Source: Cupriavidus pauculus (GTDB lineage Bacteria > Pseudomonadota > Gammaproteobacteria > Burkholderiales > Burkholderiaceae). Taken from it: a stretch of DNA of 64,000 bases. The notes beneath the pieces are model-generated. The model made no database searches. It saw nothing but the letters and a program-made list of their open reading frames with translations, and was not told where the DNA came from. A program made the position numbers and the translations under genes. The stretch spans positions 496,001-560,000 of the forward strand of contig NZ_CP044067.1 in assembly GCF_008693385.1 (NCBI RefSeq), in the 5' to 3' direction. Of the stretch, positions 1 to 64,000 are shown one piece after another. Numbering within the stretch: position 1 is the first letter of the stretch; the number at the start of each line of letters is the position of its first letter.

Positions 1-856
1 CTGCGTCGATCAGGGCATGGTCATCGCCGCACTGCTGATCGGCGGGCGCTCGGCGCTGCCGCTGCTGTTCGTGGTGTTCTGGTTCCTCGTCGGCGCCGGC
101 TGCCGCTATGGCAAGGGTCCGCTGGCCCTCTCCTGCGCGGTCACGGTCTTCGGCATGTCCGCGCTGATGGGCGTGGAGCCGTGGTGGGTCGCCAACCGCC
201 CCGCCGGCATCGGCCTCGTGCTCGGCGTGGCCGCGACCTCGCTCTATCTTTATGTGCTCGTGGACCGGCTCGAACGGCGCGCCGCAACCGATGCGCTGAC
301 GGGCCTGCAGAATCGCACCAGCCTCGACCGCGCGATCGAACGCGCGCAGGCCACGCTCAGGATGCAGGGCGGCCATGCGGCGCTGCTGCTGATCGACCTC
401 GACGGCTTCAAGGAGGTCAACGACTCGTTCGGCCACGCGGTCGGCGACGAACTGCTGCTGCAATTCGCGCGCATGCTCGCGCGGGGCGCGCCGCGCGGCG
501 ACACCATCGCGCGCCTCGGCGGCGACGAGTTCGTCGTACTCTCGACGACCGCGCAGACCCGCGGCCAGGCACGCGCGCTGGCCGGCACGATCCACGCCAG
601 CCTCGACGGGATGCGGCAGGTGAGCGGCAATGCGGTGACGATCTCGGCGAGCATCGGTATCTGCATGCTCGACGGCGCCAACACGCGGGACGACAACGAC
701 GTCCGCAGCGTGATGAAGCAGGCCGATCGCGCGATGTACCTGGCCAAGGAACTCGGCAAGAAGCGCACGGCGTTCGCGGACGAGCTCGCCCAGAACGACG
801 CGAACATGAACCAGCCCCCGCGCGCGCGCTCCGCCGTGCTCCGGCATCGCGGCTGA
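1..856 (+). CDS. GGDEF diguanylate cyclase, membrane-anchored (5' truncated by window)
   Basis: The frame is open to the window edge, so the true start lies upstream; the first ATG inside is at 17. The visible N-terminal part is hydrophobic (two or three membrane segments within about the first 85 residues after that ATG). A linker rich in Arg/Glu follows, then a GGDEF domain with the opening motif ATDALTGLQNR and the signature RLGGDEF about 168 residues after the ATG. An intact GGDEF signature predicts synthesis of cyclic di-GMP from two GTP at the inner membrane. The stop is 3 nt before the start of the next gene, a GGDEF-EAL protein, so the two are probably co-transcribed. The sensed signal cannot be read from the visible part. 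Confidence 0.88.
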   Translation, partial: CVDQGMVIAALLIGGRSALPLLFVVFWFLVGAGCRYGKGPLALSCAVTVFGMSALMGVEPWWVANRPAGIGLVLGVAATSLYLYVLVDRLERRAATDALTGLQNRTSLDRAIERAQATLRMQGGHAALLLIDLDGFKEVNDSFGHAVGDELLLQFARMLARGAPRGDTIARLGGDEFVVLSTTAQTRGQARALAGTIHASLDGMRQVSGNAVTISASIGICMLDGANTRDDNDVRSVMKQADRAMYLAKELGKKRTAFADELAQNDANMNQPPRARSAVLRHRG

Positions 857-859
857 CCC

Positions 860-2650
860 ATGCCACGGGACGTCGCACCCGACGCCTTCGATGCCTCGCA
901 CGCCCTGTGCGCCGGGCCTGAAGGCGATATTCGCGAAGAGCGCGACCGCCTGCGCCGCGCGCTGGCCAACCAGTGCCAGCGCATTCGCCAGACGCTGCAG
1001 GCCATCGGCGAAGGCGTGATCGTCATCGATGCCGATGGCCGCATCGAATACCTCAATCCGATCGCCGAGCAGTTGACCGACTGGACGCTCGAGGACGCGC
1101 GCGGCCGCCCGAGCGAGGTCGTCTGCCGCCTCGTGGACGAACACAGCCGGCTCAGCCTGCGCCATGCGGTACGTGGCGCGCTGGCCGCGGGCACCGGCCG
1201 CAGTCCGCTGGGCCGCGCGATCCTGCAGAGCCGCCATTGCCTCGAGCACCGCGTGGAGGCGGCCGCGGCCGCCATCCAGGATATCGACGGCACGCGGGTC
1301 GGGGGCGTCCTGACCCTCCGCGACGTCTCCGAGCAATACCGGCTGGGCCGCGAGATGGAATATCGCGCCACGCACGACACGCTGACGGGCATCATCAACC
1401 GCGACGAGTTCGACCGGCGGCTCAATGCCACGCTCGCGGAGGCCCGCGCCTCGCACCTCCAGCATGCGCTGATGTTCATCGACCTCGACCAGTTCAAGCT
1501 GGTCAACGATGCCGTGGGCCATGCGGCCGGCGACGAACTGCTACGGCAGATCGTGCGCGTGATCAAGCGCTCGGTGCGCGCCACCGACGTGATCGCGCGC
1601 CTCGGGGGCGACGAATTCGGCGTGGTGTTCAGCCAGTGCTCGATCGAATCCGCGCAGGCCATCGCCAACAAGATCTGCCGCGATATCGACCAGTTCCGCT
1701 TCCAGTTCGCGGGCCAGCGCTTCCATGTCGGCGCCAGCGCCGGACTCGTGCCCGTCGACGAGCGCTGGACCACCTCGGCCGCCCTGCTGCAGGCGGCCGA
1801 CAGCGCCTGCTACGCGGCCAAGGCCGAGGGGCGCAACCGCGTCCATACCTACCTGCCGGCCGACGAGGTCATCGAGGCGCACCGCGAGGAGATGCAGTGG
1901 GCGCGCCGGCTCGAGGCCGCGCTCGACCGCAACCAGTTCGTGCTGTACTGGCAGCGCGTCATGCCGCTGCAGATCGACAACTGCCTCGTCCATGCGGAGC
2001 TGCTGCTGCGCATGGTCGATGACAACGGCAACCTCGTGAATCCGGGCGCGTTCCTCGGCGTGGCCGAGCGCTTCCACCTGGCCACGCGGATCGACCGCTG
2101 GGTCGTTCGCACGGTATTTGCGTGGATGCACGCCCATCGCGCGCAGCTCGAGCACGTCGGCACGGTAGCCATCAATCTCTCGGGGCTGTCGATCGGCGAC
2201 CGCGACTTTCACCGCTTCGTCAACGCGCTGCTGGAAACGACGGCATTCGACCATCACAAGATCTGCTTCGAGATCACGGAAACCGCGGCGATCCTGAACC
2301 TGCCCGAGGCGTCGTCGTTCATCGAAGGCATGCGCGTGCACGGCGTGCGCTTCGCGCTCGACGACTTCGGCGCGGGCGCGGCGTCGTTCGGTTATCTGCG
2401 CAACCTCGATGTGGACTATCTGAAGATCGACGGACAGTTCATCCGCGGCCTGTCGAGCGATCGCGTCAATCAGGCGACCGTCCGCTGCATCCGGGACGTC
2501 GCCAATATCACGGGACAGTTCACGGTGGCGGAATTCGTGGAGACCGAAGCCGTCGAATCGCTGCTGCGCGAGATCGGCATCGACTATGCACAGGGCTACC
2601 TTCGGCACCGCCCCGCGCCGCTGGCCGAGATCTTCTCGGTCAAGGCCTGA
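860..2650 (+). CDS. PAS-GGDEF-EAL cyclic-di-GMP signalling protein
   Basis: This 596-residue protein has a PAS domain (about 40-160, with GEGVIVIDADGRIEYLNP), a GGDEF domain with intact RLGGDEF near residue 250, and an EAL domain (about 340-590). The canonical EAL tripeptide is degenerate: the strand reads HAELLLRM, keeping the Glu but not Ala-Leu. The downstream motifs DDFGAG and YLKIDGQFI and the final DYAQGY are kept. Cyclase activity is plausible; phosphodiesterase activity is uncertain. No membrane segment is seen, so it is probably cytoplasmic. It starts 3 nt after the preceding GGDEF gene. Its stop overlaps the convergent LysR gene by 11 nt. Confidence 0.92.
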   Translation: MPRDVAPDAFDASHALCAGPEGDIREERDRLRRALANQCQRIRQTLQAIGEGVIVIDADGRIEYLNPIAEQLTDWTLEDARGRPSEVVCRLVDEHSRLSLRHAVRGALAAGTGRSPLGRAILQSRHCLEHRVEAAAAAIQDIDGTRVGGVLTLRDVSEQYRLGREMEYRATHDTLTGIINRDEFDRRLNATLAEARASHLQHALMFIDLDQFKLVNDAVGHAAGDELLRQIVRVIKRSVRATDVIARLGGDEFGVVFSQCSIESAQAIANKICRDIDQFRFQFAGQRFHVGASAGLVPVDERWTTSAALLQAADSACYAAKAEGRNRVHTYLPADEVIEAHREEMQWARRLEAALDRNQFVLYWQRVMPLQIDNCLVHAELLLRMVDDNGNLVNPGAFLGVAERFHLATRIDRWVVRTVFAWMHAHRAQLEHVGTVAINLSGLSIGDRDFHRFVNALLETTAFDHHKICFEITETAAILNLPEASSFIEGMRVHGVRFALDDFGAGAASFGYLRNLDVDYLKIDGQFIRGLSSDRVNQATVRCIRDVANITGQFTVAEFVETEAVESLLREIGIDYAQGYLRHRPAPLAEIFSVKA

Positions 2651-3533
2651 CCGCGCCCAGCAGCCACGCGCGGAACAGCGCGAACGGCGCGTACGCTTCC
2701 CGGTTGTTCGATACCACGAGGTAGTAGCCGTTGCCGCTCAGGTCCCCCTGTGCCGCGGGCATGGTGATCAGCGTCCCCGCCCGCAGTTCGTCCTCGACGA
2801 GCACCTTCGGCACGAGCCCGATGCCCATGCCCGCGGAGACCGCCTGGATCAGGTGCGAGGTCACGTCGAACTGGGGGCCCAGCTTGAGCGCGTCGCCCGT
2901 GTAGCCATGCTTGGCGAACCAGTCCCGCCATGCCGTGGGTCGCGTCACGACCTGCAATAACGGATACCGCAGCAGGTCGTCCACGGTCCGGATCGGCTCC
3001 TGCCGCGCCACGCGCGGACCGATCACGGGCACCATTTCCTCGTCCACCAGATGATGGGCGCGCACGCCGGGCCATTTGCCGTCCCCGACGACGATCGCCG
3101 CATCCATGCCCGATTCCTCGAGGTCGAGGTAGGTGCGCGAGTGCACGTGCACGAGGACTTCGGGATGGCGCGCGTTGAATTCGGGGAGCCGGGGCATCAG
3201 CCACTTGCTGCCGAACGTGGGCAGCACGGCCAGATGCAGGGTCCCGCCGCCGGCCTGGAACGCGATGGCCTGGAGCGTGGCGCTGCGAATCCGTTCGAGT
3301 GGCCCCGCAAGCTCCCGCCGGTACATACGGCCGACGTCGGTCAGCACCACGCGCCGGCCGATCCGCTGGAACAGCGGGACGCCAAGCAGGTCTTCGAGCG
3401 CCTGGACCTGGCGGCTGACCGCGCTCTGGGTCAGGGACAGCTGCTGCGCCGCCCGCGTGAAGCTCTCGGTGCGGGCCGAGGCCTCGAACGCCAGCAGCGA
3501 GGACATGGAGGGGGTGAGCCGTCGTGGATTCAT
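2640..3533 (-). CDS. LysR-family transcriptional regulator
   Basis: The 297-residue protein has an N-terminal winged helix (SSLLAFEASARTESFTRAAQ, then LSLTQSAVSRQVQALE) and a LysR effector domain (about 95-297). The start at 3533 gives the usual LysR length; a longer in-frame start at 3665 would run into the opposite promoter and is unlikely. Gene style resembles the GcvA/AmpR-like group. It is divergent from the aldolase-amidohydrolase-MFS genes across 178 bp, the standard arrangement for a LysR activator of the neighbouring catabolic operon. The inducer is unknown. A perfect palindrome in the shared promoter (3569-3588) is a likely binding site. Confidence 0.93.
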   Translation of the reverse strand: MNPRRLTPSMSSLLAFEASARTESFTRAAQQLSLTQSAVSRQVQALEDLLGVPLFQRIGRRVVLTDVGRMYRRELAGPLERIRSATLQAIAFQAGGGTLHLAVLPTFGSKWLMPRLPEFNARHPEVLVHVHSRTYLDLEESGMDAAIVVGDGKWPGVRAHHLVDEEMVPVIGPRVARQEPIRTVDDLLRYPLLQVVTRPTAWRDWFAKHGYTGDALKLGPQFDVTSHLIQAVSAGMGIGLVPKVLVEDELRAGTLITMPAAQGDLSGNGYYLVVSNNREAYAPFALFRAWLLGAVRP

Positions 3534-3568
3534 TTCCGTGCGTTCATTCCAAAAACTCATCAACAGGC

Positions 3569-3588
3569 CAACAATTTGTCGCTTGTTG
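3569..3588. promoter_or_regulatory. Putative LysR operator
   Basis: The sequence CAACAATTTGTCGCTTGTTG has perfect 6-bp inverted arms (CAACAA/TTGTTG) around 8 bp, the usual size of a LysR half-site pair. It lies 35 bp upstream of the LysR start and 123 bp upstream of the aldolase start. A TATAAG element at 3623-3628 could be the -10 of the rightward promoter. Assignment as an operator is inference. Confidence 0.45.
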
Positions 3589-3711
3589 CGGGTCCTGCCC
3601 GACTCGCAAAATGCTTGCACAGTATAAGGCGCGCCTGTCGAGGTGCCCGATAACGACCGAGACAATCCGATCTACCCCCGCTGTCCCATCCCCGCCAAGA
3701 GGATCCCCCAG

Positions 3712-4509
3712 ATGAATGCACCGCATGAAGCCTCCCTGTCGAGCGCCCTGGGCGCGCCGCGCCCGCCGTCCGACTTCGACCCCGTGGAGTGGCAGACCCG
3801 CGTCGATCTTGCCGCCTGCTACCGGCTGGTCGCGCTGTACGGCATGACGGACCTGCTCTACAACCACATCACCGCGCGCATTCCGGGCACGCCCGACCAT
3901 ATCCTGATCAATCCGTATGGCCTGATGTACGAGGAGATCACCGCCTCGAGCCTGCTGAAGATCGACCTCGAGGGCAATATCCTCGACGGCGGCAACGGCG
4001 CCTTTGGCGTCAATCAGGCCGGTTACGTGATCCACAGCGCCGTGCACGCGGCGCGCCACGATGTGCAGTGCGTCATCCACACCCATACGCGCGCCGGCTG
4101 CGCGGTGTCAGCGATGCAGTGCGGCCTGCTGCCGCTGACGCAGACGTCGATGCGCTTTGCCCATATCGCCTACCACGACTACGAAGGGGTGGCGCTGGAC
4201 CTCGACGAGCGCGCGCGGATCGTGCAGGACCTTGGGCAGCTCGATGCCATGATCCTGCGCAACCATGGCCTGCTGACCGTGGGCGCGAGCGTGGCGCGGG
4301 CGTTCAATGCCATGTACTGGCTCGAGATGGCCTGCAAGATCCAGCTCGATGCGATGCATGGCACGAAGGACCTGATCATCCCGAGCGAGGCCGTGGTCGA
4401 GAAGACCTACAACCTCTATCAGCCGCATGTCCGGCGGCCGTTCGGCGAGTTCGAGTGGCCGGCGATGCTGCGGCAGCTCGATCGGCGCGACCCGTCTTAC
4501 CGCACCTGA
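3712..4509 (+). CDS. Class II aldolase/adducin family protein
   Basis: The 265-residue protein shows the class II aldolase fold landmarks: YNHITARIPG near the N-terminus, INPYG, the zinc-binding VIHTHTRAG histidines and a third histidine in ILRNHGLLT. The ATG at 3712 follows AAGAGG at suitable spacing; an upstream in-frame ATG at 3643 lacks one. Family members perform retro-aldol cleavage, decarboxylation or epimerisation of sugar-like or hydroxy-acid substrates. The substrate cannot be assigned here. The gene is first of three in the same direction (amidohydrolase 11 nt later, then an MFS carrier), suggesting a small catabolic pathway for an imported organic acid. Confidence 0.9.
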   Translation: MNAPHEASLSSALGAPRPPSDFDPVEWQTRVDLAACYRLVALYGMTDLLYNHITARIPGTPDHILINPYGLMYEEITASSLLKIDLEGNILDGGNGAFGVNQAGYVIHSAVHAARHDVQCVIHTHTRAGCAVSAMQCGLLPLTQTSMRFAHIAYHDYEGVALDLDERARIVQDLGQLDAMILRNHGLLTVGASVARAFNAMYWLEMACKIQLDAMHGTKDLIIPSEAVVEKTYNLYQPHVRRPFGEFEWPAMLRQLDRRDPSYRT

Positions 4510-4520
4510 GGGCCGCGCGC

Positions 4521-5417
4521 ATGGCAAAAGCCTATTCGGAAACCGCCGACGCCCCGCGCTGCCTCGCGCCGCTGGGCAACATCGCCCCGCCGGCGTTCGA
4601 GATTCCGCCGTATGCGTGCGACACGCATGCGCATGTCGTCTCGGACGATCCCGATGCCTATCCCGTGGTGGCGTCGCGCAGCTATACGCCCGTGCCGAGC
4701 CCCGAGTCCGCCTACCTCGGCATGCTCGACGCCACGGGCATGACGCGCGGCGTGCTCGTGCAGATCAGCGTCTACGGCACCGATAACCGCTACATGCTCG
4801 AAGTCCTGGGCCGCCATCGGGACCGGCTTCGCGGCATTGCGGTCGCCGCGCCCGACGTGTCCGAGCGCGAGCTCGCGGCGATGCACGACGCCGGCGTGCG
4901 TGGGCTGCGGCTCAACGTGCTGTTCGGCGGCGGCGTGAGCCTCGATGCGATGGAGACGCTCGCGGCCAAGGTCGGCCCGATGGGCTGGCACCTGCAGTTG
5001 CTGCTGGACGCGCGCCAGTTGCCCGAACTGATGCCGCGCGTGCGCAAGCTGACGCTGCCCGTGGTCGTCGATCACATGGGCCATATGCCCGTCGCGCTCG
5101 GCATGTCGCACCCGGGGTTCCAGGCGCTGCGCCATCTGATGGCGGACCACGGCTGGTGGACCAAGCTTTCTGGCGCCTATCGCATCAGCGAGCAGCGCCC
5201 CGATTTCGACGATGTCACGCCGTGGGCACAGGCGCTGATCGAGGCCGCCCCCGATCGCGTGGTGTGGGGCAGCGACTGGCCGCACGTCGCCATCGCGCAC
5301 ATGCCGGACACCGGGCATCTGCGCAACCTGCTTGCACGGTGGGCGCCGGACGCGGCGATGCGGCATCGCATTCTCGTGACCAACCCGCAGCGGTTGTATG
5401 ACTTTCCGGAGACGTAA
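4521..5417 (+). CDS. Amidohydrolase family protein (2-pyrone-4,6-dicarboxylate lactonase-like)
   Basis: The 298-residue protein begins the hydrolase barrel at CDTHAHVV (metal-binding HxH) and ends with VVWGSDWPH and NPQRLYDF, the pattern of the amidohydrolase_2 / PDC hydrolase group. VVDHMGHMP provides a further conserved His. Members hydrolyse lactones or decarboxylate aromatic-derived acids. It follows the aldolase by 11 nt and precedes an MFS transporter, so lactone opening followed by aldol cleavage is a reasonable guess for the pathway. No signal peptide is seen; the enzyme should be cytoplasmic. The exact substrate is unknown. Confidence 0.88.
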   Translation: MAKAYSETADAPRCLAPLGNIAPPAFEIPPYACDTHAHVVSDDPDAYPVVASRSYTPVPSPESAYLGMLDATGMTRGVLVQISVYGTDNRYMLEVLGRHRDRLRGIAVAAPDVSERELAAMHDAGVRGLRLNVLFGGGVSLDAMETLAAKVGPMGWHLQLLLDARQLPELMPRVRKLTLPVVVDHMGHMPVALGMSHPGFQALRHLMADHGWWTKLSGAYRISEQRPDFDDVTPWAQALIEAAPDRVVWGSDWPHVAIAHMPDTGHLRNLLARWAPDAAMRHRILVTNPQRLYDFPET

Positions 5418-5469
5418 CACACGACACCTGCCGTACCCGTAGCGCACCCATAACGATAAGGAGCAGCAC

Positions 5470-6786
5470 GTGGAGACAACCAAGCATGTGGAAACGACCG
5501 GCGCCGCGGCACCCGCGGCACCACCTTCGCAGTGGAACCTCGCCTGGTATCGCGGCCTGAACCTCGAAGGCAGGCGCGCATTCAACGCCGCGTTTGGCGG
5601 CTGGGCCATCGATGCCTTCGATTTCATGGTGTTCAGCTTCGTGATCTCGTCGCTGATCACGGTCTGGGGCATCGATCGCGGCACCGCCGGTCTGCTGGGC
5701 ACCGTCACGCTGCTGTTCTCGTCGATCGGTGGCTGGATTGCCGGCATCCTGGCCGACCGTTACGGCCGCACACGCGTCCTGCAGGGGACCATCCTGTGGT
5801 TTTCCGCCTGCACGGTGGCCATCGGCTTTGCGCAAAGCTTCGAGCAGGTGTTCTTGCTACGCGCGCTGCAGGGCCTCGGCTTCGGCGGCGAGTGGGCCGT
5901 GGGCGCCGTGCTGATCGGCGAGATCATCTCGCCCAAGGATCGCGGCAAGGCCGTCGGCGTGGTGCAGAGCGGATGGGCCGTGGGCTGGGGCCTCGCGGCC
6001 ATCGCCTATAGCATCGCATTCTCGCTGCTGCCGGAGCACCTGGCCTGGCGCTGCCTGTTCTGGGTCGGCGTGCTGCCCGCCTTCCTCGTGCTGTACGTGC
6101 GGCGCCATGTGAAGGAGCCCGAGATCTTCCTGCGCACCAAGGCCGCCGAGCGGACCGCCAACGCGGCCGGCGACGAGACGAAACGTTCGTCGGCATGGGC
6201 GATCTTCTCGCCATCGCTGCTGCGCACGACCATCGTGGCGTCGATCCTCTGCACCGGCATGCAGGGCGGCTACTACGCGATGTCGACATGGCTGCCGACC
6301 TATCTCAAGGTCGAGCGCCATCTGTCGGTGCTGAACACCAGCGGCTACCTGCTCGTCATCATTCTCGGCTCGTTCTGCGGCTATGTCGGCGGGGCCTATC
6401 TCACGGACTTCTGGGGCCGGCGCAAGAACTTCATCGTGTTCTCGGCGCTGTCGGTGGTCAGCATCTACCTGTACCTGCGGCTGCCCCTGACCAATACCCA
6501 GATGCTGTTCCTCGGCTTTCCGCTCGGCTTTTCGGCCTGCGGCGTGTTCAGCGGCGTCGGTGCGTACCTGACCGAGCTCTATCCGTCGGCCAACCGCGCG
6601 AACGGACAGAGCTTCACGTACAACTTCGGCCGTGGCATCGGCGCGCTGTTTCCAAGCCTCGTCGGCATGCTGAGCCAGACCACGAGCCTGGCCACGGCGA
6701 TCGCGATCTTCGCGGGCACCGCCTATGGCGCGGTGCTGCTGATGACGCTGCTGCTGCCGGAGACGAAGGGACAGGCGCTCGAGTAG
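5470..6786 (+). CDS. MFS transporter, organic/aromatic acid:H+ symporter-like
   Basis: This is a 438-residue twelve-helix permease. The GTG at 5470 is preceded by AAGGAG at good spacing. The first helix has GWAIDAFDFMVFSF, whose Asp pattern is typical of acid:proton symporters. Loop 2-3 has DRYGRTRVL and helix 4-5 has GGEWAVGAVLIGE, close to the sialic-acid/aromatic-acid carrier branch. It is third in the aldolase-amidohydrolase set and probably imports the substrate of those enzymes. It ends 48 bp before the convergent nitH stop. Confidence 0.9.
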   Translation: METTKHVETTGAAAPAAPPSQWNLAWYRGLNLEGRRAFNAAFGGWAIDAFDFMVFSFVISSLITVWGIDRGTAGLLGTVTLLFSSIGGWIAGILADRYGRTRVLQGTILWFSACTVAIGFAQSFEQVFLLRALQGLGFGGEWAVGAVLIGEIISPKDRGKAVGVVQSGWAVGWGLAAIAYSIAFSLLPEHLAWRCLFWVGVLPAFLVLYVRRHVKEPEIFLRTKAAERTANAAGDETKRSSAWAIFSPSLLRTTIVASILCTGMQGGYYAMSTWLPTYLKVERHLSVLNTSGYLLVIILGSFCGYVGGAYLTDFWGRRKNFIVFSALSVVSIYLYLRLPLTNTQMLFLGFPLGFSACGVFSGVGAYLTELYPSANRANGQSFTYNFGRGIGALFPSLVGMLSQTTSLATAIAIFAGTAYGAVLLMTLLLPETKGQALE

Positions 6787-6834
6787 CGGGGCCCGTGACC
6801 CGGCTACAGCGCGCGCCGCAAGCGCGGGCCGGGT

Positions 6835-8106
6835 TCACGCGGCGAGCGCTTCCTCGCCCGCCTGCTCGCGAATGCGGGCCGCGAGGTATTCGGCGTCGCG
6901 GGCGATACCCGAGAAGCGGCCGGAGCCCCAGGTGTGAAGCCACGGCAGGCCCAGGAAGTACAGGCCCGGCACGGGCGTCACGCCGCGTTTGTGGCCCGGG
7001 TACCCCTTGCCGTTGAATACCGGCGCGTCGAGCCAGCCGAAGTCCGGGCGGAAGCCGATGCACCAGACGATCGCGCCGATATTCGCGCGCGACAGGTCCA
7101 GCGCCGTGCGCTCCTCGGCCGGCGTCCATACCGGCTCGTACACCGACGCGGGCGGCGCCTCGATATCGTGCCGGGCGATATGCTTGTCGATGCTGGCATT
7201 GATGCGGTTGTAAGTGGCATCAGCGTCGTCGAGGTTCTCGCGCAGGTTCGGCGCGAACCGCAGCATCCCGTACTGGTAGTCTTCGAGCGCGCCGAACAGC
7301 TCCATGCCCTCGCTCGCGAACCGGCGCAGGTCGATATCGCGGCCGCCGTCGCGACCGGTCACATAATGGTTGGTGTTGTCGCGCACGCCTTCGCGCAGCG
7401 GATGTTCCTCAACGGCCATGTCGTAGTACTGCATGTCCGCGAGCCAGTCCACCACATCGCGCCCACGATAAAAGCGCGCGCAGCGCGGTGCCTGGCCGAC
7501 GGCGAGATAGACCTTGCGCCCCGCCAGATGCAGGTCTTCCGCGATCTGCGCGCCGGACTGTCCCGAGCCCACCACCATCACCGCGCCTTCCGGCAGCGCC
7601 TGCGGGTTGCGGTAGTCGGCCGACTGGATCTGCTTGATGCTCGACGGCAGCCGCTCGGCCATGCGCGGCACGATGGGCGTGTGGTAGCCGCCCGATGCCA
7701 CCACGACCTGGTCGGCCGTGAAGTCGCCACCGCTCGTGCTCACATGGAATCCGCCGCCCTCGCGGCGTGTCACGCGCTGCACGGCCGTATGTTCGCGCAC
7801 GGGCGCGTTCACCATCCGCACGAAGCCGTCCAGGTACTCGACGATCTCGTCGCGCTTCATGAAGCCGTGCGGATCGTTCCCCGAGTACGGATGACCGGGC
7901 AGCGTGCACTGCCAGTTCGGCGTGACGAGGCAGAACGCATCCCAGCGCTGCTCGCGCCACGTATGCGTGACGGTCTTGGCCTCGATGACCAGATGGTCGA
8001 TGCCGGCGCGTTGCAGGCAGTAGCTCATCGACAGACCGGCTTGCCCGCCGCCGACGATGATGACGCTGTAGTGATCGCTATCCTGACTCGGATTCGTTGC
8101 GGACAT
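6835..8106 (-). CDS. nitH: NitH: flavin-dependent oxidoreductase of the Nit1C cluster (MSMEG_0569 family)
   Basis: The 423-residue flavoprotein has an FAD Rossmann motif at the N-terminus (VIIVGGGQAGLS) and a second dinucleotide motif (VVGSGQSGAQ, about residue 178), the layout of class B flavin monooxygenases. The ATG at 8106 is chosen because GGAGGA sits 7 nt upstream; an in-frame ATG at 8121 is part of that site. It is the last gene of the Nit1C operon, starting 25 nt after nitG. Family members occur almost only in this cluster, so oxidation of a nitrogenous intermediate is likely, but no reaction has been read from sequence. Confidence 0.93.
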   Translation of the reverse strand: MSATNPSQDSDHYSVIIVGGGQAGLSMSYCLQRAGIDHLVIEAKTVTHTWREQRWDAFCLVTPNWQCTLPGHPYSGNDPHGFMKRDEIVEYLDGFVRMVNAPVREHTAVQRVTRREGGGFHVSTSGGDFTADQVVVASGGYHTPIVPRMAERLPSSIKQIQSADYRNPQALPEGAVMVVGSGQSGAQIAEDLHLAGRKVYLAVGQAPRCARFYRGRDVVDWLADMQYYDMAVEEHPLREGVRDNTNHYVTGRDGGRDIDLRRFASEGMELFGALEDYQYGMLRFAPNLRENLDDADATYNRINASIDKHIARHDIEAPPASVYEPVWTPAEERTALDLSRANIGAIVWCIGFRPDFGWLDAPVFNGKGYPGHKRGVTPVPGLYFLGLPWLHTWGSGRFSGIARDAEYLAARIREQAGEEALAA

Positions 8107-8131
8107 GTCTCGTCCTCCCATTGATTGTGTG

Positions 8132-8419
8132 TTAGCGGCCGAAGCCAAGGAATCGAACCCTTGCATCGGGCTGCGTGGCATACCGTTCGGCGGTCGCCTC
8201 GATCTGCGCAAGCTGGTCCATGGCCGACGAACATGCATAGCCATAGCGCTGGCGCACGCGCTCGGAGGCGGCGCCCAGCGCGGCACGCGCGCGCGCCAGG
8301 AAATCGTCGAGCGGGTACTCGGCACCGGCTTCGAAATGCGACTCGACGACGGTCGAGGGCGAATAGCACGTGGCCTCGGTCTGGTCGGGCCACGCAATAC
8401 GGAAATAGGTCACTGGCAT
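8132..8419 (-). CDS. nitG: NitG: small Nit1C protein of unknown function (MSMEG_0570 family)
   Basis: This 95-residue protein begins MPVTYFRIAWPDQ and contains a central YSPSTVV and a conserved-looking YPLDDFLARAR. It is hydrophilic, has no signal peptide or metal motif, and has no assigned chemistry. It lies 11 nt downstream of nitF and 25 nt upstream of nitH, so it belongs to the same transcript. Identification rests on position in the cluster and on its match in size and sequence style to the MSMEG_0570 nitrogen-starvation family. Confidence 0.85.
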   Translation of the reverse strand: MPVTYFRIAWPDQTEATCYSPSTVVESHFEAGAEYPLDDFLARARAALGAASERVRQRYGYACSSAMDQLAQIEATAERYATQPDARVRFLGFGR

Positions 8420-8430
8420 AAGAGAATTCC

Positions 8431-9417
8431 TCAGGAAGCGGCCGGCGGCACGATGAATGCGTCGTCGGCAAAATCCCATAGCAGCGAGCGATCGTCGCCC
8501 GCGTCGTGCACGGTCACGCGCGTGCCGTCGTCGATGGTCCCGATGTCCTCGCAGGCCAGTCCGCGCGCGCGGAAGCGTGCCGTCACGGCCTCGACATGCG
8601 AAGGCGAGACGGCCAGCAGAAAGCCGTAGCTCGGGAAGGCGGCCAGCCAGCGCGCCATGTCCACGGCGTCCGGCCGCGGGATGCGCGACAGATCGATGTC
8701 CGCGCCCACGCGCGAACATTCGAGCAGCATCAGCGCGGTGCCGAGCGTGCCGGCCATGCTGATGTCCTTGGCCGCCGCGCACAGACCCGCCTCGGCGATC
8801 TCGGGCAATAGCTCCAGATCGTCGCGCAGGCGCTCGGCCGGCGCGGTCGTGGACGCATTCCAGTACGGGTACGGCTCCTGGAACGCGCCGCGCAGGTCCA
8901 CCGTCATCAGCAGCCGGTCGCCCGGGCGCGCGGCAAAGCTGGACAGCAGCCGCTGCGCGCGGCCGAGGATGGCCACGGCGAGCTGGCCCTGATTGCTGCG
9001 CGCATTGCTGTGGCCGCCGACGATCGGCACGCCATACGCGGCCGACGCCGCCGCCATGCCGGCCAGTACATCCTTCGCGCCGTCGATGGTTTCGCTCCAG
9101 ATCGCATCGACGACGGCGAGCGGACGCCCGCCCATCGCATAGACATCGCTGATATTGACCATGACCGCGCTGTAGCCCGCGAACCATGGCATCGTGCGAA
9201 TGAAATCGCTGACCATGCCTTCGATCGCGAACAGCAGGTAGCCGCCGGCACCGTCGTCGATGGCCGCGCAATCGTCACCGACCGCAACGGCCTGATCGAG
9301 ATCCGTCACGCCACCGGGCAGTGCGCGGCCGAGCGACGAGAGCATGCCCGCGATATCGGCCTTGTGGCCGAATCCGCGGCTCGCGCGCAGCGTGGACACG
9401 ATCTCGGGCACGTTCAT
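8431..9417 (-). CDS. nitF: NitF: AIR synthase-like (PurM fold) protein of Nit1C (sll0787 family)
   Basis: The 328-residue protein has the PurM/ThiL-type ATP-binding elements: VGDDCAAIDD near residue 48, an internal VNISDVYAMGG and IVGGHSN, and a C-terminal AIRS_C-like half. PurM-fold enzymes activate a carbonyl or amide oxygen with ATP, so NitF may phosphorylate an amide-like intermediate. That is an inference from the fold. Its ATG overlaps the nitE stop by 4 nt (ATGA), so the two are translationally coupled; nitG follows after 11 nt. Confidence 0.92.
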   Translation of the reverse strand: MNVPEIVSTLRASRGFGHKADIAGMLSSLGRALPGGVTDLDQAVAVGDDCAAIDDGAGGYLLFAIEGMVSDFIRTMPWFAGYSAVMVNISDVYAMGGRPLAVVDAIWSETIDGAKDVLAGMAAASAAYGVPIVGGHSNARSNQGQLAVAILGRAQRLLSSFAARPGDRLLMTVDLRGAFQEPYPYWNASTTAPAERLRDDLELLPEIAEAGLCAAAKDISMAGTLGTALMLLECSRVGADIDLSRIPRPDAVDMARWLAAFPSYGFLLAVSPSHVEAVTARFRARGLACEDIGTIDDGTRVTVHDAGDDRSLLWDFADDAFIVPPAAS

Positions 9418-9968
9418 GCCGCGCTCCGCCCCGGCGCGGTAAAGCCGACATGCGGCGTGGTACACGGCGGATAATGGCCGAGGTCGGCTTCCATCCGATG
9501 ATGCGGGCGGCCGAGCAGCGTCTCTTCCCCGAGCGATTGCCAGTGCAGGCGGCGGAACAGCGGTTCGTTCTGGCTCTGCACGTGGGCGAGGAAGCGGCGG
9601 CAGCCCAGCGCATGGGCACTGCTGACGGCAAGCCGGATCAGTGTCGCGCCGATCTTGCCGTGATTGCGGTGCGCGGCATCCACGGCAAGGCGCGAGCCCC
9701 ACCAGACGCCCGGTTCGCTTTCGTGGATGCGCACGGTGCCCACCACCACGTCATCCTTGCCCGTCTCGCACTTCACCGCGACCAGCAGTTGCGCCATCTC
9801 GTCGATGTCGTCGCGATCGTCGCTGTCGAAGATGCCCTGCTCCGCGCAGAACACCGCGCGGCGCAGGCGCATCGCCTCGTCCGCCTCCCACGCCGACGTG
9901 GCCCAGCGGATGCGGAAGACGGTTTCCACCGCGGCGACCGGAACCTCCACGCAAAGATCTTCCATCAT
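9414..9968 (-). CDS. nitE: NitE: GNAT N-acetyltransferase of Nit1C (MSMEG_0567/sll0786 family)
   Basis: The 184-residue GNAT protein has the acceptor-side strand VVGTVRIHE and the acetyl-CoA region RNHGKIGATLIRLAV (about 101-115), with a basic AHRNHGKIG pyrophosphate loop. It starts inside the nitD stop (4-nt ATGA overlap) and ends inside the nitF start (4-nt overlap). Tight coupling of radical SAM, acetyltransferase and AIR-synthase-like proteins suggests they act as sequential or complexed enzymes. The acceptor is unknown. Confidence 0.92.
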   Translation of the reverse strand: MMEDLCVEVPVAAVETVFRIRWATSAWEADEAMRLRRAVFCAEQGIFDSDDRDDIDEMAQLLVAVKCETGKDDVVVGTVRIHESEPGVWWGSRLAVDAAHRNHGKIGATLIRLAVSSAHALGCRRFLAHVQSQNEPLFRRLHWQSLGEETLLGRPHHRMEADLGHYPPCTTPHVGFTAPGRSAA

Positions 9969-11086
9969 GCTGCCATCTCCTCGTACGACGAAAGCGACGA
10001 GCAGGCGCCGCACTTGCCACAACCGGCCTTGATATCGGCCGCGCGCATGCCGCCACCGCGCACCATCGCGCCGAGCGGCTCCAGAATCGATCGCATGAAC
10101 TCGGGCGTCGGTGCCGGATGATCTTCCAGCGGCGTGCCGCTGATGGGCACGAACGGCACCACGAACGGGTACACGCCGATCTCGACCAGTTCGCGCGAGA
10201 TATCGAGAATTGCCTCGGCCGTGTCGCCGAGACCGGCGAGGATGTATGTGCTGACCTGACCGCGGCCGAACACCTTCACCGCCGCGCGAAACGCCTCCAT
10301 ATAGCGGCTGATGGGCACCGCGGCCTTGCCGGGCATGATGCGTTCGCGTACAGCGGGCGTGACCACCTCCAGATGCATGCCGAGCGTATCGACGCCGGCC
10401 GCCTTCATGCGGTCGAACCACACGTCGTCGTCGGGCGGCTCGCACTGGGCCTGGATCGGCAGATCCACGGCCGCCTTGATCGCGAATGCGCTCTCGCAGA
10501 GGATCGCGGCGCCGCGATCGGGCGTGGGCGGCGTGCCCGTGGTCAGCACCATATGCTTGACGCCATCGAGCAGCACCGCGGCGCGCGCCACTTCGGCCAG
10601 TTGCTGCGGCGTCTTGCGCGCGATGGTCCGGCCCGCGGCCAGCGACTGGCCGATCGCGCAGAACTTGCAAGTCTTGCGGCGGCTTTCGTAGCGGATGCAG
10701 GTCTGCAGCACCGTGGTCGCCAGCACGTCGGCGCCGTGTAGCGTCGCGATATGCGAGTACGGCACGCCATCGAGCGTCTGCAGGCGCGAGAATCGCGGCG
10801 CCTTCGGAAAACTGATATTGGCGATGGGAATCGTGCCGCGCATCAGCGCGGTCTTGCCGTCGGCATCGGGCGCCGCGGCAAGATACGGCGAGTTCCATGC
10901 GGTGCTCGTATGCACGGGCACCATGATGGTCACGCCGTCGATCGTCACCGCCTTGTGGTCGGACGGCCCCGCCCCGCCGCGCCGGCTCGATGCACCGGCA
11001 CTCGGGTCCACGAGGCGCAGTCCCGACGACTGCAGTTCAGTCATCAACTGCCGGCTCGAGGCAGGCGTCATCTCGCTGATACTCAT
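9965..11086 (-). CDS. nitD: NitD: radical SAM protein of Nit1C (MSMEG_0568 family)
   Basis: The protein has 373 residues from the ATG at 11086, which has GGGAG upstream. The presumed 4Fe-4S motif is C130-x9-C140-x2-C143, followed by [10 protein letters not shown]. This spacing is longer than the classic Cx3Cx2C. A second cysteine group, C356-x2-C359-x2-C362 (CGKCGACSS), lies near the C-terminus and might hold an auxiliary cluster. The TIM-barrel region contains LGMHLEVV and a later ILAGLGDT typical of biotin-synthase-like proteins. The gene overlaps nitC by 50 nt and nitE by 4 nt. The reaction is unknown; context links it to nitrile or cyanide nitrogen metabolism. Confidence 0.92.
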
Positions 11087-12053
11087 GTTGGGCGCTCCCG
11101 TGGAAGTTGGAGAATGCGGCGGACATCGGTGAAGCCGTGGTGGCGGGCCGGTCGTTGATCGCAAGGCTCAGCAGTTCCGGCCGCGCGTAGTGCCCGACCG
11201 AATCCATCATTCGCTTGCGCTTGGTGATCAGCGACATGTCGAGGTCGGCGATCACCATGCCCTCGCCTTCCTTGAGCGGCGCGGCAAGATGCTGCCCCTC
11301 GGGCGAGATGATCGCGGTGTTGCAGCCGCCGCGCAGCGCCTTCTGCAGCGCGGGGTCCGTGGTCACCGAGGCGATCTGCGCATCGGTGAGCCAGCCCGTC
11401 GCGTTCACGACGAAGCAACCCGACTCCAGCGCGTGATGGCGGATGGTCACCTCGATCTGTTCCGCGAAGATCGGGCCGACCAGCGAGCCCGGGAACTGGC
11501 TGCAATGAATCTCTTCGTGCTGCGTCATCAGCGCGTAGCGGGCGAGCGGGTTGTAGTGCTCCCAGCACGCGAGCGCGCCGACGCGGCCGATCGCGGTCTC
11601 CGCGACCTTGAGTCCCGCGGCATCGCCCTGGCCCCAGATCATGCGTTCGTGGAACGTCGGCGTGATCTTGCGGCGCTTGAGCACCAGACGGCCGTCGGTG
11701 TCGAACATCAACTGCGTGTTGTACAGACTGCCGTGATCGCGCTCGTTGACGCCGAGCACGATCACCATGCCATGCCGGCGCGCGCGCTCGGCCATGGCAT
11801 GGGTCACGGGACCGGGCACCACCACGGCCTGCTCGTACAGCCGCATGTGGTCCGCGCCGGACTGCACCGGCGGGCGGACGAACGAGAAATACGGGTAGTA
11901 CGGCACGAACGTCTCCGGAAAGACGATCAGCTGCACCCCCTCGAGCGCCGCGCGGTCGATGGCCTCGCAGACCTTCGCCAGCGTGTTCTCGCCATTCTCG
12001 AGATCGGGCGAGATCTGCACCGCGGCCGCGCGCACTATGCGTTGTCGTGACAT
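11037..12053 (-). CDS. nitC: NitC: Nit1C nitrilase (Nit6803 family)
   Basis: This 338-residue carbon-nitrogen hydrolase has the complete nitrilase catalytic set: E47 in VFPETFVP, K129 in KRRKITPT, E136 in [10 protein letters not shown] and nucleophile C163 in LACWEHYNP. Nitrilases convert R-CN to the acid plus ammonia. Nit6803-type members are the signature enzyme of Nit1C clusters. Length and motifs fit the family. It lies 31 nt after nitB; its end overlaps nitD by 50 nt, with the catalytic part unaffected. The enzyme should be cytoplasmic, with no signal peptide. Confidence 0.95.
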
Positions 12054-12084
12054 GGTGGTTCCTAGTCGTGCGATCGGATCGGTA

Positions 12085-12567
12085 TCAAACGGTCCAGGTG
12101 TCGATGATCACGGCGTTGTCGCGCACGTGCAGCAGCTTCAGGTCCAGCACGTCGAGCGGATTGATCGCACGGATGCCTTCGATCAGCGACGGTTCGCCGT
12201 GGCCATACAGCGCCTGCAGTGCAAAGCGGCACGCGTACACCTTGCCGCCCTCGGCCATGAACTTGGTCAGTTGGTTGTTGAAGTTCAGATGGCCCGGAAA
12301 CGCTTCGTCGCCGAGCGTCGGAAAGCCGCGCTGCACGCCGAGCGTGACGCCCGGGCCATACAGCAGGATGGAGGTCTCGAAACCCTTGCGCTGCAGGCGC
12401 GTGGCCTGAAGCATGTTCACGAAGCCGATCGAGCCTTCGAACGCGACCGTGTGGAACGTGACGAGCGCCTTCTGGCCCGGCTCTGCCTTCACGTCCTCGA
12501 AGACCTTCTCTTCGTAATCGACAAAGTAGTCGCCTTTCTTGTGAAGCGGGGCGCTGACTGCGGGCAT
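12085..12567 (-). CDS. nitB: NitB: first protein of Nit1C (MSMEG_0572/sll0783 family)
   Basis: The 160-residue protein has a DsrE-like hydrophobic core ([30 protein letters not shown]). It contains a single internal cysteine ([11 protein letters not shown]) near residue 110. The ATG at 12567 has AGAGGAG 7-8 nt upstream. It is the promoter-proximal gene, downstream of the sigma-54 promoter at 12641-12655 with a leader of about 60 nt. Family function is unproven; the DsrE resemblance suggests a small-molecule or sulfur-carrier binding role. Confidence 0.9.
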
Positions 12568-12640
12568 GGTGCTCTCCTCTGATGGGTGGCGGATTAGGTC
12601 GGATAACGATCGGCTAGCGGTGCCGACGCCATGCCATTTC

Positions 12641-12655
12641 GCAACGCGCGTGCCA
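12641..12655 (-). promoter_or_regulatory. Sigma-54 (RpoN) promoter of nitBCDEFGH
   Basis: On the minus strand the sequence is TGGCACGCGCGTTGC, matching the sigma-54 consensus TGGCACG-N4-TTGC at all eleven fixed positions, with the GG and GC exactly 10 nt apart. Transcription should begin near 12629, giving a leader of about 60 nt before nitB. Sigma-54 control suits a nitrogen-scavenging cluster. It requires an enhancer-binding ATPase such as NtrC, and none is encoded in this window. Confidence 0.8.
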
Positions 12656-12671
12656 TCTTCGGGTCCCGGAC

Positions 12672-12951
12672 ATGCGATCAAGAGCCGATCTTCCGCATCG
12701 CGCGGGATTGATCGCATCGGTGATTTTTCATGTGGCGGAATGGTGCCGACATGGTCCATACATCCCGGCACAAAACGGCCCGAAACCCGCGCGCACCAAC
12801 GTGGACGCGGTGCGCAGGGACAGGGCATGCCGGACGCCGCGCGCAGCACGCGCGCACCATCATCGAGCCGATAAAGATGCGATCAATCGGCTTTGATCGG
12901 CCGATCGCTTGCGATAAATGCAGGCACGAAACCTGCACGCCCCGATCGCAT
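12672..12951. promoter_or_regulatory. Repeated putative operators between nitB and mocR
   Basis: The 406-bp gap 12568-12973 contains no gene. It holds ATGCGATCA at 12672-12680 and 12877-12885, its reverse complement at 12709-12717, and a one-mismatch reverse copy at 12943-12951. The copies at 12706-12718 and 12876-12888 extend to a 13-bp perfect inverted pair (GATTGATCGCATC/GATGCGATCAATC). A 12-bp palindrome, GATCGGCCGATC, lies at 12895-12906. MocR regulators bind repeated sites near their own and the target promoter, so these are the best candidates. The binding itself is inference. Confidence 0.55.
12791..12815. repeat. Inverted repeat in nit regulatory region
   Basis: Seven-bp arms GCGCACC and GGTGCGC flank 11 bp. 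The centre lies about 175 bp upstream of the predicted sigma-54 start site, a usual distance for an enhancer. The spacing is wider than the NtrC consensus, so the binding protein is unknown. Confidence 0.35.
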
Positions 12952-12973
12952 TCATCCTGTTGCGGAGTGCATC

Positions 12974-14374
12974 GTGTCGAGTCTTGCCAATCACTGGCTC
13001 AAGCGTCTGGCGGAGAGCGAAAAGCCCGCCTATCTGATGATCCCGGACATGATCGAAGAGGATCTGGCCAGCGGTCGTCTGCGCGCGCGGGACCGGCTGC
13101 CCGCGCTGCGTGACCTGGCCGACGCGCTGCGGCTCAACTACACGACGGTGGCGCGCGGGTATGCCGAAGCGCGCAAGCGCGGGCTGATCGATGCCAAGGC
13201 CGGCAGCGGTACCTTCGTGCGCGGACGCGCGCCCGCGCTGCCGTTGCAGGCCGGCACGGGCGCGGAGATGAGCATGAACATGCCGCCCGAGCCGGCCAGC
13301 ATGACCGTGCGCCTGCGCGAGGCGGCGGCGCGCATTCTCGGCGACGCCGATCCGTATACATTGCTCCGTTATCAGGACTTTGGCGGCACGCCCGCCGATC
13401 GGTCGATCGCGACGGCATGGCTGCGGCAGCGGCTGCCCGACTGCCGGCCGGACACGGTGCTGATCTGCCCGGGCATCCACAGCGCGCTGGTGGCGCTGGT
13501 TTCGCAACTCGCGCGTCCGGGACAGACCATCTGCCTCGATACGCTGGCCTATCCGGGCATCAAGGCCATTGCCGCGCAACTGGGCGTGCAGTTGCAGGCG
13601 CTGCCCTCGGACGAGGAAGGCCCGCTCGGCCCCGCATTCGAGGCACTGTGCCGCACGCAGCTGCCCAGCGCGTTCTATATCAATCCGACGCTGCAGAACC
13701 CGAGCACGCGCACGATGCCGCAGGGGCGGCGCGAGATCCTCGCCGATATCGCGCTGCGCTACAACGTGCCGATCATCGAGGACGATGCCTACGGCATGCT
13801 GCCGCGCGAGGCGCCGGACCCGATGGCGCGGCTCGCGCCCGAACTCACGTACTACGTCACGGGGATGTCGAAGACGTTCGGCGCGGGGCTGCGTATCGCG
13901 TTCCTGTCGGCGCCCACGCCGCGGCAGGCACAGCGGCTCGCGGGCACGCTGCGCGCGACGACGGTCATGGCCAGCCCGTTCAATACGCTGCTGACCACCT
14001 CATGGATTCAGGACGGAACGGCTTCGGACATGATCGCGGCGATTCGCGCGGAAAGCGTCGCGCGCCAGGCCGTGGCGCGCGATGTCCTGACGGCCGGGGC
14101 CGGGCATGCCTACGATGCGGACCCCGAAGGCTTCCACCTGTGGCTGCCGATTCCGGCGGCATCGGGCTGGCGCCCGTCGGAACTCGCCCTGCACCTGCGC
14201 TCGCGCGGCATCGGCGTGGTGTCGAGCGCGGCATTCTCCACGGACGGCAATCCGCCCGATGCGGTGCGTATCTGCCTCGGCGGTCCGAACGATCTCGAGG
14301 AAATGGAGGAGTGTCTGCAGATCGTCGTCGATACGCTCGACGATCCGCATCATCTCCATACGGCGATGCTGTAA
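12974..14374 (+). CDS. MocR-type (GntR-HTH plus aminotransferase) transcriptional regulator
   Basis: The 466-residue protein starts at GTG 12974 with GGAG 6 nt upstream; a longer frame from 12893 would use TTG without a site. Residues about 20-90 form a GntR winged helix (LPALRDLADALRLNYTTVAR, then RGLIDAKAGSGTFV). The rest is a fold-type I aminotransferase with INPTLQNPS, IIEDDAYG and the PLP lysine K300 in GMSKTFGAG. MocR proteins sense PLP-linked amino compounds and regulate neighbouring genes. Divergence from Nit1C and the repeats in the shared region make this cluster the likely target. The gene converges on the serA-like gene with 6 bp between stops. Confidence 0.93.
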   Translation: MSSLANHWLKRLAESEKPAYLMIPDMIEEDLASGRLRARDRLPALRDLADALRLNYTTVARGYAEARKRGLIDAKAGSGTFVRGRAPALPLQAGTGAEMSMNMPPEPASMTVRLREAAARILGDADPYTLLRYQDFGGTPADRSIATAWLRQRLPDCRPDTVLICPGIHSALVALVSQLARPGQTICLDTLAYPGIKAIAAQLGVQLQALPSDEEGPLGPAFEALCRTQLPSAFYINPTLQNPSTRTMPQGRREILADIALRYNVPIIEDDAYGMLPREAPDPMARLAPELTYYVTGMSKTFGAGLRIAFLSAPTPRQAQRLAGTLRATTVMASPFNTLLTTSWIQDGTASDMIAAIRAESVARQAVARDVLTAGAGHAYDADPEGFHLWLPIPAASGWRPSELALHLRSRGIGVVSSAAFSTDGNPPDAVRICLGGPNDLEEMEECLQIVVDTLDDPHHLHTAML

Positions 14375-14380
14375 AACCGC

Positions 14381-15583
14381 TCAGGCCACGATCGTCCGCG
14401 TGCGGATGACCGTGGGATCCTCCATCAGCGACTTTACCCATCCCGTCGGCGGCACGATATTGATATCGGTGATCGCATAGCCGATATCGCCTTCGGTCTG
14501 CAACTGCTGCGCGACGATATTGGCGCCGATATCGGCCACCGCCTGGTTGAAGTGCGATAGCGCGCCCGGGCGGTTGTAATGGATGTTCAGGATGCGCGCC
14601 GGCGCCTGCAACGGCGCGGGCTGGATCTGCGGCAGGTTCACCGCGCCGACCGTGGCACCCGTCTGCAGGAAACCGATGAGCTTGGTCGCCACCTCCACGC
14701 CGATATTCTCCTGCGCCTCTTCCGTGCTGCCGCCGACGTGCGGCGTCAGGATGACGTTCGGCTTGTCCTGCAGCGGCGACACGAACGCATCGGCATTGCT
14801 GCGCGGCTCTTCCGGAAACACGTCGATGGCCGCGCCGCCGATATGGCCTTCGTCCAGCGCGGCGGCCAGCGCCTCGATATCGACCACCGAACCGCGCGAC
14901 GCATTGATCAGGATGCTGCCGCGGCGCATGCCCGCGATGGCCGCGCGGTCGATCAGCAGCTTCGTCTGCGGCGTGGCCGGGACGTGCAGCGTCACGACGT
15001 CCGCCTGCGCGAGCGCGTCGGCCAGCGACGGCGCGGGCACGGCCGAGCCCAGCGACAAACGCGGACGGATGTCGTAGAACACGACGCGCATACCCATGGC
15101 TTCCGCCAGAATGCCCACCTGGGCGCCGATATTGCCGTAACCGATCACCGCGAGCGTCTTGCCGCGGATCTCGAACGAGCCCTTGGCGCTCTTCTGCCAT
15201 TCGCCACGGTGGGCGGCACGACTCTTCTCGGGAATCCGGCGCATCAGCATGATGGTCTGTCCGATCACGAGTTCCGCCACCGAGCGCGTGTTCGAGAACG
15301 GCGCGTTGAACACGGGGATGCCCGCATGCGCGGCGGCCGGCAGATCGACCTGCGACGTGCCGATGCAGAAACAGCCGACCGACAGCAGATGGCGCGCATG
15401 GGCGAACGTATCGGCGGTCAGGTGCGTCGCCGAGCGGATGCCCAGCAGCTCGTGCCGCTGCAGGGCGTCATGGAGCGCGTCGCCGGCCAGCGCCTTGGGC
15501 TGGGTGGCAACGGTGAGCTGGGCTTGTGCCAGCGCTTGTTGCGCGCTGGCATGGATGTTTTCGAGAAGCAGGGCGCTGGTCAT
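14381..15583 (-). CDS. serA: D-3-phosphoglycerate dehydrogenase-like 2-hydroxyacid dehydrogenase
   Basis: The 400-residue protein has a NAD-binding domain (VIGYGNIGAQVGILAE), substrate Arg in NASRGSVVD, catalytic Glu in FPEEPRS and His in ILTPHVGGSTEEAQ. A C-terminal ACT domain follows (about 330-400), ending in NIVPPTGWVKS-type sequence. It matches the short E. coli-type SerA (about 410 aa) that oxidises 3-phosphoglycerate in serine synthesis and is often inhibited by serine through ACT. A second chromosomal copy may exist elsewhere. It shares no operon with its neighbours. Confidence 0.88.
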   Translation of the reverse strand: MTSALLLENIHASAQQALAQAQLTVATQPKALAGDALHDALQRHELLGIRSATHLTADTFAHARHLLSVGCFCIGTSQVDLPAAAHAGIPVFNAPFSNTRSVAELVIGQTIMLMRRIPEKSRAAHRGEWQKSAKGSFEIRGKTLAVIGYGNIGAQVGILAEAMGMRVVFYDIRPRLSLGSAVPAPSLADALAQADVVTLHVPATPQTKLLIDRAAIAGMRRGSILINASRGSVVDIEALAAALDEGHIGGAAIDVFPEEPRSNADAFVSPLQDKPNVILTPHVGGSTEEAQENIGVEVATKLIGFLQTGATVGAVNLPQIQPAPLQAPARILNIHYNRPGALSHFNQAVADIGANIVAQQLQTEGDIGYAITDINIVPPTGWVKSLMEDPTVIRTRTIVA

Positions 15584-15681
15584 GGTATTCCGGGAATCGA
15601 TGTATCAGGAGAGGGGCGCCTGACAGAACATACCACCGACCGGTATCCGTGCTGGTGACAGGGGCATGGCAAACCCTTGTT

Positions 15682-16164
15682 TCACTGCCCCGCCCCCACA
15701 TGCGCTCCGGGCCCCTCCGCGGCCATGATGTCCTGCGGATTCCGCAGCGGACACGCGCGCAGCGACAGGCATCCGCAGCCGATGCATCCGTCCAGTTGAT
15801 CGCGCAGCATGGTCAGCGTCCGGATTCGCGCATCGAGGTCGTCCCGCCACGCGGCCGACAGCCGCCGCCAGTCCGCCACCGTCGGCGCCTTGTCCTTGGG
15901 CAACTGGTCGAGCGCCTGCGCGATGACGGCCAGCGGGACGCCCATGCGCTGGGCGACACGAATCACGGCCAGCCGGCGCAGTATCCCGCGCGCATACCGG
16001 CGCTGATTTCCGGCACTGCGCGTGCTGGCGATCAACCCCTTCGATTCGTAGAAATGCAGCGCGGACACGGCAATGCCGCTGCGCGTGGCGACCTCGCCCA
16101 CGGTCAGCGGGTCGCGCGCGCGAAGCTTGCGCTCGGCAGTCTGGGTTTTCGGCTTTGGCGCCAT
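15682..16164 (-). CDS. soxR: SoxR redox-sensing MerR-family activator
   Basis: The 160-residue protein has a MerR helix-turn-helix (LTVGEVATRSGIAVSALHFY), a dimerisation helix and the 2Fe-2S cysteines C127-x2-C130-x-C132-x5-C138, which is the exact SoxR pattern. SoxR is activated when redox-cycling compounds or nitric oxide oxidise this cluster. Outside enterics it usually controls nearby genes directly rather than SoxS. It is divergent from a Rid-family gene whose promoter carries a SoxR box. Confidence 0.96.
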   Translation of the reverse strand: MAPKPKTQTAERKLRARDPLTVGEVATRSGIAVSALHFYESKGLIASTRSAGNQRRYARGILRRLAVIRVAQRMGVPLAVIAQALDQLPKDKAPTVADWRRLSAAWRDDLDARIRTLTMLRDQLDGCIGCGCLSLRACPLRNPQDIMAAEGPGAHVGAGQ

Positions 16165-16229
16165 GGCTATCCGCCCTCACGAAGACAAGGTCACGAAGAC
16201 AAGGCCACTATCCTAGGCCATCACGCCGC

Positions 16230-16260
16230 TTGACCTCAAGTGCACTCGAGGTTCGATACT
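16230..16260 (+). promoter_or_regulatory. SoxR-controlled promoter of the Rid-family gene
   Basis: A -35 TTGACC (16230-16235) and -10 GATACT (16255-16260) are separated by 19 bp, the over-long spacer used by MerR-type activators. Inside sits the near-palindrome CCTCAAGTGCACTCGAGG (16234-16251; one mismatch between 9-bp arms), closely matching the known SoxR box CCTCAAGTTAACTTGAGG. The Rid start codon is 41 nt beyond the -10. Confidence 0.88.
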
Positions 16261-16301
16261 GCGGCGTCATCGTCAACGTCCGGTCGCTCCCGGAACCCGT
16301 C

Positions 16302-16733
16302 ATGAACGCATTCACGCCGCTGCCCCCGGCCTTCATCGACTTTATCAATCCGCCCGAGCTGTACGATCCGCGCCCCAATGGCTACACGCACGTCGTGGTC
16401 ACCCACACGCCCGCCCGCATCGTGCAGGTGGCGGGCCAGGGTGGCGAGGATACCGATGGCACCCTGTCGCCGGACTTCGCCACGCAGGTCGATCGGGCCC
16501 TCCGCAACCTGCGCCACGCGCTGCAAGCCGCGGACGCCGATATCGCCGACGTGACCAAGATCACGGTGCTGATCGTCGACCATTCGATGGCGCGCCTGCA
16601 GATCTTCAGCGCCGCCTGGCAGGCGCTGCTCGGGGACTGGCCGGCGCCCGCCTGCACGCTGATACCGGTGCCGCGACTGGCACTCGACGGCATGCTTTTC
16701 GAGATCGAAGCCACCGCCGTGCTGCCAGTTTGA
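16302..16733 (+). CDS. Rid (YjgF/YER057c/UK114) family protein under SoxR control
   Basis: The 143-residue protein has the family core: VVTHTPARIVQVAGQGGEDTDG, TQVDRALRNLRHALQAA, VTKITVLIVDH and a final FEIEATAVL. Archetypal RidA deaminates reactive imines and needs an arginine before the last strand. By my alignment this protein has PAPACTLIPV there, with no Arg, so it probably belongs to a Rid subfamily with another ligand or reaction. The ATG at 16302 is chosen because it begins the family core and follows the promoter; the longer frame from 16155 would overlap soxR. Confidence 0.9.
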   Translation: MNAFTPLPPAFIDFINPPELYDPRPNGYTHVVVTHTPARIVQVAGQGGEDTDGTLSPDFATQVDRALRNLRHALQAADADIADVTKITVLIVDHSMARLQIFSAAWQALLGDWPAPACTLIPVPRLALDGMLFEIEATAVLPV

Positions 16734-16853
16734 GGTTTTCCGGCACGATATGCTGGAAACAGGTAACGTCCCAGACTAAAGCGGCAGTTTCTGCCGGCCA
16801 TGCTTGCCTAGAATCGTCTCCACGACCAATGCATTCGAAAACAGGAGACAGGC

Positions 16854-19517
16854 ATGGGCCATGCCGACCAGTTCGGGCTGCTGAAGCTTGACGATATCGA
16901 TCCGCAGGAAACCCGCGAGTGGACCGACGCGCTCAGCGGCGTCGTGGATCATGCCGGTCCGCAACGCGCGGACTATCTGCTGGAAAAGCTCGGCGAGCAT
17001 GCGAGCCACCTCGGGCTCGGCAAGCGCCCGCACCCCTACTCCGCGTACCAGAACACCATCGCCGCCCACGCGCAGCCCCCGTATCCCGGCAACCGCGCGA
17101 TCGAGGAGCGCCTGACCGCGATCCTGCGCTGGAACGCGCTCGCCATGGTCGTGCGCGCGAACAAGGCATACGGCGAGCTCGGTGGCCATCTGGCCAGCTA
17201 TGCGTCGGCGGCGGAGATCTTCGAAGTCGGCTTTCACCATTTCTTCCGCGCGGATAGCGCCGATCGCAAAGGCGACCTCGTGTTCTTCCAGCCGCATTCG
17301 GCGCCCGGCGTCTATGCGCGCGCGTTTCTCGAAGGCCGCCTGACCGAGGACCAGCTCGGCCGCTACCGGCAGGAGGTCGATGGCGGTGGCCTGTGCTCCT
17401 ATCCGCATCCCTGGCTGATGCCGGAGTTCTGGCAGTTTCCGACGGGCTCGATGGGCATCGGCCCGATCAGCGCGATCTACCAGGCGCGCTTCCTGCGCTA
17501 CCTCGAGCACCGCGGCCTCGCGCAGACCGCGGGCCGGCGCGTCTGGGGCGTGTTCGGCGACGGCGAGATGGACGAACCCGAGTCGCTGGCCGCGCTGTCG
17601 CTGGCCGCGCGCGAAAAGCTCGACAACCTCACGTTCGTCATCAACTGCAACCTGCAACGGCTCGATGGCCCCGTGCGCGGCAATGGCCAGGTCATCAACG
17701 AACTGGAGGCGTTGTTCTCGGGCGCCGGATGGAACGTCGTCAAGGTCATCTGGGGTTCCGAGTGGGACGCGCTGTTCGCGCGTGACAAGCATCACGCGTT
17801 GCTCAAGCGGTTCGCGGCGATGGTCGATGGCGAGTATCAGACGCTCGGTGCGAAGGATGGCGACTACAACCTGTCGCGCTTCTTCCATCAGGATCCCGAG
17901 CTCAAGGCCCTTGTCGCGGGCATGAGCGCGGCCGATATCGACGGCCTGCGCCGTGGCGGCCACGACTTCCGCAAGCTGCATGCCGCATTCCAGGCGGCCG
18001 CCGAGCATCCGGACCGGCCCACGGTCATCCTTGCCAAGACCAAGAAGGGGTATGGCATGGGCGATGCGGGCGAGTCCCGCATGACCGCGCACCAGCAGAA
18101 GAAGCTCGATATCGACGCGCTGCGCGCGTTCCGCCAGCGTTTCTCGCTGCCGATCGACGATGCCGCGCTGGAATCGATGTCGTTCTACAAGCCGGCCGAA
18201 GACAGCCCCGAGATGATCTATCTGCGCGAGCGCCGCGCCGCGCTGGGCGGGTATCTGCCGCGCCGCGCAACCACGGCGCCGAAGCTCGCGGTGCCGCCGC
18301 TCGAGCAGTATGGGCGCTTTGCGCTCGAACCCGACGATCGCGAGGTCTCGACGACGACCGGTGTAGTGCGGCTGTTCACGAACCTGATCAAGGACCGCAC
18401 GGTGGGCCCGCGCGTGGTGCCGATCGTCGCCGACGAGGCGCGTACGTTCGGGATGGCCAACCTGTTCCGCCAGATCGGTATCTATTCGCCGCTGGGCCAG
18501 CTTTACGAGCCCGAGGACGCGGGTTCGATGCTGTATTACAAGGAATGCCGCGACGGCCAGTTGCTCGAGGAAGGCATTACCGAAGCCGGTGCCATGGCGT
18601 CATGGACCGCGGCTGCCACGTCCTATAGCGTGAACGGCGAGCCGATGCTGCCGTTCTACATCTATTACTCGATGTTCGGCTTCCAGCGCGTGGGCGACAT
18701 GATCTGGGCGGCTGCCGACCAGCGCGCGCGCGGGTTCCTGATCGGCGCAACCGCGGGCCGGACCACGCTCTCCGGCGAGGGGCTCCAGCATCAGGATGGC
18801 ACGAGCCAGCTGGTGGCGGCCACGGTGCCGAACTGCCGTGCCTACGATCCGGCCTTTATCAGCGAGGCGGCCGTGATCATCGATCATGGCGCACGGGCGA
18901 TGCTCGACGAACAGCGCGACGAGTTCTACTACATCACGGTCAACAACGAAAACTATGCACAGGCGCCGCTGCCCGCTTCGGCGCACGGCGACGTGATTCG
19001 CGGCATGTATCGCTTTGGCGAGCGCGGTACCGATACGGGCGACCGCGCACGCGTGCGGCTGCTTGGGTCGGGCCCGATCCTGCGCGAGGTCATCGCCGCG
19101 GCGGAGTTGCTGGCCAGGGACTGGAACGTGCGCAGCGAGATCTGGAGTGTGACGAGCTTTCCCGAGCTTGCGCGCGATGCGCGCGAATGCGAGCGGCAGC
19201 AGCTGTTTGGGGGCAAGGCCGATGCGCGCAGCCATGTGGCGCAATGCCTCGACGGCGATGCACCGGTCGTGGCGGCCACGGACTATGTGCGGGCCTACGC
19301 GCAACTGATCGCGCCGTATGTGTCCGCGCGCTATATCGCGCTCGGCACGGACGGCTTTGGGCGCAGCGACACGCGCGGCGCGCTGCGGCGATTCTTCGGG
19401 ATCGATCGCCACCATATCGTGGCGAGCGCATTGCAGTCGATCGACCCGGCACTGCATGCGCGCGCGCTCGAGCAATACGGGCTGCGCGCCGACATGGCCG
19501 CGGCATGGGAGCGCTGA
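16854..19517 (+). CDS. aceE: Pyruvate dehydrogenase E1 component, homodimeric type
   Basis: The 887-residue length is typical of AceE. The ThDP motif runs from FGDGEMDEPES (about 235) to INCNLQRLDG; the start region has HPYSAYQNTI and YPGN, and the transketolase central region has GRTTLSGEGLQHQDG. It decarboxylates pyruvate and passes the acetyl group to lipoylated E2. AGGAG at 16843-16847 supports the ATG. The odd feature is isolation: no E2 (aceF) or E3 (lpd) follows, so this is likely a second copy or a related 2-oxoacid decarboxylase working with E2/E3 encoded elsewhere. Confidence 0.93.
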   Translation: MGHADQFGLLKLDDIDPQETREWTDALSGVVDHAGPQRADYLLEKLGEHASHLGLGKRPHPYSAYQNTIAAHAQPPYPGNRAIEERLTAILRWNALAMVVRANKAYGELGGHLASYASAAEIFEVGFHHFFRADSADRKGDLVFFQPHSAPGVYARAFLEGRLTEDQLGRYRQEVDGGGLCSYPHPWLMPEFWQFPTGSMGIGPISAIYQARFLRYLEHRGLAQTAGRRVWGVFGDGEMDEPESLAALSLAAREKLDNLTFVINCNLQRLDGPVRGNGQVINELEALFSGAGWNVVKVIWGSEWDALFARDKHHALLKRFAAMVDGEYQTLGAKDGDYNLSRFFHQDPELKALVAGMSAADIDGLRRGGHDFRKLHAAFQAAAEHPDRPTVILAKTKKGYGMGDAGESRMTAHQQKKLDIDALRAFRQRFSLPIDDAALESMSFYKPAEDSPEMIYLRERRAALGGYLPRRATTAPKLAVPPLEQYGRFALEPDDREVSTTTGVVRLFTNLIKDRTVGPRVVPIVADEARTFGMANLFRQIGIYSPLGQLYEPEDAGSMLYYKECRDGQLLEEGITEAGAMASWTAAATSYSVNGEPMLPFYIYYSMFGFQRVGDMIWAAADQRARGFLIGATAGRTTLSGEGLQHQDGTSQLVAATVPNCRAYDPAFISEAAVIIDHGARAMLDEQRDEFYYITVNNENYAQAPLPASAHGDVIRGMYRFGERGTDTGDRARVRLLGSGPILREVIAAAELLARDWNVRSEIWSVTSFPELARDARECERQQLFGGKADARSHVAQCLDGDAPVVAATDYVRAYAQLIAPYVSARYIALGTDGFGRSDTRGALRRFFGIDRHHIVASALQSIDPALHARALEQYGLRADMAAAWER

Positions 19518-19521
19518 GCGG

Positions 19522-19539
19522 GATCGGTCAAAACCGATC
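19522..19539. terminator. Small convergent hairpin between aceE and AbiEi-like gene
   Basis: GATCGGT and ACCGATC form a 7-bp stem around CAAA just after the aceE stop, including the stop codon of the convergent gene. There is no U tract, so termination strength is doubtful. Confidence 0.35.
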
Positions 19540-20703
19540 GAGCGCGTCGCGGATGACGGTCTTGCGCAGCTCCGCGGCCACGTCGAGATTCCGTGGCTGC
19601 AGCGACGCCATCAGGTCGGCATAGACCAGCACAGGCGGCGCAAGCCCCGGCCGTGCGGGATCCTCGATCGATGGATCCCAGAACGCGTCGAGGATCTCGA
19701 TGGGCCCGTTCGGTTGCGGCTTGAGCCGATACCGCGACGCGAGCGTCTGGATCCCCTGCCCCATGCGCGCGGGCGCCATATAGATCGTCTGCGGCGCTCC
19801 GGCCAGATCGGCCGCGGCCCCCATGGCCAGCGCGGCCACCTCCCCGCCCCAGCACGCGTCCAGCGCCGCGAGCTCCTCCGGCCGCAGTGCCCGCCACCAG
19901 TCGTCCCCAGGCGCCGCAAAACGCCGCGGCTGCAGCCTCGGACGCAGGATGGTCGGATAATTGGCCACCCATTCGTCCAGCAGCCGGTCCGGCGCCGTCA
20001 GCCGGCGTTTCTCCTCGGTATGCGCCTCCGTACGCGCCTCCGTACGCGCCTCCGGTCGGGCCTCGGCCCCCTCCGGGTTCGCTTCCGTGCGCGTCTCCAG
20101 CAGCCACCCGCGCGCGGCCAGCCCGTTGAACACGGCCCCGACGGAACCGAGCGCAATCCCGCTCAGATGTGCAATCTCGCGATACGTCGCCTGCAGCAGC
20201 GCCGGCCGGCACAGCAACGCGAAGACCATGCGCTGGGAACTGGGATTCCCCGTGGTCCGTATCGGCGGGCGCACCAGACTGCCCGGCGGCGTCTGCCCGC
20301 AGACGAACACGAACATCCCGGCGGCATCGAGATACGCATTGCCAGCCGTATCGATGAACTGAAGCCCCATTTCCCGGCATTGCCCGGCCAGTGCCGGCGT
20401 CAGATAGGTGGTGATGAGCAGGCCGGCATCGTGGCCGGTGCCCGTACCCCGATGGCCCACGAGTTGCGCGTGCACGACCGACAGATCGGCCGACGTGCGC
20501 ACGGCGCGCCGGCACACGACGGCCAGTCGAAGCGACACGTCGCCGTGCCGCAGCCCCACCGCGGCGGCCGAAGCAACCGACTCCGCACCCTCGCCGCGGC
20601 TCGCACGGCGAATCCGCCGGACACGGCCCTGGATGCCCGTCATCCGGTACAGCGCGGCCAGCGCCGCCTCCACCCAATCGATGTCGCCTGTGTTCTGCTC
20701 CAT
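19528..20703 (-). CDS. AbiEi-family antitoxin-like transcriptional regulator (orphan)
   Basis: The 391-residue protein starts at ATG 20703 with GGAG 6 nt upstream. The N-terminal half has a nuclease-fold-like stretch (LLITTYLTPALAGQC, FIDTAGNAYLD). A winged helix (YREIAHLSGIALGSVGAVFN, about 165-190) and a long C-terminal domain follow. This matches the large AbiEi-type proteins annotated as type IV toxin-antitoxin antitoxin/regulators in Burkholderiaceae. No AbiEii nucleotidyltransferase toxin is adjacent, so it is an orphan here. A perfect palindrome at 20776-20794 could be its autoregulatory site. The linker after the winged helix holds a TEAR/PEAR repeat. Confidence 0.6.
   Translation of the reverse strand: MEQNTGDIDWVEAALAALYRMTGIQGRVRRIRRASRGEGAESVASAAAVGLRHGDVSLRLAVVCRRAVRTSADLSVVHAQLVGHRGTGTGHDAGLLITTYLTPALAGQCREMGLQFIDTAGNAYLDAAGMFVFVCGQTPPGSLVRPPIRTTGNPSSQRMVFALLCRPALLQATYREIAHLSGIALGSVGAVFNGLAARGWLLETRTEANPEGAEARPEARTEARTEAHTEEKRRLTAPDRLLDEWVANYPTILRPRLQPRRFAAPGDDWWRALRPEELAALDACWGGEVAALAMGAAADLAGAPQTIYMAPARMGQGIQTLASRYRLKPQPNGPIEILDAFWDPSIEDPARPGLAPPVLVYADLMASLQPRNLDVAAELRKTVIRDALDRF
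20023..20058 (-). repeat. 12-bp tandem repeat within the AbiEi-like gene
   Basis: Three units of CGCCTCCGTACG (plus strand; last unit one substitution) lie in tandem and in frame, encoding a TEAR-type tetrapeptide repeat in the linker. Unit number could vary without a frameshift. Confidence 0.8.
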
Positions 20704-20775
20704 GGTTGCTCCAGCAGACTCTGTCGCCTGCCGGAAATCATGGCTCAAACCGTCTCAGTGTTCAACATTTACGCG

Positions 20776-20794
20776 TGTTCATGTTTCATGAACA
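20776..20794. promoter_or_regulatory. Perfect palindrome upstream of AbiEi-like gene
   Basis: TGTTCATGTTTCATGAACA has 8-bp perfect arms around TTT, centred about 80 bp upstream of the AbiEi-like start. AbiEi proteins are known to repress their own promoter through inverted repeats, so this is a plausible operator. Confidence 0.5.
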
Positions 20795-20853
20795 ACGAAA
20801 ATTCCTGAACGAGTCGAGGCTGGGAGACATTTCCGGACCCGCCAGACCGGCGC

Positions 20854-21330
20854 TTACTCGTCGATTTCCGACGTACGCGGAATAATCACGGCCTGACCAT
20901 GGACCTGACCGTCGGCATCGACCAATTGCCAGAGCGTGGCCTCCTCGATCATAAAGCGCTTGCCCGCCTTGGTAATCCGCACACCCTTGTAGCCGGCCTC
21001 ATACCCGAGCGCCTGCACGCGTTCGAGAAACCGCTGCCGCTCCTCGCGATTGGGCGCTTCGGCCGACAGCCGCGACGGCAGCCGGGTAAGCTCGTCCCAG
21101 TCGTAGCCGAAACGTTCCTGCGCGGCACGGTTGCCGTACAGGAAGACCGGATCGGGCGCCGTGTTGTGGGCCAGAATGCCAAACGGCGCCTCGGCATAGA
21201 GCCACGCCGCGGCTTCGGCCGCGTTCAGATGGACCGGCACCAGGGGCTTGCCCAGCAGGCGCGCGTAGCTTTCGGTCAGCAGACGGTGGAAATCGAGGTT
21301 CTGGTAAAGCGGAAGGGACGACGAAGACAT
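20854..21330 (-). CDS. MEKHLA domain (PAS-like) protein
   Basis: The protein has about 158 residues from ATG 21330 (an alternative ATG at 21357 adds 9; neither has a clear ribosome site). It carries the MEKHLA-type layout: AAAWLYAEAPFGILAHN, then FLYGNRAAQERFGYDWDELTRLPSRLSAE and a final strand EEATLWQLVDADGQVHGQA. These are PAS-like ligand-sensing elements found alone in bacteria and in plant HD-ZIP III proteins. No output domain is attached. Ligand and partner are unknown. Confidence 0.8.
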   Translation of the reverse strand: MSSSSLPLYQNLDFHRLLTESYARLLGKPLVPVHLNAAEAAAWLYAEAPFGILAHNTAPDPVFLYGNRAAQERFGYDWDELTRLPSRLSAEAPNREERQRFLERVQALGYEAGYKGVRITKAGKRFMIEEATLWQLVDADGQVHGQAVIIPRTSEIDE

Positions 21331-21492
21331 GGGATAAGGCTCGCAACGGAAGCCCATACCATAACAAATCCGCGCAAGCGCGCCACACTGACGCCACTGT
21401 CAGACAAACGCCTATCCCAAGACCACCGTGCCTTGCCTAAAAATCCGTTATGGCCCCCAATGAGGCGGCCCCCAGAAGAAAGGAGCGGAACT

Positions 21493-21696
21493 ATGGCCAG
21501 GAACTATCAGGTCGTCTTCAATGACGGCTACTGGGATTTGCGCGTGGACGGCGTGCCCCGGGCAATCAGCCGTCACAAATCGCGCGAGGAGGCCATTCGC
21601 GTCGGAACCGCCGCCGCCGAGCGCCTCAAGGTGGAACTCACCGTCGAAGCCGACGACGACGGCGCGGTGCCGGACCCGACGCTCGCGGCCGCATGA
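21493..21696 (+). CDS. Small DUF2188-like protein
   Basis: The 67-residue protein begins MARNYQVVFNDGYWDLRVDG, with AAAGGAG upstream. The pattern 'xYxVVxxxGxWxVxxxG...SRHxSREEAIRxG' is that of DUF2188, tiny one-domain proteins common in soil bacteria. Function is unknown. It lies among small hydrophilic proteins that look stress-related. Confidence 0.75.
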   Translation: MARNYQVVFNDGYWDLRVDGVPRAISRHKSREEAIRVGTAAAERLKVELTVEADDDGAVPDPTLAAA

Positions 21697-21738
21697 CGAA
21701 ACCGGGCGCACGCGCTCGCGTGATCGCCCCTGTTCCCC

Positions 21739-21993
21739 TTACGAATTGTTCTCCACCGGCGGCGCATCGGGATCCCGGCTTCCCGGATCCCGCAGGTCGC
21801 GCTCGCCGACACCGGGCGTTATCTCGCCCTTCGAACGGTTCTCCTTGATTTCGCCGTGCCCCTCCCGCTGCCGCTCGCTGGCCGCGCTCGAAGCGTTTGG
21901 CGATCCCTCCGCCGATCCGTTCTGAAGGTCATCGTGCGCGCGCCGTCGATCGCGATTGCGGCGCCTGCGGGTACCTGCGTATGCGAAAGGCAT
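21739..21993 (-). CDS. Hypothetical small hydrophilic protein
   Basis: The 84-residue frame starts MPFAYAGTRRRRNRDRRR with GGGAG 7 nt upstream. The N-terminus is Arg-rich, the rest Glu/Ser/Asn-rich with a C-terminal DPDAPPVENNS. It appears disordered and has no recognisable domain. It is downstream of and parallel to the BON gene at 22112-23605. Coding status rests on the ribosome site and composition. Confidence 0.55.
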   Translation of the reverse strand: MPFAYAGTRRRRNRDRRRAHDDLQNGSAEGSPNASSAASERQREGHGEIKENRSKGEITPGVGERDLRDPGSRDPDAPPVENNS

Positions 21994-22074
21994 GACGTCT
22001 CCCTGATGGGTGGTGTTGTATCGATGGAGAAAGCACGACCCCATCCCGTGCCGAAGCCGGGAGGGATCGCAAGG

Positions 22075-22122
22075 CTCAGGTAGCCACTCAGGTAGCCACT
22101 GGGGTCGCCACTCAGGTCGCCG
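22075..22122 (-). repeat. 12-bp tandem repeat spanning the BON gene stop
   Basis: Four degenerate units of CTCAGGTAGCCA (plus strand) lie at 22075, 22087, 22099 and 22111. Because 12 is a multiple of three, the TGA in the unit containing the stop codon recurs in frame in two of the other units. Confidence 0.75.
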
Positions 22123-23605
22123 ACTTTGTCGGGGTCGTCGTGCCCTGGTGGGGATCGGTACCGGCCGCAGGCTTGCCGCTGCTCGTGCCAGCCTCGACCC
22201 CGCCGCCATAGCTGCTGGCCGTCGTGCCCGTCGCGCTGCCCGAACTGCTGACACCGCTGACGCGGCTCTGGCCCTGCGGCTGCACCTGCCCGCGCTGACC
22301 GCCCTCTTCGCGCTGCACGCGCAACAGGTTCTGCACGTCCTTTACGCCGAACACATCGTCGGCGATATCCTCGATGCGGTACTTCTGGTTGCGGTCCGGC
22401 ACGGTGCCCGTCAGCGTCACGACACCGCTCGAAACATTGACCTCCACGTCGTGGACGTCGAGGCGGCTGCTATGCGTGAGCCGTTCGCAGAGATCCTCGC
22501 GCACGCGTTCGTCGGAGCGTTGATAGCCCTTCGGTGGCACGCGCTGCGCACGCGCCACGGCCGAGCCACCAGCGCCTCCATAACCGCGATTCATTCCGCT
22601 GCGTTCGTTGGCGCCCGTGAACTGCACGTAGGCGCGATCGTCGTCGCGGCCGTAATCGCCGCGGTAGCCGCCACTGTAGCCACCGCTGGTGCCGCCGCCC
22701 GAGCCACGGCCATAGGCGCTGCGCCGGCTTTCGCTGCCGTAGCCCTGCCCGTAGCCGCGTCCGTACCCCTGACCCGTGCGCTGCTGGCCGCGCTGGCCGC
22801 CCGTGCCCCACGTGCGGTCCTGCTCGAAACTGCTGCCATAGTCGCTACCATAGTCGCTACCGTAATCGCTGACACCGTACCCGCCACGATAGTGGGTGCG
22901 CATATCGGGCGACTCGCCACGGTTACGCTCCGGCCACTGACCCCCTTGCCCGCTTTCCCATCCGCCTTGCCGGCCTCGCTGGCCTTCCATGCCACGGCCA
23001 CTCGTGCGCTGGCCGCCCTCATTCCACGCTTCGCGACCCTGACCCCATTCGTCCCGCAGGCTGCCGCGCTGGCTGCTCCATTCGCTGCCCTGGCCGCCGC
23101 TATGGCCCGACGAGCTCGCATAGCGCTGGCGCTGGTCTTCGCCCTGATGCCACTCGCCCCAACGCTGGCGCCCGTCTTCCCCACGCTCGCCGCGCTCACC
23201 GCGGCCCTGCGCTTCGTCGTACTGGCCGTAGCGGCCTTCGCCATAACCCTGCGTGCCGCGGCGATTCTGCTCCATGCGGCGCGCATCGCCGCCGTAGCCC
23301 GTGCGCTCGCCGTATGCATGTTCGAGCTCGTTGCCGTAACGTGCACCGGTATCCTCGCGCTGGCTCGTGTCCCAGTCGGACCCCGAGCCCTGCTGACGCG
23401 AACCGCCCTGCCAGTCGCTGCCGCTACCGGGCTGGCTCTGCGATAGCCATCCGCCGCTATCCTGCTGTTGCTGCCGTTGCCACGCGCTGCTGCCGCCTTG
23501 TTGGGGCGACTGTTGTTGGCGGCCCTCGCGCGACGATTCGTTGGTGTTGCGATCGTCATCGCGATCGCTGCCGTATCCACTACCGCGGTTGTTACCTTGG
23601 TTCAT
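22112..23605 (-). CDS. BON-domain protein with long Gly/Gln/Ser/Tyr-rich low-complexity region
   Basis: The 497-residue protein starts MNQGNNRGSGYGSDRDDD behind CGGAGA. The first 360 residues are low complexity: Gly, Gln, Ser, Arg, Tyr and Trp, with repeats such as YGSDYGSDYGS. One BON domain follows (about 367-430: RVREDLCERL, VNVSSGVVTLTGTV, DDVFGVKDVQN), then a Ser/Gly/Thr tail. BON domains bind phospholipid or other envelope ligands in OsmY-type stress proteins. Unlike OsmY, no signal peptide is seen. A paralogue with the same design lies at 26610-27320. The long prion-like region is unusual for this family. Confidence 0.85.
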   Translation of the reverse strand: MNQGNNRGSGYGSDRDDDRNTNESSREGRQQQSPQQGGSSAWQRQQQQDSGGWLSQSQPGSGSDWQGGSRQQGSGSDWDTSQREDTGARYGNELEHAYGERTGYGGDARRMEQNRRGTQGYGEGRYGQYDEAQGRGERGERGEDGRQRWGEWHQGEDQRQRYASSSGHSGGQGSEWSSQRGSLRDEWGQGREAWNEGGQRTSGRGMEGQRGRQGGWESGQGGQWPERNRGESPDMRTHYRGGYGVSDYGSDYGSDYGSSFEQDRTWGTGGQRGQQRTGQGYGRGYGQGYGSESRRSAYGRGSGGGTSGGYSGGYRGDYGRDDDRAYVQFTGANERSGMNRGYGGAGGSAVARAQRVPPKGYQRSDERVREDLCERLTHSSRLDVHDVEVNVSSGVVTLTGTVPDRNQKYRIEDIADDVFGVKDVQNLLRVQREEGGQRGQVQPQGQSRVSGVSSSGSATGTTASSYGGGVEAGTSSGKPAAGTDPHQGTTTPTKSAT

Positions 23606-23906
23606 AAGAGTCTCCGGTGGTGACGTCGGTCGGAACATCCGTCCCGGTAGCGAACGCAAGTTCCATACCCCACGCCTCGGCGTTCCCCACGCGTCGTAGC
23701 GTCCTCAAACGCGCCCCCTTTTCCCTCCGCTGCCCCCCGCGTTTTTACATCTCCATATAAAACCTGCATGCCTTGCACGCCGCGCGCACACCTGTAGTCA
23801 GCGTCCTACATGCGTTTCAGGCATCGCCCTCGTGATCGCTCATGGGTGTGGCGCATATCGTGGAATCACTGCCAGCACGCATGTTCAACGAAATGAGGAG
23901 ATCACC

Positions 23907-24251
23907 ATGAAACGTACGCTCGCCACCACGGCTCTGGCCGTCAGCGCCCTGTTCTGCCTGCCGGCTCTTGCACAGCAGCAGCCCCCCTCGCGGACTTCCC
24001 CGATGCCGAGCAACCCGCCGGTGGAAGGGCCGGGCGCCAACCGCGGCACCAACGCCGGCATTCCGGGCAACCAGAACGACTCGACGAACATGACCATGCA
24101 GCAGCAACAGCGCGATACCCAAGGCAAGTCCAAAAATACGGGCGATCGCGCCAAGAAGCCTCGTCAGCAGGACGCACCGGCCTATTCCACCGCCGATGCG
24201 CCGTCGGGTCCCAAGGGCGATTCGCCCGATCCGGCACCGAAGAACAAGTAA
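23907..24251 (+). CDS. Small exported hydrophilic protein
   Basis: The 114-residue protein has a clear signal peptide (MKRTLATTALAVSALFCLPALA, cleavage before QQQ; the string here is hydrophobic core plus AxA). GAGGAG precedes the ATG. The mature part is disordered, rich in Pro, Gln, Asn and Lys, and ends DPAPKNK. No domain is recognised. A strong intrinsic terminator follows at 24310. The 301-bp stretch 23606-23906 upstream has no gene, only an AT-rich island near 23744-23762 likely to hold promoters. Confidence 0.75.
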   Translation: MKRTLATTALAVSALFCLPALAQQQPPSRTSPMPSNPPVEGPGANRGTNAGIPGNQNDSTNMTMQQQQRDTQGKSKNTGDRAKKPRQQDAPAYSTADAPSGPKGDSPDPAPKNK

Positions 24252-24309
24252 GGACGAGCAAGCGACACCATCACCCCCGTAGCGTCGGCATCTTCATGTG
24301 CCGCTCCCT

Positions 24310-24335
24310 GGCCCGCCCCGCGCGGGCCTTTTTTT
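24310..24335 (+). terminator. Intrinsic terminator
   Basis: GGCCCGC and GCGGGCC form a 7-bp stem around CCCGC, followed directly by seven T (24329-24335). It ends the transcript of the small exported protein. Confidence 0.92.
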
Positions 24336-24412
24336 CGTCTGGCATGTCTCGCCGCGGGCACACGGCACACGAATTGCTCCACACACATCGATGCCCACCC
24401 CATGGAGACGAT

Positions 24413-24862
24413 ATGAAGACAACCTGGGTCCTCGTCGCAGACGAGGCCATCGCACGCATCCTCGCGTACGGAAAGTCCAGAACGCTCGAACCGGTGGAAG
24501 AACTGACCGATCCCGATGCCCACGCCGATGGCGCCGAAATGCGCCGCGATGCCGTGGGACGACGTGCCGCGGGCGGGGGACAAGGCAGCGCGCCCGCCGG
24601 CGCCACGGCCTCCGCCAGCGACGACCAGTTGCATCAGCACGCCGAAGTGTTCGCGCGGCGCGTGGCCGATGTTCTGGGCAAGGCACGGCAACAGGGACGC
24701 ATGGATGCGCTGGTCATCGTCGCGCCGCCCCGCTTTCTGGGCCTGCTGCGCAAGGCATTGCCCAAGTCCGCCACCGACATCGTGCAGGCGGAGCTGGACA
24801 AGGACTTCGTGCACTTCACCAACGACGACATTCGCTCTCGCCTTGGCGAATATCTGAAATAA
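24413..24862 (+). CDS. Host attachment family protein (baeRF-like)
   Basis: The 149-residue protein starts MKTTWVLVADEAIARILAYG with GGAGA upstream. The pattern WVLVADxAxARI, a central FARRVADVLGKARQQGRMDALVIVAPPRFLG-type helix-strand and a final DKDFVHFTNDDIRSRL are typical of the host-attachment family. That family was first named in Agrobacterium and is now grouped with bacterial eRF1-like (baeRF) domains. A role at stalled ribosomes or in stress is suggested by the fold; the name does not prove host contact. A terminator follows immediately. Confidence 0.85.
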   Translation: MKTTWVLVADEAIARILAYGKSRTLEPVEELTDPDAHADGAEMRRDAVGRRAAGGGQGSAPAGATASASDDQLHQHAEVFARRVADVLGKARQQGRMDALVIVAPPRFLGLLRKALPKSATDIVQAELDKDFVHFTNDDIRSRLGEYLK

Positions 24863-24866
24863 ATAA

Positions 24867-24900
24867 AAAGATCGTCTGCCGCGACAGGCAGGCGATCTTT
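24867..24900 (+). terminator. Intrinsic terminator after host-attachment gene
   Basis: A 14-bp stem (AAAGATCGTCTGCC with GGCAGGCGATCTTT, one G-U pair) around GCGACA ends in TTT. The A-rich 5' side means it can also work in the reverse direction. Confidence 0.8.
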
Positions 24901-24938
24901 GTCACCTACATTTAAAGTTCGCGAATCCGGAGACCCTC

Positions 24939-25463
24939 ATGGACGCATTGAGTCACTCGCTGACGCGATTGAGCCGTCATGCACAGGCCTGCGCGGAGGC
25001 ACTCTCCGCGGCGGCGGCCGCGGCATCGGATCCGCAGGCGCGCGCCGTGCTCGCGCACCGCGCCAATATGCAGCGATGCGCGGCCGGAGAGCTCGCGACG
25101 CGTGCCTGCGCGTATCGCGACGCGACGCCCACGGAAGACGAGCCGTCGCCACGCCGACGCGATGTCGCGCTGACACCGCCCGCCGACAACAGCGAACTTG
25201 CGCGGCTACGTCATGCGGCCCAACTGGTAGGACGCGCGGCGGCCGCTTATGGCAGCGTGCTGCGCGAGCCGCTGCCCGACCCCGAGTTGCGATTGCTGCT
25301 GGCCCACTACTATCGCAGCGCAACGGAACTGCAGCGGCTGCTGGAGACGCGCGTGGCGGAGTTCAAAACGGCACGTTCGTCAGGCCCTTCCACGGCTTCC
25401 ACGGGTCAGTCTGGCAGCAACGCCCGTCGCGGCGCCCCGTCACCCGAACTCACGCACCGCTAG
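24939..25463 (+). CDS. Hypothetical Ala-rich helical protein
   Basis: The 174-residue protein is mostly helical: a heptad-like N-terminal half (LSRHAQACAEALSAAAAAAS), a Pro-rich break near residue 80, then a second helical half (LRHAAQLVGRAAAAYGSVL, LLLAHYYRSATELQRLLE). The layout resembles DUF2383/PA2169-type four-helix bundles, but the usual carboxylate metal ligands are not obvious, so no function is assigned. It stops 28 bp before the convergent exported-protein gene. Confidence 0.6.
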   Translation: MDALSHSLTRLSRHAQACAEALSAAAAAASDPQARAVLAHRANMQRCAAGELATRACAYRDATPTEDEPSPRRRDVALTPPADNSELARLRHAAQLVGRAAAAYGSVLREPLPDPELRLLLAHYYRSATELQRLLETRVAEFKTARSSGPSTASTGQSGSNARRGAPSPELTHR

Positions 25464-25491
25464 CCGTTCGCTACGGTCACGTTCGCTGCGG

Positions 25492-26004
25492 TCACGCCTG
25501 ACGCTGGGCGGTCAGTTCCATCTGGGGCTGATACGGCCGGATGACGAGCGCCACGAAGTCTTCATCGGTGGGCGCGACCACGGCGTAGACGAGCCCCGAC
25601 ATCACCAGCGCCACGTCGGTGAGTTGCGCGGCGATGCGCGCCGCGATGAAATGCTGGAGCAGATCGGGATCCGCCGATTCGTCAACGGCACGCGCGGTCG
25701 TGGAAATCGTCTCCAGGCAATGCTCCACGGCCTGACACACCACGACGATCTCGTCGAGCGCATGACCGGTGTCCGCGGCGCGCACCAGCACCGATACGCC
25801 CGTGCTCGGCATCGCGCGATGCCAGCCCGCCTTCATCCGGAACTCGGGCAGTTTGAGGCCCGCGCCATCCTTTTGCGCAATCGCGTTGAACTGCTGGACG
25901 AAGTCGCGTGGGCTGATCGACAGCGGCTGCTTCTCCACGGGCGTGGAGGACACCGCCACCGACGACGCGAGGCATAACGTGACGAAGATACTGGACAGAT
26001 TCAT
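25492..26004 (-). CDS. Hypothetical periplasmic protein
   Basis: The 170-residue protein starts MNLSSIFVTLCLASSVAVSS, a signal peptide, with AAGGAG 8 nt upstream. The mature part has no recognised domain; it contains two cysteines (VVVCQAVEHC) that could pair in the periplasm and ends hydrophilic. Four tandem 14-bp repeats lie directly upstream of the ribosome site (26015-26070), an unusual leader that could make expression variable. Confidence 0.7.
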   Translation of the reverse strand: MNLSSIFVTLCLASSVAVSSTPVEKQPLSISPRDFVQQFNAIAQKDGAGLKLPEFRMKAGWHRAMPSTGVSVLVRAADTGHALDEIVVVCQAVEHCLETISTTARAVDESADPDLLQHFIAARIAAQLTDVALVMSGLVYAVVAPTDEDFVALVIRPYQPQMELTAQRQA

Positions 26005-26014
26005 CGCGCCACTC

Positions 26015-26070
26015 CTTCGCCTCGTTCGCTTCGCCTCGTTCGCTTCGCCTGGTTCGCTTCGCCTTGTTCG
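26015..26070 (-). repeat. 14-bp tandem repeat in leader of periplasmic-protein gene
   Basis: Four units of CTTCGCCTCGTTCG (plus strand; the last two each with one change) run without gaps and end next to the AAGGAG site of the gene starting at 26004. The unit is not a multiple of three and sits in non-coding DNA, so copy-number change would move promoter and leader spacing. Confidence 0.88.
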
Positions 26071-26227
26071 ATCCCTCGAATCGATCATAGGCCCCATTGC
26101 GCTTAAGTGGAAACCCTGATCGGCGTACCGCGGTCTATCTTGGATGAGGAAGACCTGCCATTCCGCGTGGCATGCAACTTGCCGCGTCGTCATCAGATCC
26201 ACGACAGCAGCGACAAAGGAGAGCGCC

Positions 26228-26533
26228 ATGAGCAAGCATCGACGTCACGATCCCGCCACCGACGATACCGGAGCCAGCGATCCGGAAAGCATCCCGAGCA
26301 CGCTCGACCCGCGCCTCGATACCGACGCGTTCGACCTCGAGGATGAACTCGACGAGATCGATCGCGAGAACCACGATCCCGTCGAGCAGGACAACCCCGA
26401 AGACGAGATCTTCGCGGACGTGCAGCGCGCCGCCGAGGCGATGCCCGCCGATACGCCGGCCGACCGCGCCGATCAGACCGACAAACGCATGGAGAGACCG
26501 CCGCGCCCCGACCTGGACCCCGACGACGAATAA
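26228..26533 (+). CDS. Small acidic hypothetical protein
   Basis: The 101-residue protein starts MSKHRRHDPATDD behind AAAGGAG. It is extremely acidic (Asp/Glu-rich throughout, for example FDLEDELDEIDREN) and ends PRPDLDPDDE, so it is probably disordered. No domain was recognised. It could be a stress or chaperone-like hydrophilin. A hairpin terminator follows. Confidence 0.65.
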   Translation: MSKHRRHDPATDDTGASDPESIPSTLDPRLDTDAFDLEDELDEIDRENHDPVEQDNPEDEIFADVQRAAEAMPADTPADRADQTDKRMERPPRPDLDPDDE

Positions 26534-26550
26534 ACGCGCAAAGACAAAAA

Positions 26551-26570
26551 CGGCCCTCCGGTGAGGGCCG
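26551..26570 (-). terminator. Bidirectional hairpin, U-tailed on the minus strand
   Basis: CGGCCCTC and GAGGGCCG form an 8-bp stem around CGGT. On the minus strand it is followed by TTTTT, making it an intrinsic terminator for the BON gene at 26610-27320. It is also 17 nt after the acidic-protein stop. Confidence 0.85.
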
Positions 26571-26609
26571 CCTGCGAGCGACTGTACCAACGCCGTGTGT
26601 GGGGCAGCC

Positions 26610-27320
26610 CTATTCCGAGGCCAGCACACCGTATGGCCGCACATGCAGCCGATTGACGACGTCCGACACGCCGAAGGTGTCATCGACGATGTCCTCGATC
26701 TCGTACTTCATGCGGCGGTCGGTGACGTGCCCCTCGAGCGTGACCACACCGGACTGGACCTCCACCGTGACTTCACTCACATCGAGGTGATCGCGGTGGG
26801 CGAGCCGTTCGCAAACGGCTTCGCGCAGGCGATCGTCGCTGCGCACGTAATTCTTGGGTCCCACACGCCGCATGCCCGCGCGGCCCAGCGTGGGCCCCGC
26901 ATACTGGCTGCGTGCCGCTTCCTCGTCCTCACGTGTGTCGCGTGTGTCGCGTGGGTCGCGACGATAATCGGCGGGGCCTGCGTCCGCACGGCTTGCATAC
27001 TGTCGCGACGCATAGCCGAGTTCCCACTCCTGGCGGCCGCCGCTGCCGGCGGCACCGGGCGCCGTACGACGCATGTCGCCCTGCGAGCGCGTGCCCGCGT
27101 GATAGCCGTCCTCGTAGCCGTTGCTGTAGGCACTGACATAGCCGCGACCCTGCGGAGACTGCTGCCGCGGGTATTCGTCTTCGTGGCGGCCCGGGTAATA
27201 CACCGTGCCCCCGCGACGCTGGGCAGTGGCTTCGTAACGCTGGCGTTCGCGATCGCCGAAGCTGTCGAAGCTCTCGCGATGGTTACCGTATCGGTCACGG
27301 TTTGGGTTCGATCGGTTCAT
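26610..27320 (-). CDS. Second BON-domain protein with low-complexity N-terminus
   Basis: The 236-residue protein starts MNRSNPNRDRYGNHRESF behind AGGAGGAG. A Gly/Arg/Tyr/Asp-rich disordered region (1-160) includes the repeats DPRDTRDTRED. A BON domain follows (about 163-230: RLREAVCERLAHRDHLDVSE, VQSGVVTLEGHV, DDTFGVSDVVN). It is clearly a shorter paralogue of the protein at 22112-23605, sharing the CERL, SGVVTL and DD-FGV-DV-N motifs. No signal peptide is seen. The strong ribosome site and terminator suggest high expression. Confidence 0.85.
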   Translation of the reverse strand: MNRSNPNRDRYGNHRESFDSFGDRERQRYEATAQRRGGTVYYPGRHEDEYPRQQSPQGRGYVSAYSNGYEDGYHAGTRSQGDMRRTAPGAAGSGGRQEWELGYASRQYASRADAGPADYRRDPRDTRDTREDEEAARSQYAGPTLGRAGMRRVGPKNYVRSDDRLREAVCERLAHRDHLDVSEVTVEVQSGVVTLEGHVTDRRMKYEIEDIVDDTFGVSDVVNRLHVRPYGVLASE

Positions 27321-27457
27321 GGATCTGCTCCTCCTGTTAGCGGGATGAACAGTCATGAACGGCAAGTTTCGTACCGGCGCGCCACGCTATTCGCGGCGGC
27401 GCATGCGCCACCGGGACGCATGCAGTTTCTACACAGGTTGCGTGCAAACGCGTGACG

Positions 27458-28897
27458 CTACTTGCTTGCGGTCTGCACCGCGCCGCCCTCGCCCTCGTCC
27501 GTGATCAGCCGCAAACCGCTGGCGATCGCCGCAACGCCGGCAAAGCCCGCGCCCAGTGCCAGCGCGAGGGTCGGGCCATGATCGCCCGCGATACCGAACG
27601 ACAGCGCCACGAGACCCGCGCCCGTCGCCTGGCCGAGCAGACGCGCGGTCGCGATCACGCCGCTGGCGCCACCCGCGCGCTCGCGCGGCGCGCTCGACAT
27701 CAGCGCCTTGAGGTTCGGCGACTGGAAGAACCCGAAGCCGGCGCCGCAGATCGACATGCGAATGCCGATATCGAGCGCGCTGGCATCGGCCGGCATCATC
27801 GCCAGCGAGGCCATGCCCGCGCACATGACGGCCAGGCCCACGCCGCCGAGCAGCCCGGGCGGATATTTGTCGGACATGCGGCCCGCGATCGGCGCCATCA
27901 GCGCGACCACGGCCGACCACGGTGTCATCAGGAAGCCGGTTTCCACGGGGTTGCGGCCCAGTACATGCTCGAAGTAGAACGGCAGCGAGACGAACGCGAG
28001 ACCCTGCGCCGCAAACGAGCAGATGGCCGTCAGCGTGGAGAGCGCGAACATGCGGCGCTTGAACAGATCGACGGGCAGCATCGGTGCCGGATGGCCGCGC
28101 TCGCGGCGCAGCATCAGCAACAGCGCCACCACGAACACCGCGGCCGCGATGGCCACGTGTTCCGTCGGCGCGCGCTGCACGCCCTCGCCAAGCGCGAAGA
28201 TCAGCGAGGCGAACGTGATGACATTGAGAATGGCCGCGACCGGATCGAAGCCATGCGTGCTGCGCGGCGTCTGCGGCAGCGACTTCCAGGCGATGCTCAT
28301 CGCGAGCAGGCCGATCGGCAGGTTGACCGCGAACAGCCATTGCCACGGGCCCATCGACAGAATGATGGACGCGACCGTCGGTCCGACCGCGAACGACACG
28401 CCTACCACCAGGGCATTGAGCCCAAGTCCGCGTCCCATGCGATGCGGCGGAAAAATGGCGCCGATCAGCGCCGCATTCACACTCATGACCGCCGCCGCGC
28501 CGATGCCCTGGAGCACGCGCGCCGCGGCAAGCGACGGCAGCGACCATGCCATCGCGCATACCACGGAGGAGAGGATGAACACCACGAGGCCGGCAAGATA
28601 CACGCGCCGATGGCCGACCTTGCCGCCCAGCGCGGCGAACGGCAGCAGCGTCGCGACCATGGCGAGCTGGTAGGCGTTGATGATCCACACCGACGCCGCG
28701 GGCGTGGCATGGATATCGGCCGCAATCGCAGGCAGCGCGGTGTTGGCGATGGCGGTATCGAGCGTGGCCAGCGAGACCGCGATCATGATGGCCGCCATGC
28801 CGCGCTTCTCGCGCGCGGTCATCGGCTTATCTTCGGGCGTGGGCGCTTCGGGCGCGGGCGCGGGGGTACTTGGGGGCGGGCTGGCGGTCGTCTGCAC
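27458..28897 (-). CDS. MFS drug:H+ antiporter, DHA2 (14-TM) family
   Basis: The 479-residue permease has SLATLDTAIANTALPAIAAD in helix 1 (DHA2 motif D1), GGKVGHRRVYL in loop 2-3 and GIGAAAVMSVNAALI in helix 4. The start is a GTG at 28897 after a Pro-rich N-terminus; an ATG at 28822 (MTAREKRG) is a possible alternative. It resembles SmvA/EmrB-like exporters of quaternary amines or dyes. A LysR gene lies 123 bp upstream on the same strand and may regulate it. No membrane-fusion partner is adjacent. Confidence 0.88.
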   Translation of the reverse strand: MQTTASPPPSTPAPAPEAPTPEDKPMTAREKRGMAAIMIAVSLATLDTAIANTALPAIAADIHATPAASVWIINAYQLAMVATLLPFAALGGKVGHRRVYLAGLVVFILSSVVCAMAWSLPSLAAARVLQGIGAAAVMSVNAALIGAIFPPHRMGRGLGLNALVVGVSFAVGPTVASIILSMGPWQWLFAVNLPIGLLAMSIAWKSLPQTPRSTHGFDPVAAILNVITFASLIFALGEGVQRAPTEHVAIAAAVFVVALLLMLRRERGHPAPMLPVDLFKRRMFALSTLTAICSFAAQGLAFVSLPFYFEHVLGRNPVETGFLMTPWSAVVALMAPIAGRMSDKYPPGLLGGVGLAVMCAGMASLAMMPADASALDIGIRMSICGAGFGFFQSPNLKALMSSAPRERAGGASGVIATARLLGQATGAGLVALSFGIAGDHGPTLALALGAGFAGVAAIASGLRLITDEGEGGAVQTASK

Positions 28898-29020
28898 GAT
28901 TTCAGGAGGCGTAGGCGGTGATGGGCACGGAAATCCGTTGTCGGGTCAACGATTCCCAAAACCGAACAATACGTGAAAAACCGCCGCCTTGCAGGGTGAT
29001 CCCTACCCGTGACCCAAACC

Positions 29021-29911
29021 TCACGCTTTTTCCGCGAACTCCCGCGAAACCCAGTCCATAAACACCCGCACGCGCGGCGACAGCTGGCGGCTGCGCGGGT
29101 AGAGCAAGGAGACCGGCATCAGCGGCGGCGGGCACTGCGGCAGCAGCTCCACGAGTCCACCCTGCGCCAGTTCGGCCGCGACGCGATAGCGCGGCACCTG
29201 AATCATGCCGAGCCCAAGACGGCATGCGGCGGCAACGGTATCCGACCCGCTCATCGATACCGGCGCGGGCAGCATCAGCTCCCGCACCTGCCCGTTCTCC
29301 GTGAACTCGAGCGGCAGCACCCCGCCGGTGAGGCTCGACCGGAACCCGACCATGCGATGCGCCTCGAGCGCGTCGAGCGATGTCGGCAAGCCGAAGCGCG
29401 CCACGTAGTCGGGCGAGGCACATGTCACCTGCTCCAGCTGTGCCACGCGCCGCGCAATCATGTCGCTGTCCTGCGGCGTGCCCGCGCGCACCACGCAGTC
29501 GATCCCCTCGCGCACGAGATCGACGAGGCGGTCGCCCTCGCTCAGCTGCAGTTCGATGCCCGGAAAGCATTCCAGAAAAGCCGGCAGACCCGGCAGCAGG
29601 AAATGCCGCGCGAGCTGGCCATGCACGTCCACACGGAGCACGCCCTTCGGCGTTGCGCCCGCGAAGCTGGACTCGGCCTCCTCGAAATCGGCAAGCAGGC
29701 GGCGGCAGCGCTGGAAATAGGCTTCGCCGTCGAGCGTGGCACTGACATGCCGCGTGGTCCGCTGCAGCAGGCGAACGCCGAGGCGCGCCTCCAGCTGCTT
29801 GATGGCATCGGTGACGGTCGACCGTGGCAGGTCGAGGTCCTGCGCGGCCGCGGTAAAGCTGCCGCGCTCGACGATGCGCACGAACACCCGCATGGTGTCG
29901 ATTCGGTCCAT
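29021..29911 (-). CDS. LysR-family regulator (AaeR/PerR-like group)
   Basis: The 296-residue protein starts MDRIDTMRVFVRIVERGSFT, the standard LysR opening, with AAAGG upstream; the longer frame from 30040 has no support. The HTH is AAAQDLDLPRSTVTDAIKQLE. The effector domain ends MDWVSREFAEKA. It is upstream of and parallel to the DHA2 pump, with 123 bp between. Such LysR proteins commonly control neighbouring exporters, but no divergent partner is present. Confidence 0.92.
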   Translation of the reverse strand: MDRIDTMRVFVRIVERGSFTAAAQDLDLPRSTVTDAIKQLEARLGVRLLQRTTRHVSATLDGEAYFQRCRRLLADFEEAESSFAGATPKGVLRVDVHGQLARHFLLPGLPAFLECFPGIELQLSEGDRLVDLVREGIDCVVRAGTPQDSDMIARRVAQLEQVTCASPDYVARFGLPTSLDALEAHRMVGFRSSLTGGVLPLEFTENGQVRELMLPAPVSMSGSDTVAAACRLGLGMIQVPRYRVAAELAQGGLVELLPQCPPPLMPVSLLYPRSRQLSPRVRVFMDWVSREFAEKA

Positions 29912-29951
29912 GCCGTGTGAAGCCTTTCGATGCCTTACGCCACGGCGTGCA

Positions 29952-30389
29952 TCAGTACCGCATCTGCACGTCGTCGACGCGGTTGGTGCGAATGTTGTAG
30001 AGGCAGGTGTAGCGGAACGACATGGCTTCGTCGCTCGCATCGGGCTCGAACGTGCCCTCGCCGTTGACGCCCGCCTGCGTGGCGGACTGCTGATAGATGC
30101 GTTCGCGGTCCGGCATCATCATCACGCTGCCCGGTTGCGGATAGCGTGTCTTGACGGCGCTGGCGACGACCTTCTCGCACGCATTGCCGGCGGCCTCGAG
30201 CGTGGCGCGGCTCAGGCCGGCGCTGCCCGGCGGCGGCGTGATGGTGGTGGTCGATGGCGCAGGCAGCCGCTGGGGCTGCGCGGGCGCCGGGGTGTCGAAG
30301 AACGGCGTGGAGGTACAGGCGGCGAGCGTCGACAGCGTCAGCGTTGCGGCCAGGGTCCTCAGGCTTTGAGACTTAAGGTAGCGAGACAT
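29952..30389 (-). CDS. Small lipoprotein
   Basis: The 145-residue protein starts MSRYLKSQSLRTLAATLTLS and has the lipobox LAAC near residue 25. After a Pro-rich spacer the folded part has two further cysteines (NACEKVV, YTCLYN). It ends RVDDVQMRY. No family was recognised. It probably sits in the outer membrane. The ribosome site is weak. Confidence 0.75.
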   Translation of the reverse strand: MSRYLKSQSLRTLAATLTLSTLAACTSTPFFDTPAPAQPQRLPAPSTTTITPPPGSAGLSRATLEAAGNACEKVVASAVKTRYPQPGSVMMMPDRERIYQQSATQAGVNGEGTFEPDASDEAMSFRYTCLYNIRTNRVDDVQMRY

Positions 30390-30484
30390 CTGGTCGTTCC
30401 AGGATCGTGGACGTAAGTCGCCCGACCCATCGACTCTATGCCAGAAATGCCTTTGGAGCAACCTGACGCCCGTTCGCAATGCGT

Positions 30485-30985
30485 TCAGGTGCCCGTCATA
30501 TGCGTGGCCGCGGACGCAATGCGCGCGCGCGTGCGCTCGCTCGCGGCAGGGCCCGCCGCCACCACGTGACGGCCCATCTTGAGCTGCTCACCACTCGCCG
30601 CATCGACGAGCACCGGATCGACGGCCTGCCCGGTCTCGCGATCCACGAGCTGCACACTCACGCCTTCGGGCGCGAAATACCGGTTACCCCATGCGAGCAT
30701 CGCGAGCAGCACGGGACGGAAGTCGCGCCCGCATTGCGTCAGCACGTACTCGTAGCGCGGCGGACGCTCCGAGTATTGGCGCTTCTCGAGCAGCCCTTCT
30801 TCCACCAGCGCGTTGAGGCGGCGCGTGAGCATGTTCGGCGCGATATCGAGATTGCGCTGGAATTCGTCGAAGCGCGTCGTGCCGTAGAACGCGTCGCGCA
30901 GGATCAGAATGCTCCACCACTCGCCCACACGCTCGAGACTGCGGGCAATGGGACATTGCATATTTCGGAATGTCTTGCGTTGCAT
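30485..30985 (-). CDS. HxlR-family transcriptional regulator
   Basis: The 166-residue protein has the HxlR core: CPIARSLERVGEWWSILILRD, then FDEFQRNLDIAPNMLTRRLN and a PPRYEYVLTQCGRDF wing. The Cys at the N-terminus of the HTH (MQCPIA) is the conserved redox/electrophile-sensing position of many HxlR proteins. It lies 75 bp after emrB and probably closes the emrAB operon, acting as its local regulator. The extra C-terminal 50 residues are a small accessory domain. Confidence 0.9.
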   Translation of the reverse strand: MQRKTFRNMQCPIARSLERVGEWWSILILRDAFYGTTRFDEFQRNLDIAPNMLTRRLNALVEEGLLEKRQYSERPPRYEYVLTQCGRDFRPVLLAMLAWGNRYFAPEGVSVQLVDRETGQAVDPVLVDAASGEQLKMGRHVVAAGPAASERTRARIASAATHMTGT

Positions 30986-31060
30986 GATGTTTGCGCTCCC
31001 CTGCGCGTCACGAACGACGCGCGCCAATCGAAAAGTTATCCCCCGATGATACCTGCCTCG

Positions 31061-32689
31061 TCAATGCGCATCGGCGGATGGCATCTTCGGCGGTACGACT
31101 TTCTTCATGAACGGCACGACCAGCAGCGCCAGCGCGAAGCCGATCATGATCACGAAAAAGGCATCGCTGAAGGTTTGCGTCAGCGCCTCGCGCAGCGTGA
31201 GCGCGGCCAGTTGCTTCCATGCCGCTGCCTGCGCGGCGACGGCATCGTAGCCAGCCGCGACGAAATTGCGCGCCACGCTATCCACCAGCCCCGTCATCGC
31301 CTCGTTGGTGCTGTTGAGGTGCTCGGCCAGCCGGAAATAATGGAGGTTCGTGCGGTCGTTGATGATCGTCGCGCAGGCCGCAATGCCGATGGCGCCACCG
31401 AGGTTACGCATCAGGTTGAACAGCCCCGACGCGAGCTTGAGCCGCTCCTGCGGCAGGCTGCCCAGCGTCAGGGTGACGATCGGTGCCACCGCGAACTGCT
31501 GCGCCGCGCCGCGCAGTGCCTGCGGCAGCAGCAACTCTTGCCAGCCCCAGTCGTGCGTGATCGGCGTGAAGCACCACATCGACAGCCCGAACAGGCTCAG
31601 CCCCACCACGAGCAGGATGCGCAGATCGACGCGATTGCCCAGGTACGTGTACAGCGGAATGGACGCGACCTGGAACAGCCCCGTGGAAAACACCGCGAGG
31701 CCGATCTCCAGCGCGCTGAAGCCGCGCACACGGCCCAGGAACAGCGGCGTCAGATAGATCGTCGCGAAGATGCCGATGCCCGTGATGAACGACAGCAGAC
31801 AGCCGATCGCGAACGTCCGCTCCTTCAATGCGCGCAGATCGACGACGGGGTTCGCATAGGACAGCGAGCGCCACAGGAAGGCCACCCCCGAGATACCGGC
31901 GATCCACGCCGTGGCGAGAATCGTGTCGTCGCCGAACCAGTCCCACCGTGGCCCCTCTTCCAGCGTGTATTCGAGGCAGCCGAGAAACGCGGCGAGCAGG
32001 ATCATGCCGAGGTAGTCGGCGCCGCGCAGCAGCTTGAGGTCGGGCTTGTCGATCTTGACGAACATCGGCACCGCGACGGCCACGAAGATGCCGGGAATCA
32101 GGTTGATGAAGAACAGCCAGTGCCACGAGAAGTTGTCGGTGATCCAGCCCCCGACGGTCGGGCCCAGCGTCGGCGCGAGCGACGAGAGGCCGCCTACCGT
32201 GGCGGCCGCGATCACGCGCTGCGGCCCCGCGAAAAAGACGAACGCGGTGGTGAACACCATCGGGATCATCGAGCCGCCGAGAAAGCCCTGCAGCGCGCGG
32301 AACGCGATCATGCTCTGGATATTCCACGCAAGGCCGCACAGCATCGAAGCAACCGTGAAACCTGCCGCGGACGCGGCAAACAGCCACCGTGTCGACATCA
32401 CGCGGGCGAGCCAGCCCGAGAGCGGGATGACGACGATCTCGGCAATCAGATAGGCGGTCTGCACCCAGACCGTTTCGTCGGTACCGGCCGAGAGTCCACC
32501 GCCGATATCGCGCAGCGATGCCGAGACGATCTGGATGTCCAGCAGCGCGATGAACATGCCCACGCACATCGTCGCGAACGCGAAGATCTTGGCGCCCGTG
32601 GAAAGCTCGCTGGCCGGGACGATCTGCCTGATCGGCGCCAGCGGGGGCTGCGGCTGGGCCGGCGGCTGCGCAACGACCGCGCTGCTCAC
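31061..32689 (-). CDS. emrB: EmrB-type MFS multidrug exporter (DHA2)
   Basis: The 542-residue permease has 14 predicted helices. Motifs are FIALLDIQIVSASLRDIGGG in helix 1 and RALQGFLGGSMIPMVF in helix 4, typical EmrB/FarB signatures. Its start overlaps the emrA stop by 4 nt. With EmrA and the divergent NodT protein it would form a tripartite pump across both membranes. HxlR follows downstream. Confidence 0.93.
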   Translation of the reverse strand: MSSAVVAQPPAQPQPPLAPIRQIVPASELSTGAKIFAFATMCVGMFIALLDIQIVSASLRDIGGGLSAGTDETVWVQTAYLIAEIVVIPLSGWLARVMSTRWLFAASAAGFTVASMLCGLAWNIQSMIAFRALQGFLGGSMIPMVFTTAFVFFAGPQRVIAAATVGGLSSLAPTLGPTVGGWITDNFSWHWLFFINLIPGIFVAVAVPMFVKIDKPDLKLLRGADYLGMILLAAFLGCLEYTLEEGPRWDWFGDDTILATAWIAGISGVAFLWRSLSYANPVVDLRALKERTFAIGCLLSFITGIGIFATIYLTPLFLGRVRGFSALEIGLAVFSTGLFQVASIPLYTYLGNRVDLRILLVVGLSLFGLSMWCFTPITHDWGWQELLLPQALRGAAQQFAVAPIVTLTLGSLPQERLKLASGLFNLMRNLGGAIGIAACATIINDRTNLHYFRLAEHLNSTNEAMTGLVDSVARNFVAAGYDAVAAQAAAWKQLAALTLREALTQTFSDAFFVIMIGFALALLVVPFMKKVVPPKMPSADAH

Positions 32690-33783
32690 GACTTCACCTT
32701 GGTATCGACCTCGGCCGTCACCGACAGGCCTGGACGGAGCAGGCCCAGCCGCGCATCGGCGTCATCGAGCAATACGCGCACGGGCACGCGCTGCACGATC
32801 TTCGTGAAGTTACCCGTGGCGTTCTCGGGCGGCAGCACGCTGAACTGCGCGCCCGTGGCGGGCGCCAGGCTGCCGAGATGTCCGTGGAAGACGCGGCCCG
32901 GCAATACGTCGGCGCGGATGGTCACGGGCATGCCCGGCTGCATATGCGCAAGCTGGCTTTCCTTGTAGTTGGCATCGATCCAGAGCCCCGCTGCCGGCAC
33001 CACGGACATCAGCTGCGAACCGCTGGCCGCATACGCGCCGACGCGCGCGCGGCGGTTGCCGATGGTGCCGTCCACGGGGGCGCGCAGCTCGGTGTAGCCG
33101 ACATTGAGGCGTGCGAGGTCGCGCTCCGCGATTGCCTGTGCGAGCGCGGCCTGCGCCTGCTGCTTCTGCGTGCCGATCACGTCGAGCTGGCGTTCCGCGG
33201 CGACCAGTGCCGCCTGCGCCTTCTGGCCGTTGGCCACCGATTGCTTGTAATCGGCGTCGGCCTTCTCCGAACTCTGCGTGGATACCGCCTGCTTGGCGAC
33301 GAGGCTCGCGTAGCGGCGCTGATCGTCGCGTGCGCGCACGGTCTCCGCATCGGTGGCCGCCACGCCGGCACGGGCCTGGCCGATCACGGCCTGCTGCAGG
33401 CGCTGGTTGGCGTCGAGATTGGCCAGCAGCGCTTCCTGCGCGGCCACGGCGCCCTCCGCACGCGCAAGCACCGCGCGATAGTCGCGGTCGTCGATGCGCG
33501 CGAGCAGGTCGCCGGCGTGGACGGTCTGGTTGTCGGTCACCGCGACCTCGGTGATATAGCCGGCCACCTTGGTGCCGACGACCGTGACGTCGCCGCCGAC
33601 ATAGGCATCGTCGGTTTCCTCGATAAAGCGCCCCGCGGTCCACCAGTGCGCGCCGTAGGCGACGACGCCGGCACCGGCAATCGCGAGCGCGGCGATGGTC
33701 GCGAGGCGCTTGGCGCCGGGCCGGGCACGCGAGGCATTGGCGGAGTCCGAAGGGGCGCGCTCGGCGGCGGTGCTGGTCGTCAT
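32686..33783 (-). CDS. emrA: EmrA/HlyD-type membrane fusion protein
   Basis: The 365-residue protein has one N-terminal membrane helix (about 28-48). It also has the lipoyl half-motifs VTVVGTKVAGYITEVAVTD and LRAPVDGTIGNRRARVG, and the coiled coil between them (residues 95-205). It bridges EmrB to the outer-membrane factor. It overlaps emrB by 4 nt and is divergent from the NodT gene across 112 bp. Confidence 0.93.
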   Translation of the reverse strand: MTTSTAAERAPSDSANASRARPGAKRLATIAALAIAGAGVVAYGAHWWTAGRFIEETDDAYVGGDVTVVGTKVAGYITEVAVTDNQTVHAGDLLARIDDRDYRAVLARAEGAVAAQEALLANLDANQRLQQAVIGQARAGVAATDAETVRARDDQRRYASLVAKQAVSTQSSEKADADYKQSVANGQKAQAALVAAERQLDVIGTQKQQAQAALAQAIAERDLARLNVGYTELRAPVDGTIGNRRARVGAYAASGSQLMSVVPAAGLWIDANYKESQLAHMQPGMPVTIRADVLPGRVFHGHLGSLAPATGAQFSVLPPENATGNFTKIVQRVPVRVLLDDADARLGLLRPGLSVTAEVDTKVKS

Positions 33784-33857
33784 GGGTGGTGTCCTTCCTG
33801 CCGGATTGGGTGAAATGAAATTCGAGTTGCTATCAAGTTGAAAGTTAGTATAGAGTT

Positions 33858-33880
33858 GTTACTAGCACTATGCAAGTAAC
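33858..33880. promoter_or_regulatory. Inverted repeat in the emrA/NodT divergent promoter
   Basis: Ten-bp arms GTTACTAGCA and TGCAAGTAAC (one mismatch) flank CTA. It lies 15 bp before the NodT start and 75 bp before emrA, in an AT-rich region unlike its surroundings. Size and symmetry suit an HxlR or MarR dimer; HxlR at 30485-30985 is the local candidate. Confidence 0.5.
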
Positions 33881-33895
33881 TAAATCGGATCGCCC

Positions 33896-35359
33896 ATGAA
33901 CCTGTCGTTGCATCCCGCCGCCATGTCCCTACGCGCCGCCTTGCTCGCCGCCGCGACGCTGTCGCTGGCCGGCTGCGCGGTCGGCCCCGACTATCGCAAG
34001 CCGGAGCTCGCCCCGTCCGCGGCCTACCCGCACGCCGACGTGCTCGCCGCGCGCGCCGCGGCCGCGCCCGCGCCGTCGCTCGACACGTGGTGGCTCGGCT
34101 TCGACGACCCCACGCTCACGCGTATGGTCCAGCGCGCGCTGAATCAGAACCTCGATCTGGCAGCCGCCGTCGCCCGCGTGGAACAGGCCCGCGCCGTGGC
34201 GCAGGAAGCCGGCGCGGCGCTGCTGCCGCAAGGCAGTTTCGACGCCAGCGTGGTCAAGCAGCGCCAGTCGCTGGTGAACCCGATCGGCAAGATCAGCAAT
34301 GCGTTGCAGGGCGACCGCCGGAGCATCGCGCTCTATGACGTGGGCGCGGCCGCAAGCTGGGAGATCGACGTGGCCGGCGGCCTGCGGCGCGGTGCCGAAG
34401 CGGCCGGCGCGGAGGCCGAAGCCGCGGAAGCCGAGCACCTCGGCGTGCGCGTGACGGTGGCCGCCGAGGCCGCCGATGCCTATTTCCGCATTCGCGGCGC
34501 GCAACGACGCATTGCGATTGCCGAAGACCAGATCGCCACCAACGGACGGCTGCTCGAACTCGTCAGGCTGCGTCAACAGGACGGCCTGGCCGCGATACGC
34601 GAGGTCGCGCAGGCGGAAGCGCTGGTCGCACAGGCCCGCACCACGGTGCCCCCGTTGCGCATCGCGCTGCAGACCCAGCTGAACCGGCTCGATGTGCTGA
34701 TGGGCGCCGAGCCCGGCACCTATGCACGCGAACTCGACTCGGACGGGTCGGTCGCGGCGACCACCGCGGTGGTGCCCGCCATTTCGGCCGCCGAGGGCCC
34801 CGTCGCGCTGCTGCGCCGCCGTCCCGACGTGATCGCCGCCGAGCGGCGCGTGGCCGCGGCCAACGCGCGAATCGGCGTGGCCACGGCCGAGTACTACCCA
34901 AAGGTGTCGATCTCCGGCTTGCTCGGGTTCGAAAGCCTGCAGGCCAACACGCTGTTTACGGCAAAGGCCTTTCAGCCGACCGCAGCCGCGGGCCTGCGCT
35001 GGCGGTTGTTCGATTTCGGGCGCGTGGACGCGGAGGTAAAGCAGGCAAAGGGCGCGAATGCCGAGGCACTGGCCAACTACCGCCAGTCGATGCTGCGCGC
35101 GACCGAAGACGTCGAGAACGCGATCGTCACGCTGACGCAACTGGAGAGCCAGTCAAAGGAGCTCGGGACGGAAGTCGATGCGCACCTGCGGGCGCGCAAT
35201 GCGTCGGAAGACGCGTACAAGGGGGGTGCGGTCAGCCTGTACGAGGTACTCGAGGAAGACCGGTTGCTATTGACGGCGCGCGACGAGCAGGCGCGAGTCG
35301 TGGCCGACAACGCTCGCGCGGCCGTCGCGACGTTCCGCGCGCTGGGCGGCGGTTGGTAA
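33896..35359 (+). CDS. NodT-family outer-membrane efflux protein
   Basis: The 487-residue protein has a lipoprotein signal peptide with lipobox LAGC near residue 28, then two OEP repeats with the usual NLDLAAAVARVEQARA and RRRPDVIAAERRVAAANARIG motifs. It is a TolC-fold trimeric channel and presumably the exit duct for the divergent EmrAB. It converges on the uvrA-like gene. Confidence 0.94.
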   Translation: MNLSLHPAAMSLRAALLAAATLSLAGCAVGPDYRKPELAPSAAYPHADVLAARAAAAPAPSLDTWWLGFDDPTLTRMVQRALNQNLDLAAAVARVEQARAVAQEAGAALLPQGSFDASVVKQRQSLVNPIGKISNALQGDRRSIALYDVGAAASWEIDVAGGLRRGAEAAGAEAEAAEAEHLGVRVTVAAEAADAYFRIRGAQRRIAIAEDQIATNGRLLELVRLRQQDGLAAIREVAQAEALVAQARTTVPPLRIALQTQLNRLDVLMGAEPGTYARELDSDGSVAATTAVVPAISAAEGPVALLRRRPDVIAAERRVAAANARIGVATAEYYPKVSISGLLGFESLQANTLFTAKAFQPTAAAGLRWRLFDFGRVDAEVKQAKGANAEALANYRQSMLRATEDVENAIVTLTQLESQSKELGTEVDAHLRARNASEDAYKGGAVSLYEVLEEDRLLLTARDEQARVVADNARAAVATFRALGGGW

Positions 35360-35371
35360 TCGGGTACCGAC

Positions 35372-35396
35372 TGGCCGGGAGCCACGCCCCCGGCCA
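35372..35396. terminator. Hairpin between NodT and uvrA stops
   Basis: TGGCCGGG and CCCGGCCA form a strong 8-bp stem around a 9-nt loop. It has no U tract and is placed between convergent stops. Termination role is likely but unproven. Confidence 0.45.
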
Positions 35397-35412
35397 AGAG
35401 CCTCGGCAACGA

Positions 35413-38400
35413 TCAGGGCATGACCTTCCGTGCCTCGCCTGCCGCCTCCCGCGCGAGCACCGGCACCAACGCGGCTCCCGTATGGCTGGCCGCGTTGCGC
35501 GAGAGCGCCTCGGGGTCCGAGGCCCCCACGATCGTCCCGCCCCCCGCACCGCCCTCGGGCCCCAGATCGATGATCCAGTCCGCCTCGGCAATCACGTCGA
35601 GGTCGTGCTCGATCACCACCACGCTGTGGCCGCCATCGGTCAACCGGTGCAGCACGCGAATCAGCCGCGCCACGTCGGCCATATGGAGCCCCACCGTCGG
35701 TTCGTCGAGCACATACAGCGTATGCGGTGCCTTCTGTCCCCGGCGCGTGATGTCGTCCCGCACCTTCGACAGTTCGGTCACGAGCTTGATCCGCTGGGCC
35801 TCTCCGCCCGACAGCGTCGGTGAAGGCTGCCCCAGCGTCAGATAGCCGAGCCCCACGTCCTTCATCAGCTGCAGCGGATGCGAGATCTGCGTCAGCGCGC
35901 CGAAGAACTCGACGGCCTCGTCGATTTCCATCGTAAGCACTTCGCCGATATTGCGGCCGCGCCAGGTCACGGCAAGCGTTTCCGGATTGAAGCGCTGGCC
36001 ATGGCAGACGTCGCAAGGCACCTTCACATCGGGCAGGAAGCTCATGCCGATCGTGCGCACCCCCTGGCCCTCGCATGCCGGGCAACGTCCCTGCCCCGTA
36101 TTGAACGAGAACCGCGAGGCCGTGTAGCCGCGCGCCTTGGCCTCGAGCGTTTCGGCAAACAGCTTGCGGATCGCGTCCCATACGCCGATATAGGTCGCGG
36201 GACACGAGCGCGGCGTCTTGCCGATCGGCGTCTGATCGACCTCGAGCACGCGATCGATCGACTCCCAGCCCGTAATGGCGTCGCAGCCATGCCAGGCATG
36301 CTCGACGCTCAGCGACCGCGTGGCCGTCGGCTTGCCCGCCTTCTCGGCCGCCGCGCGCGCCCGCCGCGTGGCCGGCGACGACATCACCGAACGCCCCACC
36401 GCATCGAGCAGGTTGGCCATCAGCACATCGCGCGCCAGCGTGGACTTGCCCGAGCCCGATACCCCGGTAATCGCCACGAGCCGCGACAGCGGAATCCGCG
36501 CCGTCACATCCTTGAGGTTATGCAGATTCGCGCCCTGCACGGTCAGCCACTGTTCGGGCTCGGCCGGCTTGCCCGCGCGCGCCGGCCGTACGGTCCGCCG
36601 CGGCTGCAACGGATGCACGATCGGATGCGCGAGGAATTGCCCGGTCGTGGAATCGGGCGCCGCGGCCAGCGCCTCGGCGCCACCCTGCGCGACCAGCGTG
36701 CCACCGCGCTTGCCCGCGCCCGGCCCGATATCGATGATGTGGTCGGCACGGCGGATCGTATCCTCGTCATGTTCGACCACCACGAGCGTATTGCCCTTGT
36801 CGCCGAGCTTGCGCAGCGCATCGAGCAGGATCTGGTTGTCGCGCGGATGCAGGCCGATGGTCGGCTCGTCCAGCACGTAGCAGACGCCCTGCAGATTGCT
36901 GCCCAGTTGCGCGGCCAGACGAATCCGCTGCGCCTCGCCGCCGGAAAGACTCGGCGCCGCGCGGTCGAGGCTCAGGTAGCCGAGGCCCACCTCTTCCAGG
37001 AACTGCAGCCGGCTGCCGATCTCGCTGACCACGTCGCGCGCGATTTCCGCATCGCGGCCCGTCAGGCGCAGGCCATCGACCCAACGCCGCGTATCGGACA
37101 CGGTCCATTGCGCCACGTCGGTAATCGGCTGCGTATCGAACGTGACCGCGCGCGATACCGGGTTCAGACGCGCGCCGCCGCAATCGGCGCACGGCGTATC
37201 GACCACGCCTTCGGGTTCCTGCTCCTCTGACGGCAGGCTCTGCTCGCGGCCGCGTTCGTCGCTGCTGCCCAGCACCGTGTCGTCATACACGGCACGCTGC
37301 TCGCGCGTCAGCGCCAGCCCCGTGCCGACGCACGTCGTGCACCAGCCATGCTTGCTGTTGTACGAGAACATGCGCGGATCGAGTTCGGGATAGCTCGTAC
37401 CACAGACCGGGCATGCGCGCCGCGTCGAGAACACCTTGGTATCGCCGACATGGCGCGTGCCCTTGCCGCCCTGCAGCGCATCGTGCAGCCCGTCGAGCGG
37501 CGCCAGCAAATGCATCACGCCCTTGCCGAGCTCCAGCGCCTGGCCCAGCAACGCGCGCAGCTGCGCCTCGTTGTCCGGCGAGATCACGAGGTCGCCCACG
37601 GGCAGCTCGATCGTATGTTCGCGGAACCGGTCCAGCCGCGGCCACGGGTCCACGGGCAGGAACTCTCCATCGACGCGCAGATGCGTGTTGCCACGCGCCT
37701 TCGCCCACTTGGCGAGGTCGGTATAGACGCCCTTGCGGTTGACCACGAGCGGCGCCAGCAGCCCCACATGCTGGCCGCGATGGTCGCGCAGCAGCTGCGC
37801 GGCGATCGACTCCGGGCTCTGCGACGTCACCGGCGCGCCGTCGTGCACGCAATGCTGGATACCGAGCTTGACGTACAGCAGCCGCAGGAAGTGCCACACC
37901 TCGGACGTCGTCGCGACGGTACTCTTGCGCCCGCCGCGCGACAGCCGCTGCTCGATGGCCACGGTCGGCGGAATGCCGTACACCGCATCGACCTCGGGCC
38001 GGCCCGCCGGCTGCACGATGGACCGCGCATAGGCGTTGAAGGATTCCAGATAGCGCCGCTGTCCTTCATGGAACAGGATGTCGAACGCCAGCGTCGATTT
38101 GCCGGAGCCGGACACGCCGGTAATCACGTTGAACTTGCCGTGCGGAATATCGACGTTGAGCGCCTTGAGGTTGTGCTCGTGCGCATTGACGATGCGCACG
38201 ACGTTCTCGCCCTCCACGGCGCGCCGCGCGCGGGCGGCCTGCAACGCCGTTTGCAACGGTTTGCCCTGCGCGTCCGCTGCCTCCGCGCGTTCCGCCGCGA
38301 GCGTTCCGGATTCGCCGAGCGCCGCGTCATAGTGGATCAACGCCTGTCCCGTATGCGAGGCCTCGCAGCGCTTGACGTCCTCGGGCGTCCCCACGCACAC

Positions 38401-41331
38401 GACCTCGCCACCGGCATCGCCGCCCTCGGGACCGAGGTCGATCAGCCAGTCCGCCGCGCGAATCACGTCGAGGTTGTGCTCGATCACGATCAGCGAATGG
38501 CCGCCGTCGAGCAGCTTGCCGAACGCGCCCATCAGCTTGGCAATGTCCTCGAAATGCAAACCCGTGGTCGGCTCGTCGAACATGAACAGCCGCTTCGGCA
38601 CCTTGGGCTGCTTCGTCACGCGCCCGCCACGGCCGGCCGGCGCCGCCTGCGCGGTTTCCGCGAGGAAGCCCGCGAGCTTGAGGCGCTGCGCCTCGCCGCC
38701 CGAGAGCGTCGGCACGGGCTGGCCCAGCTTGACGTACTCGAGGCCCACGTCGGCGATCGGTTCGAGCACGCGCAGGACGGCCGGATCTCCCGCGAACAGC
38801 GCGGTGGCCTCGCTCACGGTCAACTCCAGCACGTCGGCCACGCTCAGCGCGCGCGCGGGTTCGTTCCAGATGGCGCGGTTGATCTTGACCTCGAGGACCT
38901 CGGGGCGATACCGCGTGCCGTCGCAATCGGGGCAGCGCAGGTAAACATCGCTCAGGAACTGCATTTCCACGTGCTCGAAGCCCGAGCCGCCGCAGGTCGG
39001 GCAACGGCCGTCGCCCGAGTTGAAGCTGAACGTGCCCGCGGTGTACCCGCGCTGCAGCGCCAGCGGCGCCTTGGCGAACAGCTTGCGGATCTCGTCGAAC
39101 GCGCCCACGTAGCTGGCCGGATTCGAGCGCGCGGTCTTGCCGATCGGCGACTGATCGACGAACACCACGTCATCGGCCTGGTCCGCGCCGATCAGCGCGC
39201 GGTGCGCGCCCGGCGACTCCGTGGCCTTGCCGAAATGGCGCGCCATCGCGGGATACAGCACGTCCTGCAGCAGCGTCGATTTGCCCGAGCCGGACACGCC
39301 CGTCACACAGACCAGCCGCTCCAGCGGGATCTCGACCGTGACGTCGCGCAGATTGTGTTCCGTCGCGCCTTCCAGCACGATGCGCGGCGTCTTGCCATCC
39401 ACCGGACGCGGCTGCCAGCTCGAAGCGTCGGCCACGCGCCGGCGGCCGCCGAGGTAGTCGCCGGTCAGCGTGCGTTCCTTGCGGATGGCCTCGGGCGTGC
39501 CGTCGAAAATAATCGAGCCGCCGCGTTCGCCGGGTCCCGGCCCCATGTCGATCAGACGATCGGCCGCGAGCATCACGGACGGATCGTGCTCGACCACCAC
39601 GAGCGTATTGCCCGCGTCGCGGAGCCGGTGCATGGCCTCCACGATGCGGTTCAGATCGCGCGGATGCAGCCCGATGCTCGGCTCGTCGAGCACGAAAAGC
39701 GTATTGACGAGCGAGGTGCCGAGCGCCGTGGTCAGGTTGATCCGCTGGACCTCGCCGCCGGACAGCGTGCGGCTCTGGCGATCGAGCGTCAGATAGCCGA
39801 GGCCGACGTCGCAGAGGTACTTGAGCCGCGTGCGGACTTCCGCCAGCAGCAGCTTGAGCGCGTCGTCGAGCAGCGTGCTCGGCAGGGTCAGGTCGTCGAA
39901 GAACCGGCGGATGCGCGCAATCGGCATCAGCATGAGGTCGTGCACGGTCAGGCCCGGCAGCGACTCCAGCTGGCTGCGGTCCCAGTCCACGCCGCGCGGC
40001 AGAAAACGGTCGGCCGGCGGCAGCACGGCATCGGCATTGGTCTTCGAGCCCAGGCGCCAGAGCATCGACTCGGTCTTGAGCCGCGCGCCGCCGCAGGTCT
40101 CGCACGGCGTGTAGCTGCGGTACTTCGACAGCAGCACGCGGATATGCATCTTGTAGGCCTTCGACTCCAGATAGTCGAAGAACCGCATCACGCCGTACCA
40201 CTGCTTGTTCCACTGGCCGTTCCAGTCCGGCGAGCCGTGGATGACCCAGTGCTTCTCGGCATCGGTCAGCTGGCTCCAGGCCACGTCGCGCGGAATGCCG
40301 GCCTTGGCCGCGTAGCGCATCAGGTCGTCCTGGCACTCCTTCCACGCGGGCGTCTGCATCGGCTTGATGGCGCCGTCGCGCAGCGACTTGCGCGCATCGG
40401 GAATGACCAGGCCCAGATCGACGCCGATCACGCGGCCGAAGCCGCGGCAGGTCTCGCACGCGCCGTAGGCCGAGTTGAACGAGAACAGCGCGGGCTGCGG
40501 GTCGGCGTAACGGATATCGCTTTCGGGGCTATGCAGGCCGGTCGAGAACCGCCAGACCGGGCCGTCGCCATCGTCCGTGACCACCTGCACGCTCACGCGC
40601 CCGGCGCCGCGCTTGAGCGAGGCCTCGATGGCTTCCACCGCGCGTGCGCGGTCCACGTTGCCGATGCGGAACCGGTCCGCCACCACGTCGAGCATCTTGC
40701 GCGCGCCGGTCGGGGACGCGACGATGCGCTGGCCATGCACGCGGGTATAGCCGCTTACGGACAGCCACTGCTGGACTTCCTCTTCCGTGGCCGACTCGGG
40801 GAGTTCCACCGGGAACGTGACCACGAGCCGCGCGTCGTGGAACGGCTGGCCTTCGGCCGTGCGGGCCACCAGTTCCTCGTAGATCGTCTCCGGCGAGTCG
40901 TGGCGCACGGGCAGCGCCGTCTGGCGGTCGAACAGTTCGGACGCCCGCGCGTAGAGCAGCTTCAGGTGGTCGTTGAGCTCGGTCATCGTGCCGACCGTGG
41001 AGCGCGAACTGCGTACGGGGTTGGTCTGGTCGATCGCGATCGCCGGCGGGACGCCATCGACCTTGTCCACCTGCGGGCGGTCCATGCGGTCGAGGAACTG
41101 GCGCGCATAGGCGCTGAAGGTCTCCACGTAGCGGCGCTGGCCTTCGGCGTACAGCGTGTCGAACACGAGGCTCGACTTGCCCGAGCCCGACGGACCGGTT
41201 ACCACGGTCATCTGGCCCGTGTGGAGGTCGAGATCGATGTTCTTGAGATTGTGCTGACGTGCGCCGCGGATGCGAATGGTACCGCCGAGGGGACCGCCGG
41301 TGTGATCGGATTCTGCCAATTTATCCACCAA
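35413..41331 (-). CDS. uvrA: Double-length UvrA-like excinuclease ATPase (two fused UvrA units)
   Basis: The protein has 1972 residues, about twice normal UvrA. Four Walker A motifs are present (GPSGSGKSS near 45; GVSGSGKST near 680, 1075 and 1625). Four signature/Walker B sets are present (LSGGEVQR or LSGGEAQR with VLDEPSIGLHP, MFDEPTTGLHF, VLDEPTIGLHP and VLDEPTVGLHM). Several CxxC zinc modules occur (CETCRG, CPTCGG, CPVCGT, CADCGG, CPACEG, CDVCHG). Each half therefore has the two-NBD architecture of a UvrA monomer, so one chain may mimic a UvrA dimer. The start is TTG 41331 or GTG 41328, without a clear ribosome site. A LexA box lies in its promoter. UvrA normally locates DNA damage with UvrB; a canonical uvrA is probably elsewhere. 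Confidence 0.93.
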   Translation of the reverse strand: MVDKLAESDHTGGPLGGTIRIRGARQHNLKNIDLDLHTGQMTVVTGPSGSGKSSLVFDTLYAEGQRRYVETFSAYARQFLDRMDRPQVDKVDGVPPAIAIDQTNPVRSSRSTVGTMTELNDHLKLLYARASELFDRQTALPVRHDSPETIYEELVARTAEGQPFHDARLVVTFPVELPESATEEEVQQWLSVSGYTRVHGQRIVASPTGARKMLDVVADRFRIGNVDRARAVEAIEASLKRGAGRVSVQVVTDDGDGPVWRFSTGLHSPESDIRYADPQPALFSFNSAYGACETCRGFGRVIGVDLGLVIPDARKSLRDGAIKPMQTPAWKECQDDLMRYAAKAGIPRDVAWSQLTDAEKHWVIHGSPDWNGQWNKQWYGVMRFFDYLESKAYKMHIRVLLSKYRSYTPCETCGGARLKTESMLWRLGSKTNADAVLPPADRFLPRGVDWDRSQLESLPGLTVHDLMLMPIARIRRFFDDLTLPSTLLDDALKLLLAEVRTRLKYLCDVGLGYLTLDRQSRTLSGGEVQRINLTTALGTSLVNTLFVLDEPSIGLHPRDLNRIVEAMHRLRDAGNTLVVVEHDPSVMLAADRLIDMGPGPGERGGSIIFDGTPEAIRKERTLTGDYLGGRRRVADASSWQPRPVDGKTPRIVLEGATEHNLRDVTVEIPLERLVCVTGVSGSGKSTLLQDVLYPAMARHFGKATESPGAHRALIGADQADDVVFVDQSPIGKTARSNPASYVGAFDEIRKLFAKAPLALQRGYTAGTFSFNSGDGRCPTCGGSGFEHVEMQFLSDVYLRCPDCDGTRYRPEVLEVKINRAIWNEPARALSVADVLELTVSEATALFAGDPAVLRVLEPIADVGLEYVKLGQPVPTLSGGEAQRLKLAGFLAETAQAAPAGRGGRVTKQPKVPKRLFMFDEPTTGLHFEDIAKLMGAFGKLLDGGHSLIVIEHNLDVIRAADWLIDLGPEGGDAGGEVVCVGTPEDVKRCEASHTGQALIHYDAALGESGTLAAERAEAADAQGKPLQTALQAARARRAVEGENVVRIVNAHEHNLKALNVDIPHGKFNVITGVSGSGKSTLAFDILFHEGQRRYLESFNAYARSIVQPAGRPEVDAVYGIPPTVAIEQRLSRGGRKSTVATTSEVWHFLRLLYVKLGIQHCVHDGAPVTSQSPESIAAQLLRDHRGQHVGLLAPLVVNRKGVYTDLAKWAKARGNTHLRVDGEFLPVDPWPRLDRFREHTIELPVGDLVISPDNEAQLRALLGQALELGKGVMHLLAPLDGLHDALQGGKGTRHVGDTKVFSTRRACPVCGTSYPELDPRMFSYNSKHGWCTTCVGTGLALTREQRAVYDDTVLGSSDERGREQSLPSEEQEPEGVVDTPCADCGGARLNPVSRAVTFDTQPITDVAQWTVSDTRRWVDGLRLTGRDAEIARDVVSEIGSRLQFLEEVGLGYLSLDRAAPSLSGGEAQRIRLAAQLGSNLQGVCYVLDEPTIGLHPRDNQILLDALRKLGDKGNTLVVVEHDEDTIRRADHIIDIGPGAGKRGGTLVAQGGAEALAAAPDSTTGQFLAHPIVHPLQPRRTVRPARAGKPAEPEQWLTVQGANLHNLKDVTARIPLSRLVAITGVSGSGKSTLARDVLMANLLDAVGRSVMSSPATRRARAAAEKAGKPTATRSLSVEHAWHGCDAITGWESIDRVLEVDQTPIGKTPRSCPATYIGVWDAIRKLFAETLEAKARGYTASRFSFNTGQGRCPACEGQGVRTIGMSFLPDVKVPCDVCHGQRFNPETLAVTWRGRNIGEVLTMEIDEAVEFFGALTQISHPLQLMKDVGLGYLTLGQPSPTLSGGEAQRIKLVTELSKVRDDITRRGQKAPHTLYVLDEPTVGLHMADVARLIRVLHRLTDGGHSVVVIEHDLDVIAEADWIIDLGPEGGAGGGTIVGASDPEALSRNAASHTGAALVPVLAREAAGEARKVMP

Positions 41332-41428
41332 TTCAACTGGTTAAGATGAATTTCTGAAGTTATTTCTACGAATATTGCAAGGGCTTTCGGGTCGCGGGCG
41401 TGCCGGACGGGGCCGAAGGCATCCCGCC

Positions 41429-41459
41429 ACTATACTGTATGTTCATACAGTTATCACAA
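41429..41459 (-). promoter_or_regulatory. LexA (SOS) box within the uvrA promoter
   Basis: CTGTATGTTCATACAG (41435-41450) matches CTGT-N8-ACAG with a nearly palindromic centre. On the minus strand it sits between TTGTGA (41454-41459) and TATAGT (41429-41434), a plausible core promoter with a 19-bp spacer, so LexA would block RNA polymerase directly. The box is 104 bp upstream of uvrA and 77 bp upstream of macA. A comparable core promoter toward macA is less evident. Confidence 0.8.
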
Positions 41460-41526
41460 GGCCGGTCGCGCCCGTACCCCGCGAGCCTTGAGTGCGCAAC
41501 AATCCTGTTGCATCATCCGGTCGACC

Positions 41527-42723
41527 ATGAAAATCCCGCCTCTGCTGCAGCGTCCTGCCACGTTATTCGCCCTGTTCGCCCTGCTGGTGGCGGGGCTTTG
41601 GTGGTGGCTGCTGCGGCCGACCGAAATCGTCGATACGGTTCCGGTCACGCGGGGCGACATCGAATCCAGCGTGACCGCGCTGGGGATCCTGCAGCCGCGC
41701 AGCTATGTCGATGTGGGCGCGCAGGCGTCCGGAGCGATCCGGCGCATCCATGTGCAGCCCGGCGACGCCGTGACCAGGGGGCAACTGCTCGTCGAGATCG
41801 ATCCTTCCGTGCAGCAGGCGCGTGTGGATGCCACGCGCGCGACGCTGGCGAGCCTGCGGGCGCAGCTGGCCGAGCAGTATGCGCAGCGCGATCTTGCGCG
41901 CCAGCAGGCCGAGCGGCAGCGCAGCATGGCGCGTGATGGCTCTACCCGCGACGAGGATGTGCAGACGGCCGAGGCAGCGTTGCGGGTGGCGCTGGCCCGG
42001 ATCGACAATCTGCGCGCGCAGATCGACGGCGCGTCGTCGCAGCTCAAGGGCGACGAGGCGCAGCTGGGTTATACGCGGATTTTTGCGCCGATTGCCGGCA
42101 CGGTCGTCACGCTCGATGCGCGGGAGGGGCAGACGCTCAATGCCACGTACCAGACGCCGACCATCCTGCGCATTGCGGACCTGTCCGCGATGACGGTCTG
42201 GACCGAAGTGTCGGAGGCCGATGTGCGGCGGGTGCGGCCCGGGATGAGCGTGTATTTCACGACGCTCGGGGTGCAGGATGGCGAGGGTGCCGCGCGGCGG
42301 TGGACGGGCAAGGTCCGGCAGATCCTGCCGGCGCCCCCGACGCCTGCGGGTCCGGCACCGGCTGCCGGCGCGGCAGCGGCGGCGTCTCCCGCGGGCAAGG
42401 TCGTGCTGTATACGGTGCTGTTCGACGTCGATAACGGGGACCGCGCGCTGATGCCGCAGATGAGCGCGCAGGTGTTCTTCGTCGCCGCGAGCGTGAGCAA
42501 TGTGCTCGTGGCACCGTTGCCCGCGCTGCAGCCCGTGAACGGGCAGCCGGGGCGCTACACGGCGCGCGTGCTCGGCGCGGACGGCAGGATCGCCGACCGC
42601 CAGGTGGCCACAGGCGTGCGCGACCGGCTCAGCGCGGAGGTGGTGTCGGGACTGAAGGAAGGCGAAAGGCTCGTGACCGGCGTACGCTATGAGCGGATGG
42701 CGGATGGGAGATTCCGATGGTAG
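41527..42723 (+). CDS. macA: MacA-type membrane fusion protein
   Basis: The 398-residue protein starts MKIPPLLQRPATLFALFALL with one inner-membrane helix. Lipoyl halves (VDVGAQASGAIRRIHVQPGD and RIFAPIAGTVVTLDAREGQT), a coiled coil with SMARDGSTRDEDVQTAEAAL and a Pro/Ala-rich insert near residue 265-285 follow. It stimulates MacB and links it to the outer-membrane channel. Its last 7 nt overlap macB. Confidence 0.93.
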   Translation: MKIPPLLQRPATLFALFALLVAGLWWWLLRPTEIVDTVPVTRGDIESSVTALGILQPRSYVDVGAQASGAIRRIHVQPGDAVTRGQLLVEIDPSVQQARVDATRATLASLRAQLAEQYAQRDLARQQAERQRSMARDGSTRDEDVQTAEAALRVALARIDNLRAQIDGASSQLKGDEAQLGYTRIFAPIAGTVVTLDAREGQTLNATYQTPTILRIADLSAMTVWTEVSEADVRRVRPGMSVYFTTLGVQDGEGAARRWTGKVRQILPAPPTPAGPAPAAGAAAAASPAGKVVLYTVLFDVDNGDRALMPQMSAQVFFVAASVSNVLVAPLPALQPVNGQPGRYTARVLGADGRIADRQVATGVRDRLSAEVVSGLKEGERLVTGVRYERMADGRFRW

Positions 42724-44942
42724 ATGGGGTGGCGCGCGACTGGATGGACCCGCCCGGCGAGCGCCGGCGCGGCCCCACTCGCGCCGCCGAGACCGGCGGG
42801 GCCGGCGGGGCCGGCGGGGCCAAACGCGGGCCGATCGCGTCGCCCGGCGCGCTGGCCGAGCACGATGCCACGGTGGACACGGACACCGCGCGCGATGCGG
42901 TCGTGGGTGCGGATGCCGACAGATCAGCCGGCGCGGCGAACCGGAGCGACGCGCCCATCGCCGCGCCGCTGATCTCGCTCCGTAATGTCCGCCGCGCATA
43001 CCCAAGCACCGACGCCGGCCCCGCCACCGACGTGCTGCGCGGCATCTCCCTCGATATCGCCGCCGGCGAGTTCGTCGCCATCGTGGGCGCCTCGGGCTCC
43101 GGCAAGTCCACCCTCATGCATATCCTCGGCTGCCTCGACCGGCCGACCGCCGGGCATTATCGCTTCGCGGGCCACGATATCGCCGACCTCGGCCCCGACG
43201 AACTCGCCTGGCTGCGGCGCGAGGCGTTCGGTTTTGTCTTCCAGGGCTACCACCTCGTCCGTTCCCTCGACGCCCAGCGCAATGTCGAAATGCCGGCCGT
43301 CTACGCCGGCGCGGGCCTCGCCGAACGCGAGCGCCGCGCCTCGGCCTTGCTCGCGCAACTCGGCCTCGCAGACCGCGCCACATTCCGCCCCGGCCAGCTC
43401 TCCGGCGGCCAGCAGCAACGCGTCTCGATCGCGCGCGCCCTCATGAACGGCGGCCACGTCATCCTCGCCGACGAGCCGACCGGCGCGCTCGACAGCCGCA
43501 GCGGCGCCGAAGTCGTCGCGCTACTGCGCGAACTCGCCGACGCCGGCCATACCGTCATCCTGATCACGCACGACCGCGCCGTGGCCGCGCAGGCCCGCCG
43601 CATCGTCGAAATCCGCGACGGCCAGATCGTCTCCGACAGCGGTGCCCGCGGCCCGCGGGACAAGCCCGACCCCACCCCGCGCACGACAATGCCCGCCTCC
43701 CTCGACCCGCGCCGCTTCCGCGCGGCCATGGCGGCCGGCATCGCCCATACCGCGCGGCCCTGGACCGATATGCGCGAAGCCTTCGCGGCCGCATGGACCG
43801 TGATGTGGACCAACCGCTTCCGCACCGCCCTCACGCTGCTCGGCATCATCATCGGCGTGGCATCGGTCATCGTGATGCTGGCCATCGGCGCGGGCACGCA
43901 GGAAAAAGTCATCGCCAAGATCGCAAGCTTCGGCACCAACCGCCTGTATGTCGTACCCGGCGGCGATGCCTCGCGCGGTCCCGGCGGCGTGCTGACCGAA
44001 GCCGATGTCCGCACCATCCGGCAACTGCCCCATGTGGCGAGCGCCACGCCGATCCTGCGCAACAAGGTCACGCTCAGGGCAGGCAATGTCGACTCGTTCG
44101 TCAACGCCATGGCCGTCACCACCGACGCACGGCGCGCGCTCAACTGGAACGTCTCGCGCGGGTTGTTCTTCACCGATCAGGACGAGCGCAACCTGGCCAC
44201 GGTGATCCTGCTCGGCAAGAAGACGCGCGAGCGGATGTTCGGCGATGCCAGTCCGCTCGGCGCCTATGTGCTCGTCAATAACGTGCCGTTCCAGGTGATC
44301 GGCGAACTCGAGGAGAAAGGCGCCACGTCGGGCGATGCCGACGATGACGACGTGGTGCTGATTCCGTATGCCACGGGGGCGCGCCGCGTACTGGGCACGA
44401 TGAACCTGAACTGGATCACGGTGCTCGTGGACGATATCGACAACGCCGAGGGCGTGACCAAACAGATCGGCGATGCGCTCGAAGCCACGCATCGCGTGCG
44501 GGACTTCCGCGTCTACAACCGCGCCGCCTCGCTGCGGGCGCAGACCGAGACGCAGCAGACGATGACGATCATGCTGGGGCTCGTGGCCGCGATCTCGCTG
44601 GTGGTCGGTGGCATCGGCGTAATGAACATCATGCTCGTGACGGTCAAGGAGCGGACGCGCGAAATCGGCATACGCATGGCCGCCGGCGCCCGGCAGCGCG
44701 ATATCCAGCGGCAGTTCCTGACCGAGGCCATCACCGTGACGCTCGTCGGCGGGCTGGCCGGCGTGCTGATTGGCGTGGTGATCGGGCTCACGCTGCTGCA
44801 TTGGGAAGTGCCCGTGATCTTCTCCGCGCGCGCGATGCTCGGCGCGTTCGCATGCGCGCTGTTTACGGGGCTCGTATTCGGCTTTATGCCCGCGCGGCAG
44901 GCGGCACGGCTGGATCCGGTCACGGCGCTGGCGAGCGATTGA
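42717..44942 (+). CDS. macB: MacB ABC exporter with N-terminal extension
   Basis: The 741-residue protein is about 90 longer than usual MacB. The ABC domain begins near residue 85 (LISLRNVRRAYPS), with Walker A GASGSGKST near 125 and LSGGQQQRVSIARAL. The four-TM FtsX-like part starts at MWTNRFRTALTLLGIIIGVA and ends with the FGFMPARQAARLDPV loop. Residues 1-84 are Ala/Gly/Asp-rich, disordered, and include an in-frame 9-bp repeat. A later GTG near 42903 is an alternative start, but the ATG overlap with macA favours the long form. The complex exports macrolides, peptides or siderophores. Confidence 0.9.
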   Translation: MVDGVARDWMDPPGERRRGPTRAAETGGAGGAGGAKRGPIASPGALAEHDATVDTDTARDAVVGADADRSAGAANRSDAPIAAPLISLRNVRRAYPSTDAGPATDVLRGISLDIAAGEFVAIVGASGSGKSTLMHILGCLDRPTAGHYRFAGHDIADLGPDELAWLRREAFGFVFQGYHLVRSLDAQRNVEMPAVYAGAGLAERERRASALLAQLGLADRATFRPGQLSGGQQQRVSIARALMNGGHVILADEPTGALDSRSGAEVVALLRELADAGHTVILITHDRAVAAQARRIVEIRDGQIVSDSGARGPRDKPDPTPRTTMPASLDPRRFRAAMAAGIAHTARPWTDMREAFAAAWTVMWTNRFRTALTLLGIIIGVASVIVMLAIGAGTQEKVIAKIASFGTNRLYVVPGGDASRGPGGVLTEADVRTIRQLPHVASATPILRNKVTLRAGNVDSFVNAMAVTTDARRALNWNVSRGLFFTDQDERNLATVILLGKKTRERMFGDASPLGAYVLVNNVPFQVIGELEEKGATSGDADDDDVVLIPYATGARRVLGTMNLNWITVLVDDIDNAEGVTKQIGDALEATHRVRDFRVYNRAASLRAQTETQQTMTIMLGLVAAISLVVGGIGVMNIMLVTVKERTREIGIRMAAGARQRDIQRQFLTEAITVTLVGGLAGVLIGVVIGLTLLHWEVPVIFSARAMLGAFACALFTGLVFGFMPARQAARLDPVTALASD
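42793..42819 (+). repeat. 9-bp tandem repeat in macB N-terminal extension
   Basis: Three exact units of CCGGCGGGG are in frame and encode a Gly-Ala-Gly-type repeat in the disordered leader of MacB. Confidence 0.85.
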
Positions 44943-44944
44943 CG

Positions 44945-46351
44945 ATGACACCCTCCCGCACGACCGCCCTCGCCGCGCCGATGACCACCCCGGTCGTCAC
45001 CCTGCTCTTTGCACTGCTCGCTGGCTGCGCCGCCGCTCCGGCCGGCGATGTGCCAGCCGTGCAAGTGCCCGCGGCATGGCGCAACGACACGGGCGTCGAG
45101 CCGGCCGCGCCGCTCGAAGCCGCATGGTGGCAACGCTTCCGCAGCACGGAGCTCACCACCCTCATCGCGCAGGCGCAGGCCAGCAGCTTCGACGTGGCCG
45201 CCGCCGCCGCGCGCGTGCGGCAAGCCCAGGCCCAGGCCCGCATCGCCGGCGCCGCGCTGTTGCCCGACGTCAGCCTCTCCGCCAACGCGCAACGGTTCAA
45301 GGAGCCACAGGAAACCGTCTCGGGCTTCTATACCGCCCAGCTGTTCGCGAGCTATGAAATCGACATCTGGGGCGGCAACGCGGCGCTGCGCGACTCGGCG
45401 CGCGCCGCCTGGCTCGCCACAACCTATGCGCGCGACGCCGTCACGCTGACCGTCGTGGCCACGGTGGCCAACACCTATCTGCAAACCGTGGCCCTGCGCG
45501 AACGCGTGACCATCGCCGAGCGCAACCTCGAGAATTCGCAGCGCATCCTCGCGCTCGTGGAATCGCGCGCGCGCGCCGGTGCCGCCACGCCGCTCGAACT
45601 CGCCCAGCAGCGCGGGCTCGTCGCCACGCAACGGCAGGAGCTGGCCCTCCGCACGCAGCAGGCGCGCGCCAGCCTGGCCGCGCTGGCCGTCGTACTGGGC
45701 AGGCCCGTCGAAGGCTTCGACATCGCCGCCACGACGCTCGACGATATCGCCGCGCCCACGGCGGCCACGGGCGTCCCGAGCGAACTGCTGGTCCGCCGCC
45801 CGGACCTCGCGCAGGCCGAACGCGCACTGGCCGCGGCCGACGCCGATATCACCGTCGCCCGCGCCGCGATGCTCCCCACGCTGACCCTGACCGCCGGCGC
45901 CGGCGTGGGAGCGGAACATGTGCGCAACCTGTTCGACACCTCGCTCTACAACCTCGCCGCAGGACTCGTCGTGCCGATCTTCAACGCCGGCCGCCTGTCC
46001 GCGGGACGCGATCTGGCCGTCGCGCGCAGGGAGGAACTGCTCGCCGCCTACCGTGGCGCGATCGTCAACGCCTTTGGCGACGTGGAAACCGCGCTGACCG
46101 CGGTCGATGGCGTGGCAAACCAGCGCGTCGCGCAGGCCGAGGCGCTACGGCAGGCACGCGAGGCCGCCCGGCTATCCGAGTCGCGCTACCGCGCGGGCGC
46201 GGAAACGCTGCTGACCGTGCTCGATGCCCAGCGCACGCTGTACGCCGCGCAGGACCAGTCGGTCCAGCTGGGCCTCTCGCAACTGCAGGCCAGCGTCGGC
46301 CTGTACCGCGCCCTGGGCGGCGGCTGGACGGCAACGCCGCGACAAACTTGA
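44945..46351 (+). CDS. NodT-family outer-membrane efflux protein (MacAB partner)
   Basis: The 468-residue protein starts 2 nt after the macB stop. It has a lipoprotein signal with lipobox LAGC near residue 28. Two OEP repeats carry AAAARVRQAQAQARIAGAAL and VRRPDLAQAERALAAADADI. With MacA and MacB it completes a three-gene tripartite exporter operon. It is distinct in sequence from the NodT at 33896-35359. Confidence 0.94.
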   Translation: MTPSRTTALAAPMTTPVVTLLFALLAGCAAAPAGDVPAVQVPAAWRNDTGVEPAAPLEAAWWQRFRSTELTTLIAQAQASSFDVAAAAARVRQAQAQARIAGAALLPDVSLSANAQRFKEPQETVSGFYTAQLFASYEIDIWGGNAALRDSARAAWLATTYARDAVTLTVVATVANTYLQTVALRERVTIAERNLENSQRILALVESRARAGAATPLELAQQRGLVATQRQELALRTQQARASLAALAVVLGRPVEGFDIAATTLDDIAAPTAATGVPSELLVRRPDLAQAERALAAADADITVARAAMLPTLTLTAGAGVGAEHVRNLFDTSLYNLAAGLVVPIFNAGRLSAGRDLAVARREELLAAYRGAIVNAFGDVETALTAVDGVANQRVAQAEALRQAREAARLSESRYRAGAETLLTVLDAQRTLYAAQDQSVQLGLSQLQASVGLYRALGGGWTATPRQT

Positions 46352-46439
46352 GCGCGAAATTTCAGGGAAAACCCGCAGGACTGGCACGCCACTTGCTCCA
46401 TTTGTCATGCTTTACAAACATTTTGGAGTTCGTCTTACC

Positions 46440-47456
46440 ATGGCATCGCAGTTCCCGATCGCGCGCACCTTGATGGCGCATACCCGCACCACTCTGAACC
46501 TCGTTCTCGCCGCGGCCGGCCTTGCCGGTGCACTTGCCGCTCCCGCCGCCCTCGCCGAATACCCGGAACGCCCGATCCAGCTCGTGCTGTCGTTCCCGCC
46601 CGCCGGTGCCACCGACGTGCTCGCCCGTGCCGTCGGCCAGCGCCTGTCGCAGGTCCTGCATCAGCCCGTCGTCGTCGAGAACCGCCCCGGTGCCGGCGGT
46701 GCGATCGGCCTCGGGTACGCGGCCAAGGCCGCTCCCGATGGCTACACGCTCTATATGGCCGCCGTGAGCAACGCCGCCATCGCCGCCGCGACGTATAGCA
46801 ACCAGCCCGCGAACCTGGCCAAGGACTTCGTCCCCATCGCCGGTATCGGCACCGTGCCGCATATCCTCGTGGTGCCGGCCTCGCTGCCCGTCAAGACCGT
46901 GCCGGAACTGGTCAAGTACCTGAAGGCCGCTCCCGGCCAGTACAACTTCGCCTCGCAGGGCTCCGGCACGCTGTCGCACCTCGAGTCCGAACTGTTCCGC
47001 CTGCGCGCGGGCGTGGACGTGATTCACGTCCCGTACAAGGGCAGCTCGTTCGCGATGCCCGACCTGATGGCCGGCCGCGCCGCGATGATGTTCGACAGCA
47101 TTCCGTCCGCGCTCCCGCACGTGAAGTCCGGCAAGCTGCGCCTGCTCGCCGTGGCCTCCGACAAGCGCGTGAAGTCGCTGCCCGAAGCCCCGACCATGAT
47201 CGAAGCCGGCATCCAGGACTTCCGCGCCGACAACCTGTTCGGTCTGGTCGCGCCGAAGGGCACGCCGCCCGCCGTCATCGAGAAGCTCGCCGCCGCCACC
47301 AAGACCGTGCTGGCCATGCCCGACCTCGTCGACACCATGGACGCACAGGGCGTGCAAATCGCCTATACGCCGAGCGACAAGTTCGGCCGCATGATCAGCG
47401 AGGAAATGCGCGACTGGAGCAAGGTTGCACAGGCCGCGAAGGTCAAGGTCGACTGA
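46440..47456 (+). CDS. Bug-type tripartite tricarboxylate transporter substrate-binding protein
   Basis: The 338-residue protein has a signal peptide cleaved near AALAEYPERP. It carries the Bug core: YPERPIQLVLSFPPAGATDV, VVVENRPGAGGAIG, FVPIAG, VHVPYKGSS-type IHVPYKGSS and a C-terminal GLVAPKGTPPAVIEKL. Bug proteins bind carboxylates in the periplasm and are massively duplicated in Cupriavidus, Bordetella and relatives. The TctA/TctB membrane partners are absent here, typical for orphan Bugs. The gamma-glutamyltransferase downstream may use the imported ligand, which is only a guess. GGAG precedes ATG 46440. Confidence 0.93.
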   Translation: MASQFPIARTLMAHTRTTLNLVLAAAGLAGALAAPAALAEYPERPIQLVLSFPPAGATDVLARAVGQRLSQVLHQPVVVENRPGAGGAIGLGYAAKAAPDGYTLYMAAVSNAAIAAATYSNQPANLAKDFVPIAGIGTVPHILVVPASLPVKTVPELVKYLKAAPGQYNFASQGSGTLSHLESELFRLRAGVDVIHVPYKGSSFAMPDLMAGRAAMMFDSIPSALPHVKSGKLRLLAVASDKRVKSLPEAPTMIEAGIQDFRADNLFGLVAPKGTPPAVIEKLAAATKTVLAMPDLVDTMDAQGVQIAYTPSDKFGRMISEEMRDWSKVAQAAKVKVD

Positions 47457-47490
47457 TACCGCCTGCAACGATCGCGTATGATCGTCCTTC

Positions 47491-47514
47491 GGCCTCTCCC
47501 CTTCGGGAGAGGCC
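47491..47514. terminator. Hairpin between Bug and ggt genes
   Basis: GGCCTCTCCC and GGGAGAGGCC form a perfect 10-bp stem around CTTC, 34 nt after the Bug stop. There is no U tract, so it may attenuate rather than fully terminate. Confidence 0.55.
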
Positions 47515-47571
47515 ACTGCATCGCCCCCGCCACGGGGCCGTCGCCCGTTCGTCTTCTCACCGCCACCGTTC

Positions 47572-49173
47572 ATGACCACCTTCTGGGACTTCCCCTATCC
47601 GTCGCGCCGCGTTCCGGTGCTCGGCGACAACGTCGTTTCCACCTCGCAACCGCTGGCCGCAGCAGCCGGCCTGCGCATGCTGGCCAAGGGCGGCAACGCC
47701 GTGGACGCGGCGCTGGCCACCGCCATCGCGCTGACCGTCGTCGAACCCTGCATGAACGGCATCGGCGGCGACGCGTTCGCGCTGATCTGGGATGGCAAGC
47801 AGATGCACGGCCTCAACGCGTCGGGCCGCGCGCCGCGCGCGTGGACGCCCGAGTCGTTCTCGCGCTATAGCGCCATGCCACCCATCGGCTGGGATGCCGT
47901 GACCGTGCCCGGCGCCGTGTCGGGCTGGCGCACCACGTGGGAGCGCTTCGGCTCGCTGCCGTTCGAAGACCTGTTCGAGCCGGCCATCGAATACGCGCGC
48001 AACGGTTATGTCGTCTCGCACACTGTGCACCGCCAGTGGCAGGCACAGGTGCCCGTGCTGGAAGGCCAGCCCGGTTACCGTGAAGCGTTCGCCCCGCGCG
48101 GCCGCGCGCCGCTGCCCGGCGAGCGCTTCGTGTGCCCCGGCCAGGCGGAAACGCTCGAGCGCATCGCGCGCAGCAAGGGCGACGACTTCTATCACGGCGA
48201 GCTCGCGAAGAAGATTGCCGACCATGCGCGCGCCACGGGCGGCCGCATCGACGAGGCCGATCTCGCCGCGCATCGTGCCGACTGGGTCGAGCCCATCAGC
48301 ATGCGCTATCGCGACGTGACGCTGCACGAGATCGGGCCGAACGGCCAGGGCATCGGCGCGCTGATGGCGCTCGGCATGCTCGAACACTGGGACGTCGCCG
48401 CCGCGGGCCGCGATAGCGCGCGCACGATGCATCTGCAAATCGAGGCGATGAAGCTCGCGTTCGCGGACCTGCACGCGTACGTCGGTGACGTGGATGCGAT
48501 GCGCGAGGCGGGCCGCGTCACGCCCGAAGCGCTGCTCGACCCCGCCTATCTGGCCGAACGCGCCAAGGCGATCGATCCCGACAAGGCGTCGTACCCGGGC
48601 CCGGGCAAGCCGCATACGGGCGGCACCGTGTACCTGACCGCCGCCGACCGCAACGGCATGATGGTCTCGTATATCCAGTCCAACTTCAAAGGCTTCGGTT
48701 CGGGCGTGGTGGTGCCGAACACGGGGATCGCGCTGCATAACCGCGGCTGGGGCTTCAATCTCACGCCGGGCCACGCGAACCAGGTGGCACCGGGCAAGCG
48801 CCCGTTCCATACGATCATCCCGGGCTTCCTGACGCGCAACGGCGCGCCGCTCGCGTCGTTCGGCGTCATGGGCGGGTCGATGCAGGCACAGGGCCACGTG
48901 CAGATGACGAGCCGTATCGCGGACTTCGACCAGAATCCGCAGGCGGCCAACGACGCTCCGCGCTGGCGCGTGCTCGACGACAACGTCGGCGTGTCCGTGG
49001 AAGCCCACACCCCGCGCGAGACGCTGGAAGGGCTGCGCGCGCGCGGGCATTCGGTGGAGACGGCCGCGCCGGACAGCCTCGACTTCGGCGGCGCGCAGAT
49101 GGCGATGAAGATGGAACACGGCTACGCGGCCGCGTCCGACTATCGCAAGGACGGCTACCCGGTCGGCTTTTGA
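47572..49173 (+). CDS. ggt: Gamma-glutamyltransferase (YwrD-like group)
   Basis: The 533-residue protein has GGNAVDAALATAIALTVVEP and NGIGGDAFALIWD in the large subunit. The autoprocessing site is HTGGTVYLTAADRNG, with T352 aligning to the E. coli nucleophile threonine. Later motifs are FGSGVVVPNTGI and the GVMGGSMQAQGH oxyanion loop. No signal peptide is seen, unlike E. coli Ggt, so it may act in the cytoplasm. It hydrolyses or transfers gamma-glutamyl groups from glutathione-like amides. It converges on lpxO. Confidence 0.92.
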   Translation: MTTFWDFPYPSRRVPVLGDNVVSTSQPLAAAAGLRMLAKGGNAVDAALATAIALTVVEPCMNGIGGDAFALIWDGKQMHGLNASGRAPRAWTPESFSRYSAMPPIGWDAVTVPGAVSGWRTTWERFGSLPFEDLFEPAIEYARNGYVVSHTVHRQWQAQVPVLEGQPGYREAFAPRGRAPLPGERFVCPGQAETLERIARSKGDDFYHGELAKKIADHARATGGRIDEADLAAHRADWVEPISMRYRDVTLHEIGPNGQGIGALMALGMLEHWDVAAAGRDSARTMHLQIEAMKLAFADLHAYVGDVDAMREAGRVTPEALLDPAYLAERAKAIDPDKASYPGPGKPHTGGTVYLTAADRNGMMVSYIQSNFKGFGSGVVVPNTGIALHNRGWGFNLTPGHANQVAPGKRPFHTIIPGFLTRNGAPLASFGVMGGSMQAQGHVQMTSRIADFDQNPQAANDAPRWRVLDDNVGVSVEAHTPRETLEGLRARGHSVETAAPDSLDFGGAQMAMKMEHGYAAASDYRKDGYPVGF

Positions 49174-49204
49174 TGGCTGGCTTCATCGTGCTGGCCTGAG
49201 CGTG

Positions 49205-49232
49205 CTGGCCTCACATATGCGTGTGAGGCCAG
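49205..49232. terminator. Convergent hairpin including the lpxO stop
   Basis: CTGGCCTCACA and TGTGAGGCCAG form a perfect 11-bp stem around TATGCG. The lpxO stop codon (49211-49213) lies in the left arm, so the last lpxO codons are in the hairpin. It is probably a shared terminator, but lacks a U tract. Confidence 0.5.
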
Positions 49233-50122
49233 AACACCGCCATCACGATCCCAAGCATCAGCGCCCACTTTAGCGTGTAGTACACGTTGCGGTTCCACGC
49301 CTTCAGGCGCTTGCCGACCATCCGCACCGCATAGATGTACTTGAACGCGCGGTTCAGTCCGCCGGTCGCGTCTCCGCGCTCGTTGGGCGATGCGGCCGCG
49401 CGCATCAGCGTATCGCTGATCGCGCGATTGACACGCTGCGCCCAGCCGAACCGCAACGGCCGCTCGATATCGCAGAACAGGATGATGCGATCGTGCGCGG
49501 TGCCGTTCTTCGCATGGTGCAGAAACGTCTCGTCGAACACCACATCCTGCCCATCGCGCCACGAATAGGTTTCGTTATCGACGGTGATCGAACACAGGTC
49601 GTCGTTCGGCGTGACCAGTCCCAGGTGATAGCGTAGCGAGCCCGCATAGGGATCCCGGTGCGGAAACAGCTTCGCGCCTGGCGGCAGCCGCGCGAACATC
49701 GCGGCCCTGACCGACGGCAGCGCGTTGAGAATCGCCAGCGTGCGCGGGCACGCGGCGATCGCCGACGGATGCGGCGTGTCGTACCACTTCAGGTAGAAGC
49801 GCTTCCACCCCTGCCGGAAAAACGAGTTGAAGCCGATATCGGTATAACCGGTGGCGGCCTGCAATCGTTCGTCTTCCGCTAGCGCGAGCGCCTCCGCGCG
49901 AATGGTCTGCCATTCGCGGCGAATGATGTCTAGCTCGGGAAAGTGTTCGCGGGCGATGAACGGGGTGCGCGGGACGCTCGAGAATGCGTACGCAAATCCA
50001 TTCAATGGGGCCAGGAACGTGGAATGATCGAACAGCTGGCGGAAGAAGCCATGGCGCGCCTTGCCACGGAAGTGGGTGTAAAGGGCGCTGACGATAAAAA
50101 TGAGCAGGACAGCCCAACGCAT
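49211..50122 (-). CDS. lpxO: LpxO-like Fe(II)/2-oxoglutarate lipid A hydroxylase
   Basis: The 303-residue protein has N-terminal (3-15) and C-terminal (285-298) membrane segments framing an aspartyl/asparaginyl hydroxylase domain. Iron ligands are H155-x-D157 (FPHRDPYAG) and H202 or H203 (DETFLHHAKN), and R212 is a candidate 2-oxoglutarate ligand. LpxO adds a 2-hydroxyl to a lipid A acyl chain at the inner membrane, altering resistance to cationic peptides. ArnT and a PmrAB-like system nearby suggest a local group for envelope modification. Confidence 0.9.
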   Translation of the reverse strand: MRWAVLLIFIVSALYTHFRGKARHGFFRQLFDHSTFLAPLNGFAYAFSSVPRTPFIAREHFPELDIIRREWQTIRAEALALAEDERLQAATGYTDIGFNSFFRQGWKRFYLKWYDTPHPSAIAACPRTLAILNALPSVRAAMFARLPPGAKLFPHRDPYAGSLRYHLGLVTPNDDLCSITVDNETYSWRDGQDVVFDETFLHHAKNGTAHDRIILFCDIERPLRFGWAQRVNRAISDTLMRAAASPNERGDATGGLNRAFKYIYAVRMVGKRLKAWNRNVYYTLKWALMLGIVMAVFWPHTHM

Positions 50123-50272
50123 GGTGCAACCTCGACGACGGGATCGACATTTCTTATGTGTCAGAAATCTTAATCCCGTGGACGACAGTGCATCCTTGAA
50201 GTGCGCAGTCAGTGTGCGACGTTAACCACAGAAGACGGCATTTGCGAAAGCGTTGATCGATTATTGAAAAGG

Positions 50273-50743
50273 TTACCCGAGCGGCAGCGCGGTGCTGTAG
50301 AGCACTTGCTTGAGCGCGAAGCTCGACCGGATATTCGATACGCCTGGAATCTTCGTGATGTGGTCGATGATGAGCCGCTCCAGCGCTTCGACATCGGGCA
50401 CGATCACCCGCAGCAGGTAGTCCGCGTCCCCGGACATCAGATAGCACTCCATGACCTGCGGCAGCGCGGCGATGCGCCGCTCGAATGCATCGAGCGTCTC
50501 CCGGCGCTGCTTGTCGAGCGAGATCTGGATAAAGACCACCACCTTGAGGCCGAGCCGCCGCGCATCGAGCAGCGTCACGCGGCGCGAGATCACGCCCTGC
50601 TTCTCCAGGTTCTTCACGCGCGCCAGGCATGGGGAGGGCGACAGATTCACGCGGCTCGCGAGTTCGACATTGGTCAGGCTACCGTCGCGCTGCAGTTCGC
50701 CCAGAATCCGGATGTCGGTGGCGTCGAGATCGATGTCCAGCAT
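50273..50743 (-). CDS. Lrp/AsnC-family regulator
   Basis: The 156-residue protein has an N-terminal HTH ([39 protein letters not shown]) and a RAM effector domain with [17 protein letters not shown]. It is divergent from the EamA permease across 146 bp, the usual set-up for an amino acid-responsive regulator of an exporter. The specific amino acid is unknown. Confidence 0.94.
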
Positions 50744-50889
50744 GTTGCGCTTCCGAAATGAGGTTGTCCGGCATTCTATGCTGGAATCGGATCACGATGC
50801 GGCCCATTGCGGTCAATGCTGCGGTGCAAGGCACCCTAGACTCTCGCTAAGGGATTTCCCTAGCCAATACATCGTTCCGGAGCCGCATC

Positions 50890-51813
50890 ATGTCCGCCCA
50901 CCCCACCGCCGCCTCCGCCGGCGCCGGTATCCGCAAGTTCCTGCCGCTGATCGGCGCCGTCGTTGTCTGGGGCGGCAACTGGCCCGTGATGAAGTTCGGC
51001 TTGTCGCATATCAGCCCGCTGTGGTTCGCCACCGCGCGCTTCGGTTCGGCGGCGCTGCTGAGCGTCGTGGTGCTGGCCCTGCTCGGCCGCCTGCGCTTTC
51101 CCACGCGCCAGGAATGGCCGCTCGTGCTCGGCGTGGGCCTGCTGCAGATGGCCGCCTTTACGGCGCTGGCGCTGTGGGCGTTGCAATACGTCGCGCCCGG
51201 CCGCGCGTCGGTGGTGGCCTATGCCACAGCCATCTGGGTCATTCCGCTGGCATCGCTCGTGCTCGGCGAGCGCCCGTCGCGCGTGCAGTGGATCGCCACG
51301 GCCATGAGCTACGCGGGCATCGCGGTCATCGTGTTGCCCGCCGTGACGCACTGGGAATTGCACACCGTGGTCGGCCTCGCGATGCTGCTCGGCGCGTCGC
51401 TCGCGTGGGCCGTCAATATCATCCAGCTGCGCGCGAACCGCGGGGTCCGGCTCGGCGCCGACATGATTCCCTGGCAGACGGCCATTGCCACCGTACCGCT
51501 GCTGTTGCTGGCCCTGCTGCGCGACGGCGTGCCCGACATGGGCGCCTTTGTCGATATCTGGCCCGCCATCGCCTATACCGGTCCGCTTGCGACGGCGCTG
51601 ACCTTTATCCTCGTGCTCAATATCACGCAGACGCTGCCGCCGGCGGCGACATCGATCGCGATGCTCGGCGTGCCCGTGGTCGGCCTCGTGATCTCCGCGG
51701 CGGTCTGGCACGAGCGCATCTCGGGCGACCTGTCGATCGGGCTCGCACTGATCGCGCTTGGCGTGGTCACCACGGCGCTGGCGCCGCGGTTCGCACGCGC
51801 GGCGCGTGCGTAG
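50890..51813 (+). CDS. EamA/RhaT-family (DMT) transporter
   Basis: The 307-residue protein has ten membrane helices in two EamA repeats: PLIGAVVVWGGNWPVMKFGL opens repeat 1 and MLLGASLAWAVNIIQLR opens repeat 2. The ends are typical (LALIALGVVTTALAPRFA). Such proteins export amino acids or metabolites. Divergent Lrp supports amino acid export. No other partner gene is near. Confidence 0.92.
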   Translation: MSAHPTAASAGAGIRKFLPLIGAVVVWGGNWPVMKFGLSHISPLWFATARFGSAALLSVVVLALLGRLRFPTRQEWPLVLGVGLLQMAAFTALALWALQYVAPGRASVVAYATAIWVIPLASLVLGERPSRVQWIATAMSYAGIAVIVLPAVTHWELHTVVGLAMLLGASLAWAVNIIQLRANRGVRLGADMIPWQTAIATVPLLLLALLRDGVPDMGAFVDIWPAIAYTGPLATALTFILVLNITQTLPPAATSIAMLGVPVVGLVISAAVWHERISGDLSIGLALIALGVVTTALAPRFARAARA

Positions 51814-51854
51814 TCCCCGCGCCCGCGATCATCGCGGCAAATCAGGGCCGCAAA

Positions 51855-53600
51855 TCAGGGCCGGTTCGATACCACCACGCGCTTGTAGTCGCGCGCCACC
51901 ACATACATCGGCACCTTGCCCGCAAGCTGCTGGTAGGTATCGGGCGACATGACGGCCAGGGCCGGCCCCTCGTCGCGCCACGCGGTCTCGAAGGCGGCGA
52001 TCGTCGGCATCCAGCGCGACGGCTCCACGCTCGTGCCGAAGCCGAGTTCGTCCGCCTCTGCCACCATCGTGAGCGGATGCCGAACGTAGAACGGCAGCGT
52101 ATGGTCGAGCATGCGCACGCCATACAGCGGCATGCCCGGCGTCAGGTGTCGCGCGACCACGGGCGCGATATCGGCGCCCGATAACGGGCGGCCGACCGTA
52201 TCGTAGCCAAGCAGGGCCACGGTAAACGCGACGTACATGCCCACGCCGTAGCTCGCCATGCTGCCCGTCAGCCTGCCGCGCGCGGCCAGCCACCATGCCA
52301 GGACCACGCCCGCCAGCATCAGCGCGAACGTCGCCGCGACCCAGATCGCATACGTGCGATAGAACAGGCTCGGAATATTGTTCGCGTTCAGCGAGCCGAC
52401 GATCGGGCTCGCCATCAGGCATATCGCCGCGACGATCCCCGCGCCGATCAGCTGGCGCCGCCATGCGCGCAGGTCCAGACGGTCGAGCGCGACGGCCGCG
52501 AGGATCGCCAGTGCCGGCACCACGGGCACGATATAGCCCGGCAGCTTGGAACGCGAGAGGCTGAAGAAGACGAAAATGGCGATGGCCCACACGCCCACGA
52601 GCAGCAGCGGACGGAACGTGCCGCGCTGCGCAACCACGGTCTTCGACCGCATGGCTGTCCACATGCTCGGAAACAGGCCGGCCCACGGCAACATCCCGCC
52701 GACGATCAGCGGCACGAAGTACAGCAGCGGACCCGAGCGCGAATGCACATTGGAGGTATAGCGCTCCCAGTGCTCGTGGATAAAGAAGAAGTGCAGGAAC
52801 TCCGGATTGCGCCGCGCGATGAGCCAGAACCACGGCACCGTCACCGCTAGCAGGATCGCCAGCCCGGCGACCCAGTGCATGCGGCGCCAGAGCGTGCCGT
52901 CACGCGCGACCAGCGAGTAACAGACGAGCACGAGGCCCGGCAGCGCGATGCCGACCAGCCCCTTGGTCAGCACGGCCACGCCCATCGTCGCCCAGCAGAG
53001 CAGCATCCAGCGGCGGCGCGCGGCCGCGCTGGCATCGGGATGCTGGGCCATCAGCATCGTCGCCAGCGTGCAGGCCATCGCGCCCGCAAGCGTCATGTCG
53101 AGCGTATTGAAGTGCGCGGCCGTGCTCCACATCGGCGCGCCCAGCAGCACGATGGCCGCGAGCCAGCCCGCGCGCGCGCCGAACCAGCGCCACGTGGCCA
53201 GCATCGTCATGCCGATGCCGAGCAAACCCGACAACGCGACGCACAGGCGCGCCTGCCACTCGCCCACGCCGAGCAACGTGTAGGCAACCGCCGTCACCCA
53301 CATATGAAACGGGGGTTTCTCGAAGTACTTGAGCGCGTTGTATCGAATCGTGACCCAGTCGCCGGTGGCGAACATCTCGCGCGAGATCTCGGCATAGCGG
53401 CCTTCGTCGGGGCCGATCAGATGGCGCATGGCAAGCGTGCCGAACCAGACGGCGAGCACCGCGGCCACGGCCGCGCCGATCCACCATAGTGCGCGACGGT
53501 CCACGCCGCCCCAGCGCCCGGCACCGGCCGGCGGCATTGCGGGGTGCGGCAGCAGTTCGGAAGTCCGTGTCGAGCCCGAATGTGACGGAGGATGCAACAT
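51855..53600 (-). CDS. arnT: ArnT-like lipid A / PMT-family glycosyltransferase
   Basis: The 581-residue protein has about 12 helices. The periplasmic catalytic loop is GPDEGRYAEISREMFATGDW, with the conserved DE pair, followed by YFEKPPFHMWVTA. FSLSRSKLPGYIVPVVPALA is the conserved late motif. ArnT moves 4-amino-4-deoxy-arabinose from undecaprenyl phosphate to lipid A. The arnBCAD genes are not in the window, so it may instead transfer another sugar. It is divergent from the PmrAB/QseBC-like pair, and a PmrA-box-like repeat lies 48 bp upstream. Confidence 0.87.
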   Translation of the reverse strand: MLHPPSHSGSTRTSELLPHPAMPPAGAGRWGGVDRRALWWIGAAVAAVLAVWFGTLAMRHLIGPDEGRYAEISREMFATGDWVTIRYNALKYFEKPPFHMWVTAVAYTLLGVGEWQARLCVALSGLLGIGMTMLATWRWFGARAGWLAAIVLLGAPMWSTAAHFNTLDMTLAGAMACTLATMLMAQHPDASAAARRRWMLLCWATMGVAVLTKGLVGIALPGLVLVCYSLVARDGTLWRRMHWVAGLAILLAVTVPWFWLIARRNPEFLHFFFIHEHWERYTSNVHSRSGPLLYFVPLIVGGMLPWAGLFPSMWTAMRSKTVVAQRGTFRPLLLVGVWAIAIFVFFSLSRSKLPGYIVPVVPALAILAAVALDRLDLRAWRRQLIGAGIVAAICLMASPIVGSLNANNIPSLFYRTYAIWVAATFALMLAGVVLAWWLAARGRLTGSMASYGVGMYVAFTVALLGYDTVGRPLSGADIAPVVARHLTPGMPLYGVRMLDHTLPFYVRHPLTMVAEADELGFGTSVEPSRWMPTIAAFETAWRDEGPALAVMSPDTYQQLAGKVPMYVVARDYKRVVVSNRP

Positions 53601-53647
53601 GCGCGCGCCAAAGCAAGAGGAGGGAACGCGCAGCGTAGGAGTTGAAC

Positions 53648-53664
53648 CTTAGTGGCACATTAAG
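53648..53664 (+). promoter_or_regulatory. PmrA-box-like direct repeat
   Basis: CTTAGTGGCACATTAAG is two hexamers, CTTAGT and ATTAAG, 11 bp apart. It matches the PmrA half-site YTTAAK at 10 of 12 positions. It lies in the 137-bp region shared by arnT and the response regulator gene, suggesting control of arnT and autocontrol. This is inference from consensus. Confidence 0.5.
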
Positions 53665-53737
53665 CAGGATCAAACTGGTACGCTTTCGTCACCTGCCGTT
53701 GCACAATGTCGCAACACACGTAGCAAATCACCGAAAA

Positions 53738-54418
53738 ATGAGAATTCTTATCGTCGAAGACGACGCCATGCTGGGCGATGGACTGCAGCGCGGACTGAAG
53801 CTGCTCGGGCACGTGGTCGACTGGTTCTCCACGGCCGCCGCGGCCGATCACGCGGTGGAGGTCATGGAATACGACGCCATCGTGCTGGACCTCGGGCTCG
53901 ACGAAGATGACGGCGGCGAGTTGCTCGCGCGCTGGCGCACGCGGCGGCGGACCACGCCGGTCATCGTGCTGACCGCGCGCGACGCGGTGGAAAGCCGCAT
54001 CAGCCTGCTCGACGCGGGCGCCGACGATTACCTCGTCAAGCCCGTCGCCATCGACGAACTGGCCGCGCGGCTGCGGGCCGTGACGCGGCGCGCGGCCGGC
54101 CAGGCGGAGCCCGTCTGGCGGCACGGCCCGCTCGAGTTCAACGCGGCCTCGCGGCAGGCCAGCTGGCAGGGTCAGTCCGTGGAACTGACCAGCCGTGAAG
54201 CGTTGCTGCTCGAACTGCTGCTCACGCATCCGAACCGCGTGCTGACCCGCGACTTCCTGCGCGACAAGCTCTACGCGTGGGACAAGTCCGCGGAGAGCAA
54301 TACGCTCGAGGTCCATATCCACCATCTTCGGCGCAAGCTGCATCCGGGCATCGTGCGCACGCTGCGCGGTGCCGGCTATTCGCTCGGCACGCTCGAGGCG
54401 ATCGGGGCCGACGCATGA
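53738..54418 (+). CDS. OmpR-family response regulator (PmrA/QseB-like)
   Basis: The 226-residue protein has a receiver with acidic pocket D8/D9, phospho-acceptor D51 (YDAIVLDLGL), T in VIVLTARD and K in DDYLVKP. The C-terminal winged helix ends LEVHIHHLRRKLHPGIVRTLRGAGYSLG-type sequence. GLDEDDGGE replaces the usual GLPxxDG. The closest groups by eye are QseB and PmrA. Its stop overlaps the kinase start by 4 nt. Divergent arnT suggests control of lipid A modification. Confidence 0.93.
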   Translation: MRILIVEDDAMLGDGLQRGLKLLGHVVDWFSTAAAADHAVEVMEYDAIVLDLGLDEDDGGELLARWRTRRRTTPVIVLTARDAVESRISLLDAGADDYLVKPVAIDELAARLRAVTRRAAGQAEPVWRHGPLEFNAASRQASWQGQSVELTSREALLLELLLTHPNRVLTRDFLRDKLYAWDKSAESNTLEVHIHHLRRKLHPGIVRTLRGAGYSLGTLEAIGADA

Positions 54419-55806
54419 CGCTGCAGCGGCGGCTGATCCTTGCGGTCCTGTTTGCCGCGGCGCTCGCATGGACGCTGACGAGCGCGATCATCTACGTGAG
54501 CGCGCGCGAGGAGATCAACGAGCTCTACGACACCGACATGGTCCGCATGGCGCAGCAGATGCAGGCCGTGCTGCCCATCGTCGATATCGCCAGGCTGCCG
54601 CGGCCCGCGCCGCCGTCTTCCGAACCCGAGCCGGGCGACGAGGACCTCGGCGACCTCGGCAGCGCAGGGCTCGGCGAGCTTGCGATTGCCGCGTGGCGAC
54701 CCGGTGGCGAGCCGCTGCATATCGATCCGGACGGGGACCGGCTGCCGCGCGCGCCCCATATCAAGGGGTTTACGGAGGCAACGATCGACGGCGTGCAATG
54801 GCGGCTTTACTACCTCAACGACAGCGCCGTCGGCTGGCGCGTATGCGTGGGCCAGGTGCTCGCGGAACGCGAGGAGCTGATCTTCGCGTATCTGGAGGCG
54901 CAGGTGCTGCCGTGGATCCTCGGGCTGCCGCTGCTGACATTGCTGCTGGTCTGGGCCGTGCGCCGCGCGCTGCGGCCCGTGTACACGCTGACCACGCAAC
55001 TGGGCACGCGCGCGCCCGACGATCCCACGCCGCTCGAGGTTGCATCGGTACCCGGCGAACTGGTGCCGCTCGTCACCGCGATGAACCAGCTGCTGTCGCG
55101 CGTCTCGGCGTTGCTCGATCACGAGCGGCGCCTGACCGCCGATGCCGCCCACGAGCTGCGCACGCCGCTGGCCGCGCTCAAGGCGCAGTGGGAGGTCGCG
55201 AGCCGTTCGCAGGACGACGCGGAGCGCACGCGCGCGGGCGCGATGGTCGAAGCCGGCATCGATCGGCTGAGCCGGCTCGTGAACCAGTTGCTGACCCTGA
55301 GCCGGCTGGAGGAACATGTGGCGCCCCGCCATCCCGAGGCCGCCGACTGGCCCGAGATCGCCAACCATGCCTTGTCCGATTGCCTGCCGTTGTCCGCCAG
55401 CCGCGACGTGGACGTGGAACTCGTCTGGCCGGCCGAGCCCGAGGTGCCGCTGCCCGTGACCGGCGAGCCGGCGCTGCTCGGCACGATGCTGCGCAACCTG
55501 CTCGACAATGCGCTGCGCTACAGCCCGCCGCATACGCTCGTGACCGTCACCTTCCTCCCCGACCGCATCGAGGTGGCCGACTGCGGGCCCGGGGTGCCGG
55601 CGGAGATCCTGCCAAGGCTCGGCGACCGCTTCTTCCGCGAGGCCGGCCGGCGCGAGCATGGCACCGGGCTCGGCATCTCCATCGCGCGGCGCGTGGCGGC
55701 GCTGCACGGGCTGCGGATCGATCTTTCCAATCGACTGGCGGTTGAAGGCACAGGCCTCATCGCCACCATCCGCCGCGATGGTCCCGGTCACAATCCGGCC
55801 CGATAA
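54415..55806 (+). CDS. Membrane sensor histidine kinase (PmrB/QseC-like)
   Basis: The 463-residue kinase has two membrane helices (about 7-28 and 158-180) around a periplasmic domain. That domain has an acidic, Pro-rich stretch (PPSSEPEPGDEDLGDLG) that could bind cations. A short linker, HisKA with H246 (DAAHELRTPLAALK), then N box NLLDNALRYSP, G boxes ADCGPGVP and GTGLGISIARR follow. It partners the overlapping response regulator. Ferric iron or cationic peptide sensing by analogy to PmrB is inference. Confidence 0.93.
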   Translation: MTLQRRLILAVLFAAALAWTLTSAIIYVSAREEINELYDTDMVRMAQQMQAVLPIVDIARLPRPAPPSSEPEPGDEDLGDLGSAGLGELAIAAWRPGGEPLHIDPDGDRLPRAPHIKGFTEATIDGVQWRLYYLNDSAVGWRVCVGQVLAEREELIFAYLEAQVLPWILGLPLLTLLLVWAVRRALRPVYTLTTQLGTRAPDDPTPLEVASVPGELVPLVTAMNQLLSRVSALLDHERRLTADAAHELRTPLAALKAQWEVASRSQDDAERTRAGAMVEAGIDRLSRLVNQLLTLSRLEEHVAPRHPEAADWPEIANHALSDCLPLSASRDVDVELVWPAEPEVPLPVTGEPALLGTMLRNLLDNALRYSPPHTLVTVTFLPDRIEVADCGPGVPAEILPRLGDRFFREAGRREHGTGLGISIARRVAALHGLRIDLSNRLAVEGTGLIATIRRDGPGHNPAR

Positions 55807-55814
55807 TTCCCCCC

Positions 55815-57041
55815 ATGACGACCGACCGCACGCATATCCAGCCAGAAGCCAGTTCCCGCGACAACGACGGCGCGTGGGCCGTGTTCCTCGTCTTTCTGCG
55901 ACTGGGCCTGACCTCGTTCGGCGGGCCCGTGGCGCACCTCGGCTATTTTCGCGACATGTTCGTGCATCGCCGCCGCTGGCTCAGCGAGCATGCCTACTCC
56001 GATATCGTCGCGCTGTGCCAGTTTCTCCCCGGGCCGGCCAGCAGCCAGGTCGGCATCGTGGTCGGCCTGTCGCGCGCCGGATATGCGGGCGCGCTGGCCG
56101 CATGGCTCGGCTTTACGCTGCCTTCCGCGGTCGCCCTTATCGTGCTCGCGCTCGGCCTTGCCGAATACGGTGCGACGGTACCCGCGGGCCTGCTGCACGG
56201 CCTCAAGATCGCGGCCGTCGCCGTTGTGGCGCAGGCGGTCTGGGGCATGGGCAGCACGCTGTGCCGCGGCGTGCCGCGCATCACGCTGATGGGACTGACG
56301 GCGGTGGTCGCCCTGCTGATGCCATCGCCATGGACGCAGATCGCGGCGATCGTGGCCACGGGGGCGATCGGCGCCGTCTGGCTGCGCGATGCGCGCGTGG
56401 CGGACCACGAGCCGCTGCCGGTGGTCATCGGGCACCGCACGGGTGCAATCTTTCTGTCGCTGTTCGCCATCCTGCTGGTCGCCCTGCCATGGCTCGCGCA
56501 TGCCGGTGGCCCGCTTGCGATGTTCGATGCGTTCTATCGCGCGGGCGCGCTCGTCTTCGGCGGCGGTCACGTCGTGCTGCCGCTGCTGCAGGCCGCCGTC
56601 GTGCCATCGGGCTGGGTCGACAACGATATGTTTCTCGCCGGCTATGGGGCCGCGCAAGCCGTGCCGGGCCCACTCTTCACGTTTGCCGCGTTCCTCGGTG
56701 CCTCCATGCGCATCGCGCCCACTGGCTGGTCTGGTGGCCTGCTCTGCGTCGTGGCAATCTTTCTGCCATCGTTCCTGCTCGTGTTCGGCGCGTTGCCGTT
56801 CTGGGAAGGACTGCGCCGCAGCATCGGCGCGCGTGGCGCGCTGGCCGGCGTCAACGCGGGAGTGGTCGGGCTGCTCGTCGCCGCGCTGTACGACCCTGTG
56901 TGGACCAGCGCCGTGCACGCGCCGTCCGATGTCGCGTTCGTGCTGCTCGCATGGATGGCCGTGGCGATATGGCGATTGCCGCCGTGGTGCGTGGTGCTCG
57001 CGTGCGGGGCGGCCGGGTGGGGTCTGGCGTGGTACGCCTGA
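55815..57041 (+). CDS. chrA: Chromate transporter ChrA (two CHR domains)
   Basis: The 408-residue protein has paired CHR domains. The first has FLRLGLTSFGGPVAHLGYF and CQFLPGPASSQVGI; the second has FYRAGALVFGGGHVVLPLL and AVPGPLFTFAAFLG. Long ChrA proteins export chromate with proton exchange. It starts 8 nt after the kinase stop, so it is probably in the two-component operon. No chrB regulator is present. The start lacks an obvious ribosome site, consistent with coupling. Confidence 0.93.
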   Translation: MTTDRTHIQPEASSRDNDGAWAVFLVFLRLGLTSFGGPVAHLGYFRDMFVHRRRWLSEHAYSDIVALCQFLPGPASSQVGIVVGLSRAGYAGALAAWLGFTLPSAVALIVLALGLAEYGATVPAGLLHGLKIAAVAVVAQAVWGMGSTLCRGVPRITLMGLTAVVALLMPSPWTQIAAIVATGAIGAVWLRDARVADHEPLPVVIGHRTGAIFLSLFAILLVALPWLAHAGGPLAMFDAFYRAGALVFGGGHVVLPLLQAAVVPSGWVDNDMFLAGYGAAQAVPGPLFTFAAFLGASMRIAPTGWSGGLLCVVAIFLPSFLLVFGALPFWEGLRRSIGARGALAGVNAGVVGLLVAALYDPVWTSAVHAPSDVAFVLLAWMAVAIWRLPPWCVVLACGAAGWGLAWYA

Positions 57042-57688
57042 CCAGACGGTTTCATGCCGTGGCGGCCATGGCGCTGGCCACCGGCATCGCGGGCTGCGCG
57101 GGCGCACCCGCCGCGGCACCGCAGGGTCCTGTGACGACGACGATCGATGTGGTGGAGCGCGACTGGCACACCGATATCTGCGTACGCACCGACGATGCCG
57201 GCCCCGATATCACGGTGTTCGCTGCCGGCTACGACGGCTCGCGTTTCCTGTGCTTCGGCTTCGGCGACCGTCGCTATGTCCTGTCGCGCGAGCGCGATAC
57301 CTGGACCATGCTGTCCGCGCTGTTCCCAGGCGATGGCGCCATCCTGCTGACCGTATTGCGCGACACGCCGGCCGCGGCGTTCGGCGCCGGCAATGTCGTG
57401 CGGCTCGGCATCGATCAGGCCGGCCTCGCGCGCCTGCGCGCGTTTCTGGTGGGATCCGTGCAGACGGATGGCGCGGGTGCGCCCGTGCATCTCGGCAAGG
57501 GCCCCTACGATGGCGGCCTGTTCCTCGGCGCAACGGCCACGTACGCAGGCTTCTACACCTGCAACACGTGGACGGCGGAGGGGTTACGCACAGCGGGCAT
57601 ACCGGTCAGCGGACCGGTGTTGTTCGCCAGCGGGGTGATGACGCAGGTGCGTGCGCTGGCGGAGACATCCGCGGCGGCATCGCGCTAG
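57029..57688 (+). CDS. DUF2459-like lipoprotein
   Basis: The protein has about 219 residues from GTG 57029 (overlapping chrA by 13 nt). The signal VVRLTRRFHAVAAMALATG runs into the lipobox GIAGC; an ATG at 57068 would shorten the signal. The mature domain has VERDWHTDICVRTDDAG, LCFGFGDRRYVLS and YTCNTWTAEGLRTAGIPVS, as in DUF2459. That family is often found as periplasmic lipoproteins and has Cys/His residues reminiscent of NlpC-like hydrolases. Function is unknown. It is the last gene of the two-component-chrA run. Confidence 0.8.
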   Translation: MVRLTRRFHAVAAMALATGIAGCAGAPAAAPQGPVTTTIDVVERDWHTDICVRTDDAGPDITVFAAGYDGSRFLCFGFGDRRYVLSRERDTWTMLSALFPGDGAILLTVLRDTPAAAFGAGNVVRLGIDQAGLARLRAFLVGSVQTDGAGAPVHLGKGPYDGGLFLGATATYAGFYTCNTWTAEGLRTAGIPVSGPVLFASGVMTQVRALAETSAAASR

Positions 57689-57837
57689 CAGGGGCCCGGA
57701 CTGCAGACCGTGGTGCTGCTGCCCGGCGGGGGCGATACCACGGTCGTGCGCGCGGGCGGCTGCGGATCGCTGCTACTGAACGATACGCAGCCCGCGAGCG
57801 AACCAGGGACGATCAACAACAGCAAGAACCTGGACAT
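57685..57837 (-). CDS. Very small lipoprotein (50 aa)
   Basis: The frame starts MSRFLLLLIVPGSLAGCVSF with GGGAG 7-8 nt upstream and reads to TAG at 57685. A hydrophobic stretch ends in the lipobox LAGC (C17). The mature 34 residues are Pro/Ser/Thr-rich and end with two cysteines (TVCSPGPC). It converges on the DUF2459 gene with overlapping stops (CTAG). No family was recognised. Short length limits confidence, but signal, lipobox and ribosome site agree. Confidence 0.65.
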   Translation of the reverse strand: MSRFLLLLIVPGSLAGCVSFSSSDPQPPARTTVVSPPPGSSTTVCSPGPC

Positions 57838-57940
57838 GACGTCGCTCCCACATGATGTTTTGTAGAAAGTATAGGCAGGCGGATTTCGGTTTCGCCATCC
57901 GCCCTTCTCCTACAAACGCCACGCCACACGACGTGCCGGC

Positions 57941-59488
57941 TCAGTCCTGCAATTGCCCCGCACGGCGCTTCACGTCGCCGAGGTCTCCCTGTACCGCGGC
58001 CGTGATGCGTCGGCCATAGTCGGGATCCGCCCGATAGAAATGACTCAGCATGATCTGCCGGGTCTCCGTGTCGCGCACGGCACCGAGGTCGGCGGCAAGA
58101 TTGCCGATCAGGTTTTCCCTCTCCTGAGCGGACAACGCGCGGTAGTACTCGCCGGCCTGCCGGAAATTCGCGGTCTTGCGAATACGCGCCTGCTGCGTCG
58201 TGCCTTCCAGCCTTGTCTGCACGGACTTGTAGCGCGCATCGTCCACGTAGGCCCCTGCCTTGCGCGAAGGCTGATAGTTGATATCGCCACGTGCCGCCAC
58301 ACGATGCATGCCAACGCCATCCGCGTTGTAGTTGCGCACGGGCGCGTGGGGCCGGTTCACCTTCATCGCCTGATAGTTGGCGCCGAGCCGGTAGATCTGC
58401 GTATCGACGTACGAGAAGAGCCGCCCCTGGAACATGCGGTCTTCGGACGCTTCGATGCCCGGTACCAGATTGGAGGGCGCGAACGCCGACAGCTCGGTGG
58501 TCTCGAAGAAGTTATCGGGCACCTTGTTCAGTGTCATGGTACCGAGCTTGCGCGCCGGGACGCCGGGCCACACCTTGGTGGCGTCCAATGGATCGAAGTC
58601 GAAGCCTTCGAGATCCGCGGGCGTCAGTATCTGCGCATACAGATCCCAGCGCGGAGGTTCGCCGCGCGCAATGGCTTCGTACAAGTCGCGCGTCAGGTTA
58701 TTGAACTCCCGGCTCTGGATGCGCGCGGCCTCGGCACGCGTCAGATACTTCTCGCCCTGCTGGGGCCGCCACTGGAACTTGGCGTAGCGCACTTCGCCCG
58801 CGTCATTGACCAGCTTGAACGCATGCACGCCATTGCCCGGCATCATCCGGTATGACGCGGGGATGCCGAAATCCGAGTACAGCTGCGTCAGCATGTGCGT
58901 GCTCTCGGGCACATGGCTGAAGAAATCGAAATAGCGGTTCGGGTCCTGGAGGTTGGTGATGGGCGACGGTTTCAGCGAATGCACCATGTCCGGAAACTTG
59001 ATGGCATCGCGGATGAAGAACACCGGCGTGTGGTTGCCCACCAGATCCCAGTTGCCCTCCTCCGTATAGAACTTGGTGGCAAACCCGCGCGGATCGCGCA
59101 CCGTTTCCGGTGACCCGGCCGGATGCACGACCGTCGAGAATCGCACGACGACGGGCGTGATCTTGCCCGCCGCGGAGAGTAGCCGCGCGCGCGTCAGATC
59201 CGAGAAGTCGCCGGCCGACACGAACTCGCCTTCGGCCGCCGTGCCGCGCGCGTGCACCACGCGCTCGGGAATGCGCTCGCGGCTGAAACGCTGGAGCTTC
59301 TCGACGAGCTGCGAGTCCTGCAGCAAGGTCGGACCCGACGGTCCGGCGGTCTGGGAGTTCTGATTGTCGCCGACCGGAGCGCCGTTGTCGCGCGTCAGCG
59401 TCTGCGCGGACAACGATGGAGCAGAAACCAGCGCGCAGGCAATACCGGCACACGCGAAAGCGTGACGCCATTGCAATGAAATTGGCAT
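57941..59488 (-). CDS. Exported monofunctional haem catalase
   Basis: The 515-residue protein has a signal peptide (residues 1-28, cleavage near SLSAQ). The catalytic His is in RVVHARGTAAEGEF, with FATKFYTEEGNWDLVGN and FFIRDAIKFPDMVHS around the distal pocket and proximal Tyr in RLGANYQAMKVN. It disproportionates hydrogen peroxide in the periplasm. Export distinguishes it from housekeeping KatA/KatE. GAGG precedes the ATG. Confidence 0.93.
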   Translation of the reverse strand: MPISLQWRHAFACAGIACALVSAPSLSAQTLTRDNGAPVGDNQNSQTAGPSGPTLLQDSQLVEKLQRFSRERIPERVVHARGTAAEGEFVSAGDFSDLTRARLLSAAGKITPVVVRFSTVVHPAGSPETVRDPRGFATKFYTEEGNWDLVGNHTPVFFIRDAIKFPDMVHSLKPSPITNLQDPNRYFDFFSHVPESTHMLTQLYSDFGIPASYRMMPGNGVHAFKLVNDAGEVRYAKFQWRPQQGEKYLTRAEAARIQSREFNNLTRDLYEAIARGEPPRWDLYAQILTPADLEGFDFDPLDATKVWPGVPARKLGTMTLNKVPDNFFETTELSAFAPSNLVPGIEASEDRMFQGRLFSYVDTQIYRLGANYQAMKVNRPHAPVRNYNADGVGMHRVAARGDINYQPSRKAGAYVDDARYKSVQTRLEGTTQQARIRKTANFRQAGEYYRALSAQERENLIGNLAADLGAVRDTETRQIMLSHFYRADPDYGRRITAAVQGDLGDVKRRAGQLQD

Positions 59489-59620
59489 GGGGACCTCAAA
59501 GGAATCGCCTTGCGGCGAAAGATGAGGGGGCGCGCCAACAGACTAAGTTCGTATCGCCCGCATGGCCATTTGCATTTGCCAATGCGGCCCATGTATGCCG
59601 CCAATCGCGTTCGTCAAACG

Positions 59621-59660
59621 ACGACGGCCCCGGTGAAACGCCGTTCACTGGGGCCGTCGT
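59621..59660 (-). terminator. Terminator of porin gene
   Basis: A 17-bp stem (ACGACGGCCCCGGTGAA with TTCACTGGGGCCGTCGT, one mismatch) around ACGCCG lies 15 nt after the porin stop. On the minus strand it is followed by a short, interrupted T run. Confidence 0.7.
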
Positions 59661-59674
59661 GACGCAACGTCAGG

Positions 59675-60739
59675 TCAGAAGCGGTGACGCAGCCCCACCA
59701 GCACGCCAGTCTGGTTCGCGCCCGCCACGACCGTACCCGCGCCGGACAGGCCGAGGTTCGAACCATCCTTGTTCTTCGTGTAGCCGATGTTCAGGTACGC
59801 ATCGGTACGCTTCGAGAACGCGTAGTCGGCCGACAGCACGAACATCCACGGATCGGCACCGCTGTTGTGGGTGTCGGTGTAGTACGCGGCGCCAGTCAGC
59901 TGCAGGGCCGGCGAAATACGATAGAGACCGCCCAGCCAGTACACGTTGTTGCGGGTGGCCGTGGCCGTCGCGTTGCCCACGCCATCGTCACGCATCCAGC
60001 GGTAACCGGCGAACACCTTGGCCACCGTGAAATCGTACGAACCGCCCATGGCCAGGCGCTTGGCAGCCCGGTCGGAGAGCGCGGTCGTCGCGCCCTGGAA
60101 CTGGTCGTAGGCCACGCCCACCGACACCGGACCCGTGGCGTACGACACGCCGGCGCCGAAGTTGCGCGCGGCCTTGTAGTCGCCCGGGATTTCGCCGTTG
60201 TTGTCGCGGCCCGTGCTGTAGAAGCCGGTCGCCGTCAGGCCGCCGAACTTGCCCGTGTACTTCAGTGCGTTGTCGGCGCGGCCATTGAACAGCGAGTCCA
60301 CCGAGTTCAGCGAGTAACGCGGGCCGACGCCCATCGGGTCATAGGCACCGAACAGGTCGTACAGCGCGTTCTGCTGGCGGCCGAGGGTCACGGCACCGAA
60401 CGAGCCTTGCAGGCCCACGAAGGCCTGACGGCCGAACAGGCGGCCGCCCTGGCCCGACAGGCCCGTGTCGATGTCGAAACCGGACTCGAGCTGGAAGATC
60501 GCCTTCAGGCCGCTGCCGAGATCTTCGGAGCCGCGCAGACCCCAGCGGGAGCCCGACATGTTGCCGGACGTCACGCGCGCGACGGTCTTGCCGTTGCCGC
60601 CCGGCACATGCGTCGCGACTTCCACGCCTGCATCGGCGATGCCGTACAGCGTCACATTGGTGGCCGACTGCGCCATGGCGCCACCGGAAATGGCGCAGGT
60701 ACCCGCTGCAGCCGTCAGAGCAAGGAGAGCTTTCTTCAC
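59675..60739 (-). CDS. General outer-membrane porin (Burkholderiales type)
   Basis: The 354-residue protein starts at GTG 60739 (VKKALLALTAAAGTCAISGG signal, AMAQS cleavage), with an AAAGAGAA ribosome site. The mature protein has SATNVTLYGIADAGVEV, the RWGLRGSEDLGSGLKAIFQ motif, the L3-like FGRQAFVGLQGSFGAVTLGR and a C-terminal VGLRHRF with terminal Phe. It is a 16-strand trimeric porin like OmpC-type porins of Burkholderia and Cupriavidus. Confidence 0.95.
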   Translation of the reverse strand: MKKALLALTAAAGTCAISGGAMAQSATNVTLYGIADAGVEVATHVPGGNGKTVARVTSGNMSGSRWGLRGSEDLGSGLKAIFQLESGFDIDTGLSGQGGRLFGRQAFVGLQGSFGAVTLGRQQNALYDLFGAYDPMGVGPRYSLNSVDSLFNGRADNALKYTGKFGGLTATGFYSTGRDNNGEIPGDYKAARNFGAGVSYATGPVSVGVAYDQFQGATTALSDRAAKRLAMGGSYDFTVAKVFAGYRWMRDDGVGNATATATRNNVYWLGGLYRISPALQLTGAAYYTDTHNSGADPWMFVLSADYAFSKRTDAYLNIGYTKNKDGSNLGLSGAGTVVAGANQTGVLVGLRHRF

Positions 60740-61009
60740 TGTTTTCTCTTTCTGTTGATACGAGGAGGGTCCCGCCCCGGGTCCTGCGCGCGGGGCTCGC
60801 ATCGGCGTGAGCCGGTGCCCGCGTGGGACTGCGTGTGTACGGAACGGGTCGAATTGTGCGGAGCGTTTATGAAGACGATGTGTCGATGACGCCTCCGCGT
60901 ACCCCCGAAACGGGGTATATCCGGCACAAAGTGCTCACCGGCCGCGCATTCCCGACAATTCTTGACCTGCGATTTGGTAGGATGCGGGGTTTTCGTTTCG
61001 GCGAGCGTC

Positions 61010-63412
61010 ATGCGCCTGGATCAGTTCAAGACCGTAGTCCTTCCCCGCTTTGCGTTCCTTCAGCGCCTGCGCCATCCGACCCGCCGCGGCATCCTGCTCG
61101 CGGCTGGCGCCGTGCCGGCTGCGTTTCTGCTCTATGTGCTGTTGCTCATCCCGTTCACGCCGGGCATCAGCGATATCCGCAAGGCGAAGTCCGAGCAGCC
61201 CGCGCGCGTGCTCTCGGAAGATGGCAAGGAAATCGCGGTCTATCGCTGGGCCAATCGCGACTGGGTCAAGCTGTCCGAGATCTCGCCCAATGTGGTCAAC
61301 GCGCTGATCGCCACCGAGGACCATCGCTTCTACGACCATCACGGGCTGGACTGGCGGCGCACGGCATCGGCCGCGCTGCATACGTTCTCGGGCGATCGCC
61401 AGGGCGGTTCCACCATCACCCAGCAGCTCGCGCGCAACCGCTATCCCGACGAGATCGGCCGTGCGCCGACCATGACGCGCAAGCTCAAGGAAGCGATTAC
61501 CGCGTTCAAGATCGAGGCGCTCTATTCGAAAGACGAGATCCTCGAGACGTACCTCAATACGGTGCCCTTCCTGTACAACGCGTTCGGCATCGAGATGGCC
61601 GCGCGCACGTACTTCGACAAGCCGGCGGGCAAGCTCGACGTGCTCGAAGCCGCCACGCTGATCGGCATGCTCAAGGGCAACAGCTATTACAACCCGGTGC
61701 TGAATCCCGAGCGCGCGCTCGACCGGCGCAATATCGTGCTGGCGCAGATGGTCAAGCGCGGGCGGCTCGATGCATCGAAGCTCGAGGCGCTCAAGCGGCG
61801 GCCGTTGCGGATCGACTTCGAGCGCCAGATCGAGGCGCCCGGCCCCGCGCCGCATTTTGCGCAGCAGTTACGCAAGTGGCTGATCGCGTGGGCCGATCGC
61901 CACGACTACAACCTCTATACCGACGGGCTCGTCGTCCATACGACGATCGACGCGCGGCTGCAGGCCCTGGCCACGCAGGCCGTGGCGCGCCAGGGTAACC
62001 AGCTCCAGTCGATTGCGAATGCCGCCTGGGGTCCGCGCGCGGGCTGGGGCGAGAATCGCGCGCTCGTGCAGGCGTTCGTGCGCGAGTCCGCCGAATATCG
62101 CAATGCCGTGGCGGCGGGTCAGCCCGAAGACACGGTCCTCAAGCGGCTGCTCGCGGACAGCGCCTTCATGCTCGCGCTACGGCAGCAGAAGACGCGCGTG
62201 CAGGCGGGCTTTCTCGCCATCGAACCGGCGACCGGCGCGATTCGCGCGTGGGTGGGCAGCCGCGACTTCACGGTCGATGCGTTCGATCACGTGCAGCAGG
62301 CGCGCCGGCAGCCGGGGTCCACGTTCAAGCCTTTCGTCTATGGCGCCGCGTTTGCCGCGGGCGAAACGCCCGACGACACGCTCGTCGATCAGCCAGTGGA
62401 GATCGCGCTCGCGGGCGGCGAGATCTGGAAGCCCACGGACGAGTCGCCGCCGACCGGGCGCCCGATGAGCCTGCGCGATGGGCTCGTGTACTCCAGGAAC
62501 ACGATTACCGCGCAGCTCGTCCAGCGCGTGGGACCCGATCGCGTCGCGCGGCTGGCGCGGGCGATGGGCGTGCGGGACAGCCATCTGGATGCGGTGCCTT
62601 CGCTGGCGCTGGGCACGAGCCCGGTCACGCTCAAGGAGATGGTCAGCGCGTATGGAACCATCGCCAATGGCGGGCAGTATGTCGCGCCGACGATGGTGAC
62701 GCGCATCGAGGACAGCGAGGGCAATGTCCTCGCGCAGTTCTCGGCGCCGCGGCCAGAACGCGCGCTATCCGCGCGCGCGACGGAGACGCTGGTGGATGTC
62801 ATGCGCGACGTGATCGACCGGGGCACAGGAACGGCGATTCGCACGCGCTACGGCATTCGCGCCGATGTCGCGGGCAAGACCGGAACCACGCAGGACAATG
62901 CCGATGGATGGTTCATCCTGATGCATCCGCAACTGGTGGCGGGGGCATGGGTGGGCTTCAACGATAGCCGCGTGACGCTGCGCAGCGATTACTGGGGACA
63001 GGGGGCACGCAGCGCGCTGCCGATCGTCGGCGACTTCTATCAGCGTGCGCTGCGCGCGCGGGCGATCGACGGGCGCGCGCGGTTTGCGGAGGCCGACGAG
63101 TCGTCGTGGTTCTCGGCGATGACGGGACAGGTCAAGGGCTGGTTCCAGCGCCTGTTCGCATCGCACTCGGGCGCGAAGGACGACACGCCTCCCGCGCCGC
63201 GCCCCAGCCCGCGCCGACCCGTGCTGCCCGATACCGAAGCGGACGCCATGCCGCCACCGGTGGCCGCTTCCAATGCGGCGGCGGATCAGAACGCGACGCC
63301 GGACACCGGCGAGGTCGTGGAGGCCGTGCCCGCGTCGGACGCACAAGCCGATACGCCCGCAGCCGCGCCGGCGGACGCGGCGTCGCAGCCCGACGGCGCG
63401 GCGAGCCTCTAG
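61010..63412 (+). CDS. Class A penicillin-binding protein (PBP1-like)
   Basis: The 800-residue protein has a membrane anchor at about 28-50. The GT51 domain has catalytic Glu in ATEDHRFYDHHG and QGGSTITQQLARN. The transpeptidase motifs are S437-x-x-K (GSTFKPF), SRNT near 494 and KTGTTQDN near 622. The last 100 residues are a Pro/Ala/Asp-rich disordered tail. It polymerises and cross-links peptidoglycan. By length and the spacing of domains it is closest to PBP1A/PbpG-type enzymes. It is divergent from the porin with 270 bp between. Confidence 0.93.
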   Translation: MRLDQFKTVVLPRFAFLQRLRHPTRRGILLAAGAVPAAFLLYVLLLIPFTPGISDIRKAKSEQPARVLSEDGKEIAVYRWANRDWVKLSEISPNVVNALIATEDHRFYDHHGLDWRRTASAALHTFSGDRQGGSTITQQLARNRYPDEIGRAPTMTRKLKEAITAFKIEALYSKDEILETYLNTVPFLYNAFGIEMAARTYFDKPAGKLDVLEAATLIGMLKGNSYYNPVLNPERALDRRNIVLAQMVKRGRLDASKLEALKRRPLRIDFERQIEAPGPAPHFAQQLRKWLIAWADRHDYNLYTDGLVVHTTIDARLQALATQAVARQGNQLQSIANAAWGPRAGWGENRALVQAFVRESAEYRNAVAAGQPEDTVLKRLLADSAFMLALRQQKTRVQAGFLAIEPATGAIRAWVGSRDFTVDAFDHVQQARRQPGSTFKPFVYGAAFAAGETPDDTLVDQPVEIALAGGEIWKPTDESPPTGRPMSLRDGLVYSRNTITAQLVQRVGPDRVARLARAMGVRDSHLDAVPSLALGTSPVTLKEMVSAYGTIANGGQYVAPTMVTRIEDSEGNVLAQFSAPRPERALSARATETLVDVMRDVIDRGTGTAIRTRYGIRADVAGKTGTTQDNADGWFILMHPQLVAGAWVGFNDSRVTLRSDYWGQGARSALPIVGDFYQRALRARAIDGRARFAEADESSWFSAMTGQVKGWFQRLFASHSGAKDDTPPAPRPSPRRPVLPDTEADAMPPPVAASNAAADQNATPDTGEVVEAVPASDAQADTPAAAPADAASQPDGAASL

Positions 63413-64000
63413 CCTGCCTGCGCGCGGAACGGCTCCGAGGGCGGCTCCGACACCGCCTCCCCCGGCAATACCGCAATCGGCCCCAGCCGCAGCGCCCGCA
63501 GCGATGCCTCGGACAGCGTCAGCGGCGGCGCGTCCGTAGGCCGGGCCAGCAGGTACCCCTGCGCGAGGTCGAAGCCGATATCGCGGCAGGCCAGCAGATC
63601 CGCCTCGTTTTCGATCCCCTCGGCAATCAATGCCGTATGGCTCAGCGTCGCGAGCCGTCGCAGCGCGCGCAACGCCTCGAGCTTGAATGGCGATTCGGCG
63701 GCGCCATCGACCACCTCGCGTGCCACCTTGATGTAATCGGGCCTCAGCGCGATCCATTGCCCGAGATTCGCATGTCCCGTACCGTAATCGTCCAGCGCGA
63801 ACTGCACGCCGCGGCTGCGGATGCTGGCGATGGCGCTGGCCAGCGTATCGAGCGACCCCAGCGGGGCCTGCTCGGTCAGCTCCACGACGATGCGCGTGGA
63901 AGGCATGCCCTGCGCGTCGAGAAACGCCCTCACCTCGTGGCGGCTGGCGTCGATCTCGCGGATGGAATCCGCGCTGTAGTTGATGAACAGCTTGCCCGGC
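63409..64000 (-). CDS. EAL-domain cyclic-di-GMP phosphodiesterase (5' part outside window)
   Basis: The frame is open to the window end; the visible part begins KLFINYSADSIREIDASRHE, which is inside an EAL domain. It contains VVELTEQAPLG, FALDDYGTGHANLG, YIKVAREVVDG, ALIAEGIENEADL and FDLAQGYLLARP. The DD, K, E and Q positions needed for metal binding and catalysis are present; the EAL motif itself lies beyond the edge. It probably hydrolyses cyclic di-GMP. Its stop overlaps the PBP stop (CTAG). Confidence 0.9.
   Translation of the reverse strand, partial: PGKLFINYSADSIREIDASRHEVRAFLDAQGMPSTRIVVELTEQAPLGSLDTLASAIASIRSRGVQFALDDYGTGHANLGQWIALRPDYIKVAREVVDGAAESPFKLEALRALRRLATLSHTALIAEGIENEADLLACRDIGFDLAQGYLLARPTDAPPLTLSEASLRALRLGPIAVLPGEAVSEPPSEPFRAQAG

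Follow-up and report, generated by a model that had tools for sequence, protein, structure and literature searches.

A divergent MocR-family gene and a sigma-54-like nitB promoter at the Nit1C cluster of Cupriavidus and other Pseudomonadota

What part does a MocR-family regulator play beside a Nit1C gene cluster? The question is raised by a locus in the window analyzed here, a 64,000-nucleotide stretch of Cupriavidus pauculus DNA (contig NZ_CP044067.1, positions 496,001 to 560,000), in which a set of nit genes and a divergent mocR gene together span 6835..14374, from the nitH stop to the mocR end. Nit1C has been reported to be needed for growth on cyanide in Pseudomonas pseudoalcaligenes, and NitA has been described as a regulator of nit1C for Pseudomonas (PMC11049912). 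The chemistry of Nit1C is unsolved; if most Pseudomonadota pair nit1C with a MocR protein, the ligand of that protein would offer a handle on a pathway intermediate.

The initial annotation had read seven Nit1C genes here in their set order, and this reading is borne out. The set is complete, with nitB to nitH running along the minus strand from 12567 to 6835, and all seven NCBIfam models score above their curated cut-offs: nitB (12085..12567; TIGR04044, the MSMEG_0572/Sll0783 family, 281.7 bits versus a cut-off of 109.85), the Nit6803-family nitrilase nitC (11037..12053; TIGR04048, 586.3 versus 502.6), the radical SAM protein nitD (9965..11086; TIGR04043, 598.5 versus 303.7, with a further match to NF045502 variant_rSAM), the GNAT acetyltransferase nitE (9414..9968; TIGR04045, 244.2 versus 68.45), the AIR-synthase-like nitF (8431..9417; TIGR04049, 475.6 versus 321.3), nitG, of unknown function (8132..8419; TIGR04042, 125.3 versus 79.85), and the flavin-dependent oxidoreductase nitH (6835..8106; TIGR04046, 703.3 versus 498.35). 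Two starts are available both for nitD (11086 or 11044) and for nitE (9968 or 9965). NitC has a solved structural relative, 3wuy. Sequence searches for solved relatives gave nothing convincing for NitB (best E 0.017, a designed repeat protein) or NitG (best E 0.37). Structure comparison of the NitB model (mean pLDDT 68.4) matches 3mc3 and 1jx7 and predicts a DsrE-like fold, and Cys113 is invariant in 25 NitB proteins. The gene set and order are those of the first description of Nit1C (PMC1199592). That work drew on few genomes and saw neither conservation outside Nit1C nor conserved upstream factor-binding sites, whereas the larger sample here has both. P. pseudoalcaligenes CECT5344 likewise has the same seven genes and a divergent upstream regulator, but its regulator, NitA, is a Fis-family sigma-54 activator, whereas that of the window is a MocR protein (PMC11049912, PMC6368324).

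The mocR gene (12974..14374, plus strand) diverges from nitB, as had been noted from the first; its GTG start at 12974 was set by homology, the longest frame beginning at 12893. The product joins a GntR domain (PF00392) to an aminotransferase class I/II domain (PF00155), the winged-helix and fold-type-I make-up of MocR regulators. Its AlphaFold2 model (mean pLDDT 91.7) matches GabR (4n0b) and PdxR (7zn5), which share its domain make-up and the fold of both domains, but identity to them is only ∼18–19% and the whole-chain rmsd is at least 15 Å, so the placement of the domains differs. Among 34 MocR proteins, Asn-242, Asp-271, Lys-300, Arg-307, and Arg-432 are invariant, and Tyr-273 is kept in at least 90%. 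By analogy with fold-type-I enzymes, we take these six residues to serve in binding PLP and carboxylate; on sequence, the effector domain thus retains the positions expected to contact PLP and the carboxylate of an amino acid. Because they are conserved, the earlier proposal of an amino compound or PLP adduct as the signal is a sound guess. The top-scoring named family for this protein is EhuR/EnuR (NF052286), but we rejected that identity: the score of 376.6 bits lies below the curated cut-off of 480, the protein falls in a clade separate from the ectoine regulators, and no ectoine genes are adjacent. Compared with the MocR of the window, two true EhuR loci (L278 and L279) reach 206 and 200 bits. 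The nit group itself is weakly supported in the MocR tree.

Is the MocR neighbor an exception, as the initial annotation supposed when it took a sigma-54 activator to be the usual local regulator? A comparison of neighborhoods says otherwise. MocR lies beside nitB in all 80 named loci, a Pseudomonadota sample picked by NitB similarity, and in 15 of 17 other NitB genomes drawn by class and phylum; NitA adjoins nit1C in one of those 17. MocR is thus the commonest nitB neighbor in the Pseudomonadota sampled. The named loci include that of the laboratory strain Paraburkholderia xenovorans LB400 (L076), whose nit1C also comes with a MocR. Beyond that phylum the sample is a single Rhodococcus plasmid (L175), where nit1C lacks a MocR and a LysR gene lies upstream. 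Across 60 Cupriavidus genomes, NitB is present in 23 and a nit-type MocR (at least 63% identity and 415 bits, with the best 27 candidates or fewer scored per genome) in 22, all of which have NitB; the 37 genomes without NitB have none. In the 23rd NitB genome (G040), which has no nit-type MocR, the contig stops 506 bp upstream of nitB. For 114 loci, the MocR distance matrix correlates with that of NitC (r 0.91, permutation p 0.001). All counts here come from loci that are related to each other and so are non-independent; they take in five apparent duplicate-record pairs (L010/L132, L011/L121, L034/L117, L036/L118, and L081/L126) and both records of one strain (L064 and L069), and leave out L125, L157, and L171, with no MocR on the stretch, and L179, with a co-directional one. 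The named loci, the draws, and the Cupriavidus co-occurrence rule out chance or oddity as the source of the adjacency.

A conserved neighbor could still be a historical hitch-hiker with no role in nit1C. Five genomes that retain a similarly scoring MocR without NitB would fit such a history, as would Acetobacter, where the MocR beside nitB comes from another branch. Against it stand the Cupriavidus co-occurrence, whose sole gap is a contig end, and the common predicted sites at the nitB promoter described below, and we consider hitch-hiking very improbable. The divergent MocR is probably a dedicated, co-inherited regulator of nit1C.

Sigma-54 promoters have the consensus TGGYAY-N5-YTGC, and the type is linked to nitrogen control. 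In the window, a pattern search met this consensus close to the nitB start, as a −24/−12 element (TGGCACGCGCGTTGC, 12641..12655, minus strand) 88 bp upstream of the nitB ATG; a promoter scan of the same nitB–mocR gap, 406 bp long, returned no sigma-70 promoters. Among 112 nitB–mocR gaps (five gaps longer than 600 bp being left out), the element occurs in 97 on the nitB strand, versus 0.8 expected, and in one on the opposite strand, versus the same expectation. Of the 15 gaps without the pattern, nine have a near match ending in RTGC, and seven rows (five distinct genomes) are Cupriavidus. The idea that MocR stands in for a sigma-54 system is therefore not supported, the promoter beside MocR being itself sigma-54-like, so that of the earlier reading the conserved adjacency and the PLP-type signal survive, but not the replacement. 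At E 1e-90 we found no NitA relative in the genome of the window, and none adjacent to nit1C; a NitA search over the 60 Cupriavidus genomes gave one partial match. The genome does encode NtrC (688.9 bits versus a cut-off of 558.6), and NtrC-like palindromes with up to two mismatches occur in 78 of the 112 gaps, versus 22 expected, that of the window being weak.

The gaps also have repeated ATTGATYGCAT sites in common, which we predict to be bound by MocR. In the window one such site (CTTGATCGCAT, 12672..12682, minus strand) starts 27 bp before the −24 element, a second (ATTGATCGCAT, 12707..12717, plus strand) lies in the opposite orientation, and a third, with the same letters as the second (12877..12887, minus strand), belongs to a mocR-side group. 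The 10-mers ATGCAATCAA and ATGCGATCAA occur in 52 and 57 of the 112 gaps, versus 0 and 1.0 in shuffles, and the strict core TTGATYGCAT in 85, versus none of 870 gap-length control windows from the region downstream of nitB at the named loci. A position matrix finds a match in all 112, but by construction, because it was built from the same gaps. Two of 15 random-draw loci (L162 and L168) have no core site. In three loci that lack MocR, the matrix finds a single weak match (11.4) at L177 and nothing at L157 or L171, and none of the three contains a core match. Where mocR lies more than 600 bp from nitB, site and −24/−12 element remain at nitB in four of five loci.

The position of these sites is constrained. 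Of 101 loci, 78 place a site precisely 27 bp upstream of the −24 element and 54 place one at 38 bp, and any other distance between 12 and 74 occurs in at most eight; the spacer between is poorly conserved. The 27-bp spacing is not universal: 26 is the best fit for five loci, and 49, 61, 64, or 73 for Methylobacterium and several loci outside the class of the window. The composite of site and −24/−12 element occurs once in the genome of the window, at nitB, and 36 times across the 60 Cupriavidus genomes, 17 of them at nitB. Since the other 19 are close to the 23 given by a reversed-pattern control, the single match is weak evidence alone. The fixed spacing suggests that MocR acts directly on sigma-54 polymerase or on its DNA bend.

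Could the repeats instead be sites for another DNA-bending protein such as IHF, with MocR binding elsewhere or regulating only itself? IHF usually binds between an enhancer and the −24 element, and its consensus (WATCAANNNNTTR) shares ATCAA with the repeats. Yet the conserved half of the repeats reads ATGC-R and lacks a TTR side, neighboring sites most commonly step by 11 bp, and the three loci without MocR lack core matches. Moreover, one base of the site tracks a MocR residue: the base immediately 3′ of TTGA varies with whether the DNA-reading helix has Tyr or Phe. With Tyr in MocR, 191 of 202 core sites carry T at this position; with Phe, 13 of 60 do. Exceptions among the 22 Phe loci are L039 and L043, with T only, and L168 and L176, with no core site, and the Tyr/Phe change may have arisen just once or twice in the MocR tree. 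An IHF-like origin of the sites is, in our judgment, unlikely.

A stronger competitor accepts the sites and makes MocR a plain repressor of mocR and nitB that a PLP adduct releases, the 27-bp position being simply the best spot to block sigma-54 polymerase or its loop. The proximal predicted sites do abut the nitB promoter, and a MocR of P. pseudoalcaligenes has been inferred to act negatively on the cio cluster (PMC8567248). A simple block, however, has no obvious need for an exact register of 27 and 38 bp. We rate plain repression as quite possible, at somewhat less than even odds.

The reading we prefer, at a probability of about 75% for the whole, including sites, sigma-54, and PLP signal, is that sigma-54 with an activator acting in trans drives nit1C and that MocR adds a pathway signal through the shared sites. 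MocR would bind both groups of repeats, that just upstream of the nitB promoter and that close to the mocR start. Transcription of nitB would still depend on RNA polymerase with sigma-54 and on an AAA+ activator encoded at another locus, NtrC being the likeliest candidate when nitrogen is limiting. The PLP domain would confer pathway-specific control through an adduct formed either with cyanide itself or with an amino compound, 3-cyanoalanine for instance, and MocR might act as repressor, co-activator, or both. With a widespread MocR partner and predicted sites at constant spacing from a promoter of the nitrogen type, regulation of nit1C becomes directly testable, and the spacing affords a simple test of MocR action on sigma-54 polymerase.

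MocR proteins in cyanide responses have already been published for Pseudomonas (PMC10790758, PMC8567248). By its published description, MpaR of P. aeruginosa is also a PLP-type MocR: its PLP lysine matters, and its target reaches full expression only with cyanide. It controls ccoN4 and neighbors, however, and has the published motif ATCTGAT (PMC10790758). In P. pseudoalcaligenes, the cio-cluster MocR BN5_1899 likewise regulates cyanide-linked genes, including the nitrilase Nit4, but is described as tied to cio and nit4 rather than nit1C (PMC8567248). Among the open-access matches listed for Nit1C, MocR, cyanide, and sigma-54 topics, we found no report of a MocR at Nit1C or of one shown at a sigma-54 promoter. 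One study of a rhizopine MocR considered rpoN plausible for its promoter but saw no clear consensus (PMC10107442). The main text of Suvorova and Rodionov 2016 (PMC5320631) contains neither “nitrilase” nor “cyanide.”

The signal might also have nothing to do with cyanide; a nitrogen-rich amino acid made during nitrogen shortage could fill the role, with Nit1C serving another nitrile or amine. Several Nit1C families carry nitrogen-starvation names in NCBIfam, and the nitB promoter is of the type used in nitrogen control. On the other side, a cyanide-containing residue induces NitB-H in P. pseudoalcaligenes (PMC5333837), some related non-nit MocR genes adjoin bd-oxidase genes (L272, L274, and L276), and one such locus (L215) adjoins spare PLP enzymes. 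We hold a non-cyanide signal possible while inclining against it. At L266, L268, L270, L271, L273, L275, and L277, the references used found no bd-oxidase or PLP-enzyme neighbor of MocR. Wider still, and more doubtful, is the tentative idea that this MocR branch is a cyanide-sensing family on nit1C, bd-oxidase (cio), and cyo oxidase genes, reading cyanide through a PLP reaction or a cyano-amino acid and working at nit1C in fixed helical register with the sigma-54 promoter, which would be a MocR mode of action not met in the literature matches listed; for the cyo type, 20 of 40 matching loci were looked at (L210 and 19 others).

The predicted MocR sites may also serve as a tool for regulon search. 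In two methylotrophs, they flag a porin-like gene.

In the window (G000:C3:496001-560000; genome of 7.06 Mb in three contigs), nitB, C, D, E, F, G and H follow one another in that order on the minus strand, with a MocR gene divergent from nitB. The ORF listing, together with NCBIfam and other family scans, thus bears out the complete Nit1C set and the divergent regulator proposed in the initial annotation. In the NitB scan, Cupriavidus pampae and C. plantarum both carry a NitB identical to the window's.

MocR adjacency extends well beyond the window. In 80/80 of the best named loci, nitB has a relative of the window MocR upstream on the opposite strand (305 to 1034 bits by phmmer); this set was kept from 521 by NitB similarity, is hence biased, and comes from Burkholderiales, Enterobacterales, Halomonas, Marinobacter, Methylobacterium, Vibrio and others. 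The MocR gene is truncated by a contig end in L056 and split in two pieces in L069, and 727 to 4,459 bp separate mocR from nitB in five of the 80 (L015, L028, L029, L032 and L040). In draws over the class (369 genomes) and the phylum (398 genomes), NitB scored above the cut-off in 17 genomes besides the window's, and 15 of these have a divergent upstream MocR; the other two carry a PAS sigma-54 activator of the NitA type (L171) or, on a short contig, a GGDEF-EAL protein (L157). Within Cupriavidus (60 genomes), NitB and a nit-type MocR co-occur, the sole gap being one contig end.

Among plasmid records, MocR is divergent from Nit1C in an Agrobacterium record, co-directional with it in an Acetobacter record (L179) and absent from beside it in a Rhodococcus record. 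In an Acinetobacter soli plasmid (L177), Nit1C is accompanied by a fragmented NitA-type activator gene; a cydB gene and a MocR from another branch are ~8 kb away. Of 515 plasmid records with a NitB match, 374 are from Klebsiella. Two of the Klebsiella plasmids were inspected: L281 has the full set and, divergent from it, a PLP-type neighbour; in L178 the same Nit1C genes have broken frames.

Words of the form ATGCRATCAA occur far more often than in shuffles across the window's 406-bp mocR–nitB gap and 111 further gaps shorter than 600 bp. A position matrix built from these gaps (ATTGATYGCAT) defines two groups of predicted MocR sites, with 11 bp the commonest step between neighbors. The strict word TTGATYGCAT occurs in 85/112 gaps versus 0/870 control windows, which are coding-rich, and 44 times in the 7.06 Mb of the window's genome, three of them in this gap. 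When the core pattern was counted with the base after TTGA left free (two loci unassigned), that base was T in 191/202 matches where the DNA-reading helix of MocR has Tyr (88 loci), and T, C and A in 13, 28 and 19 of 60 matches where it has Phe (22 loci). Because four Oxalobacteraceae loci (L042, L056, L057 and L077), which are Burkholderiales by taxonomy, have C or A and belong to the Phe group, the base tracks the MocR branch rather than the species, although this covariation may still reflect few events.

Most of these gaps also contain a sigma-54-like promoter. TGGYAY-N5-YTGC occurs on the nitB strand in 97/112 gaps (0.8 expected; one on the opposite strand), and the stricter TGGCAY-N5-TTGC in 92 (0.1 expected). 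Among the 15 random-draw loci, 14 have the sigma-54 pattern and 10 have at least two core sites. The pattern lies within 140 bp of nitB in 101/117 divergent loci, and in 78 of these a predicted site begins exactly 27 bp ahead of the -24 element, while in 54 one begins 38 bp ahead, every other distance from 12 to 74 bp being found in at most eight. A matrix-free regular-expression count agrees (of 92 pairs under 60 bp, 56 at 27 and 22 at 38), and the spacer itself is little conserved. The composite of site and element matches once in the window's genome, at nitB; in the 60 Cupriavidus genomes it matches 36 times, 17 at nitB, versus 23 for a reversed control pattern. At the level of sequence, these comparisons establish a conserved pairing, shared predicted sites, a sigma-54-like element and a fixed spacing.

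Further upstream, NtrC-like palindromes with at most two mismatches occur in 78/112 gaps versus 22 expected, and, of 114 mapped, 87 stand between 120 and 220 bp ahead of the -24 element. The palindrome in the window is weak; the window's genome encodes NtrC. Nitrogen limitation could open the nitB promoter via NtrC, with MocR gating it through a PLP adduct. ArgR at astC is a precedent for a specific regulator acting on top of NtrC and sigma-54. EnuR responds to diaminobutyrate-type ligands, and because 3-cyanoalanine has the carbon chain of diaminobutyrate, with a nitrile replacing the amine, it is a candidate MocR ligand.

Some loci have genes between mocR and nitB. A similar gene intervenes in two methylotrophs (L015, 8357-9690; L032, 8127-9513); a MocR-type site and a sigma-54 element of its own accompany it, and it is likely a regulon member. 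Its L032 product has a partial Pfam Porin_O_P match and its L015 product no Pfam match. In L029 (5821-9480), the intervening genes are a nitE-like GNAT gene and one for methylmalonyl-CoA mutase, the first being preceded by a predicted site and sigma-54 element.

FastTree, run on 142 MocR proteins, puts 52 of the 53 included nit MocR in one group, together with four whose genomes lack NitB (L266 to L269); its node returned no support value and the next 0.117, and the Acetobacter L179 MocR is placed elsewhere. IQ-TREE on 62 proteins gave UFBoot 75 for nit plus L270, 100 once L271 and one L215 protein join, only 36 when cio-type proteins join, and 91 for the nit, cio and cyo branches together; five EnuR representatives group with 99. 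Over 114 loci, the correlation between MocR and NitC distances is 0.91. The MocR genes of L274 and L276 adjoin genes for bd oxidase, and that of L272 has a subunit II gene nearby; these are three of 13 non-EnuR loci examined, neighborhoods being listed for all but L267 and L269. The second-closest Cupriavidus MocR to the window's is divergent from cyoAB in all 20 loci fetched of 40 listed (L210, L216-L234), and in two of these cioAB flanks it on the opposite side; no cyo gene was seen beside MocR in L280, of the same branch. In L215 (404-7371) and L235, two MocR genes surround serC, argD and a cysK fragment, adjoined by a gene that looks cyoB-like by eye. The L215 genes are reminiscent of the spare PLP enzymes found in the cio cluster of P. 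pseudoalcaligenes (PMC11049912, PMC6368324).

MocR proteins in cyanide responses (PMC8567248, PMC10790758) and NitA as a nit1C regulator (PMC11049912, PMC6368324) are already described, and the first Nit1C paper reports neither conserved neighbors nor conserved upstream sites (PMC1199592). In the literature searched on MocR, Nit1C, cyanide and sigma-54, we found no report of MocR at nit1C or of MocR shown at a sigma-54 promoter; relative to it, the pairing of MocR with nit1C at a predicted sigma-54-like promoter appears to be new.

Aminotransferases such as LysN are among the structural matches to the MocR model (mean pLDDT 91.7). The model also matches GabR and PdxR over both domains, but domain placement differs (rmsd 15 Å or more). 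The PLP lysine, pocket residues and C-terminal carboxylate arginine are kept in 34 MocR proteins.

An MFS transporter gene (5470-6786) and a SerA-like dehydrogenase gene (14381-15583) flank the window's Nit1C set; among 38 regions checked from the genus and the draws, both recur only in L132, a Cupriavidus very close to the window's own. A second nitrilase gene in the window's genome (C3:2291295-2291981; L002, L212) scores 374 bits to the Nit6803 family, below the cut-off, and inspection by eye revealed no Nit1C-like neighbors. For NitB (12085-12567), the model, with a mean pLDDT of only 68.4, predicts a DsrE/YchN-like fold, Foldseek matching it to 3mc3 at E 8.9e-5. A Cys of NitB is conserved even in Rhodococcus, and a sulfur-carrier role would fit.
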